43,621 nucleotides of DNA from Actinomycetes bacterium (lineage in GTDB: Bacteria; Actinomycetota; Actinomycetes; Nanopelagicales; Nanopelagicaceae): contig JANXYY010000006.1 of assembly GCA_025355805.1 (NCBI GenBank), positions 1 to 43,621 of the forward strand, written 5' to 3'. Numbering within the stretch: the stretch's first letter is position 1; every line of letters starts with the position of its first letter. The position numbers and the translations under genes were made by a program. Positions 1 to 43,621 of the stretch are shown in pieces. The notes under the pieces were generated by a model, which was not told the origin of the DNA, did no database searches, and worked only from the letters and a program-made list of their open reading frames with translations.

Positions 1-1
1 G

Positions 2-1234
2 CAAACTACTGCCCCTGCTGGCGCTCTAGAGCGGGTGATCGTTCGTCAGCCCGCTTTTCTCCAAGGACTGTCAACTCTGCTTACCCAAGAACGCCTCGAG
101 CAGTGGCGGCAGTGGCTCAACTGGCGGGTTCTCTCAGGTGCAGCATCATTCCTCCCATCCTCCTTCGATGAAGCGAATTTCGCTTTCTATGAAAAAACTC
201 TGAGAGGGGTACCGGAGCAACGTCCACGCTGGCGCCGTGGCGTTGATTTTGTAAGCGCATCCTTGGGTGACCCGGTGGGTAAAATTTATGTGCAACGCCA
301 CTTTCCACCCTCAGCCAAAACTCAAATTCAAACTCTCGTTAGCAATCTACTCGATTCGTATCGCACCGAAATTGGCGGACTCCCCTGGATGGGCCCAGAG
401 ACTAAAAGTGCTGCCCTTGCGAAGTTAGCTAAATTCACCGTCAAGGTTGGCTACCCCGATAAGTGGCGCAATTACACGAATCTTGAGGTTACGGCTGGAG
501 ACCTACTGGACAACCTGCGCAGCATTGCCATCTTTGAATTTGATTGGAATTTTAGCAAACTTGGAGTTCCGGTCGATCGCTCGGAGTGGGCGATGACTCC
601 GCAGACCGTCAATGCCTGCATCGTGTTTGAACGGAATGAGATTCAATTCCCGGCTGCAATATTGCAGCCTCCATTCTTTGATCCAACGGCCGATGACGCA
701 GCGAATTATGGTGGCATTGGCGCGGTTATCGGTCATGAGATCGGGCACGGATTTGACGACCAAGGATCAAAGTTCGACGGTGACGGAAATCTAGTGAGTT
801 GGTGGAGCGATGCTGATCGATTGGCGTTTGAGAAGTTAGCCGATTCGCTGATTGCTCAATATGGCCTATTGGAACCGTCCGAGACTCCGGGCTCGAAGGT
901 AAATGGTGCTTTGACGGTCGGCGAAAATATTGGTGACCTTGGTGGCCTTCGTATGGCATACCTCGCTTACCAACTCTCACTCAAGGGTGCGCCCGCTCCG
1001 ATAATCGACGATCTCACCGGACCTCAGCGTCTCTTTTCTTCTTGGGCACAAATTTGGCGCACGAAAATCCGACCCGGAGAAGCGCTCCGCCGCTTGGCGA
1101 TCGACCCGCATTCACCAAATGAGTTTCGATGCAATGCCATCGTGAGTAACGTGGACGAATTTTACGAAGCCTTCAATGTGAAGGCAGGCGATGGACACTT
1201 CCGTGAGCCAGCGGAACGCGTAAAAATCTGGTGA
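2..1234 (+). CDS. M13 family metallopeptidase (neprilysin/PepO-like), 5' truncated by window edge
   Basis: Frame is open upstream to base 2. Contains HEIGHGFDDQGSKFDGDGNL (HExxH zinc motif), GENIGDLGG and a C-terminal ...REPAERVKIW typical of M13. Confidence 0.93.
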   Translation, partial: QTTAPAGALERVIVRQPAFLQGLSTLLTQERLEQWRQWLNWRVLSGAASFLPSSFDEANFAFYEKTLRGVPEQRPRWRRGVDFVSASLGDPVGKIYVQRHFPPSAKTQIQTLVSNLLDSYRTEIGGLPWMGPETKSAALAKLAKFTVKVGYPDKWRNYTNLEVTAGDLLDNLRSIAIFEFDWNFSKLGVPVDRSEWAMTPQTVNACIVFERNEIQFPAAILQPPFFDPTADDAANYGGIGAVIGHEIGHGFDDQGSKFDGDGNLVSWWSDADRLAFEKLADSLIAQYGLLEPSETPGSKVNGALTVGENIGDLGGLRMAYLAYQLSLKGAPAPIIDDLTGPQRLFSSWAQIWRTKIRPGEALRRLAIDPHSPNEFRCNAIVSNVDEFYEAFNVKAGDGHFREPAERVKIW

Positions 1235-1253
1235 AGCTGTCGAGAGGATTTGT

Positions 1254-2078
1254 ATGACATACAAAGTTTGGTTTATCACGGGAACTTCGCGTGGCTTCGG
1301 ACGCGAATGGGCGATCGCTGCATTGGAACGCGGGGACAAAGTTGCGGCCACGGCTCGAAATCTCGAAAGCCTGACAGACCTTCGTGAGCAGTACGGCGAT
1401 GCGGTTCTCCCTATTCAGTTGGACGTTACCGACAGGGCGGCCGTCTTTGCCGCCGTCGGGCAGGCGCATGCAAATTTTGATCGGCTTGATGTCGTTGTCA
1501 ACAATGCTGGGTACGGACTTTTCGGCATGATCGAGGAAGTGAGCGAAGCCGAGGCACGCGCGCAAATGGAGACCAATGTTTTTGGTGCGCTCTGGGTGAC
1601 GCAAGCCGCGCTTCCTTATCTGCGCGTTCAGCGCAGTGGTCACATCATTCAGGTCTCCTCAATCAGCGGGATTAGTGCGTTCATCAACATTGGCCTTTAC
1701 AACGCTTCTAAGTGGGCGTTGGAAGGCTTTTCTCAGTCGTTGGCGCAGGAGGTTGCGCCTTTTGGAATCCACGTGACATTGATCGAACCCGGCATATTTT
1801 CGACAGACTGGGGTGGGGTCTCGGCCATCCACGCCGCTCCTTTGGCGGCCTATGACGAGGTGAAGGAAATGGCTGTTGCCTTGCGTAAGAGCCGGGTGGG
1901 CAAGTCAGGCGACCCACACGCCACGCGAGCGGCGATCCTAAAGATCGTTGACGCGGCCGAGCCACCTTTGCGGATCTTCTTCGGCGAAGCCCCACTGGCA
2001 ATCGCTAAAGCCGACTACGCAGCCCGCATCGCGACCTGGGAAGCGTGGAATGCGGTCTCTCTGGAGGCGCAGGGTTAA
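1254..2078 (+). CDS. SDR family NAD(P)-dependent oxidoreductase
   Basis: N-terminal TGTSRGFGREWA cofactor motif, NNAGYG, and YNASKWALEGFSQSL (YxxxK) catalytic motif. Confidence 0.93.
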   Translation: MTYKVWFITGTSRGFGREWAIAALERGDKVAATARNLESLTDLREQYGDAVLPIQLDVTDRAAVFAAVGQAHANFDRLDVVVNNAGYGLFGMIEEVSEAEARAQMETNVFGALWVTQAALPYLRVQRSGHIIQVSSISGISAFINIGLYNASKWALEGFSQSLAQEVAPFGIHVTLIEPGIFSTDWGGVSAIHAAPLAAYDEVKEMAVALRKSRVGKSGDPHATRAAILKIVDAAEPPLRIFFGEAPLAIAKADYAARIATWEAWNAVSLEAQG

Positions 2079-2129
2079 CTAGGCAAAAAGAGTTGATTTG
2101 CACGCTGTTCGTGTGAAAACCTGCGCGGC

Positions 2130-3467
2130 ATGGAAAAGGCTGAGAGCCAATCGCAGCCCTCGAAATCCGGCACCGCAGAGGAGCCAAAACCTCGAGGATG
2201 GCGCGGGATCCTTGGGGTCTTGGGTCCTGGGCTCGTTACGGGAGCCTCTGATGACGACCCTTCGGGGATAGCCACCTATTCACAAGCGGGCGCACAATCA
2301 GGTCTCGGATTGTTGTGGGTCTCGTTAGTGACTCTGCCGCTGATGGCCGGGGTGCAGGAAATTTGCGACCGTACGGCGTTGGCGACTGGAAAAGGGCTAG
2401 GCGAACTCGCGGCTCAAAAATTCCAAGGCAAAGCTCGCCGAGTTCTCGCAGTTCTCATAGCGGCTTTGATCGTGGCGAATGCATTGAATATCGCCGCAGA
2501 TTTAGTGGCAATCGGTAGCGGAATGAATCTCCTTCACGCGGGTCCTATCTGGTTATGGGCGCTAATCGCCGGAGGCCTAATCACAATACTTGTCATCCTA
2601 GGTAGTTTCGCTCAACTCGCTCGAATTTTTAAACTGCTCTGCCTAGCCTTATTAACATACTTCGCCGTCATGTTTTCGGTGAATGTGAACTGGGCGCAGG
2701 TCGCTAAGAGCACCTTTATCCCGCACATTTCATTTACGAAAAACTTCATCGCCCTACTCGTAGCAGTGCTCGGCACCACAATTAGTCCGTACCTGTTTTT
2801 CTGGCAATCTGCCCACAGGCTTGAGGACATGCGCGAGGAGCCAGAAGGTGGAGACCGAGCTGTGCCGCTACGAATGCGCAGTAACCGAAACGCCATTTGG
2901 AAGTCACGCACTAGCCGTCTTGATGTGTTTTTCGGAATGACATTCTCGAACCTGGTCATGTTTGCAATCATCGTGTCGGCGGCCTCTACCCTGCATGGCA
3001 AAACCATCAATAGCGCAGCCGACGCTGCAGCCGCCCTTAAGCCAGTCGCTGGCAAATGGGCATCTGATCTCTTCGCTATCGGGTTTATCGGTACCGGCAT
3101 GCTGGCGGTACCCGTATTAGCTGGCGCCGGTGCAGCTGGCATGGCGGGTTTACTCGGAAAGCGTTATGGCTTCTCGCGTTCGGTACGCAAGGCACCGGTT
3201 TTTTATGGCCTCGTCGCGGTAGGAACTCTCGGCGGCGCTATCTTAAGTCTGGTCTCGAGCAATCCGATTCAACTTCTAGTAATTGTTGCAGTTATTAACG
3301 GTGTTGCGGCCGCACCGTTCCTGCTCCTTGTAATGCTCATTTCAAGAGACAAAACTCTTATGGGCGAGTACCGGAATGGTCGACTTGCTTCTTTCATCGG
3401 TTGGGGGACGTTCGTCGTTATGGCGGTCGCGTCTCTTACTCTCTTGGCGCAAGCCGTAGGCCTCTAG
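2130..3467 (+). CDS. NRAMP-family / NRAMP-related divalent metal transporter
   Basis: LGPGLVTGASDDDPSGIATYSQAGAQ at TM1 and about 11 hydrophobic segments. Canonical DPGN/MPHN motifs are replaced (see findings). Confidence 0.85.
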   Translation: MEKAESQSQPSKSGTAEEPKPRGWRGILGVLGPGLVTGASDDDPSGIATYSQAGAQSGLGLLWVSLVTLPLMAGVQEICDRTALATGKGLGELAAQKFQGKARRVLAVLIAALIVANALNIAADLVAIGSGMNLLHAGPIWLWALIAGGLITILVILGSFAQLARIFKLLCLALLTYFAVMFSVNVNWAQVAKSTFIPHISFTKNFIALLVAVLGTTISPYLFFWQSAHRLEDMREEPEGGDRAVPLRMRSNRNAIWKSRTSRLDVFFGMTFSNLVMFAIIVSAASTLHGKTINSAADAAAALKPVAGKWASDLFAIGFIGTGMLAVPVLAGAGAAGMAGLLGKRYGFSRSVRKAPVFYGLVAVGTLGGAILSLVSSNPIQLLVIVAVINGVAAAPFLLLVMLISRDKTLMGEYRNGRLASFIGWGTFVVMAVASLTLLAQAVGL

Positions 3468-5095
3468 AAACGATGCATTAGGCGCTTGCGGATGCTTCGT
3501 GCGTCAGGGTCATAAAGAATTCGGTAGATCGGAGATGCCCAAAGGCGCGTCCACCATTTCAATTTCAAGAGGTTGTAAGTACGCAACTGACCGGTCGGGC
3601 GTGCTCCACGGCTTCCGCTGGCATGCCAGGAATCGAGATCCATCGCGGTTTTACGAAATATCTCGAAGGTTTGAATAGGGTCCGCAAGATCCGCCATCGA
3701 CGCGTTACTTCCGAGATGTTCGTGAGCAAGTTCCAGTCGCATCGCCCGTGCCCAAGAGTTGGACGCGTCAGAGCCGATGTGGAGCACAGCGCAACTCAGT
3801 TCGCTGTCGTGCGTCCAGGACCTTCGATTAGCGTTGTCCGACCCGACGCAACCCCAGGTGTCGTCGATCACGCAAGTCTTGGCGTGTACATAGATCGGCG
3901 TCCCAGCGGTATTTTCAAGACTGTATATGGCAACCCTCGGGCCACCCGCCTTCTGCAGTATCTGCATCGCGGCATCGCGTCCGACCAGGTTGGGAGGCAA
4001 GGCACTACCGTCTCGGTCTGGATATCCAGGGATTATGACGATTAGTCGGAGTTTGGGCTCGCGGATAAGGGCGCTTGCGAATACTTTTGCGACGTCGCCT
4101 GACCACAAATACTGGTCCTCGATGTAGACCAACGAGCGCGCCTGTAGCAGCGCTTTCTGGTAGCCACGAGCCACGCTCATTTCGCCTTTCGGGGCGAACG
4201 GGTAGCCAGATACGCGACGCGGGTACGTGCGCAAAAGTTGTGCTGCGTGATCGCCTCGTGGTTCCGGGTCGGGAAGCTGCGGTGGCAGCGGGCGCGCGGT
4301 TCGGACTTCGCCTCGAATTTTGTCCTGGATAAAATGGATTGGGTTGCTGCTGATCGGTGCAGGATCGTTCCATCTTTCGCGGAACACTGTTTCGGCATCG
4401 CCGACGGCAGGTCCCTGCACGGCCAATTGGATATCGTGCCACGGGGGGCGGGATCCATATACCGCGGCCATTTCGACGCTCTGAGGATCACCGAAATGTT
4501 GGTGGTCGTCACGACGCCCGTGGCAAAGATCTATTCCCCCGATGAAGGCAACGTCTCGTTCGGGATGATCTGGGTGTCGCAGAACGACGAGTTTTTGATG
4601 ATGAGATCCCAGCGGACGGACCCGCATATCCAGTAGGCACTGCCCACCAGCTTCATCGATGATTTCGTCGAAGCGCCGGTTCTCGCTAGCGCTGAATTCA
4701 GCATGATCGGAGTGTGATCGCCACAGCAGCCCTCGGACGTCGACGCCGCGGCGAGCCGCGTCTGCAAACACCCCAGCCACTTCCGTTCCCGGTCCATCAA
4801 GGCGCTCATCCGGATCTCCTCGCCAGTCCGTAAACATCAGTAGATCGCCAGCCTTCATAGCTTGAACCGCCATAAAGAGTTCGCGGAAGTAGGTCTGACC
4901 GTCGATGAGGGCTCGCACCTGATTACCCGTGGACCAGGCCATTCCATCGGGGTGGCGAGAGTCCAAAATTGTGTGAGTGTTGCCGCGCTCATTTGCACTG
5001 AGAAACCATTTGTCGGGTGCGTTAAAGACAATATTGGTCATCTGACCAGATGGCTCTTCGACAATGGGTGTCATGACTGTTCCTCCACACGACAT
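3464..5095 (-). CDS. Phospholipase D-like domain protein (two HKD motifs)
   Basis: SHHQKLVVLRHPDHPERDVAFIGGIDL and VHAKTCVIDDTWGCVGSDNANRRSW are PLD/HKD signatures. Confidence 0.88.
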   Translation of the reverse strand: MSCGGTVMTPIVEEPSGQMTNIVFNAPDKWFLSANERGNTHTILDSRHPDGMAWSTGNQVRALIDGQTYFRELFMAVQAMKAGDLLMFTDWRGDPDERLDGPGTEVAGVFADAARRGVDVRGLLWRSHSDHAEFSASENRRFDEIIDEAGGQCLLDMRVRPLGSHHQKLVVLRHPDHPERDVAFIGGIDLCHGRRDDHQHFGDPQSVEMAAVYGSRPPWHDIQLAVQGPAVGDAETVFRERWNDPAPISSNPIHFIQDKIRGEVRTARPLPPQLPDPEPRGDHAAQLLRTYPRRVSGYPFAPKGEMSVARGYQKALLQARSLVYIEDQYLWSGDVAKVFASALIREPKLRLIVIIPGYPDRDGSALPPNLVGRDAAMQILQKAGGPRVAIYSLENTAGTPIYVHAKTCVIDDTWGCVGSDNANRRSWTHDSELSCAVLHIGSDASNSWARAMRLELAHEHLGSNASMADLADPIQTFEIFRKTAMDLDSWHASGSRGARPTGQLRTYNLLKLKWWTRLWASPIYRILYDPDARSIRKRLMHRF

Positions 5096-5172
5096 TTTTT
5101 AGTCTAAGCAGATAGGCAACGCGACGAGATATTAGCGCAACTGTGCCGGTTCGCTAGAACAAATCTTTGCTT

Positions 5173-5927
5173 CTACAAAATCCAATGTGCTGGTCGAGTT
5201 AGCGATGGTGGCAACCTCGTCGCCGAGTCGCCCTTGGCTGAGTTGAGTTGAGATTGAGTAAGAAAGAAACTAGATGAGAGGTCCGCACCGCTTAAATTTG
5301 AGTCTCGTAAATCAGCACCGATCAGATCTACCGCACGTAGATCAGCACCAGATAGATCCGCCCCGGACCGATTTTGCGAGAGCGCTTCGACACCTGCACC
5401 TCCGATATCGAACCTGTACGAACGAGTTCGCTAGTTCGCGACAAAATCGCGTTCACCCGTTCTCGATGGGATGCAACATCGACGGAACGAACAAGTTCAT
5501 CGCGAATCGGACGCGCTTCCAGCATTTCAATCGCTTCGTTCAAATACCAGAGCAGTTCATGAAGTTGCCGCATGACCGGCAGAAGGGCGAACATCAGGTT
5601 TCTAGTATCCGGTGCCTGCCGCCAACTTCGCCCCCCGAAACTGACTTGCGAAAGTTTCTGTCCCGCACCGAAACATTCGTACACCGTGCAGCCTTTGAAA
5701 CCGCTTTCTCGAAGACGTGAGTGAATGCCGCAACGAAAATCCTCCTGCAGATTTATACATGGCTCGCCTGCATCTTTGTCGATTGCGAAGTCGGCTGATT
5801 TCTCAAACGCCAAAGCGATGCAACACAATCCGAAGCAGTCGTCGCAATCGGCTTGTAGCAATTCCCGCCTTGCTTCTGGGAGAGATTGAATTTCAGTCAG
5901 CGCTCCTATCGACCTTGCACTGCCCAA
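5173..5927 (-). pseudogene. Pentapeptide-repeat protein with Cys-rich N-terminal domain, disrupted by a frameshift
   Basis: ORF 5328..5927 encodes LLQADCDDCFGLCCIALAFEKSADFAIDKDAGEPC...GCTVYECFGAGQKLSQVSFGGRSW. The repeat-bearing C-terminus (SGADLSGADLRAVDLIGADLRDSNLSGADLSSSFFLTQSQLNSAKGDSATRLPPSLTRPAHWIL*) lies in a different frame at about 5173..5400. Confidence 0.8.
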
Positions 5928-6028
5928 GCTCGCGCAATCAGTGGTATCGAGCCGTCTGAAGACGAGGGTAGTCCGAGTTGTATTCGATCTCGTAGAGCCT
6001 CGCGATGATCGACGTCCAACGACAAGGC

Positions 6029-6556
6029 CTATCCGGGGGCGGGCGCCTGGCCGCCAAGAAACGGAGTCCAGTAGTCATCGAAATCGCGAAATACCGTGGG
6101 TACGTCAATAAGTTGCGATCTAACGTCAGTGAAACCGGCGTCTCGCCAGATTGATTCAAGCCGTTCAGGGTTACAGATGTCGAAACGACGTCCCTCGTCT
6201 AATTTTGCGGCCCCTGGATCGAGGGCGACAGCTGCGACGATGCCTTTCGGTGCGACTTCAAATATTTCCTGCGGCAGGTTGGTCGCATCGCCGGTGACGA
6301 AGTTGGCGCGAGAATCCTGGATCTGTGCACCTGCCCAGGCCACATACGCCGGCGATGGGTCGACACCGAGTACTGAGGTGGGTTCGCATTGCGTGAGGAT
6401 CGCCGCACTTAGGGCACCAGTTCCGGATTCCACATCCAGCCAACTCTTTTGAGGTGCCAGGTCGGGCCAGTCCAGGAACTTCGTGGCAACGAGGCGGCTC
6501 CACCTTCCGACGTAGGGTTCATAAGCATCGCCGCTCTCCCAAACTTCACTCATCAC
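6029..6556 (-). pseudogene. Class I SAM-dependent methyltransferase remnant (apparent internal deletion and C-terminal truncation)
   Basis: Starts as a methyltransferase (WESGDAYEPYVGRWSRLVATKFL...GVDPSPAYVAWA...GDATNLPQ), then jumps to the family's C-terminal part (VALDPGAAKLDEGRRFDICNPERL...DVPTVFRDFDDYWTPFLGGQAPAPG) and stops. The central sheet region is missing and motif I is altered (LDVESGTG). Confidence 0.65.
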
Positions 6557-6676
6557 AGTTCCCCTCTTTTCATGGACCGCGTAACGCTTCCAGTGCCGTC
6601 GGATTCATTACTGGTCTGTTTTGTAAACAACCATGATCGCCCAACGTGCACTCGCTCAAGGAGGTGAGCCCTTTCT

Positions 6677-7441
6677 TCATTGCGCCAACACGAGACTGAA
6701 GGCAATGAAGCCAGGCTCTCGGTTCAGTGTCTCGAAGTACTCAGGGTAGGGATCGGCCATTTCTTGGATAGGCCGGGGCTCAATGAGTCGCTGTATCACG
6801 AAGCCAGCCTCAGCGAACTCCGCGCACCATCGTTCCAGGGGCTGACGCCACGATTGCACTCGCCAGCCCTGTGACCAGGTCTCTTCCACCTTCGAAATCT
6901 CGAAGTACCCTCCGCCAAGCCGCAGCCAGTCCGACGTTGGGTGAGTGGTGGAGATGAGCAAACGCCCACGAGGCGTCAATACCCGAGCCAGATTGCTTAG
7001 AGCTCTCACGCGGTTGTCGAGGTGTGAGAGAACCAGAGCCATGACGACCAAGTCCTGTGAACCATCCTCGATCCAATCGAGGTCATCTTCCAGAGACGCA
7101 CGACGGACCACGGCTCTATCTCCGAGCCGTAATGAGGCCAGCCGTACCATCTCGGTGCTCTCGTCAAAAGCTGTGACTAGAGCGCCTAGATCCACTAATT
7201 CCTGCGAGTAGAGACCAGGTCCGCAACCAGCATCGAGAACTCTGAGGCCACGCACGTCACCGGCTAGGTCCAGCAGCGCCGGGCGGTCGTAGTAAGCGTT
7301 GTAAGCGCTGTCTTCAGCGTGTACCTCGAATGCCTCCGCGAACAGGTCGTATTGCGCACCGTCATCAGAGCTCGTGGAATCCATAGTGCCACTCCGACGA
7401 TTTCTGACAACTATTAAGGGCCGGGGCAACTGGTCGTTCAA
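6677..7441 (-). CDS. Class I SAM-dependent methyltransferase (start probably at the internal MDSTSSDDG, about 7384)
   Basis: GLRVLDAGCGPGLYSQELVDLGALVTAFDES motif I and LVVMALVLSHLDNRVRALSNLARVLTPRGRLLIS post-I motifs. Confidence 0.9.
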   Translation of the reverse strand: MNDQLPRPLIVVRNRRSGTMDSTSSDDGAQYDLFAEAFEVHAEDSAYNAYYDRPALLDLAGDVRGLRVLDAGCGPGLYSQELVDLGALVTAFDESTEMVRLASLRLGDRAVVRRASLEDDLDWIEDGSQDLVVMALVLSHLDNRVRALSNLARVLTPRGRLLISTTHPTSDWLRLGGGYFEISKVEETWSQGWRVQSWRQPLERWCAEFAEAGFVIQRLIEPRPIQEMADPYPEYFETLNREPGFIAFSLVLAQ

Positions 7442-7540
7442 GCAGCCAACTACCGTTTAGACTTCAAGCCAGACCTTTCCAGGGTTCGACTTTTGTCACG
7501 GGTTTTGTCATGGCTTTTGTCGTACTTTTTGATTGGTCCC

Positions 7541-7613
7541 GGGCCTCTAGCTCAGTCGGTAGAGCAACGGACTTTTAATCCGTGGGTCGTCGGTTCGATC
7601 CCGACGGGGCCCA
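7541..7613 (+). tRNA. tRNA-Lys (anticodon TTT)
   Basis: GGGCCTC...GGGGCCC acceptor stem, TAGCTCAGTCGGTAGAGC D-arm, anticodon loop CTTTTAA (TTT at 7574-7576), T-arm GTCGGTTCGATCCCGAC. CCA not encoded. Confidence 0.97.
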
Positions 7614-7629
7614 CCCTCCTCAATTTTTC

Positions 7630-7674
7630 GGTGAGCGGCGGGTTGCCTCACCTTGAGCGGCGGGTTGCCTCACC
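7630..7674. repeat. Tandem pair of 22-23 bp imperfect hairpin units (copy B of dispersed element)
   Basis: GGTGAGCGGCGGGTTGCCTCACC followed by TTGAGCGGCGGGTTGCCTCACC, preceded by TTTTTC. Confidence 0.85.
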
Positions 7675-7743
7675 GGGTATCGCTCCCAGTGGCGGCGAGG
7701 TCGTCAAAATGCGTAGGAGCATCCTTCGTGCGACGATCTAGTC

Positions 7744-8910
7744 ATGTCACGTTCCTTGGTCTTGCTTGGTTCAGGTGAGACCAGTCCGACGATGGTCACT
7801 CCGCATCAGCAAATCTTTCAATCGATTGCCGACGATAAACGCAATTCGTCGGTCTATCTCGACACCTCTTTTGGATTTCAAGAGAATGCCGATGAGATAT
7901 CGGAGCGCATCGAAAACTATTTTCTGAATTCAGTCGGCGTGAAGCTGAACCGGGCCAGTCTCAAAACATCCGATGACTCTCCGGCCTCCGTTGCCGAAGC
8001 GTTGGCTGCGGTTCGTGCCGCGCACTGGGTTTTTGCTGGACCTGGGAGCCCAACCTATGCATTGGGCGTCTGGCAACAGAGCGGGATGGCGGCAGCACTC
8101 GAAGACGTGCTTGATCGCGGCGTCGTCGTATTCGCGTCCGCTGCTGCGTTGACCGCCGGTACGCATACGGTGCCGGTGTACGAAATTTATAAAGTGGGCG
8201 AACGACCATCATGGCGTGAGGGCATGGATCTTCTAAGCAAAGCGACCGGACTTAAGGCTGCGGTAATTCCACACTTTGATAATGCCGAAGGTGGTACTCA
8301 CGACACTCGTTTTTGTTACTTAGGTGAACGGCGACTTTCCTTACTTGAAGAACAATTGCCCGTCGACACATTCATTCTGGGGATCGACGAACACACCGGC
8401 CTACGCATAGATCTCGATGAACAACTAGCGCATGTTTTTGGTCGCGGCGGTATGACGGTGCGAATGGGCGGTCATCTTTGGACGGTGCCAGCCGGCGAAA
8501 CGGTTTCCGTCGCAGATATTGCGGCTCATGCAGGCACGCGACTTGCAAATGTAAAAGTCGAATCCGCGGAACGGCTGAACTTGCGACACGTGGAAGAGAT
8601 GATTGAGTCGGGTCGAGTCAATGATGCGGTCGAGGCATTACTTAATTTGGACGAGATAGATCGAGATATTGATACGCGCGCAGTAGTGCACGCACTCATC
8701 ACCCGACTTGGACAGTTAGCCGCGAGCCCTCGAGTCGACGTGCGTTCGATCGTTGGTCCTTATGTGGATGCGCTTCTTGAGGCGCGACAACTGGCTCGTC
8801 AGAACAAACGGTGGGACGAGGCGGATAGCATTCGCGACCGATTAACTGAGTTGAAAGTCATAATCAAGGATGATTCCAACGAGTCTTCCTGGGAAATTGA
8901 ATTGACGTGA
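7744..8910 (+). CDS. Peptidase S51 / type 1 glutamine amidotransferase-like protein with CysS C-terminal-like domain
   Basis: N-terminus LVLLGSGETSPTMV, FAGPGSPTYALGVW, VVVFASAAALTAG. C-terminus YVDALLEARQLARQNKRWDEADSIRDRLTELKVIIKDDSNESSWEIEL resembles the extreme C-terminus of cysteinyl-tRNA synthetase. Confidence 0.75.
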   Translation: MSRSLVLLGSGETSPTMVTPHQQIFQSIADDKRNSSVYLDTSFGFQENADEISERIENYFLNSVGVKLNRASLKTSDDSPASVAEALAAVRAAHWVFAGPGSPTYALGVWQQSGMAAALEDVLDRGVVVFASAAALTAGTHTVPVYEIYKVGERPSWREGMDLLSKATGLKAAVIPHFDNAEGGTHDTRFCYLGERRLSLLEEQLPVDTFILGIDEHTGLRIDLDEQLAHVFGRGGMTVRMGGHLWTVPAGETVSVADIAAHAGTRLANVKVESAERLNLRHVEEMIESGRVNDAVEALLNLDEIDRDIDTRAVVHALITRLGQLAASPRVDVRSIVGPYVDALLEARQLARQNKRWDEADSIRDRLTELKVIIKDDSNESSWEIELT

Positions 8911-9611
8911 ATCCTGGGCCACTTGCGTTGGTGGGATCTGGCGAATATTTGCCGGTAATGCTTGAAATTGAACGCGAGTTGCTTAATGGGCGCCCCAGCA
9001 AATATGTCCAGATTCCCCTTGCTGCTGGGCTCGAAAATGACGAATCGCTTGACTATTGGGTGCGCCTTGGTCAAGTTCAAGCGGAACGTTTAGGCGTCGA
9101 ATCGGTACCGCTTCGCGTCCGTGATAAAAAGGACGCAGACGATCCCGACATTGCGCAACTGGTCAAAGGCGCAGGGCTCATTTATCTATCAGGTGGCAAT
9201 CCCAGCCACCTGGCGAAATCCCTACACGAGACGGCTTTGTGGAGAGCAATCGTCAAGGAGTGGCAGGGTGGAGCGGCGCTCGCTGGTTGCAGTGCTGGCG
9301 CGATGGCGCTCACGGATTGGGTTCCAGCATTTCGCTTACCTATGCAAGAGCCAACGCGCGGCCTTGGCCTTCTACCGCATCTGCGAGTCCTGCCGCATTT
9401 TGATCGCATGTTCACGAGGATTCCCGAATTATTATCACGATTCTCCGACGTGCCAGATGGTGTAATTGTGATCGGGATTGATGAAGATACTGCGATGGTC
9501 GGTGGGCCATATCAGTGGACCGTGCAGGGACGGCAATCTGTTTGGTTGCTCAACGGTTCGCACCGGCAGGAGTTCCGCTCCGGGGATGTAGTTACTACAC
9601 CTAAAATTTAG
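8907..9611 (+). CDS. Peptidase S51-like / type 1 glutamine amidotransferase-like protein
   Basis: LALVGSGEYLPVM, LIYLSGGNPSHLAKSL and AGCSAGAMAL (Ser nucleophile elbow). Overlaps upstream gene by 4 bp (GTGA). Confidence 0.82.
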   Translation: MNPGPLALVGSGEYLPVMLEIERELLNGRPSKYVQIPLAAGLENDESLDYWVRLGQVQAERLGVESVPLRVRDKKDADDPDIAQLVKGAGLIYLSGGNPSHLAKSLHETALWRAIVKEWQGGAALAGCSAGAMALTDWVPAFRLPMQEPTRGLGLLPHLRVLPHFDRMFTRIPELLSRFSDVPDGVIVIGIDEDTAMVGGPYQWTVQGRQSVWLLNGSHRQEFRSGDVVTTPKI

Positions 9612-9702
9612 GCACGTAACGACGGCGTAAAGATTGCGAATCGTCTATCTCAATTAGCTACTTTTATCCACGACGTACTTATAGAGGAGGTACCTTTCTG
9701 CA

Positions 9703-12054
9703 GTGACAACTTCGTGGTCAGATGCCGGTACTCCACCTGTTCCACTCGCGCCTCATACCCACGCGAAGGACTCGATCAGTTACCGACTCAAACGGAAGCT
9801 ACTCGGATATCCGCTAACAAGGGACGCCCTAGGCCATCAACGGCTCACTAAAGTAACCGCGCTTGGCGTGCTCTCGTCGGATTGCATCTCATCCTCGGCG
9901 TATGGCAGCGAGCAGATTTTAGTCGCCTTGATTCCTTTTTTTGGCGTCGCAGCCTTTGCCATTCTGATGCCCATGACGTTGGTTATTCTTGCGGTGCTTC
10001 TTGTCGTCACCCTGTCATATCGAGAGGTTGTCTCGGTATATACCCACACGGGTGGCTCCTATGTGGTTGCCCGCGATAACTTTGGTCCCATAGTCGCGCA
10101 AGTGGCGGCAGTAGCATTAATGCTTGATTATGTTGTGACGGTCGCAATCCAATCGGCGGCGGGTACCGCAGCCCTTGTTTCAGCTTTTCCCGTATTAGGC
10201 CCGTGGAATCTGACCATAACAATTGGGGTAGTTCTCATTCTCTTTTACGGGAATGTACGCGGCGTTCGAGAGGCAGGAAAAGCCTTCGCATTCCCAACTT
10301 ATTTCTTCGTGGCTTCAATGTCCATCGTTCTGGTCGTCGGCTTGATTAGGGAGGCCACTGGTCATCTAGTTCGATATCCGATCCCCACACATGGCGTAGA
10401 GCACATCGGAACAGCGCACGGACTGCTCGCCTTGGGGTCAATTTTTTACTTACTGCGCGCCTTTGCAAACGGCGGCTCGTCCCTCACTGGTCTCGAAGCA
10501 ATCTCGAATGGGGTTAGCCTTTTTAAGCCGCCTGAAGGCCGAAACGCTCGCAGAACGTTGACCATAATGAGTGCAATTCTCGGTACTCTCGTTCTTGGTG
10601 TGTCCTGGTTTGCTTACAAGACTCATGCTTTTCCATATACCAGTGGGACACCGACTGTGATTTCGCAAATAGCGTCAAATATTTTAGGTCGCGGTGTCCT
10701 TGGTCACTCACTCTATTTGCTCGTACAGCTCGCGACCATGCTTGTGCTCTACACCGGCGCGAACACTCCTTTCAGTGGCTTTCCGTTCTTAGCAAACTTC
10801 ATCGCGGAGGATGGCTTCTTGCCACGGCAGTTAATGAAGCGGGGTCATCGACTCGCATTTTCCAATGGCATTATCGTGCTGACCTCTTTTGCGATTGCCT
10901 TGCTACTCGTCATCGGATCCCACGTAGATAAGCTCGTTGCATTCTATGCAATCGGCGTTTTTGTAGGTTTCACGATGGCTGGTTTCGGGATGGCAAAGCG
11001 TGCTTTTGTTCGGAAAGAAAATGGCTGGCGTCGGCGAATGGCGGTAAATCTTACGTCAGGCATAACGTCGATGATCATCGTCGTTATTTTTGCAGTCTCT
11101 AAATTCACCGAGGGCGCCTGGCTCGTGCTTCTAATCTTCCCAATCGCGGTCATTGGGTTGATTCGTTTGCATCGACAATACGTAAGAGAGAACGAGATTC
11201 TGGCTGTAAACGCGACGGCGGGTGCATCTACGAATATCGCACGACATGACATAACAGTCCTGGTTGATTCAGTTGATTTGGCCACCGCAGGCGCCGTGAG
11301 ATACGCGCGGAGTCTTCGGCCACATTCGCTTCGTGCTGTTCACTTTGTCGTCGATGATCAGCATGCTCAAGTCGTTCAGAAGGCATGGGCGGATTCCATG
11401 TCGGTCAGTGATATTCCTCTGTCTCTGATTGATTGTCCCGATCGACGACTTTCCAATGCTGTTGCGGATTATTCACTCCGAGTTACGGCCAATCAAGGCG
11501 TTGAGTTAACTCTTCTGCTTCCTCGTCGTTCTTACTCGCCCTTCCTGGGAAGACTCCTACACGACAACACCGCTGAAACAATCGCCAGGGGCGTTAGCCA
11601 ATTACCGCGTGTGGTTGCGACGATCGTTCCCTTTGATGTCGAACGGATCCTCGCTGTTTCAGAAGATGCGTCCGTTGCCATAGAGGCACTCGTTCCGACG
11701 GGACCCGTCGTCATTAAGGCGCGCGTCGTGGAGAGCGAGACAGATTGGTCGCCTACTAATACGGGGCCCGAGGGGCAAATTCCGATAGGTGAACTTAGGT
11801 GGCGTAAGCGGGCGATCATCGAGGGCAAGATCTCGGCGATGCGTGTTGCACCACAGGCGTCCTCACCTTCCCTGGAGGTAGAGGTATGGGATAAAACGGG
11901 TGGAATTACGCTTCATTTCTTGGGACGCGAGCGAATCTATGGACTAGCGGTGGGGGCCTCGGTTAGGGCTGAAGGGATGGTCGGCGAACACGATGGCGCC
12001 TTTGCCATTTACAATCCAAGTTACGTCCTACTGCCTGGCGGAACTCCACCGTAA
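9703..12054 (+). CDS. APC-superfamily permease with cytoplasmic extension and C-terminal OB-fold-like domain
   Basis: SVTALGVLSSDCISSSAYGSEQIL-type N-terminus and about 12 TM segments. C-terminal LRWRKRAIIEGKISAMRVAPQASSPSLEVEVWDKTGGITLHFLGRERIYGLAVGASVRAEGMVGEHDGAFAIYNPSYVLLP reads as an OB-fold. GTG start. Confidence 0.87.
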   Translation: MTTSWSDAGTPPVPLAPHTHAKDSISYRLKRKLLGYPLTRDALGHQRLTKVTALGVLSSDCISSSAYGSEQILVALIPFFGVAAFAILMPMTLVILAVLLVVTLSYREVVSVYTHTGGSYVVARDNFGPIVAQVAAVALMLDYVVTVAIQSAAGTAALVSAFPVLGPWNLTITIGVVLILFYGNVRGVREAGKAFAFPTYFFVASMSIVLVVGLIREATGHLVRYPIPTHGVEHIGTAHGLLALGSIFYLLRAFANGGSSLTGLEAISNGVSLFKPPEGRNARRTLTIMSAILGTLVLGVSWFAYKTHAFPYTSGTPTVISQIASNILGRGVLGHSLYLLVQLATMLVLYTGANTPFSGFPFLANFIAEDGFLPRQLMKRGHRLAFSNGIIVLTSFAIALLLVIGSHVDKLVAFYAIGVFVGFTMAGFGMAKRAFVRKENGWRRRMAVNLTSGITSMIIVVIFAVSKFTEGAWLVLLIFPIAVIGLIRLHRQYVRENEILAVNATAGASTNIARHDITVLVDSVDLATAGAVRYARSLRPHSLRAVHFVVDDQHAQVVQKAWADSMSVSDIPLSLIDCPDRRLSNAVADYSLRVTANQGVELTLLLPRRSYSPFLGRLLHDNTAETIARGVSQLPRVVATIVPFDVERILAVSEDASVAIEALVPTGPVVIKARVVESETDWSPTNTGPEGQIPIGELRWRKRAIIEGKISAMRVAPQASSPSLEVEVWDKTGGITLHFLGRERIYGLAVGASVRAEGMVGEHDGAFAIYNPSYVLLPGGTPP

Positions 12055-12073
12055 TTGACTCTAGGCTGTGACA

Positions 12074-12649
12074 ATGGGCAGCACTCTTTACCTAGATATT
12101 AATAATTTTTCGCGGCATACGTCATGGCTGCATACGCCGATGGCTGCATACGCTAAGTACGGTCTCGGTGTTTTTGCGATCCTGATGCTGATCGCTTGGT
12201 GGTATGCCCGACGCCAACCGGATCGTGTAATGGCGTCTGCACTTCTTGCTCCAGTTCTTGCCGTTCTTGCTTTTGTAATTAACCAGCCGGTGGCTGGTGC
12301 TGTCGGAGAGCAGCGGCCTTACAACAAGATTCCGAATGTCCTTGTGCTGCTAGTGAAAGGTCACGACTGGTCTTTTCCCAGCGATCACGCCATCTTGGCT
12401 GGTGCGGTTACGCTCACGCTGTTCTATGTTTCAAAACGTCTTGGCTTCATCTCGCTCGCGTTCGCCCTGTTAATGGCGTTCGCTCGGGTTTACGTGGGGG
12501 TGCACTATCCACAGGATGTTTTGGTCGGTTTAATCGAAGGAATCGTCATTGCGGCGGTGCTTAGGTTTGTCCTGATCTCCCCGGTGGCTTGGTTCGTCCG
12601 TTGGATGCGTTCGAGCAAATTCAGTTGGGTTTTAATCGCGAGCGATTGA
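12074..12649 (+). CDS. Phosphatase PAP2 family protein (ORF also open from GTG 12068)
   Basis: SFPSDHAILAGAV and ARVYVGVHYPQDVLVG PAP2 motifs, with 5-6 TM segments. Confidence 0.9.
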   Translation: MGSTLYLDINNFSRHTSWLHTPMAAYAKYGLGVFAILMLIAWWYARRQPDRVMASALLAPVLAVLAFVINQPVAGAVGEQRPYNKIPNVLVLLVKGHDWSFPSDHAILAGAVTLTLFYVSKRLGFISLAFALLMAFARVYVGVHYPQDVLVGLIEGIVIAAVLRFVLISPVAWFVRWMRSSKFSWVLIASD

Positions 12650-12657
12650 GGCAAGAC

Positions 12658-13479
12658 ATGACATTCAGCGTTGTGGTTCTCTCAGGCGGTAGCGCCCGTA
12701 GATTAGGGCGGGATAAGGCGAGTACCACTATCAACGGAATCTCCATGATTGAAAGAGTCCTGCGTCCCATCTCGGATGAGGTCCAGGTGATTGTGGTCGG
12801 CGAATATTCGGAGAGCAATACCCGCGAAGTCATTATTACTCGCGAAGAGCCGATTGGGACCGGCCCCTTGGCTGCGCTGGCGGCGGGGTTGGGGCACGTT
12901 ACGAATGACAAGTTTTTACTCTTGGCTACTGATATGCCATTCGTCGGCGAATTGGGACTCGATCTATTGAAAATTTTAGATTGTGCTCCAGATGGAATCG
13001 ATGCAATAGTGCCAGTAGATAAACAAGGCAAACTTCAACCACTTTGCGCCGCGTATCGATCACAATCGGTACGGAACGCGTTGGCACGAATCGGTGATCC
13101 GACAAACGGTTCGATGAAACGCCTCGTCGATGAACTGCAATATCAAAGTTATAATCAGCAGGACGGTTGGAATCTCTCAGACGTAGATACTCTGCAGAAT
13201 CTCGAAGATGCGCGAAGGCACGCACATCTTATTGAAGGAGCGATAACGATGGACGATTGGATTATTGAAGTTAAAGCGGCTCTTGACTTGCAGGTCGACG
13301 TTGATGTTGACCTGCTGCTCGATGTGGCTCGCGATGCCGCCCACAATGTGACTCGTCCCGCGGCACCGATAACTACTTACCTTTTAGGCATTGCAGTTGC
13401 CAACGGCGCCGACGTAAAAATTGCCGCAGCGGTAATTCAGCAATTAGCGACGTCGCGGAATAAATCACAAGGGAATTAG
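12658..13479 (+). CDS. mobA: MobA-like molybdenum cofactor guanylyltransferase fused to DUF6457-like domain
   Basis: VVLSGGSARRLGRDKAS NTP-transferase loop and LATDMPFV; C-terminal MDDWIIEVKAALDLQVDVDVDLLLDVARDAAHNVTRPAAPITTYLLGIAVANG domain. ATG at 12658 preferred over 12589. Confidence 0.85.
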   Translation: MTFSVVVLSGGSARRLGRDKASTTINGISMIERVLRPISDEVQVIVVGEYSESNTREVIITREEPIGTGPLAALAAGLGHVTNDKFLLLATDMPFVGELGLDLLKILDCAPDGIDAIVPVDKQGKLQPLCAAYRSQSVRNALARIGDPTNGSMKRLVDELQYQSYNQQDGWNLSDVDTLQNLEDARRHAHLIEGAITMDDWIIEVKAALDLQVDVDVDLLLDVARDAAHNVTRPAAPITTYLLGIAVANGADVKIAAAVIQQLATSRNKSQGN

Positions 13480-13516
13480 GCCTTTCATTCCGGCCGCGCG
13501 GGGCTACTCTGCTGTG

Positions 13517-14602
13517 ATGACGAGTGCGGAGCGAACTGCGATCAGTAGTGCTGTTGCCACGCTTAATCCCGGTTATTTTGCTCTAGTCATGAGCACTGGC
13601 ATTCTCTCAGTCGGGATGCACAATGAGAATTTGCCTATTCTTTCGACAGTTTTACTCTGGATTTCGATCATCAGTTACCTCGTCCTGGTGGCCCTGAATA
13701 TCTGGCGAGCGATCGCGTTTCCTGCACAACTGCGCATCGATTTTGCAGATCCGCGTAGAGGCTTCGGCTTCTTCACCTTTGTGGCGAGTTCCGATGTGCT
13801 GGGCACCCGACTCGCCCTCGCGGGTGTTCACCGGTTCGCTTTTTTACTTCTCACCGTGGGCTGGCTCAGTTGGCTCGCGCTCGGATACATCGTGCCTTGG
13901 ACAGCACTGCTCGGCCGCGCTGATCGTCCAGTCCTTGCCGGCGCAAACGGGACTTGGTTCATCTGGGTGGTAGCCAGCGAGTCGGTCGCCGTGCTGGCCG
14001 CCAGCCTAGAGCCGACGGTGATTTTCGGACGGCGCGAGTTGGCGCTCCTTGCAGTTCTCTCGTGGTCGGTCGGAATCTTTCTGTACGGTGCTGCTGGCAT
14101 CTTCGTAGGCGCACGGCTGATGCTCTATCCGCTTAGTCCGATCGATTTGAACCCGCCCTACTGGGTGGCCATGGGAGCAACCGCGATAACAGTCCTCGCG
14201 GGAGCACGCATCGTCGAGATGGCCGAAGCTCCAATTGTCGTTGCCACACGTGGACTTATTGCCGGGCTATCGGTTGTCTTCTGGGCGTTCGGAAGTTGGC
14301 TCATACCCGTGCTCGTGGCCGCAGGCTGGTGGCGTCACGTTAAAAACCGGGTTCCGCTCCGCTATGAAGCGACTTTATGGAGCATCGTCTTCCCACTCGG
14401 AATGTACGGTGTCGCGGCGTACTACTTAGGTCAGGCCGATCATCTCCCGATCGTCGCCACAATTGGTCACACTGAAATTTGGGTGGCTCTCGGCGCGTGG
14501 ATTCTGACCTTCGTGGCCATGGTGGTTCACCTACTACGCACTCTGCTCTGGCAGCCGCAAATTTTGTTACCAGAGCAGAGTGCGCCGTTCCAGGCAACCT
14601 GA
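13517..14602 (+). CDS. TDT family (TehA/SLAC1-like) transporter
   Basis: LNPGYFALVMSTGILSVG N-terminal motif; about 10 TM helices. Confidence 0.85.
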   Translation: MTSAERTAISSAVATLNPGYFALVMSTGILSVGMHNENLPILSTVLLWISIISYLVLVALNIWRAIAFPAQLRIDFADPRRGFGFFTFVASSDVLGTRLALAGVHRFAFLLLTVGWLSWLALGYIVPWTALLGRADRPVLAGANGTWFIWVVASESVAVLAASLEPTVIFGRRELALLAVLSWSVGIFLYGAAGIFVGARLMLYPLSPIDLNPPYWVAMGATAITVLAGARIVEMAEAPIVVATRGLIAGLSVVFWAFGSWLIPVLVAAGWWRHVKNRVPLRYEATLWSIVFPLGMYGVAAYYLGQADHLPIVATIGHTEIWVALGAWILTFVAMVVHLLRTLLWQPQILLPEQSAPFQAT

Positions 14603-14613
14603 ATAGAGAGCCG

Positions 14614-15348
14614 TTAGTTGGCGTTGTGCCCGATGCGAACTCGCCATACCTTGGGACCAGATTCGAGATAATTCCAATCGAACTTTCCGGTCTCCTCGGC
14701 CTCGAATTGGTAATAGAGCGGCTTGGGGTCGTGGTCATTCACAAGTACGAAGGCTTCACCGAGTGGCGTTGCTGCATACGTTTGAAAAATCAACTCATGG
14801 CGCGTTGCTGGCGGTTCATTTCGCACGTCTAATTCGTGGTCAGGGCCGGTTGGGGTTGGACCGGCCATTGGCAACAGCCGAGTCGGCTCACGGTAGGCGT
14901 TGAATCGTTCTTCCATAAAAGGAAGCAACGCCACTAGATCAACGTTCGGGTCGGCAGCGAGTGCGGGGAGCAGCAATTCGTTTTCTCGTCGCACGTGTCC
15001 AACAAAAATTTCTCGAATTGCTCGAGCGATTCCGGATGCATCAACGGCCGAAGGTGCCGTCCCCAGTTCTGCAGCGAGCGCAAGCAGAGTTTCATGTTCG
15101 AAGAGCATTCCAGCGACGAGCAAGCGCAACTCTTTGGAGCTCGCCGCCGCATAGAGCACGTCCTCCTCGGCACGTGCGTGCGGCACTATGTCATGAGCGA
15201 GTAACGCTTTAAGCGCAGCCAGTGCAGGTCCTTGTGATTGATCGGCTCGAGCACTCTCGATCACTTCTTCGACCCTAGCCGAGAGCGCGGCTTGCAGTTC
15301 AGTGTGGTGGTCGGTGATGGCACTGACCACGTCAGCGGTAATTGTCAT
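14614..15348 (-). CDS. Hemerythrin-like domain plus C-terminal DUF2249 domain protein
   Basis: N-terminal HHTELQ...HDIVPHARAEEDVLY...EHETLL...HVRRENELLLPAL (hemerythrin His/Glu pattern). C-terminal ELDVRNEPPATRHELIFQTYAATPLGEAFVLVNDHDPKPLYYQFEAE is DUF2249-like. Confidence 0.88.
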   Translation of the reverse strand: MTITADVVSAITDHHTELQAALSARVEEVIESARADQSQGPALAALKALLAHDIVPHARAEEDVLYAAASSKELRLLVAGMLFEHETLLALAAELGTAPSAVDASGIARAIREIFVGHVRRENELLLPALAADPNVDLVALLPFMEERFNAYREPTRLLPMAGPTPTGPDHELDVRNEPPATRHELIFQTYAATPLGEAFVLVNDHDPKPLYYQFEAEETGKFDWNYLESGPKVWRVRIGHNAN

Positions 15349-15390
15349 ATTGATACTCCTTGTGTTTGAGGGATTCTGGATTGGGGTTTA

Positions 15391-15466
15391 GTGAGCGGAG
15401 CCGCCGCTCAAGGTGAGCGGAGCCGCCGCTCACCGAAAAGCAGAGTGAGCGGAGCCGCCGTTCACG
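15391..15466. repeat. Three hairpin units GTGAGCGGAGCCGCCGCTCA[C/A] (copy A of dispersed element)
   Basis: Units at 15391-15410, 15412-15434 and 15445-15465; each forms GTGAGCGG...CCGCTCAC-type stem loops. Confidence 0.88.
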
Positions 15467-15477
15467 GAAGGGGAAAA

Positions 15478-15813
15478 TCAATGGGTCCAGCCAAGCAATT
15501 TTTTAGCTTGATCGCTCATGTCGTGTTCGGGGTCCCACGCGGGTGACCACACGACTTCCACCTCGACATTGCTGATGGTCGTGACTTGCCCAAGCAATTG
15601 ACGAATCTCTTCGGTGATGTAAGGACCAAGCGGGCAGGCGGGTGTAGTTAGCGTCATTACGACAAGGACTCCACCATCGGGGGCGATAGAGATATCGCGG
15701 AGCAGCCCGAGGTCGACGATATTGATGCCAAGTTCTGGATCGATTACCTCGTGCAGAAGTTCCGTCAACGTACCTTCCGTCGCCGGTGAGGTGAGTAGTT
15801 CAGTGAGTAACAT
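15478..15813 (-). CDS. DUF59/MIP18-family iron-sulfur assembly factor (SufT/PaaD-like)
   Basis: VIDPELGINIVDLGLLRDISI and MTLTTPACPLGPYITEEI motifs. Confidence 0.9.
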   Translation of the reverse strand: MLLTELLTSPATEGTLTELLHEVIDPELGINIVDLGLLRDISIAPDGGVLVVMTLTTPACPLGPYITEEIRQLLGQVTTISNVEVEVVWSPAWDPEHDMSDQAKKLLGWTH

Positions 15814-16918
15814 TTTTGCGTCCCTGCGCTACGGCAATACCGGTTGAAGCGATGAAGACGAGTACTGCCAGTTCGTTGAGAATGCCACCGATCTGCCAAC
15901 AGAGGCGGTTGGCGGCGAGGTCGCCACCGATGATCCGGAGTAACAAAGAGAAGTGGAGTAGGAGGAAGTGCCAGTAGAAGCGACTGCGATACGGCACCGC
16001 TGCGTGGAACACGGCCGGAACAATTACAGGCGCATGCGCGAAGACCATGCCCATCACGAATCCGAGAAAAATAGCGTGCAACATTGCATCAAAAGCTGCG
16101 CCATCAGAAAGGTTGCCGAAAGACAACCAAAGAAGGCCGCCGATTGCGAGCCAGGCGTAGCCGGTGAGCAGGCAAACCGCCATGTATCGCGTCAGACCGG
16201 ATTGGCGAACCGTGCGGCGCGCAACGTCGTGCTTAGCAAGCCAAGCCGCAAGCCCAACTAGTCCGACACCGGCGATTCGAACACCGAGCGAGACGGTAGC
16301 CAATGAGAGGGTAACCCCGAAAGCGAAGATCCCTCCGGCAATTACGAAACTGAGTCGAGCTTGGCCGGTAACTCGGATGACGCGAGCTAACTCAAGTCGT
16401 TCCCCTGCGATTGTCAGCACAAGGAAGGCCGCCAACAGTGGGACGAGAAGCGCGACATCTCGTCCGCTTATCCAGGCAAGAACCGCAACAACCCAAGCGA
16501 ATGCACCGACTGTCATAACCGCCATGTGAAGGCTCATCTGTCGAAGCGAAGCAGCGACGTATAGAGCGACGAGTCCAAAGCCAGCCAACGCGAGGAGAGA
16601 TTCTCCGACGATTAAAGGTAAGCCACTTATCAGGGCAACTCCGCCGAGGCCAGACAAAGTCGGTGCTAGGTATCCCGCTCGATAGCCCAGAGCTACGGCG
16701 CGCTCCAAGGTGATCAGAGTTCCAAAAAAGCCCAGGACCATCAGCGGTCCATGTACATCTTCGAAGTGCGCGCGTGGGCTCGCTACGTCAAGTTTGAGCA
16801 GAATCAATCCCGCCCACAAACCGGCAAGAAGCGCCAAAACGCCTAGCCCGCCGAGAAAGAGTCGAGGACGTGAGGTTTTTCGTCGTGACCCAACGGTATT
16901 CACTACCTGGGCGGTCAC
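15800..16918 (-). CDS. NnrS-like polytopic membrane protein
   Basis: About 11-12 TM segments with HGPLMVLGFFGTLITLERAVALG and HAIFLGFVMGMVFAHAPVIVPAV...RFYWHFLLLHFSLLLRI. GTG start overlapping the upstream TGA (GTGA) is preferred over the 17053 start. Confidence 0.6.
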   Translation of the reverse strand: MTAQVVNTVGSRRKTSRPRLFLGGLGVLALLAGLWAGLILLKLDVASPRAHFEDVHGPLMVLGFFGTLITLERAVALGYRAGYLAPTLSGLGGVALISGLPLIVGESLLALAGFGLVALYVAASLRQMSLHMAVMTVGAFAWVVAVLAWISGRDVALLVPLLAAFLVLTIAGERLELARVIRVTGQARLSFVIAGGIFAFGVTLSLATVSLGVRIAGVGLVGLAAWLAKHDVARRTVRQSGLTRYMAVCLLTGYAWLAIGGLLWLSFGNLSDGAAFDAMLHAIFLGFVMGMVFAHAPVIVPAVFHAAVPYRSRFYWHFLLLHFSLLLRIIGGDLAANRLCWQIGGILNELAVLVFIASTGIAVAQGRKNVTH

Positions 16919-17601
16919 GTCGCATCGACCGAAATGATCCGAAGTGCCGCCGTGCATAAATTCGTTTTCACGAATGGCTTTACCGAATCGGCTTCGATTG
17001 GCGCGCCCAACTCGAGCAGAGCGCCTTGCATTAGGCCAAGGTGCAGAGCACATACGACGTTCGTGTGTTTTTCTGCCACTTCTTGGAACGGGCAGTGGTG
17101 GAGAAGCACCTCTACTTTTCCCGCCGTTGTGGTTGAGAATTCGGGCTGAAATCCGATCGCATCGAGCACCCCATGAAGGCTCGCCAAAGCTTGGTCGGCG
17201 CTGATTGATTCTGTGGTCAGGGGGCGCTCAACCAATCGACGTCCCCACGTTCGCCCGACGTCCAAAGACGTTGACACAGCGCCCTCAAGTGAGGAGATCA
17301 GACCGGTGAGCATTTCCGCGAGCAAGCTAAAGCTGCGTGGCCCGCTCATGCCAACTCGAATGGAATACAGAACTCGTGGCCGTCCCGGACCGTCTCGCTC
17401 TTCGATAATTCGGGTCGCAATCCGGTCTCGGACTAGTCCGTCCAGATGAAACCGCGCTGTGTTGAGATGGAGTCCGGTGAACTCTGCGACCTCGGCAACG
17501 CTCAGTGGCTGAGCGTTATCTCGCAACTTCGCGATTACATCACTCCGACTCACGCCAAAGACAGTCTCGACGCTTTGATCGGTCAGGCTGCCGGTTTCCA
17601 T
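16915..17601 (-). CDS. HTH transcriptional regulator with C-terminal Cys/His cluster motif
   Basis: Winged-HTH (LSVAEVAEFTGLHLNTARFHLDGLVRDRIATRIIEERDGPGRPRVLYSI). C-terminal CPFQEVAEKHTNVVCALH...FVKTNLC. Confidence 0.85.
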   Translation of the reverse strand: METGSLTDQSVETVFGVSRSDVIAKLRDNAQPLSVAEVAEFTGLHLNTARFHLDGLVRDRIATRIIEERDGPGRPRVLYSIRVGMSGPRSFSLLAEMLTGLISSLEGAVSTSLDVGRTWGRRLVERPLTTESISADQALASLHGVLDAIGFQPEFSTTTAGKVEVLLHHCPFQEVAEKHTNVVCALHLGLMQGALLELGAPIEADSVKPFVKTNLCTAALRIISVDAT

Positions 17602-17731
17602 GTTTCGAATACTTCACCTTGCCGGCAATAAAAACAAGTAATTATCGTTTCAAATGAATTCTCACCCGTCCGATGCGCGGGAGATGAGGTGCAGATCACC
17701 TATTTAATTACAAGCGAAGGGATTAAACCCG

Positions 17732-18970
17732 GTGAAAATCCAATACGCTCCAGTTGTGACGAACATGGAATTCCAGAGACCGACTTCTTCCACTTCCTCG
17801 GCCACCCCCATCCGCCCAGGTGCCTATCTGCAATTACTGCTGGCAACGATGGGATTTGGTCTCAACTTTTGGGCCTGGGCTTTAATTGGGCCACTCGGGC
17901 CTGCGTATAAAAACTCCCTCGGCCTAACGTCCTTCCAGCAAGCCTTAGTCGTCGCCCTCCCAGTCCTGGTCGGCTCCTTGGGTCGGATCCCCGTGGGTGC
18001 TTTAACCGATCGGTACGGGGCCCGGGTTATGTTCCCGGTTATTAGTTTCTTGACAATGCTCCCACTGCTTTATCTGGCTTTTTTCGGGGAAAGTTTGAAC
18101 CAACTCCTGATCGGCGGGTTCTTCCTCGGACTCGGCGGAACCACCTTCGCGATCGGAATCCCACTTGTAAACAGTTGGTTCCCACCCGAGCGACGAGGAT
18201 TTGCCCTTGGCATTTTTGGCGCTGGTATGGGCGGAACTGCGATCTCTGCATTTACGACGGTGAAGCTGGCCGAGGCGCACACCCGCTCATTCCCATTTTT
18301 GCTGGTCACCGTGGTACTCGCGGTCTACGGGCTTCTTGCGATTATTTTGGTTCGAGATGCCCGGACACCGGGAAAAATTGACGGTGGGTTCTGGAATCGC
18401 ACGTGGACAACGATGCGAATGGGCATCACCATGAGGCTTTCCGCCCTTTATGCAGTTGGATTTGGTGGTTTTGTAGCCTTTAGCGTCTACCTAGTTACCT
18501 ACCTGAAGAATGCCTACGGATTGACCCAGGCGGATGCCGCTTCGCGCACTGCTGGGTTCGTGGTTCTCGCAGTCATCGCTCGACCTATTGGCGGTTGGCT
18601 CTCCGACCGCTTTCATCCGGTTCCGGTTCTCACAGGTTGTTTCACCCTCGTCACTCTTCTCGCGGGGGTGGCCTCCTTTCATCTTGAGCTTGTTCCGCTG
18701 GCGACGCTGGCCTTTCTGGGCATGGCCGCGGGTCTCGGAGCGGCAGCCGGAGCCTGCTTCGCGCTCGTCGCTCGGATGGCCCCAGCCCAATCCGTCGGAT
18801 CAGTAACCGGGGTCGTTGGCGCAGCTGGTGGACTAGGGGGCTTTATACCGCCGCTCGTTATGGGTCTAGTTTTCGGCCGGACTGGAAGTTACACGATCGG
18901 ATTCATCTTGCTCACTGCGGTCGCTCTCTCGGCGGCGATTTATACCTGGTTCGGGATGAGCCACCAATAA
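17732..18970 (+). CDS. narK: MFS nitrate/nitrite transporter NarK (start may be the ATG at 17765)
   Basis: MFS fold; RIPVGALTDRYGARVMFP, GLGGTTFAIGIPLVNSWFPPERRGFALGIFGAGMGGTAIS (nitrate-signature-like), GAAAGACFALVARMAP. Immediately upstream of nar genes. Confidence 0.92.
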   Translation: MKIQYAPVVTNMEFQRPTSSTSSATPIRPGAYLQLLLATMGFGLNFWAWALIGPLGPAYKNSLGLTSFQQALVVALPVLVGSLGRIPVGALTDRYGARVMFPVISFLTMLPLLYLAFFGESLNQLLIGGFFLGLGGTTFAIGIPLVNSWFPPERRGFALGIFGAGMGGTAISAFTTVKLAEAHTRSFPFLLVTVVLAVYGLLAIILVRDARTPGKIDGGFWNRTWTTMRMGITMRLSALYAVGFGGFVAFSVYLVTYLKNAYGLTQADAASRTAGFVVLAVIARPIGGWLSDRFHPVPVLTGCFTLVTLLAGVASFHLELVPLATLAFLGMAAGLGAAAGACFALVARMAPAQSVGSVTGVVGAAGGLGGFIPPLVMGLVFGRTGSYTIGFILLTAVALSAAIYTWFGMSHQ

Positions 18971-18985
18971 TCACGGTGCAAAACA

Positions 18986-18999
18986 AATTGATCACAATT
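18986..18999. promoter_or_regulatory. Inverted repeat AATTG-ATCA-CAATT, candidate operator upstream of the second nar regulator
   Basis: Perfect 5-bp arms with 4-bp spacer just upstream of a TAAGTT -10-like hexamer (19006-19011). Confidence 0.4.
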
Positions 19000-19019
19000 C
19001 GATGCTAAGTTCCGGTGCT

Positions 19020-19709
19020 ATGCAGACATTGGGCAGCCGGGCGATCTTGCTTGAGTCGATCCAAGGCCGACGAGAACTCGTGAGTATTCAGGAACTCTCG
19101 CTCGCCTCAAGACTCCATCCAAATACTGTGCGTACTCATTTAGATTCGCTCCTTGCTACCGCTGAGATTGAGCGGGAGCAAGCACCCTCTGCAGGTCGCG
19201 GGCGCCCCATGTGGCTTTACCGAGCCGCCGTGAAGAAACCCTCACCTTATGAGATGCTCGCCGACGCGCTCGTGCATCAACTGGGACAGACCGATGACCC
19301 CGCGCTGATGGATCACGCAGCGAAACGCTGGGCTGATGCCGCCGCGGCAGGTGTCTCAGGAGTTACGCCGTCGGACGGTGATGAGGCTGTTGATCAATTG
19401 ATGAAAGCTTTGCAAAACGTGGGTTTTGCGGTTTCCGGCAATGCTGTCGGTGATGAAATTTCGATTACTGAGTGTCCGTACGCTGCGATCGTTGAAGCGC
19501 AACCACGAGTGTGTGACGTACATGCCGCGCTTGTAACGGAATTACTTTCGCGGTCAACTCAACCTATCACCCTCAAACGTCTTGATGTTTGGGTCAAAAC
19601 AGGAATTTGTGTAGCACACTTGAGTCGAGTCGACCTAACTCCGGCTCGCACAATTGATCCAACAAATATCGCAGGAATCAGCGCAGAACGGATTGATGAT
19701 GAAGAGTAA
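19020..19709 (+). CDS. HTH transcriptional regulator, related in architecture to the 16915-17601 product
   Basis: Winged-HTH (VSIQELSLASRLHPNTVRTHLDSLLATAEIEREQAPSAGRGRPMWLY). C-terminal CPYAAIVEAQPRVCDVH...WVKTGIC. ORF also open from ATG 19002. Confidence 0.83.
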   Translation: MQTLGSRAILLESIQGRRELVSIQELSLASRLHPNTVRTHLDSLLATAEIEREQAPSAGRGRPMWLYRAAVKKPSPYEMLADALVHQLGQTDDPALMDHAAKRWADAAAAGVSGVTPSDGDEAVDQLMKALQNVGFAVSGNAVGDEISITECPYAAIVEAQPRVCDVHAALVTELLSRSTQPITLKRLDVWVKTGICVAHLSRVDLTPARTIDPTNIAGISAERIDDEE

Positions 19710-22700
19710 GAATGAATCAAGTCCCGCAGTCGCAGAATTTCTCGTAAAGGCTGGACGGTTCTTTAACGCGGGTGAAACGTCACCGGATCTGCGAACGATC
19801 ACTAAAAAAGGTGGGCGTGATGGTGATGTTTTTTACCGCGATCGATGGAGCCACGACAAGGTAGTGCGAAGCACGCACGGGGTTAACTGCACCGGATCTT
19901 GCTCTTGGAAAGTTTATGTAAAAGACGGAATCATCACTTGGGAAACGCAGCAGACGGATTACCCCTCAATTGGTCCTGACACACCGGAATATGAGCCTCG
20001 AGGTTGCCCGCGTGGGGCAGCATTTTCTTGGTATACCTACTCTCCAACTCGCGTCCGCTACCCGTATATCCGCGGTGTTCTCCTCGATGCATATCGCAAG
20101 GAGAAGGCGAAGGGCCTGGACGCAGTTGACGCCTGGGCGGCTGTAGTGCAGAACTCCGACACCCGTAAGAGGTATCAACGCGCACGAGGTAAAGGTGGCT
20201 TGGTTCGAGTTGGCTGGGATGAAGTCGCTGAGATTATTGCAGCGGCGCATCTCTACACCGCAAAAGAGTATGGGCCCGATCGAATCTTCGGCTTCTCGCC
20301 GATCCCCGCAATGTCTATGGCATCTCACGCGGTTGGCGCACGCTTCATCTCACTCATGGGTGGTGCGATGCTTTCGTTCTACGACTGGTACTGCGATTTG
20401 CCCGTGGCAGCGCCACAAGTTTTTGGTGATCAGACAGATGTTCCGGAATCTGCTGACTGGTGGAATGCCTCTTACTTGATCATGTGGGGCTCGAATGTTC
20501 CGGTGACTCGCACACCCGACGCTCACTTCATGGCGGAAGCGCGTTACCGTGGACAGAAAGTAATTGCGGTATCGCCGGATTATGCAGATAACACAAAATT
20601 TGCCGACGAGTGGATGTCGCCGCACCCGGGGACTGATGGTGCTCTTGGGATGGCGATGGGCCATGTGATTCTGAAGGAATTCTTCATTGATCGTCAGATC
20701 CCGCGTTTCGTCGAATATGTAAAAACGTACAGCGACTTGCCATTTCTGGTGACCCTGCGGGAGAAGAATGGCGCTTGGGTTCCAGACAAATTCGTTACTT
20801 CGGCTGATCTCGGCGATGAGAACGAGGGTGCTGAGTTCAAGACAGTTCTAATTGATTCGCAAACTGGGAAGCCATATGTGCCGAATGGCTCTCTGGGTTT
20901 TAGGTTTAATGAATCAGGTAAAGGGAAGTGGAATCTCGATCTTGAGGGGGTTGATCCAGCACTCTCATTCTTCGGGTCACAAAATTCCGAAACCGCTGAG
21001 GTCTTGCTCCCGCGCTTTGATATTGGACAAGATAAAGACGAGAAAGGCGGCGTTCTTTCACGAGGCGTGCCTGCAGCGCGTCTTGCGACAAAAAATGGCG
21101 AGCGCCTGGTCACCACCGTCTTTGATCTAATGCTCGCGCAGTATGGCGTTAAGCGCGACGGGCTACCTGGTGATTGGCCAAGTGGCTATGACGATCCAAA
21201 GCCCTACACGCCTGCCTGGCAAGAAGAAATCACCGGAGTGCCGGCGGAACAAGCTGCACGTATCGGACGAGAATTTGCGCAGAATGCAGCAGATTCAGGT
21301 GGTCGATCAATGATCATTCTCGGCGCTGGGACAAACCATTGGTTCCACTCCGACACGATTTACCGCACTTTCCTCGCCCTCATCACGCTCACGGGTTGCC
21401 AAGGGGTCAATGGCGGCGGTTGGGCTCATTACGTCGGTCAAGAAAAGGTCCGCCCAGTTACCGGTTGGGCACAGTTGGCCTTTGGTCTCGATTGGTCACG
21501 CCCACCACGCCAAATGATCGGCACTGGATTCTTCTACGTGAATACCAATCAATGGCGCTATGACCAAATAGGTGCGGATGCTCTCGCCTCGCCGTTAGGT
21601 GAAGGACGATTTAAAGATCGCGCACTTATTGACACGCTCGCCCAATCTGCGCGTTCGGGTTGGATGCCCACCTACCCAACCTTTGATGTAAATCCCCTTG
21701 AAATCGCCAAGCGCGCTGAGGATCTAGGCAAAACTCCATCAGACTTCTTGGCCGACGCTCTTCAATCAGGTGATGTTAAGTTTGCAATTGAAGATCCTGA
21801 TGCGCCTGAGAATTGGCCGCGCGTTCTTACGGTATGGCGGGCGAATCTACTTGGCTCCTCGAGCAAAGGGAATGAATACTTCCTTCGACATTTGCTTGGG
21901 GCGGATAACTCGGTTCGGGCTAACGAGAGTGTGCAAGAGGTACGACCTCAGGAAGTCACTTGGCGCGAAGAAGCGCCAGAAGGAAAACTGGATTTATTGG
22001 TCAGCATTGATTTTCGCATGACAAGTACGGGTCTATTCGGCGATATCTTGCTTCCTGCCGCGACTTGGTACGAGAAACACGATCTTTCGAGCACTGACAT
22101 GCACCCATACGTCCACGCATTTTCCCCCGCGATCGATCCACCGTGGGAGACAAAGACCGATTATGAAATTTTCCAGGCGCTTGGCCGGAAAGTGTCAGAA
22201 CTCGCGCCTGGTTATCTGGAATCAGTCACTGATGTCGTCGCGGTGCCGTTGCTTCACGACACTGCGGATGAAATGGCGCTGCCAGGCGGCGTCGTACGCG
22301 ACTGGCACAAGGGTGAAGTCCCACTCATACCGGGCAAGACGGCACCAAAGTTTGTTACCGTCGAACGCGATTACCGCACGATCGGTGCGAAGATGTCATC
22401 GCTTGGACCGCTGGTTGAAAAACTTGGCACGCTGACCAAAGGAGTTCACGTCGATCCAACCATTGAGGTCGGGATCCTTGCGCGAGTAAATGGGGTGATT
22501 AAAGATGGCCCTGCCGCGGGACGACCATCGTTGGTAACCGATACAAATGCTTGTGAGATGATCCTGGCCCTTTCTGGAACCACTAATGGGCGAGTCGCCG
22601 TGGCTGGCTTCGAATTTCTTGAAGAGCGCACTGGTCGACCACTCGCAGATCTGGCACGCGATAACGAAGGGAAGCGAATCACCTTCGCCGATACCCAATC

Positions 22701-23394
22701 TCGACCGGTGCCGGTCATCACGAGCCCTGAGTGGTCAGGGAGCGAGCATGGTGGTCGCAGATATACGGCTTTTGCGATCAACGTTGAAAGACTAAAGCCG
22801 TGGCACACTCTTACTGGTCGTCAGCACTTCTTTCTTGACCACGATTGGATGAGCGAGATCGGTGAATGTTTGCCAACCTTCCGACCTCCGCTGAACATGC
22901 ACAGGATCTATGGTGATCAGGGTCTTGGTGCTGGCAAAGAAGTAACCGTGCGATATTTGACGCCGCACTCAAAATGGTCGATTCACTCCGAGTACCAAGA
23001 CAACTTATTTATGCTCTCACTTTCGCGTGGTGGACCCGAGATCTGGATGAGTCCGCAAGATGCAGAAACTATCGGCGTGAAGGATAACGAATGGATTGAG
23101 GCATATAACCGCAACGGTGTTGTGGTTGCGCGCTCCATCGTTTCGCACCGGATGCCGGCTGGCACCGTATACATGTATCACGCGAAGGATCGGACGATAG
23201 ATGTACCGAGAACCGAGATCACCGGCCTGCGTGGTGGTGTTCACAATTCGCTTACCCGATTGATGATCAAACCAACCCACCTTGTTGGTGGATACGGCCA
23301 ACTGTCCTTTGCATTCAACTATCTAGGACCGACGGGGAATCAACGTGACGAAGTAACTGTTATTCGCCGTCGTTCGCAGGAGGTCGTTTACTAA
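19696..23394 (+). CDS. narG: Respiratory nitrate reductase alpha subunit NarG
   Basis: THGVNCTGSCSWKVYVKDGIITWETQQTDYPSIGPDTPEYEPRGCPRGAAFSWYTYSPTRVRYPYIRG. ATG 19696 overlaps the end of the regulator gene by 14 bp. Confidence 0.98.
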   Translation: MMKSKNESSPAVAEFLVKAGRFFNAGETSPDLRTITKKGGRDGDVFYRDRWSHDKVVRSTHGVNCTGSCSWKVYVKDGIITWETQQTDYPSIGPDTPEYEPRGCPRGAAFSWYTYSPTRVRYPYIRGVLLDAYRKEKAKGLDAVDAWAAVVQNSDTRKRYQRARGKGGLVRVGWDEVAEIIAAAHLYTAKEYGPDRIFGFSPIPAMSMASHAVGARFISLMGGAMLSFYDWYCDLPVAAPQVFGDQTDVPESADWWNASYLIMWGSNVPVTRTPDAHFMAEARYRGQKVIAVSPDYADNTKFADEWMSPHPGTDGALGMAMGHVILKEFFIDRQIPRFVEYVKTYSDLPFLVTLREKNGAWVPDKFVTSADLGDENEGAEFKTVLIDSQTGKPYVPNGSLGFRFNESGKGKWNLDLEGVDPALSFFGSQNSETAEVLLPRFDIGQDKDEKGGVLSRGVPAARLATKNGERLVTTVFDLMLAQYGVKRDGLPGDWPSGYDDPKPYTPAWQEEITGVPAEQAARIGREFAQNAADSGGRSMIILGAGTNHWFHSDTIYRTFLALITLTGCQGVNGGGWAHYVGQEKVRPVTGWAQLAFGLDWSRPPRQMIGTGFFYVNTNQWRYDQIGADALASPLGEGRFKDRALIDTLAQSARSGWMPTYPTFDVNPLEIAKRAEDLGKTPSDFLADALQSGDVKFAIEDPDAPENWPRVLTVWRANLLGSSSKGNEYFLRHLLGADNSVRANESVQEVRPQEVTWREEAPEGKLDLLVSIDFRMTSTGLFGDILLPAATWYEKHDLSSTDMHPYVHAFSPAIDPPWETKTDYEIFQALGRKVSELAPGYLESVTDVVAVPLLHDTADEMALPGGVVRDWHKGEVPLIPGKTAPKFVTVERDYRTIGAKMSSLGPLVEKLGTLTKGVHVDPTIEVGILARVNGVIKDGPAAGRPSLVTDTNACEMILALSGTTNGRVAVAGFEFLEERTGRPLADLARDNEGKRITFADTQSRPVPVITSPEWSGSEHGGRRYTAFAINVERLKPWHTLTGRQHFFLDHDWMSEIGECLPTFRPPLNMHRIYGDQGLGAGKEVTVRYLTPHSKWSIHSEYQDNLFMLSLSRGGPEIWMSPQDAETIGVKDNEWIEAYNRNGVVVARSIVSHRMPAGTVYMYHAKDRTIDVPRTEITGLRGGVHNSLTRLMIKPTHLVGGYGQLSFAFNYLGPTGNQRDEVTVIRRRSQEVVY

Positions 23395-25028
23395 TGCGTG
23401 TTATGGCCCAAATCGGCATGGTAATGAACCTGGACAAGTGCATTGGCTGTCACACCTGCTCGGTCACTTGCAAACAGGCCTGGACGAATCGTCCTGGGCT
23501 TGAATACGCGTGGTTTAACAACGTGGAGACCCGTCCTGGCCAGGGGTATCCACGCACGTATCAAGACCAGGAGAAGTGGCAAGGCGGTTGGGTTCTAAAG
23601 CGCGGCAAGTTGAAACTGCGCTCGGGTGGAAGACTTTCGCGTCTTGCCAAGATCTTTAGCAATCCGCGTCTACCCGGAATTACGGATTACTACGAACCAT
23701 GGACGTACGACTATGAAACGTTGATCTCGTCCCCACTTGGTGAGCACACACCAGTCGCTCAACCTAAATCGTTACTCACAGGTAAACCAATGAAAATTTC
23801 ATGGTCGGCAAACTGGGACGATGATCTCGCGGGTGGACCCGAACTCGCAGTTGACGATCCGATCTTGAAAAAGATCAAGAATGAGGTTGGAGATCGAGTA
23901 AAGCTCGAATTCGAGCAAGCTTTTATGTTTTATCTGCCACGCATCTGTGAGCACTGCCTAAATCCTGCCTGTGTTGCCGCATGCCCATCTGGTGCTATGT
24001 ATAAGCGGAGCGAAGATGGCATTGTTCTCGTAGATCAAGATGCCTGCCGAGGCTGGCGCATGTGCGTCACCGGCTGTCCCTACAAGAAGGTCTATTTCAA
24101 TCACCGCACGGGCAAAGCCGAGAAGTGCACCTTCTGCTATCCGCGCATCGAGGTGGGCCTACCAACCGTCTGCGCCGAGACATGTGTTGGTCGGCTCCGT
24201 TACATAGGACTCTTCCTATACGACGCAGACAAAGTCACTGCTGCGGCAGCGACTGAGGATCCGCAGGCGCTTTATCAGGCCCAATTGGATCTCATTCTTG
24301 ATCCACATGACCCAGACGTTCAAGCGGCGGCGCTTCGAGATGGGATCGCGGCGGACTGGCTTGAGGCAGCCGAAAAATCTCCGGTCTATCGCTTGGCCAA
24401 GGAATTCAAGGTTGCCCTTCCCTTGCATCCGGAATATCGCACGTTGCCAATGGTCTGGTACATCCCTCCACTTTCGCCAGTCGTTGAAGCACTTCGCGAT
24501 ACCGGGCACGATGCAGAGGAACACGGGAATCTCTTTGGCGCCCTTGATCAACTGCGGATTCCCATCGAGTACCTTGCTGAACTCTTTACCGCTGGCGATA
24601 TCAAACCGGTAATGCACTCGCTCAAGATTCTTGCATCGATGCGCTCATATATGCGCGATGAAAACCTCGGCCGGCAGACCCGTCCAGAAATTCCCGCCAG
24701 CGTCGGTATGAGTGAAACCGAAATTCGTAGCCTTTATCGTCTCTTAGCAATTGCAAAGTACGAAGATCGCTATGTCATCCCCAAGGCTCACGCGGAGATC
24801 GGCCACGAATTGGAAGAGCTCGCATGCTCTGTTAGCGACTCTGTAGGGCCAGACATATACAAGTCGGGGCCATTCGGAGAATCGTCGGGGCGACCAGTTC
24901 CAGTTTCGATCGAATCCTTCCATGCTCTAAAGCAACGTCAGACTTCGGAGGTGATCGTTCCGGTTGAAGATCTGAGCGGACGCGCCAATCTCCTCAACTG
25001 GGATGGAAAAGGGGCTCCAAATGAGTAG
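23394..25028 (+). CDS. narH: Respiratory nitrate reductase beta subunit NarH
   Basis: MVMNLDKCIGCHTCSVTCKQAWTNR, CEHCLNPACVAACPSGAMYKR and CRGWRMCVTGCPYKKVYFN ferredoxin motifs; TAATG coupling to narG. Confidence 0.98.
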   Translation: MRVMAQIGMVMNLDKCIGCHTCSVTCKQAWTNRPGLEYAWFNNVETRPGQGYPRTYQDQEKWQGGWVLKRGKLKLRSGGRLSRLAKIFSNPRLPGITDYYEPWTYDYETLISSPLGEHTPVAQPKSLLTGKPMKISWSANWDDDLAGGPELAVDDPILKKIKNEVGDRVKLEFEQAFMFYLPRICEHCLNPACVAACPSGAMYKRSEDGIVLVDQDACRGWRMCVTGCPYKKVYFNHRTGKAEKCTFCYPRIEVGLPTVCAETCVGRLRYIGLFLYDADKVTAAAATEDPQALYQAQLDLILDPHDPDVQAAALRDGIAADWLEAAEKSPVYRLAKEFKVALPLHPEYRTLPMVWYIPPLSPVVEALRDTGHDAEEHGNLFGALDQLRIPIEYLAELFTAGDIKPVMHSLKILASMRSYMRDENLGRQTRPEIPASVGMSETEIRSLYRLLAIAKYEDRYVIPKAHAEIGHELEELACSVSDSVGPDIYKSGPFGESSGRPVPVSIESFHALKQRQTSEVIVPVEDLSGRANLLNWDGKGAPNE

Positions 25029-25647
25029 CGAGTTAGCAGCAGCACGACTTGCTTCGGCTTGGCTGCTCTACTACCCGGACGAAGAACTGTTAGCGAAGTT
25101 GGATCTCATCGCTGGCGCGGTTGGGAGCCTTCCTGGGAAGATGCGCATTCCCCTCGAATCGTTTCTTGCTCACCTTCATGACACTCCACTTCGAGATATT
25201 CAGCAGCACTACGTAGGCATCTTCGATATGAAGCGGAAGGCATGCCCATACTTGTCATACTGGACGGATGGAGACACGCGTAACCGAGGACAGGCCATCT
25301 TGCGTTTCAAAGAGGTTTATCGGGACGCGGGGTATGACTTAGACAAGCGCGAACTCGCCGATCACATCGCCGTCGTCCTTGAATTCGCATCCGTTGATCC
25401 GCTAAATGGCGAGGCCTTGCTTCATGAGCACCTGGCCCCGATCGGATTGATGCGCGATGCGCTAATGCAGATGGGATCCGTCTATTTCCACGTTCTTGAT
25501 GCGGTGCTTGCCACCTTGACTGAAATCACGCCCACCGTGCGCGCGCGCATGGCCGAACTAGCTAGCTCGGGCCCGCCCGTGGAAAGTGTGGGACTTGAGC
25601 CATTTAGCATTACTTCGTTTGCCCAAGGATCGGGCGCCCGACGATGA
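25021..25647 (+). CDS. narJ: Nitrate reductase molybdenum cofactor assembly chaperone NarJ
   Basis: LLYYPDEELLAKL...DIQQHYVGIFDMKRKACPYLSYWTDGDTRNRG...LPDHI-like segment; position between narH and narI. Confidence 0.95.
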   Translation: MSSELAAARLASAWLLYYPDEELLAKLDLIAGAVGSLPGKMRIPLESFLAHLHDTPLRDIQQHYVGIFDMKRKACPYLSYWTDGDTRNRGQAILRFKEVYRDAGYDLDKRELADHIAVVLEFASVDPLNGEALLHEHLAPIGLMRDALMQMGSVYFHVLDAVLATLTEITPTVRARMAELASSGPPVESVGLEPFSITSFAQGSGARR

Positions 25648-26381
25648 ATTCGAACCTGAGCACCCCTGATGTCCTCTTGTGGGTAGCGTTGCCGTACGTT
25701 TCGTTCACCATTTTGGTTGTCGGGTTAATTTTGCGACATCGATATGACAATTTTGGTTGGACTTCACGCTCCAGTGAGCTCTACGAGAAGCGGATCCTGC
25801 GAATCGCGAGTCCCCTCTTTCACTACGGAATGTTGGCAGTTGTTGGTGGGCACGTCGTAGGTTTACTAATTCCCGAATCATTTACGTCCTCGCTGGGATT
25901 GAGTGATCGCCAATATCACCTCACCGCTGTGACAGCGGGTCTTGGCGCGGGCGTGGCCACCATCGTTGGATTACTTCTGCTCATTTACCGTCGTCGGACA
26001 GTCGCTTCAGTCTTTGCGGTCACGACAAAGAACGACAAGGCGATGTACATATTTTTACTTGGTGCCATAGTTCTAGGTGTTCTGACCACGGTATTGGGCT
26101 CGGGCGCAGTAGGCAAGGCGCACAATTATCGAGCTGATGTTTCTCCGTGGTTTAGATCGATTATTTTTCTACATCCGAAGCCTCAGTTAATGAGTGGCGC
26201 CCCGTTGTCTTATCGAGTCCACGTGATCGGCGCGCTGCTGCTCTTCATGATCTGGCCCTTTACCCGGTTGGTACACGCGTTAAGTGCGCCTGCGCAATAT
26301 CTATTTAGGCCCTACGTGATTTATCGGAGCAAGGATTCGCAAGGGCTTGGTAATCGGGAGAGGCAGCGTCGGGGTTGGTGA
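25644..26381 (+). CDS. narI: Respiratory nitrate reductase gamma subunit NarI
   Basis: Five-TM cytochrome b; RSSELYEKRILRIASPLFHYGMLAVVGGHVVGLLIPESFT and PLSYRVHVIGALLLFMIWPFTRLVHALSAP. Confidence 0.97.
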   Translation: MNSNLSTPDVLLWVALPYVSFTILVVGLILRHRYDNFGWTSRSSELYEKRILRIASPLFHYGMLAVVGGHVVGLLIPESFTSSLGLSDRQYHLTAVTAGLGAGVATIVGLLLLIYRRRTVASVFAVTTKNDKAMYIFLLGAIVLGVLTTVLGSGAVGKAHNYRADVSPWFRSIIFLHPKPQLMSGAPLSYRVHVIGALLLFMIWPFTRLVHALSAPAQYLFRPYVIYRSKDSQGLGNRERQRRGW

Positions 26382-26382
26382 A

Positions 26383-27180
26383 TTATCGCTTGGGCGGCCA
26401 AGGGAAGAATCCGCTGGTTTTTAGAATGTAATCGCGGTAGCCAGGGCGAGTTTGCTGCAATTGGTTTTCGAGCATAGGTTTTCCGGTCTTCTTCATGAGC
26501 AGCCATGACATGAAGATTGGTGCGGGGAGAGTCCAAATGCCTAGCCCATGCTCGGCACCAATTAGGAACAGACCCCACCAAAGTGTGAAGTCTCCAAAAT
26601 AATTTGGGTGACGGGTGTAACGCCATAGTCCGTGATCCATTACTTTGCCTTTATTCTCGGGCCGAGATTTGAATCTACGCATTTGCCAATCCCCGACGCC
26701 CTCAAATGAGAACCCAACAAGAAAGAGGATTATCCCTATCCCACCGACAAGACCGATCTTTCCCTGCGAAACCAAACCGAAGTTAAGCGGGAGTCCGATG
26801 AACAGCAAAGAAACCGTTTGTAATAGATAGATGATCCGAAGGGCGTACCAATCTTCTGAACCTCGCGTCCGCGCCAGCATCGCTGTGTAACGCGGGTCTT
26901 GTGGCAGACCATGATTTCTTACCGCTAGATACGTTGAGAGCCGAAGACCCCAAATGGTCACAAATAAGAGAAGTAACAATCGACGCGCACCATCTCCATG
27001 ACCTTGCGTTGCGAAGGCCGAAGCATAGACAGCAGCTATGAAACCCAGACCCCACATCGTGTCGACGACATCGTGCTTATGAAATCGAACTCCGATTCTC
27101 CAGGTAATCAACGCCACAACTAGGGTCGCTGGTGCGGCGTAAAGCAAAGAGTGGAAAACGAGCGAGAGGGAGGGGTTCAT
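26383..27180 (-). CDS. DUF1295 (steroid 5-alpha-reductase-like) membrane protein
   Basis: VVDTMWGLGFI...GLWRYTRHPNYFGDFTLWWGLFL and RPGYRDYILKTSGFFPWPPK. Confidence 0.92.
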   Translation of the reverse strand: MNPSLSLVFHSLLYAAPATLVVALITWRIGVRFHKHDVVDTMWGLGFIAAVYASAFATQGHGDGARRLLLLLFVTIWGLRLSTYLAVRNHGLPQDPRYTAMLARTRGSEDWYALRIIYLLQTVSLLFIGLPLNFGLVSQGKIGLVGGIGIILFLVGFSFEGVGDWQMRRFKSRPENKGKVMDHGLWRYTRHPNYFGDFTLWWGLFLIGAEHGLGIWTLPAPIFMSWLLMKKTGKPMLENQLQQTRPGYRDYILKTSGFFPWPPKR

Positions 27181-27190
27181 TAGTAAAATC

Positions 27191-28459
27191 CTAGCTAGGG
27201 CGAGCTAAGAGAATTTGCGAGACGTTTAAGTATCGAGATCGGAATCCGGCTTCACTGTACGCCAAGTAGAGGCGCCACATGCGGCGAAAAGTTTCATCAA
27301 ATCCTAAGGCCTCGACGCGCTCTGCAGCTGAATCGAAGCGTTCACGCCATAGGCGCAACGTTTCTGCGTACTGAAATCCGAAAGCGTAATCCTCGATCAC
27401 TCGCATCGAAGTGTTCTTTTCTACATCTTCGCGGATACCACGCCGCGAAGGCAGAAATCCACCCGGAAATATGTACTTTTGAATCCACGTGTAAGTGTTC
27501 GCGGTGACCAGCATCCGCTCATGTGGCATCGTGATGGCCTGGATCCCAGCAAGGCCATTTGGCGCCAGATGTCGATCGATAGTTTGGTAGTACTCGACCC
27601 AGTGTTCTTTACCGACTGCTTCGATCATTTCAACGGATACGATCGCGTCGAACTGACCCTCGGCTTCTCGGTAGTCGCGGACTTGGACTTCGATCAACTC
27701 GCTTAAGCCTTCCGCGGCAATTCGATTCTCAACGTAGGCAGCCTGCTCTTTAGAGAGAGTCAAAGTTGTCACGTTTGCACCTCGTCTGGCGGCGCGGACT
27801 GCGAGTTCGCCCCAACCACTTCCAATTTCTAAAACGCGGCTTCCTGTCCCCACCCGGGTTCGGTCAAGTAATCGGTCGATCTTTCGACGAGATGCGTCGG
27901 CTAATTCATCCCACTCCGCGACCAAGATTGAACCGGGAATCGGTTCTTCTTCAGTGAAAAGTGCCGATGAATAAGTAAGCGTCTCATCCAGAAAAGTTTG
28001 GAATAGTTCGTTAGATAAGTCGTAGTGAGCTTCGATATTTTTGCGCGCGCTTTCAATTGTGTTTACGTGAGTCTCCGGGTGTCGAGGCAAGAAAACGGCA
28101 CGTAGCTTCGCCAACGCGGGTGGAACCAGATTTCCTAGACGTTCCGAGAATCGCCCTAAAGCGGCTGGCAAATCCTCTGAATCCCATTCGCCAGCCATAT
28201 AAGACTCGCCGAGCCCAATTAAGCCCGCATGGCCAAGACGGGTAAAAAAGGCCTTCGGATTATGAATTCGAATTGTTGGTGCCCCGGCCGCCGCGCGCCA
28301 GGCCGAATCTTTATCTCGATCAAGCAAAATGGTCACGCCTGATCTTGACGACGCGACTTTGAAGAGCCGTTCTGCGACGAATGTCCGAATATTTTCGCGT
28401 GGAATGTTGACCACATCTGGCCAAGTCATCGTCGAAGATTCGACCTGTTCGCTGCTCAT
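27191..28459 (-). CDS. Cyclopropane-fatty-acyl-phospholipid synthase-family SAM methyltransferase
   Basis: ARKNIEAHYDLSNELFQTFLDETLTYSSALF, VLEIGSGWGELAVRAARRGANVTTLTLSKEQAAYVE, YIFPGGFLPS. ATG 28459 overlaps the upstream TGA (ATGA). Confidence 0.93.
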   Translation of the reverse strand: MSSEQVESSTMTWPDVVNIPRENIRTFVAERLFKVASSRSGVTILLDRDKDSAWRAAAGAPTIRIHNPKAFFTRLGHAGLIGLGESYMAGEWDSEDLPAALGRFSERLGNLVPPALAKLRAVFLPRHPETHVNTIESARKNIEAHYDLSNELFQTFLDETLTYSSALFTEEEPIPGSILVAEWDELADASRRKIDRLLDRTRVGTGSRVLEIGSGWGELAVRAARRGANVTTLTLSKEQAAYVENRIAAEGLSELIEVQVRDYREAEGQFDAIVSVEMIEAVGKEHWVEYYQTIDRHLAPNGLAGIQAITMPHERMLVTANTYTWIQKYIFPGGFLPSRRGIREDVEKNTSMRVIEDYAFGFQYAETLRLWRERFDSAAERVEALGFDETFRRMWRLYLAYSEAGFRSRYLNVSQILLARPS

Positions 28460-29160
28460 GGACGGCTCACCACTTTTAATCCTTTTGCCCATAACCAAAC
28501 TCCATGCTTTCTAATTCGAATCCAAACGGGGATCGCCGGAATCAATTGCTTGGCGGCCGACCTAATGAGATTGGGGAAGTTCGCTGGGACACCGCTCCCA
28601 TAGAGCGAGGCGGTGAAGTCTTCCCGTCCCTCTCTCTTGAGCGTGATTTTGAGCTTCAAATCCGGTGCAGGGAATGGCAAGTTCAACTCGTAACTCCCCT
28701 CAACCTCATTGAATGGTGATACGTAGAACGCCTTAGGCAGCACAATTCTTCCGGCTTCGCCCGTCGAATTATCAATGAAGTATGCGTGTTCTCCGCCGTA
28801 GGTGTTGTGGACCTCAGCGATGGTGGCTTTGAGCGTTCCATTGTTGAAACACCAGAAAACGCTCAGTGGATTGAAAACGAGACCAAATGATCGTGGCATC
28901 GAGAGCATGAGGATTTGCGGTGAGGATCCCAGATCGATCCCACGCTCGGAAAGCAGCGTCCGAACATTCTCGGCGATGGGTTTGTTCGGATCTCCGAGAT
29001 GATCTGACGGCTTGAATTTAACTAGGAAGTTGAACCCAGGAAAGGTCGGTAGTTCCTCTACGTCTACAAGCCAGTGGATTGTTGAATAAGTGAAACCGTG
29101 TTGAAATGGATCTTTTCTCAGATGCGTCGTTTTTGCGAAGTAGATTGCGGGAATCACCAT
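28456..29160 (-). CDS. DUF1365 domain-containing protein
   Basis: HGFTYSTIHWLVDVEELP, LMLSMPRSFGLVFNPLSVFWCF, EVHNTYGGEHAYF, KAFYVSPFNEVEGSYELNL. Confidence 0.93.
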   Translation of the reverse strand: MVIPAIYFAKTTHLRKDPFQHGFTYSTIHWLVDVEELPTFPGFNFLVKFKPSDHLGDPNKPIAENVRTLLSERGIDLGSSPQILMLSMPRSFGLVFNPLSVFWCFNNGTLKATIAEVHNTYGGEHAYFIDNSTGEAGRIVLPKAFYVSPFNEVEGSYELNLPFPAPDLKLKITLKREGREDFTASLYGSGVPANFPNLIRSAAKQLIPAIPVWIRIRKHGVWLWAKGLKVVSRP

Positions 29161-30473
29161 CTCCCTCCAATCGCAATGGCGGCAGCGGCTCCGGATCGCG
29201 CCCCATCTTCATGAAATCCCCACCCGTGGTACGCGCCTGCGAACGCGATTAAAGGTGAATTGAGCGCTGCCAATTCTTTCTGTGCCGCAACAGCTTTCAA
29301 CGTGTAGATCGGGTGTTCATAGATCATTTCACTGATAACTAGCGACGGATCGAAGCGGTTGGGATCGACGAGATCAGAGTTAAGGGTTACGACGTGAGGC
29401 GTTTTACCACCAAGATTCATTAGGCGATTCATGTCGTAACTGACCACCACTCGCTCTGCGCTTGCGCCACATGTTGGAATCGCGTAATTCCAAGAGGCGC
29501 CGGCCCGCTTTGATTTTGGTAGGAGTGCAGGATTGCGATGGAGCGACGTCTGATTTTTGGAATAAGTAAAGGCAGATAAAACTTCTTCTTCTTTTGTTGT
29601 CGGATTGACGAGCATCTGCAGTGCCTGATCCGCGTGGGTTGCAATCACAACCTGATCGAAAAGTTCTAACTCTCCTGACGCGTAGCCAATTTCCACATCA
29701 TGTGTGCCCCGCTTGACCGAAACTACCGGCTGGCCGCTTCGTATCCGAGGCAGACCTTCGGCAATTTTGGAGACATATTGCTGAGAACCGCCAACAACGG
29801 TCCGCCACTTTGGCGAACCAGTCACGCTGAGCATCGCGTGGTTATTAAGAAAAGCAAATAGGTAGCTCGCTGGGTACTCCATGGCTTGGCTTTGGGAACA
29901 CGACCAAACCGAACTTATGAGCGGGACGATAAAATGGTGCTTAAAATAGTTCGAGTATTGTCCGTGCGAAAGAAACTCACCCAGTGAAATTTCGGCATCT
30001 TCAGACCTAGCCAAGAGTTTTTGCGCGGCACGATGGAAGCCTTTGATATCCACCAACATTTTAAGGAAGCGAAAATCTAGAAGTCTCCGTTTTCGAGCGA
30101 AGATCGCCTTGAATCCCGCACCGCCTGCGTATTCGAGACCACATTCCTCGCAAGAGATTGACATGCTCATCTGCGTTGCTTGGGTGAGGACTCCCAACTC
30201 CCTGAAGATCCTCATCAGCGTCGGGTAATTGGCTTCGTTGTGGACGATGAAACCTGAGTCCACGTTCACGGGTTCTAGGGTCAATGGATCGATCAGCTCG
30301 TGAGTGTGGGCATGACCGCCAAGACGCGAGTCCGCTTCGATCAAGGTCACATCGCAGGTTCTTTGGAGAATGTAGGCAGAGGTCAGACCCGCAACACCAC
30401 TCCCGATGACGGCGACCTTAGATCGCACCCCTTCGAGCCTCTGAGCAGGCGGGTTAGAACTTTCTTTGGACAC
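29154..30473 (-). CDS. FAD-dependent amine-oxidase-like oxidoreductase
   Basis: KVAVIGSGVAGLTSAYILQRTCDVTLIEADSRLGGHAHTH and VDSGFIVHNEANYPTLMRIFRELGV; start placed at GTG 30473 (VSKESSNPP). Confidence 0.92.
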   Translation of the reverse strand: MSKESSNPPAQRLEGVRSKVAVIGSGVAGLTSAYILQRTCDVTLIEADSRLGGHAHTHELIDPLTLEPVNVDSGFIVHNEANYPTLMRIFRELGVLTQATQMSMSISCEECGLEYAGGAGFKAIFARKRRLLDFRFLKMLVDIKGFHRAAQKLLARSEDAEISLGEFLSHGQYSNYFKHHFIVPLISSVWSCSQSQAMEYPASYLFAFLNNHAMLSVTGSPKWRTVVGGSQQYVSKIAEGLPRIRSGQPVVSVKRGTHDVEIGYASGELELFDQVVIATHADQALQMLVNPTTKEEEVLSAFTYSKNQTSLHRNPALLPKSKRAGASWNYAIPTCGASAERVVVSYDMNRLMNLGGKTPHVVTLNSDLVDPNRFDPSLVISEMIYEHPIYTLKAVAAQKELAALNSPLIAFAGAYHGWGFHEDGARSGAAAAIAIGGRW

Positions 30474-30556
30474 ACGATAAAGATACGTCCGAGAGTGCCT
30501 GGCTGCATCTTCTGCTAAAAGTGGTAGATGCGAATGGATTGCAATAACCTTCCTGC

Positions 30557-31720
30557 GTGACCGCCGCCCTCCAACCGGCAACTGCGCGCCCAAGCCTGCG
30601 CCACGCCCTCAGATTTGACCGGCACGAACTGCCAGCCCTTTTTGGTGTTCTTGGTTTCGTTCTTCTCCTACACGTCCTCGGTTGGGGTTTATTTATTTAT
30701 TACAATTCTCAGCCATCATTTCACGCGCTGACGGATGCCCATGGCGCCCTCATTTACGCCGGCGCGGGTGCTTTGGCCTACGGCTTCGGGCTTCGCCACG
30801 CCTTTGACGCGGATCACATTTCGGCCATTGATGACACGACCAGACTGATGCTAGCCAAAGGCAAGAAGCCGCTTGGAGTTGGCCTCTTTTTCTCACTCGG
30901 CCATTCTTCGATCGTTTTGGCAATGTCGGTGGCCGTGGCATTTGCGGCGAAGAAGGCGATCGAATTTCAAGCCTCATACGCCGATCTCGGTAGCACGATC
31001 GGGGCAAGCGTTTCTGGGTTTTTCCTCTACTTGGTGGGAATTTTGAACCTGATCATTTTGGTCGGGATTATAAAAGTGTGGCGTCAAGCCAAGAGTGGAA
31101 AATTTTCACATGAGCACCTGGACCAGATGCTCAACGATCGTGGCTTAGTCAAGCGCTTGTTTAAAGGAAAATTCGCAAGAGGCTTCGATCATTCTTGGCA
31201 GCTCTACCCCATCGGGCTGCTCTTCGGTCTAGGTTTTGACACTGCAACTGAAGTCGCACTGCTTGCCCTCTCGGCCACAGCTGCCGTTGGAACGGTCGGC
31301 GGTTCATTGCCGCCTTTGGCGATTATTGCTCTTCCCTTGATTTTTGCAGCTGGGATGTCACTCATGGATTCGCTCGACGGTATCTTTATGACCAAGGCAT
31401 ATTCATGGGCCTTTACCAGTCCATTGCGCAAGATCTACTACAACTTGACCACAACGGGTCTATCGATCTTCGTGGCCCTGGTAATCGGCACCATTGAGTT
31501 AGTTAGCGTTTTGGCTAGTAAAACCTCGCTCGGGGCGCACGAGCCCTTCAAGCGCATCGCGGCAATTAACCTCGGTTCGATGGGGTTCTTTATCGTCGCC
31601 TCATTTGTCGGGGCCTGGGTGCTGTCCGTCACAATCTGGAAGATTCGTAAGTACGAGACGCGCTTTGCTTCTGGAATCTCAGAAACCTCGCATGAGCATT
31701 CGGAAATGCATTTGAAATAG
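30557..31720 (+). CDS. HoxN/HupN/NixA (NiCoT) family nickel/cobalt transporter
   Basis: RHAFDADHISAIDDTTRLM, FSLGHSSIV and LGFDTATEVALLALS signatures. Confidence 0.95.
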   Translation: MTAALQPATARPSLRHALRFDRHELPALFGVLGFVLLLHVLGWGLFIYYNSQPSFHALTDAHGALIYAGAGALAYGFGLRHAFDADHISAIDDTTRLMLAKGKKPLGVGLFFSLGHSSIVLAMSVAVAFAAKKAIEFQASYADLGSTIGASVSGFFLYLVGILNLIILVGIIKVWRQAKSGKFSHEHLDQMLNDRGLVKRLFKGKFARGFDHSWQLYPIGLLFGLGFDTATEVALLALSATAAVGTVGGSLPPLAIIALPLIFAAGMSLMDSLDGIFMTKAYSWAFTSPLRKIYYNLTTTGLSIFVALVIGTIELVSVLASKTSLGAHEPFKRIAAINLGSMGFFIVASFVGAWVLSVTIWKIRKYETRFASGISETSHEHSEMHLK

Positions 31721-31775
31721 TTGGTGGTTTTTGGGTTAGGGTGGGATTACCAACGATCACAATGAGGTCATCGTT

Positions 31776-33026
31776 ATGCCTGCAGTGCCTGTCGAAAACC
31801 CACTTACTACCGCGCTCTCCGAATTGCGGAAGGCGGTTGAACATCTGGGCCTACCTGAAGACGAGTGGACAACGCTGTCAACGCCGCGCCGCATATTGGA
31901 AGTCGCGGTTCCACTTAGACGAGACAATGAATCAGTCGAAATGTTTAAGGGTTATCGCGTGCAGTACTCCACCACGCGAGGTCCATCTAAGGGCGGAGTT
32001 CGTTTCCATCCGGATGTTGATCTTGACGAGACAATTGCACTGGCGATGTTGATGACCTGGAAGTGTGCGCTCACTAATCTGCCATTCGGCGGCGCCAAAG
32101 GCGCGGTTGCAGTTGATAGTAAAAAACTTTCTCTGCGTGAAAATGAACGCCTCACGAGACGCTACACAAGTGAAATCCTGCCGATCATTGGTCCAGAGCG
32201 TGACATTCCAGCACCCGATGTCGGCACTGATGATCGCAACATGGCCTGGATGATGGACACGTATTCGGTCAATGCCGGATATTCGGTTCCGGGTGTTGTG
32301 ACGGGCAAGCCGTTGGTTTTGGGCGGATCGCTCGGGCGCAATTCGGCAACTGGCGATGGTGTCGCGATTGCAGCTCGCGAGGCGTTACTGGCGAAGGGGA
32401 TACCCGTAGAGGGCGCTACCGTTGCAATCCAAGGTTTTGGAAAAGTGGGGTACTGGGCCGCCATCGCAGTAGAGAAAATGGGCATGAAAGTCATCGCTGT
32501 GAGCGATGTTGAAGGTGGCGTCACTGGCTTTAACTCACTGGATGACGTATTCAGCCATCTGCAATCCACCGGTTCGGTAGTCAATACACCTGGCGTGGAT
32601 CGGATTACGCAGACTGAATTGCTGCATCTAGACGTTGATGTTTTAATCCCTGCCGCACTTTCCGATTCGCTGACGGCAGCCACTGCACCTGGGGTTAAGG
32701 CTCGGGTCGTCGTTGAAGGGGCCAATGCCCCAACTACTCCTGAGGGAGATGCGGCCCTAGCCGACAACGGCGTCCTCGTCGTGCCTGACATTCTGGCGAA
32801 TAGTGGCGGGGTTGTTGTCTCCTATTTCGAGTGGGTCCAAGACAATCAGGTCTATTTTTGGACCGAGGCTGAAATCGCTGAGCGATTAAATACGCTGATG
32901 TTAAAGGCTATTTTCGAGGTCAGGGAGTACTCTGCCAAACATGGAATTACCTGGCGCGAAGCGGCGAATGCAATCGGCGTTGGCCGAGTCGCCGAAGCAC
33001 ACCGACTGCGAGGGCTCTACCCTTGA
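31776..33026 (+). CDS. Glu/Leu/Phe/Val dehydrogenase (glutamate dehydrogenase-like)
   Basis: YSTTRGPSKGGVRFHPDV, MTWKCALTNLPFGGAKGAV, DVGTDDRNMAWMMDTY, AIQGFGKVGYWAA. Confidence 0.95.
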   Translation: MPAVPVENPLTTALSELRKAVEHLGLPEDEWTTLSTPRRILEVAVPLRRDNESVEMFKGYRVQYSTTRGPSKGGVRFHPDVDLDETIALAMLMTWKCALTNLPFGGAKGAVAVDSKKLSLRENERLTRRYTSEILPIIGPERDIPAPDVGTDDRNMAWMMDTYSVNAGYSVPGVVTGKPLVLGGSLGRNSATGDGVAIAAREALLAKGIPVEGATVAIQGFGKVGYWAAIAVEKMGMKVIAVSDVEGGVTGFNSLDDVFSHLQSTGSVVNTPGVDRITQTELLHLDVDVLIPAALSDSLTAATAPGVKARVVVEGANAPTTPEGDAALADNGVLVVPDILANSGGVVVSYFEWVQDNQVYFWTEAEIAERLNTLMLKAIFEVREYSAKHGITWREAANAIGVGRVAEAHRLRGLYP

Positions 33027-34546
33027 GTAGTCGGATCAGCGTTGCTAGCATCCTTGCCGAAAGCGCCAGACGCTACCCGGCTCACGACGCGCTTGTTCTT
33101 GGCGACGTTCGAATCTCATATTCCGTGGCGTGGGAACAGGCTCGTCGCTATGCAGCCGTTCTGCGAGATCGCGGGATCAATCCGGGAGATCGCGTCGCAA
33201 TTTTGATTCCAAACGTTCCGCAATTCGCATTCGCGTATTACGGCATCCTTGCCCTCGGTGCCTGCGTGGTACCGATCCACTCGTTACTGAAGAGTGAAGA
33301 GATCGCCTACGCGTTGAAGGACTCTGATGCCAAGATGTTGATTGCCGCGGCACCCCTGATTGGCGAAGGGCTCCCCGCAGCTCTGGAAGTTGGAGTCGAT
33401 ATTCTTTCGGTTCTCGATGGAGGACCAAGCGAGGTATTGCGCCTTGAAGCACTCGCAGCTGCCATATCACCGATCGAAACTTATTTGTCTCGCAAGCCAG
33501 AAGATGAAGCGGTAGTGCTTTACACCTCTGGCACCACAGGTAAACCCAAGGGTGCAGTGCTTACGCATAACAACATTCTTTGGAATGTGCAGACAATCGC
33601 ATTCGACACAATTGAACTCAAGCACGAAGATGTCTTGATCGGTGCACTTCCACTCTTCCATTCCTTCGGCCAGACCGTTGTTTTGAACGGCGGTTTTAGA
33701 GTCGGCGCCACCATTGCATTGGTGCCAAGGTTCGAAGCCGGTGCCGTCCTAGACCTATTGATGAAAGAGAAGGTAACGGTCTTCGTTGGGGTCCCAACCA
33801 TGTTCATCGGCTTGCTCGAAGCCGCTAAGTCAAATTCGATTCGACCACCCCTGCGAATTGCTGTGAGCGGGGGTTCGGCTTTGCCTGTAACGATCATCGA
33901 AAAAGTAAAAGACGTTTTCGAAATTGATATTTTTGAAGGGTATGGACTGTCAGAGACTTCGCCAGTGGCCACTTTTAATCAGGCGCGCTACGGACGTAAG
34001 CCCGGCACAGTGGGATGCGCAATTTGGGGTGTCGACGTAGAAATCGCGGACATCGAAGTCCTTGAGCGGATTGATTTCATGCCAACGGGAGAACGTGGTG
34101 AAATCGTCATCCGCGGGCACAATATATTCAGCGGATATTTAAACAGACCAGAAGCGACCGCCGAAGCGGTTATCGATGGTTGGTTCAGATCAGGTGATGT
34201 TGGAATTAAGGACGAAGATGGCTTCATCAGCATCGTCGATCGGACTAAGGACATGATCATTCGCGGCGGATTTAACGTATATCCGCGCGAGGTAGAAGAG
34301 GTCGTTAATCGATATCCTGGAGTTAAACAAGTCGCGGTCATCGGTATACCCGACGATGTTCATGGCGAAGAAATTGTTGCGGTGGTCGTTGCCGATGAGG
34401 GCGTAGACGCCGACGAAGTGCGTGAGTGGACTAAAGGCCACATCGGTAGTCACAAGTACCCACGTCGGATCGAATTTGTTGACGAGTTACCTTTAGGACC
34501 AAGTGGGAAAGTTTTGAAGCGAGTATTGGTGGAGCGATTCTCCTAG
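33023..34546 (+). CDS. Acyl-CoA synthetase (AMP-dependent synthetase/ligase)
   Basis: VVLYTSGTTGKPKGAVLTHNN, EGYGLSETSPVATFN, GWFRSGDVGIKDEDGF, DRTKDMIIRGGFNVYPREVEEV; TTG start coupled to the upstream stop. Confidence 0.95.
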   Translation: MSSRISVASILAESARRYPAHDALVLGDVRISYSVAWEQARRYAAVLRDRGINPGDRVAILIPNVPQFAFAYYGILALGACVVPIHSLLKSEEIAYALKDSDAKMLIAAAPLIGEGLPAALEVGVDILSVLDGGPSEVLRLEALAAAISPIETYLSRKPEDEAVVLYTSGTTGKPKGAVLTHNNILWNVQTIAFDTIELKHEDVLIGALPLFHSFGQTVVLNGGFRVGATIALVPRFEAGAVLDLLMKEKVTVFVGVPTMFIGLLEAAKSNSIRPPLRIAVSGGSALPVTIIEKVKDVFEIDIFEGYGLSETSPVATFNQARYGRKPGTVGCAIWGVDVEIADIEVLERIDFMPTGERGEIVIRGHNIFSGYLNRPEATAEAVIDGWFRSGDVGIKDEDGFISIVDRTKDMIIRGGFNVYPREVEEVVNRYPGVKQVAVIGIPDDVHGEEIVAVVVADEGVDADEVREWTKGHIGSHKYPRRIEFVDELPLGPSGKVLKRVLVERFS

Positions 34547-35304
34547 AGGGTTGCTAGATCGATCACTTCGCCCTTTCCGGTTGCCACCTCGACTACCAGA
34601 AGTGATCCGCTGGGTAACTTAATCCCGTTTTTATCGCTGACGCCAGATGACCAGGCTGTTGTAATGCCACCGGCATCTGTCCAATTTAAGTCATAGTAAT
34701 CCCGGTCAGTTCCAGCGGGACGACGTTCTTCGCGATGTTGGCTCAGTACATAAAGGTGCGAGCCAGTTAGTGCAAGGGAGTTGATTGAAGAATAGTTGAA
34801 TGGTTCGACATTTCGGACCGTCTTGGCGAAAGCGGTCACTAAATCACCGCCAGAATGGCGTGCCTGCGTGATCAGCGCTGCAAAGAAGCGCTCAGAGTCG
34901 GTATCTCCTTCGAGTTCCGCGAGCAGGTCTTCATCAATTAGTTCATCAAGTTTGGGCCCTCGGGGGATGCCCCCATTGTGTGCGAAGGCAATTGCACCGT
35001 CAGGTCCTTCTTTGAGAAATGGGTGCGTATTGGGGATACAAACCTGCATCGCCTCTGTAGCCCAGCGTAAGTGAACGATTGCCGCACGACTTCCTACTGT
35101 TGTTGCCGAAGTACGGAAAGTCCCACTTTCAAATGCCGGCAATTCATCCCGTATGAGTCGAACAGAACCATCATCTTCTTGCCAGGCGATACCCCAACCG
35201 TCGCGATGCAATTCACTCAATTTGACGAGGTTATCGCGGTCGGTTCCAAGAGCTTCGTCGAGAGTTAGTGCGGCGGGTGCTGACCAAGCAAAGAGACGAC
35301 ACAT
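34543..35304 (-). CDS. Class II glutamine amidotransferase (YafJ/EgtC-like)
   Basis: MCRLFAWSAPAALTLDEAL (Cys2 nucleophile), HRDGWGIAWQED, HLRWATEAMQVCIPNTHPF, FAHNGGI. Start placed at the ATG giving MCRLF. Confidence 0.92.
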   Translation of the reverse strand: MCRLFAWSAPAALTLDEALGTDRDNLVKLSELHRDGWGIAWQEDDGSVRLIRDELPAFESGTFRTSATTVGSRAAIVHLRWATEAMQVCIPNTHPFLKEGPDGAIAFAHNGGIPRGPKLDELIDEDLLAELEGDTDSERFFAALITQARHSGGDLVTAFAKTVRNVEPFNYSSINSLALTGSHLYVLSQHREERRPAGTDRDYYDLNWTDAGGITTAWSSGVSDKNGIKLPSGSLLVVEVATGKGEVIDLATL

Positions 35305-35311
35305 GTCCTCT

Positions 35312-35328
35312 ATCTTAGGCGCTAACCT
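35312..35328. promoter_or_regulatory. Divergent leaderless-type promoter pair between the GATase gene and deoD
   Basis: TAACCT at 35323-35328, 6 nt before ATG 35335 (+). TAAGAT (minus strand, 35317-35312), 7 nt before ATG 35304 (-). Whole intergenic gap is 30 bp. Confidence 0.5.
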
Positions 35329-35334
35329 CGGGGT

Positions 35335-36039
35335 ATGAGTCTTCACATAGGAGCTGAAAATGGCGAAATTGCTGATCGAGTTCTCCTTCCAGGGGATCCG
35401 CTCAGGGCCGAGTGGATCGCAAAGAAATTTCTGAAAGACCCAATCTGTTATTCACGAATCCGAAATATGTTTGGATTCACCGGCAGTTTCCGGGGTCAGC
35501 GGGTTTCAATCCAAGGCAGCGGCATGGGCGCTCCTTCCATCTCGCTCTACCTTCACGAACTCTTTGTTGATTACAACGTACAAATCGCGATCAGGGTGGG
35601 CACTTGCGGTGCAATCCAAGAATCGCTTCGACCGCGTGACTTGATTTTAGCTATAACTGCTTCAACTGACTCTGCCATCAATCGTCGGGCGCTCAACGGA
35701 TTAGACCTCGCGCCCAACGCCGATTTCGGCCTTCTATCTTGCGCGGTTACGGAAGCCAAGCAGCGCGGTTTAAGTCATGTCGTTGGTGGTGTGGCGTCGA
35801 TGGATTTGTTTTATGACACCACCGATGCTCTTGACCGATTTAAAGAGTATGGAGTTCTTGGGCTTGAGATGGAGACGAGTGCTCTTTACTCCCTAGCCTT
35901 AAGGCACCGACGCCGGGCACTTTCGATTCTCACCGTTAGCGATCAGATTCTTACGGGCGAGAAATTATCGGCAGAGGACCGAGAAAATAGTTTGGCTGAC
36001 ATGGCGGAATTGGCGCTGATGACGGCGATCTCAGCCTAA
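35335..36039 (+). CDS. deoD: DeoD-type purine-nucleoside phosphorylase
   Basis: LPGDPLRAEWIAKKFL, GMGAPSISLYLHEL, RVGTCGAIQ, LGLEMETSALYSLA, LTVSDQILTGE. Confidence 0.96.
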   Translation: MSLHIGAENGEIADRVLLPGDPLRAEWIAKKFLKDPICYSRIRNMFGFTGSFRGQRVSIQGSGMGAPSISLYLHELFVDYNVQIAIRVGTCGAIQESLRPRDLILAITASTDSAINRRALNGLDLAPNADFGLLSCAVTEAKQRGLSHVVGGVASMDLFYDTTDALDRFKEYGVLGLEMETSALYSLALRHRRRALSILTVSDQILTGEKLSAEDRENSLADMAELALMTAISA

Positions 36040-36392
36040 CTAGTTTGAATGTTTTTGTTCACCCGTCGCACAATTTTTTCGGATTCATCGCAAGACACAA
36101 TCAGTCGATCAAAGGTTTCATCGCGCAAATAGACCACAACGGCATTCCGGTTCTGGTAGATCGCGCAGAAATCTTTTTTCTTCTTTGCCCTCAGCGTGCC
36201 CAACCTAATAAAACGGCGAATTCCAAGTCCGGGTGCAGGGATCCCACGCAGGATTCGCCATGGCTTCTCTGCAATTTCTGCCTTTATGACGTGGCTGAAA
36301 GGAACCCGAATATCCGCGTGAATTGCACCGAGTTGTTCCCATCCGCTCAAACTTAGATGAAGACCCTCCCGACTTATCAAGAGCCTTGCCAT
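36036..36392 (-). CDS. Conserved small hypothetical protein (possible PH-like fold)
   Basis: 118-aa ORF filling the gap between deoD and an MFS gene; codon-consistent, stop overlaps deoD stop, coupled to the upstream ORF. Confidence 0.7.
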   Translation of the reverse strand: MARLLISREGLHLSLSGWEQLGAIHADIRVPFSHVIKAEIAEKPWRILRGIPAPGLGIRRFIRLGTLRAKKKKDFCAIYQNRNAVVVYLRDETFDRLIVSCDESEKIVRRVNKNIQTS

Positions 36393-37663
36393 TCGTGCTC
36401 ACCAACTTTTCGGCTGTAGCGGGCGATTTGTACGATTCCGATTGCCCAGATCGGAAATTGAACTGCGAAAGCGAGTTTAAATGCATTGAGCGAGTAACTG
36501 CCTTGTAATTGCAAAACTACACCCACCCCGAACATTGCAACCAATGCCGCGAGAAAGCCAGCTCCGTTTATGAAACCATCTGCGGTTCCAATTCGTTCAA
36601 TGGGTATCCAGCGCCTGGCATGGGCAAAGCCAATGAGTGAGCCAGGACCACCGGCAGAGAGCGTGATTAGGAGGATGACGATAAGTGTTGTAGGAATTCG
36701 ACCAGGCCAAAATAGTGTTAAGGACCAGGCCAGGGCCTGAGCAGCCGTAATTGAATACGTCATCTTTGTTAAGTGCATAGGGTGGCGAGAAGTCAGATAC
36801 GCCAGCGTCAGGCCGCCGAGAGCGCCAAAGATTACGATGATTGTTAAGAACATAGAAGCCGCGTATTTCGTGTATCCCTCTGCCTTAACAAGAAACGGAA
36901 CTCCCCAAATTAAGGTAAAAACGCTAGCGGAGAACGGGGTTGTCCAGTGCGACCAGAAGCCAAGCCGCATCGCTGGATGACTCCAGACCGCACGGAGATT
37001 TTCGCTGATTGATTTTTTGGTGGGCCACGAAAGATGCACATTTTTCCCCGGCGATTCGCGCAGAAATAGCAGCGTGATTGCCGCACTGCTCAAGGAGACA
37101 ATGGCCAGTGAATTAAAGGCAGTGTTCCAACCGCGCAAATGCAAGAGCGCGGCGAAGGGGATTGCGCTCAGAATTTGGCCAAACCAGCCGAGAAGACCCG
37201 TGATCTGCGTCATCAACGGAACCCGTCGAGCGGGAAACCATGAAGTTGTAAGGCGAAGGACGGATATAAAACTCATGGCATCACCGAGACCGACGATCGC
37301 GCGTCCGAGAATAGCTGGGACGGCAGAGTGTGAGGTGGCTAGGAGGAGTTGACCAAGAGCCATCAAGATCGCGCCACCCGTGATCATGCGCCTCGGACCG
37401 AAATGATCTATCGCAAGACCAACCGGAAGTTGGGCGAAGGCGTAGACCAAAAGTTGAAGGACGGTGAACAAACTGAGCACCGTTGGCCCGATGTGGAAGC
37501 GATGAGTCGCCTCGATCCCAGCGACCCCAAACGAGGTTCGATTCGTGACGGCACAGATGTAGGCGAAAGCGCCGAGAGCCCAATAAGTGGTTGGCGCGAA
37601 GCGATTCCAATTCCGCGGGTTCCCACGGTGGCCAGTGGTTAGACTGGCATTGGTAGAAATCAC
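36377..37663 (-). CDS. MFS transporter
   Basis: 12 hydrophobic segments; AQLPVGLAIDHFGPRRMITGGAILMALGQLLL motif A. Confidence 0.9.
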   Translation of the reverse strand: MISTNASLTTGHRGNPRNWNRFAPTTYWALGAFAYICAVTNRTSFGVAGIEATHRFHIGPTVLSLFTVLQLLVYAFAQLPVGLAIDHFGPRRMITGGAILMALGQLLLATSHSAVPAILGRAIVGLGDAMSFISVLRLTTSWFPARRVPLMTQITGLLGWFGQILSAIPFAALLHLRGWNTAFNSLAIVSLSSAAITLLFLRESPGKNVHLSWPTKKSISENLRAVWSHPAMRLGFWSHWTTPFSASVFTLIWGVPFLVKAEGYTKYAASMFLTIIVIFGALGGLTLAYLTSRHPMHLTKMTYSITAAQALAWSLTLFWPGRIPTTLIVILLITLSAGGPGSLIGFAHARRWIPIERIGTADGFINGAGFLAALVAMFGVGVVLQLQGSYSLNAFKLAFAVQFPIWAIGIVQIARYSRKVGEHEWQGS

Positions 37664-37706
37664 CCTCCCAGCCTAGGTCAGGACCCTAAAGCGGCATGGA
37701 GAGCGA

Positions 37707-37723
37707 TCTCAGTTAACTCTCAG
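37707..37723. promoter_or_regulatory. Direct repeat TCTCAG-N5-TCTCAG (11-bp period), candidate response-regulator site
   Basis: TCTCAGttaacTCTCAG at 37707-37712 and 37718-37723, 23 bp upstream of the ATG at 37746. Confidence 0.5.
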
Positions 37724-37745
37724 GGAAGACAGGCAGGCTCACGCT

Positions 37746-39092
37746 ATGTCCGCAGGCCACCGCACTCAGCGACGTCTGCAGCGGGGCGGGGATTACTCCG
37801 CCTTGGCTGTTGGCCTTGGGCTTGGCATCACGATTGCAATTCAAATTTCAACAACCACCAGCCACGATTTAAAATCCACGGCTAGCCTCATCACCAGCGC
37901 GAGTCGACTAGCGGCACTTAGCGGCACTTATTTCGCCCTCGTCGGGTTGTTGATGGTCGCTCGAATTCCATGGGTGGAAGGCTCGGTCGGCCATGATCGC
38001 CTTGTTACTTGGCATCGAAAACTTGGTCCTTGGTCGCTTTACCTCATCGGCTTGCACGTTGTACTGGTTGTTCTCGGGTATTCGATGAACGACAAACGTT
38101 TCTATCCACGGGAACTTTGGATTTTGATCACCACTTATCCCTGGATGTTGCCCGCAACCGCCGGCTTCGTTCTGTTGGTCATGGCTGGCGTTACTTCTTA
38201 TAAGAAGGCACGCGCACATATGAGTTACGAATCATGGTGGGTGATTCATCTTTACACTTACCTAGCAGTTGCGCTCTCTTTCATGCACCAAATCCTTACG
38301 GGCGTGATGTTTTTCGGGCATCCATTGAATAAGGCTTGGTGGATTGGCCTGTACACGTTCGTAGGCGCATCGATGGTTGCTTGGCGGATTTTCCTTCCAC
38401 TTTTTCGGTCAATTCGCCATCAACTTGTAGTTGATCGCGTTGTCGTCGAGGGTCCAGGTGTCGTCAGCATTCACATCAAAGGTCGCAAACTAGACAAAAT
38501 CGGAGCACAAGGTGGCCAGTTTTTTGGTTGGCGTTTCTTAACCCGAAACTTCTGGTATCAATCTCACCCCTACTCACTGTCCGCTGCTCCTCACGACAAA
38601 CTGATGCGCATAACCGTTAAAGATCTTGGTGATCATTCTCGATCATTAGCCAATCTGAAGCGAGGAACTCGAGTTTTGGCGGAAGGCCCGTACGGAATTT
38701 TCACGGCTAATCGAGCGGTTAACAAAAATGTTTTACTAGTAGGTGGTGGAGTTGGTATCACTCCGTTAAGGGCGCTATTAGAAGAAGTTCCGCCTGGCAG
38801 TTCCGTCGATGTAATTTATCGAGCTGCAAAGGTTGAAGATTTGGTACTGAAGAAGGAACTCGATTACTTAGCGGAGCAAACCGGCGCTCGGATTCACTAC
38901 ATGGTGGGTCCTCGTGATCAGTTCCCATTAACTCCAAATCACTTAGTGAAAATTATTCCGAATGTGGCCAAGTGCGATGTGTTCGTCTGCGGCCCTGAGG
39001 CTCTCGTTCACCGTATTCGACACTCCGTTGAAGCACTTGGAGTGCCAAGTAGCAGATTCCACGACGAAGCATTTGCTTTCCACTCGATCTAG
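37746..39092 (+). CDS. Ferric-reductase-like transmembrane / FAD-NAD(P) oxidoreductase
   Basis: N-terminal six-TM heme domain (WHRKLGPWSLYLIGLHVVLVV, SYESWWVIHLYTYLAVALSFMHQ); HPYSLSAAP FAD motif; LVGGGVGITPLRALLEE and VFVCGPEALV. Confidence 0.93.
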   Translation: MSAGHRTQRRLQRGGDYSALAVGLGLGITIAIQISTTTSHDLKSTASLITSASRLAALSGTYFALVGLLMVARIPWVEGSVGHDRLVTWHRKLGPWSLYLIGLHVVLVVLGYSMNDKRFYPRELWILITTYPWMLPATAGFVLLVMAGVTSYKKARAHMSYESWWVIHLYTYLAVALSFMHQILTGVMFFGHPLNKAWWIGLYTFVGASMVAWRIFLPLFRSIRHQLVVDRVVVEGPGVVSIHIKGRKLDKIGAQGGQFFGWRFLTRNFWYQSHPYSLSAAPHDKLMRITVKDLGDHSRSLANLKRGTRVLAEGPYGIFTANRAVNKNVLLVGGGVGITPLRALLEEVPPGSSVDVIYRAAKVEDLVLKKELDYLAEQTGARIHYMVGPRDQFPLTPNHLVKIIPNVAKCDVFVCGPEALVHRIRHSVEALGVPSSRFHDEAFAFHSI

Positions 39093-39106
39093 TCAGGAGT
39101 AGAGAA

Positions 39107-39574
39107 ATGAAGCGCGCCTTACTCATTGGTGGCGGCACCCTCGCTGGTGTTGCTGCCGTGCTCTCATACTCACCAATAAATTTTGGAAATTCGTCGCAAC
39201 CTCCGCTTACGGCCCCAAGTTTGGGCAGCGGAAATCCTGTTGCGACGACTCCTCCGACACAATTGCCAGGGAACACGGCAACTCCAACGGCGAGTAAGAC
39301 TGCGATGGGGAGCAGTTACTCCGCGTGTGGCTATGGAAATGTCCAAGTTCAGATCACGGTCGCGAACGGGGTCGTCACAAAAGTTGGCGCCATTTCTCTG
39401 CCAAATGCTGATCCGAGGTCGCAAGATATTAATCGCCAGGCAAAACCGTGGCTCGTGCAACAGACGTTGGCCGCAAAAAACAAGGCAGGCATTGCCGGTG
39501 TCGGGGGCGCAACCTGTACGTCGGGCGCGTGGGCTCGTTCGCTGCAATCTGCATTAACTGCCGCTGGAATCTAA
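39107..39574 (+). CDS. Exported FMN-binding domain protein
   Basis: N-terminal hydrophobic signal; YGNVQVQITVANGVVTKVGAISLPNADPRSQDIN...GIAGVGGATCTSGAWARSLQSAL (covalent-flavin Thr motif). Confidence 0.9.
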   Translation: MKRALLIGGGTLAGVAAVLSYSPINFGNSSQPPLTAPSLGSGNPVATTPPTQLPGNTATPTASKTAMGSSYSACGYGNVQVQITVANGVVTKVGAISLPNADPRSQDINRQAKPWLVQQTLAAKNKAGIAGVGGATCTSGAWARSLQSALTAAGI

Positions 39575-40329
39575 TGTTTCGGTTGGTTCACCCGGAAGAA
39601 GTCTGGGGCACCGTGGTGGTGATTGATTTACGTTCTGCAATACATAGTGAACTCGTTCTCGAGTCGGTGCGCGATGAAATCGTCGTCTACCTGCATGAGG
39701 TAGATCGGCTCTTTTCAACATATAAACCAGAGAGCGAAATCAGCGCGCTTCGCACGGGCCAGTTAGCGATACGCGATGCCTCGCTTGTTGTTCAAGAGAT
39801 CTGGCGACTCTGTATGGAGGCTCGGGAGTACACCGGAGGGGCCTTCGATGCCTGGGCTGCGCGGGGTGGTTTTGATCCAAGTGGCTATGTGAAGGGGTGG
39901 GCCGCCGATCGAAGCCTGGATTTGGCCCGCAAAGCTGGCATTGAACATGTGCAGATCAACGCTGGCGGCGATCTCTCATTGCTTGGTGGTTCGGCACAAA
40001 ATGAGCCGTGGAAGATCGGCATTCGCCATCCGGATGATGAGCAGGCGATCGCTCAAGTCGTCACCATTAACGATGGCGCAATCGCAACGAGTGGTACGTA
40101 TGAGCGCGGTGCTCATATCATCGATCCAGCTACCGATTTGCCTGCGCTCGGTGCCCGGTCAGCAACCGTTGTGGGTCCTGATGGAGGCGTCGCAGATGCG
40201 CTCGCGACTGCGCTCGTTGTCGCCGGTCGAGACGGTGCCCACTGGTTCGTCGAGTTGAGCGATTATTCTGCGTGGGTCGTTGATCGCCACGGTGACCAAA
40301 CCTGGGCCATTGGTCCCGCCTTTAGTTAG
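39574..40329 (+). CDS. apbE: FAD:protein FMN transferase (ApbE family)
   Basis: EVDRLFSTYKPESEISALR, TGGAFDAWAARGGFDPSGYVKGWAADRSLDLARKAG, NAGGDLSLLGG, ATSGTYERGAHIIDPATDLPA; TAATG coupling at 39572-39576. Confidence 0.93.
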   Translation: MFRLVHPEEVWGTVVVIDLRSAIHSELVLESVRDEIVVYLHEVDRLFSTYKPESEISALRTGQLAIRDASLVVQEIWRLCMEAREYTGGAFDAWAARGGFDPSGYVKGWAADRSLDLARKAGIEHVQINAGGDLSLLGGSAQNEPWKIGIRHPDDEQAIAQVVTINDGAIATSGTYERGAHIIDPATDLPALGARSATVVGPDGGVADALATALVVAGRDGAHWFVELSDYSAWVVDRHGDQTWAIGPAFS

Positions 40330-40355
40330 TTGACTTGGTAAGGCAAGATGAGTGA

Positions 40356-40835
40356 GTGACCACGGAAAATCTAAAAAGCGCAGAGCTTCTTGCCGACGAG
40401 TTGCTCACAACTCTGAACCAGTTGTCTAACGACGACGCCATCGACCTTGGGCTGCTGACTCTAAAATTTGCCCGGGAGCGGCAACTGCCGATCGCATTCG
40501 AGGTCCACCGATCAGGAAGAATTTTGTTCCGAGCGGCCCTGGCTGGATCGACCCCGGATAACGAACGCTGGTTGGCGGGCAAAGCGCGGGTGGTGGCGAA
40601 CTTTCATCATTCAACTTTGTATGAGCGAGTAAGACACGAAGAGAACGGTAGTGATTTTTACACCGCCACCGGGTTATCCGCTGAGTTGTTCGCGGCACAT
40701 GGTGGAGGAGTTCCACTTGCGATTCGAGGAACCGGGGTAATTGGCGCGCTCATCGTAAGCGGTTTACCCCAAGTAGAGGACCATGCGTTTGCAATCGAAA
40801 TGGTATCCAGATACCTCGCGGGCGAGAGGGCTTAG
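40356..40835 (+). CDS. UPF0303 / HbpS-like heme-degrading-domain protein
   Basis: DLGLLTLKFARERQLPIAFEVHRSGRILFRAALAGSTPDNERWLAGKARVV and GGGVPLAIRGTGVIGALIVSGLPQVEDH. Confidence 0.87.
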   Translation: MTTENLKSAELLADELLTTLNQLSNDDAIDLGLLTLKFARERQLPIAFEVHRSGRILFRAALAGSTPDNERWLAGKARVVANFHHSTLYERVRHEENGSDFYTATGLSAELFAAHGGGVPLAIRGTGVIGALIVSGLPQVEDHAFAIEMVSRYLAGERA

Positions 40836-40838
40836 CAA

Positions 40839-41750
40839 GTGATTGCACCAGTTTGGGTCAGTGGTGAGGCATTAATTGATCTGCTACCGGGTAAAAACTC
40901 TGAGACATTGCGTGCCATCGTCGGTGGAGGTCCGGCCAACACTGCTCTGGCTTTGGCCAGGCTGGCGATTCCAGTTGAATTCGTCAGCGGACTTTCACAT
41001 GATCGATTTGGTCAGCAAATTTCTGAGCAATTTTTGGCTAACGGCGTGGGAATTGAGCTGGCCATCTGGAGTGATTTGCCCACCTGCCTCGCGATTGTTT
41101 CACTCGATGACCAAGGTGGGGCCACCTATCACTTCCACATCAAAGGTACGGCGACTTTTGATTTCGATCCAGCACTTCTACCAGATCCCGCCCTATCACC
41201 ACCGAGCGCCTTGCATGTTGGCACCTTAGCAACGTTGGTTGAACCTGGTGCCAGCCACTTGCTTGAATGGGCGAGTCGGGTCGCGGTTCACGCGCCAGTC
41301 GTTTTTGACCCAAATATTCGTCCATCCGTCCTTTCTGATCGCGCAAAGTATGCGTCATCGGTACAGCGGTGGATTGAGATTGCCAATGTGGTAAAAGTGA
41401 GTGAAGACGATTTACGTTTTCTGTTCCCAGATCGCGATTTCATTACGAGTGCACGCAGTTGGTTGGCGCCATCGCGGCCCTTGGTTGTCGTGACGCGAGG
41501 TGAAGATGGCATCGTCGGAGTAACTTCCGATGAGATCGTGGAAGTTCCCGGAGTACGGGTTGCCGTCGTCGATACTGTCGGTGCTGGAGACACTGTTGGT
41601 GCGGTGATTGTCGAGGCCCTCACGACGAATAATGTTATGAATTTGAAGGGTGAAATCCTACGAACGATTCTTGCTCGTGCTGCGAAAGCGGCCGCGTTAA
41701 CGTGCAGTCGTCAAGGTTGCCAGCCACCAAGCTCGGCCGAATTAGATTGA
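40839..41750 (+). CDS. PfkB-family carbohydrate kinase (fructokinase-like)
   Basis: GGGPANTALALARL, VVFDPNIRPSVL, VVDTVGAGDTVGAVIVEAL. Confidence 0.93.
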   Translation: MIAPVWVSGEALIDLLPGKNSETLRAIVGGGPANTALALARLAIPVEFVSGLSHDRFGQQISEQFLANGVGIELAIWSDLPTCLAIVSLDDQGGATYHFHIKGTATFDFDPALLPDPALSPPSALHVGTLATLVEPGASHLLEWASRVAVHAPVVFDPNIRPSVLSDRAKYASSVQRWIEIANVVKVSEDDLRFLFPDRDFITSARSWLAPSRPLVVVTRGEDGIVGVTSDEIVEVPGVRVAVVDTVGAGDTVGAVIVEALTTNNVMNLKGEILRTILARAAKAAALTCSRQGCQPPSSAELD

Positions 41751-41759
41751 GGTTTTGAA

Positions 41760-42560
41760 ATGAAAGATTCGATCACTGTCGCCTCGTCGGATGTAAGCGT
41801 GACCATGGATTTGGCCCACGGCGGGCGTCTTTCGTCGGTGCAGTGGCGCGATCTCGAATTAACGGTCGCCCAACGGCCTGGTCCGTTGTCTTGGGGCTGG
41901 TATGCGATGGCACCCTGGGCTGGTCGCATTAGAGACGGGATACTCAATACACCGCATGGCGCAGAGCAACTCCCGACCAATCTGATGCCGCCTCACGCGA
42001 TTCATGGTTTGCTTTTTGATGCTGAGATTCGCACGGGGGACGTCGGCGATTACGAGGCGATGGTCTGGTGCGATTTGCCTTCGCCATATCAAGGCGGACG
42101 CGTCGAACAGCGGATTGTGGTTGGCGAATCAATGATGACCTGGAGCGTTTCGTATAAGAACAGTGAGCGACCAATGCCCGCGTGGCTGGGATTTCATCCA
42201 TGGTTTCGACGGACCCTTAGTCGTGGCGGTGAAGCCGAGATATTCAACCCCGCCACTTTCATGATGGAACTCGACGATCAGGGCATACCCGTCGGAAATA
42301 TTCATGGAGTTACTCCGCCACCTTGGGATGACACGTTTGGCGGAATGAATGGGGCCCCGTCGGTTACCTGGCCAGGAGCCATAAAGATGACTTGTATTTC
42401 TAAAGAACCGTGGTGGGTTATCTATACACGGGATTCAATGGGAGTTTGTGTCGAACCGCAGAATTCGCCACCCCATGCAGCAGCCCTTGGACTAGCTCCG
42501 ATTCTTGAACCTGGTGAAGAGATACGTGTTGATTACCGGTTCAATTTTGAGGTTGCATGA
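41760..42560 (+). CDS. Aldose 1-epimerase family protein
   Basis: SWGWYAMAPWAGRIRDGIL, HAIHGLLFD, WLGFHPWFRR, CVEPQNSPPHAA. Confidence 0.9.
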   Translation: MKDSITVASSDVSVTMDLAHGGRLSSVQWRDLELTVAQRPGPLSWGWYAMAPWAGRIRDGILNTPHGAEQLPTNLMPPHAIHGLLFDAEIRTGDVGDYEAMVWCDLPSPYQGGRVEQRIVVGESMMTWSVSYKNSERPMPAWLGFHPWFRRTLSRGGEAEIFNPATFMMELDDQGIPVGNIHGVTPPPWDDTFGGMNGAPSVTWPGAIKMTCISKEPWWVIYTRDSMGVCVEPQNSPPHAAALGLAPILEPGEEIRVDYRFNFEVA

Positions 42561-43621
42561 GCAACTGGCGCACCCGAAATTTGTGGGCCTTATCGCTTGT
42601 CTCTTTGGCGCAAGATGCCGCGAGCGAATTGCTATATCCACTCATGCCGATCCTCCTGACATCTGTGCTCGGTGCACCCGTGGTGGTTGTTGGCGCAATT
42701 GAGGGCGCCGCAGAAGGTGCAGCCGCACTAACCAAACTCGTTTCAGGGAAGCTCTCTGACCGAATCCGGCGTCGGCCATTGATATTCATCGGTTACGGCG
42801 CAGCGGCTGTCGGCAAGATAATTATTGCACTTGCGTTGGCCTGGCCAGTAGTTCTTCTCGGAAGAGTGATCGATCGATTAGGTAAGGGCGTTCGGTCTGC
42901 GCCTCGAGATGCGTTGCTTGTTGAGAACGTAGCGAGAGAGAATCGAGGAAAAGTAATTGGATTTCACCGAGCAGCGGACACGCTTGGTGCAGTCATTGGA
43001 CCGCTTCTGGGATTACTCGCACTCAGCGCATACCACGGCAATATTCGTAAGGCGGTTTGGATCGCAGTCATTCCAGCCGTACTCTCGGTCGTTTTTGTTT
43101 TCTTTGCACACGATTCGCGGCCCAAAATTAGCAAATCGAAAGACTTTCCAGATCCTGTTCCGCTACCAGCACGACTCAAGCGACTGATTTTGGTCTTAGG
43201 AATATTTGGTCTCGCAAATTTTCCTGATGCGCTGCTCCTGTTGCGCGTTCACGAGGTCGGTTTTTCGGTGACCGGTGTCGTCGTCGCTTACGTGCTTTTC
43301 AATATTTCCTATGCAATTTTGGCCTTTCCTGCGGGCGCTTTGAGCGATCATTTGCCGCGGCACATCGTCTACTCAATCGGCCTGCTCTGTTTCGGGTTTG
43401 CCTATCTAGGTCTTGCACTTACGAAATCCCATGTGGTCGTCATCCTGCTCCTCGTGCTCTACGGCGGGTTTGCGGCTTGCAACGACGCGGTCGGCAAGGC
43501 CTGGGTATCGACCTTGGCTCCCGACAACGCGCAGGGTTGGGCACAAGGACTCTTTCAAGGCGTGACCGGGGGTGCGATTCTGGTGGCTGGGATTTGGGCC
43601 GGCTTAACCTGGAATCTGGGT
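42557..43621 (+). CDS. MFS transporter, 3' truncated by window edge (absent from supplied ORF track)
   Basis: ATG 42557 overlaps the epimerase stop (ATGA). Translation MSNWRTRNLWALSLVSLAQDAASELLYPLMPILLTSVLGAPVVVVGAIEGAAEGAAALTKLVSGKLSDRIRRRPLIF stays open to the end. Confidence 0.9.
   Translation, partial: MSNWRTRNLWALSLVSLAQDAASELLYPLMPILLTSVLGAPVVVVGAIEGAAEGAAALTKLVSGKLSDRIRRRPLIFIGYGAAAVGKIIIALALAWPVVLLGRVIDRLGKGVRSAPRDALLVENVARENRGKVIGFHRAADTLGAVIGPLLGLLALSAYHGNIRKAVWIAVIPAVLSVVFVFFAHDSRPKISKSKDFPDPVPLPARLKRLILVLGIFGLANFPDALLLLRVHEVGFSVTGVVVAYVLFNISYAILAFPAGALSDHLPRHIVYSIGLLCFGFAYLGLALTKSHVVVILLLVLYGGFAACNDAVGKAWVSTLAPDNAQGWAQGLFQGVTGGAILVAGIWAGLTWNLG

Follow-up and report, generated by a model that had tools for sequence, protein, structure and literature searches.

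Domain layout of the fused gene

The window, that is, the whole stretch of 43,621 nucleotides analyzed here, carries at positions 9703 to 12054 of its plus strand one uninterrupted frame of 783 amino acids, which begins with GTG, ends with TAA, and is referred to below as the KimA-OB gene. A Shine-Dalgarno-like GAGGAGGT (9684 to 9691, same strand), read from the sequence, lies 11 nt upstream of the start codon. The coding sequence opens with a transmembrane LeuT-fold domain (residues ~27 to 500; 9781 to 11202), delimited by alignment to KimA and by Foldseek. It is followed by a cytosolic PPAT-like domain of the KimA type (residues ~513 to 648; 11239 to 11646), delimited by the KimA alignment and the secondary structure of the model, in which HDNT (residues 620 to 623; 11560 to 11571) aligns with and replaces the c-di-AMP-binding HNQS of KimA (residues 579 to 582). 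A variable, disordered tether (residues ~649 to 690; 11647 to 11772), with low identity among relatives and a pLDDT of <50 over residues 653 to 690, leads to an OB-fold domain (residues ~691 to 777; 11773 to 12033), assigned from AlphaFold2, Foldseek, and homology to the stand-alone actinobacterial OB protein. According to the alignments, GRERIYGL (residues 741 to 748; 11923 to 11946), between strands 3 and 4, is the GRRxIxG(I/L) loop of the family, with E where most members have the second R, and NPSY (residues 771 to 774; 12013 to 12024) is the invariant NPxY of the last strands.

Full-length relatives of the window protein share about 50 to 63% identity with it, and no conserved gene neighbor is common to the window and these relatives. 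In the window, position 7744 to 8910 encodes a peptidase-S51-like protein (a weak match, E = 0.0034) with a C-terminal CysS_C domain (E = 2e-9), which resembles the anticodon-binding domain of cysteinyl-tRNA ligase; a second S51 protein (8907 to 9611) adjoins it. Further downstream are a narGHI respiratory nitrate reductase set with a NarK-like transporter, MFS type by its sequence (17732 to 26381), and, upstream of narGHI, genes for a SLAC1-type transporter (13514 to 14602) and a hemerythrin-DUF2249 protein (14614 to 15348).

The carrier resembles KimA

The original prediction described the carrier as an APC permease. The transporter assignment stood; the unspecified APC identity gave way to a KimA/KUP-type K+ importer (6s3k/8b70). 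The only Pfam match is the broad AA_permease_2 (PF13520; 74.6 bits), a superfamily-wide model, and residues 27 to 564 match Bacillus subtilis KimA, the closest solved relative, with E = 8e-99. When the full-length AlphaFold2 model (monomeric and of modest confidence, with a pLDDT of 67 and a pTM of 0.56) was searched with Foldseek, the KimA structures 8b70, 8b71, and 6s3k were the top three matches, over ~600 aligned columns. In KimA, D36, Y43, T121, T230, E233, D117, and Y377 bind or gate K+ or couple protons (PMC6994465, PMC10284832). The equivalents of D36, Y43, D117, T121, T230, and E233 are identical in every aligned fused sequence, and that of Y377 is kept in the window protein and in all the others but one divergent member. 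On the strength of these conserved residues, the window protein is a putative K+ importer of the KimA/KUP type; a generic amino acid permease is unlikely given the KimA homology and the retained K+ residues.

B. subtilis KimA, a KUP-family K+/H+ symporter, has the same LeuT-fold membrane domain and PPAT-like cytosolic domain but, unlike the window protein, lacks an OB domain. The canonical actinobacterial KimA, found in a cluster with trkA and a TRAM-domain gene (Rv2690c type), belongs to the same family at about 33 to 38% identity to the fused KimA, whereas it is unfused, forms a separate clade, and keeps the HNQS and V457 of the c-di-AMP pocket.

The C-terminal domain is predicted to form an OB barrel

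The claim that the last ~90 residues form an OB fold was borne out by structure prediction, which could instead have yielded no barrel. For the isolated domain, AlphaFold2 predicted a five-strand OB barrel with a pLDDT of ~90 to 95 over residues ~690 to 778 and strands at residues ~703 to 718, 721 to 729, 734 to 740, 753 to 763, 766 to 770, and 773 to 776; the full-length model places much the same strands after the disordered tether. Foldseek returned ten matches at E ≤ 0.001 (best, 1.7e-4), among them RPA, CST/Stn1-Ten1, and Lys-tRNA-synthetase OB proteins, and its best matches overall were the OB folds of RPA, CST, archaeal RPA-like proteins, Lys- and Asn-tRNA synthetases, and RecG (1gm5). 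A sequence search of the domain against solved structures gave nothing significant. The Pfam tRNA_anti-codon (OB) model matched 23 of 30 fused members (best E, 1.2e-7), with the window member alone falling below the cutoff, and RecG_wedge matched 9 of the 30. The OB barrel of the window protein is thus a well-supported prediction. The RecG wedge and tRNA_anti-codon folds share its topology with a faint sequence match, but they belong to DNA and RNA enzymes, while the window protein has neither a helicase nor a synthetase.

The fused domain is homologous over its whole length to the stand-alone actinobacterial OB protein of the Rv2694c type (phmmer E values of about 1e-7 to 1e-14), and the two have the motifs D-x-[ST], GRRxIxG, and NPxY in common. 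The stand-alone protein is encoded by a separate gene upstream of DUF3159 and has its own N-terminal stretch, whereas the fused OB makes up the C-terminal end of KimA.

The fusion is widespread and under selection

In our genome panel, f denotes a family and G a genome; f1 is taken to be Nanopelagicaceae ("acI"), one of the most common bacterial groups in fresh water. A search across 84,980 species genomes yielded at least 573 relatives, including Candidatus Planktophila and Candidatus Nanopelagicaceae. Among the best 80 of these, 74 have a complete fused frame with the same junction, and the other 6 are cut on their 5' side by a contig start. A frameshift or assembly artifact joining two genes was ruled out: the frame is open throughout, and the junction recurs in many independent assemblies, including closed genomes. 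The natural fusion that had been proposed therefore holds.

In the family set, which comprised the genome of the window and 112 Nanopelagicaceae genomes with a completeness of 90% or more, 104 of 113 carried the fused type, in a few cases solely as fragments truncated by contig ends, and 3, all of one genus (g6), carried the unfused type alone. Each single-contig genome of the family has exactly one copy, which is fused. A KimA match of either type was absent from 6 of the 113 (G010, G040, G041, G304, G322, and G323); these are fairly complete assemblies, and missing contigs, the sole explanation we can offer, may account for them. Outside f1, the same architecture occurs in at least 12 families (f7, f10, f11, f12, f14, f18, f21, f24, f27, f33, f37, and f40), and also in f4, whose OB is more divergent. 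In G002, G004, and G034, small OB-only matches close to contig ends resembled re-split domains; they are most plausibly fused genes truncated there.

The membrane and cytosolic domains average 67% and 70% pairwise identity, respectively, and the OB domain 62%, against 19% for the tether; 21 of 96 OB columns are invariant, compared with none in the tether. Close pairs gave dN/dS values of 0.02 to 0.10 for the OB domain and 0.11 to 0.51 for the tether where computable, many dS values being near saturation. Purifying selection acts strongly on the OB domain but not on the tether, so that a folded unit is kept on a freely changing tether.

In a tree of the KimA part, the fused sequences fall into one clade (support 100/99, with G058:C77 included), apart from the canonical cluster KimA. 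Unfused relatives within or beside this clade are two Streptomyces plasmid copies, tandem copies in G211, and G058:C77. The tandem copies at L154 (G211:C141) are two fused-clade KimA genes without an OB domain, and the L155 copy of the same genome has a divergent one. Most simply, this would reflect a single old fusion within a paralogous KimA lineage, followed by a few OB losses; the base of the clade is poorly resolved (88/66). A recent in-place fusion of two cluster genes was ruled out, because the fused KimA forms its own clade and is located elsewhere in most genomes.

Stand-alone OB and KimA genes are clustered and lost together

The genome of the window also has the separate versions. 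Its contig C25 carries dut, a 113-amino-acid OB gene, DUF3159, two trkA genes, and the start of a canonical KimA gene, and contig C176 probably carries the end of that gene, adjoining a TRAM-domain methyltransferase gene. The fused gene itself sits outside the dut-DUF3159-trkA cluster, and the separate OB copy sits inside. The order dut-OB-DUF3159-<trkA-<trkA-KimA-TRAM occurs across the class, in some genomes without a recognized DUF3159, and the TRAM gene is tRNA-methyltransferase-like. The neighborhood of APC, Trk, and DUF3159 genes that had been described for the stand-alone OB was thus recovered in the window's own genome and in the canonical loci examined.

In fused-only f1 genomes with the cluster fully covered (L118 to L122 and L191), dut is followed immediately by DUF3159 and trkA immediately by TRAM; OB and KimA are both gone, and the neighbors are kept. 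Another such locus (L192), covered up to the trkA pair, has dut directly followed by DUF3159 with no stand-alone OB between them. The same joint loss was seen in G191 (f33), G236 (f40), and G071 (f24), and in G059 (f12) the fusion occupies the former place of KimA and no OB is left. Loss of only one of the pair was not seen in any fusion genome with a fully covered cluster. Two f33 genera (G117 and G157) keep both separate genes with no fused copy detected, and G000, which in the KimA tree is the basal member of f1, retains both along with the fusion; the f1 and f33 losses therefore look like at least two, mutually independent events, and those in f40, f24, and f12 are likely to be independent as well. 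Fusion, KimA, and OB occur together in ten genomes (G000, G054, G068, G074, G095, G107, G109, G118, G202, and G244).

Across a class panel of 248 genomes, counted by hand from tables at thresholds of E ≤ 1e-40 for KimA and E ≤ 1e-15 for OB, with fused genomes scored as both and phylogeny ignored, 209 had KimA and OB, 10 KimA only, 5 OB only, and 24 neither. Nine of the 10 KimA-only genomes belong to f35, the main exception to the pairing: in G158, G184, G201, G219, G228, G237, G245, G269, and G292, KimA was present and no convincing OB homologue was found.

Potassium importers and c-di-AMP in Nanopelagicaceae

TrkH was found in none of 49 f1 genomes and KdpA in none of 61, while Kup was present in 2 of 61 and a K+-channel-type pore in 10 of 61. 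With so few other importers, KimA-OB is the only recognizable K+ importer in most f1 genomes. Two TrkA (RCK) genes are nevertheless retained in the f1 cluster loci that were read, although TrkH was not found, and KimA-OB is the evident candidate partner of these two proteins.

We then considered c-di-AMP, which the original prediction had suggested as a ligand. In B. subtilis KimA, c-di-AMP occupies the interface of the cytosolic domain with the TM8-9 loop, in a pocket formed by R337, V457, P479, V506, F568, and H579 to S582 (PMC10284832). Compared with this protein, the fused clade has the changes V457E, V506F, F568R, N580D, S582T, and R587A. Together with the nested unfused members, it has E457 throughout, R568 with one exception, and mostly F506, D580, T582, and A or S587; within the fused clade, H579 is kept and R337 mostly so. 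The canonical actinobacterial KimA retains V457, V506, and HNQS. A DAC (c-di-AMP cyclase) domain was detected in 29 of 31 other genomes but in none of the 49 f1 genomes searched. Because the pocket is rewritten and the cyclase was not found in these 49 genomes, c-di-AMP seems an unlikely ligand or control input of KimA-OB, judging from sequence. The changed pocket also occurs in fused members from families that have the cyclase, and the unfused g6 KimA keeps HNQS with no cyclase detected; pocket change and cyclase loss are thus not tightly coupled.

Possible roles of the OB domain

The fusion, the gene order, the joint loss, and the joint presence all link OB to K+ import. Our main reading, to which we give a probability of roughly 0.6, is that OB is a regulatory subunit of KimA, separate in most actinobacteria and built in here. 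Carried on a flexible tether of ~40 residues at the KimA C terminus, it would serve as a dedicated cytosolic control subunit. Its docking site may be the cytosolic domain or the TM8-9 loop, the site of c-di-AMP action in B. subtilis KimA; a ligand or phosphorylation acting through the OB domain could set how freely the importer cycles. The earlier argument that a natural fusion would make OB work with the transporter gains from the breadth of the fusion and the loss of the stand-alone pair together; its regulatory part is something we infer, as are control of transport and a physical OB-KimA contact. The domain is not strictly required, since some fused-clade members lack it and f35 has KimA without a convincing OB. 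A broader version is more tentative and, in our estimate, has the odds somewhat against it: the Rv2694c-type OB would be the regulatory subunit of actinobacterial KimA in general, and in acI, where it is built in, it would govern the usually sole recognizable K+ importer in place of c-di-AMP.

Since OB resembles nucleic-acid-binding folds, other roles are conceivable. The domain might sense nothing itself and act as a structural or docking adaptor that stabilizes KimA dimers or brings in the TrkA/RCK pair encoded in the cluster. The long, disordered tether would suit such a role, as would the retention of the RCK pair in fused-only genomes, where no TrkH or Ktr partner was found and KimA-OB is the only evident one. 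We consider this unlikely, as the conserved basic loop and invariant NPxY would fit a ligand or peptide site no less well than a scaffold. Less probable still is that OB binds RNA or single-stranded DNA, its attachment to KimA tethering, for example, nucleic acid or the neighboring RNA methyltransferase at the membrane. The closest Foldseek matches, with RPA, CST, RecG, and tRNA-synthetase OB folds, are a similarity of fold only, and OB folds bind proteins and small molecules too; the tRNA-methyltransferase-like TRAM gene does belong to the canonical cluster, but it remains when OB and KimA leave, so OB tracks KimA rather than the RNA enzyme. The clade members lacking OB might suggest a functionless fusion, arisen by neutral accident or as an assembly artifact; we regard this as refuted by conservation: the junction is the same across independent assemblies and closed genomes, and dN/dS in the OB domain is 0.02 to 0.10.

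A regulatory OB subunit would have bearing beyond acI. Among the matches listed, our literature search gave no relevant paper that names KimA with an OB domain or deals with acI potassium uptake. Rv2694c is presumably the stand-alone OB protein, judging from a peptide motif and its locus, and we take its peptide RIPGIDTGR to be the conserved loop of the OB family. This peptide is phosphorylated in Rv2694c (PMC4322841), and transposon mutants of ceoB and Rv2690c in Mycobacterium tuberculosis share a rifampicin survival phenotype (PMC12216072).

In other actinobacteria, the stand-alone OB is likely a working partner of K+ importers. An OB protein found across actinobacteria thereby gains a concrete, testable function tied to K+ import. 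Most acI genomes seem to rely on a single importer, with the cyclase undetected, and the question of how these bacteria maintain K+ homeostasis becomes a testable one. Finally, mycobacterial K+ control through CeoB/CeoC and Rv2690c, including that of the tuberculosis bacterium, may involve the same OB partner.
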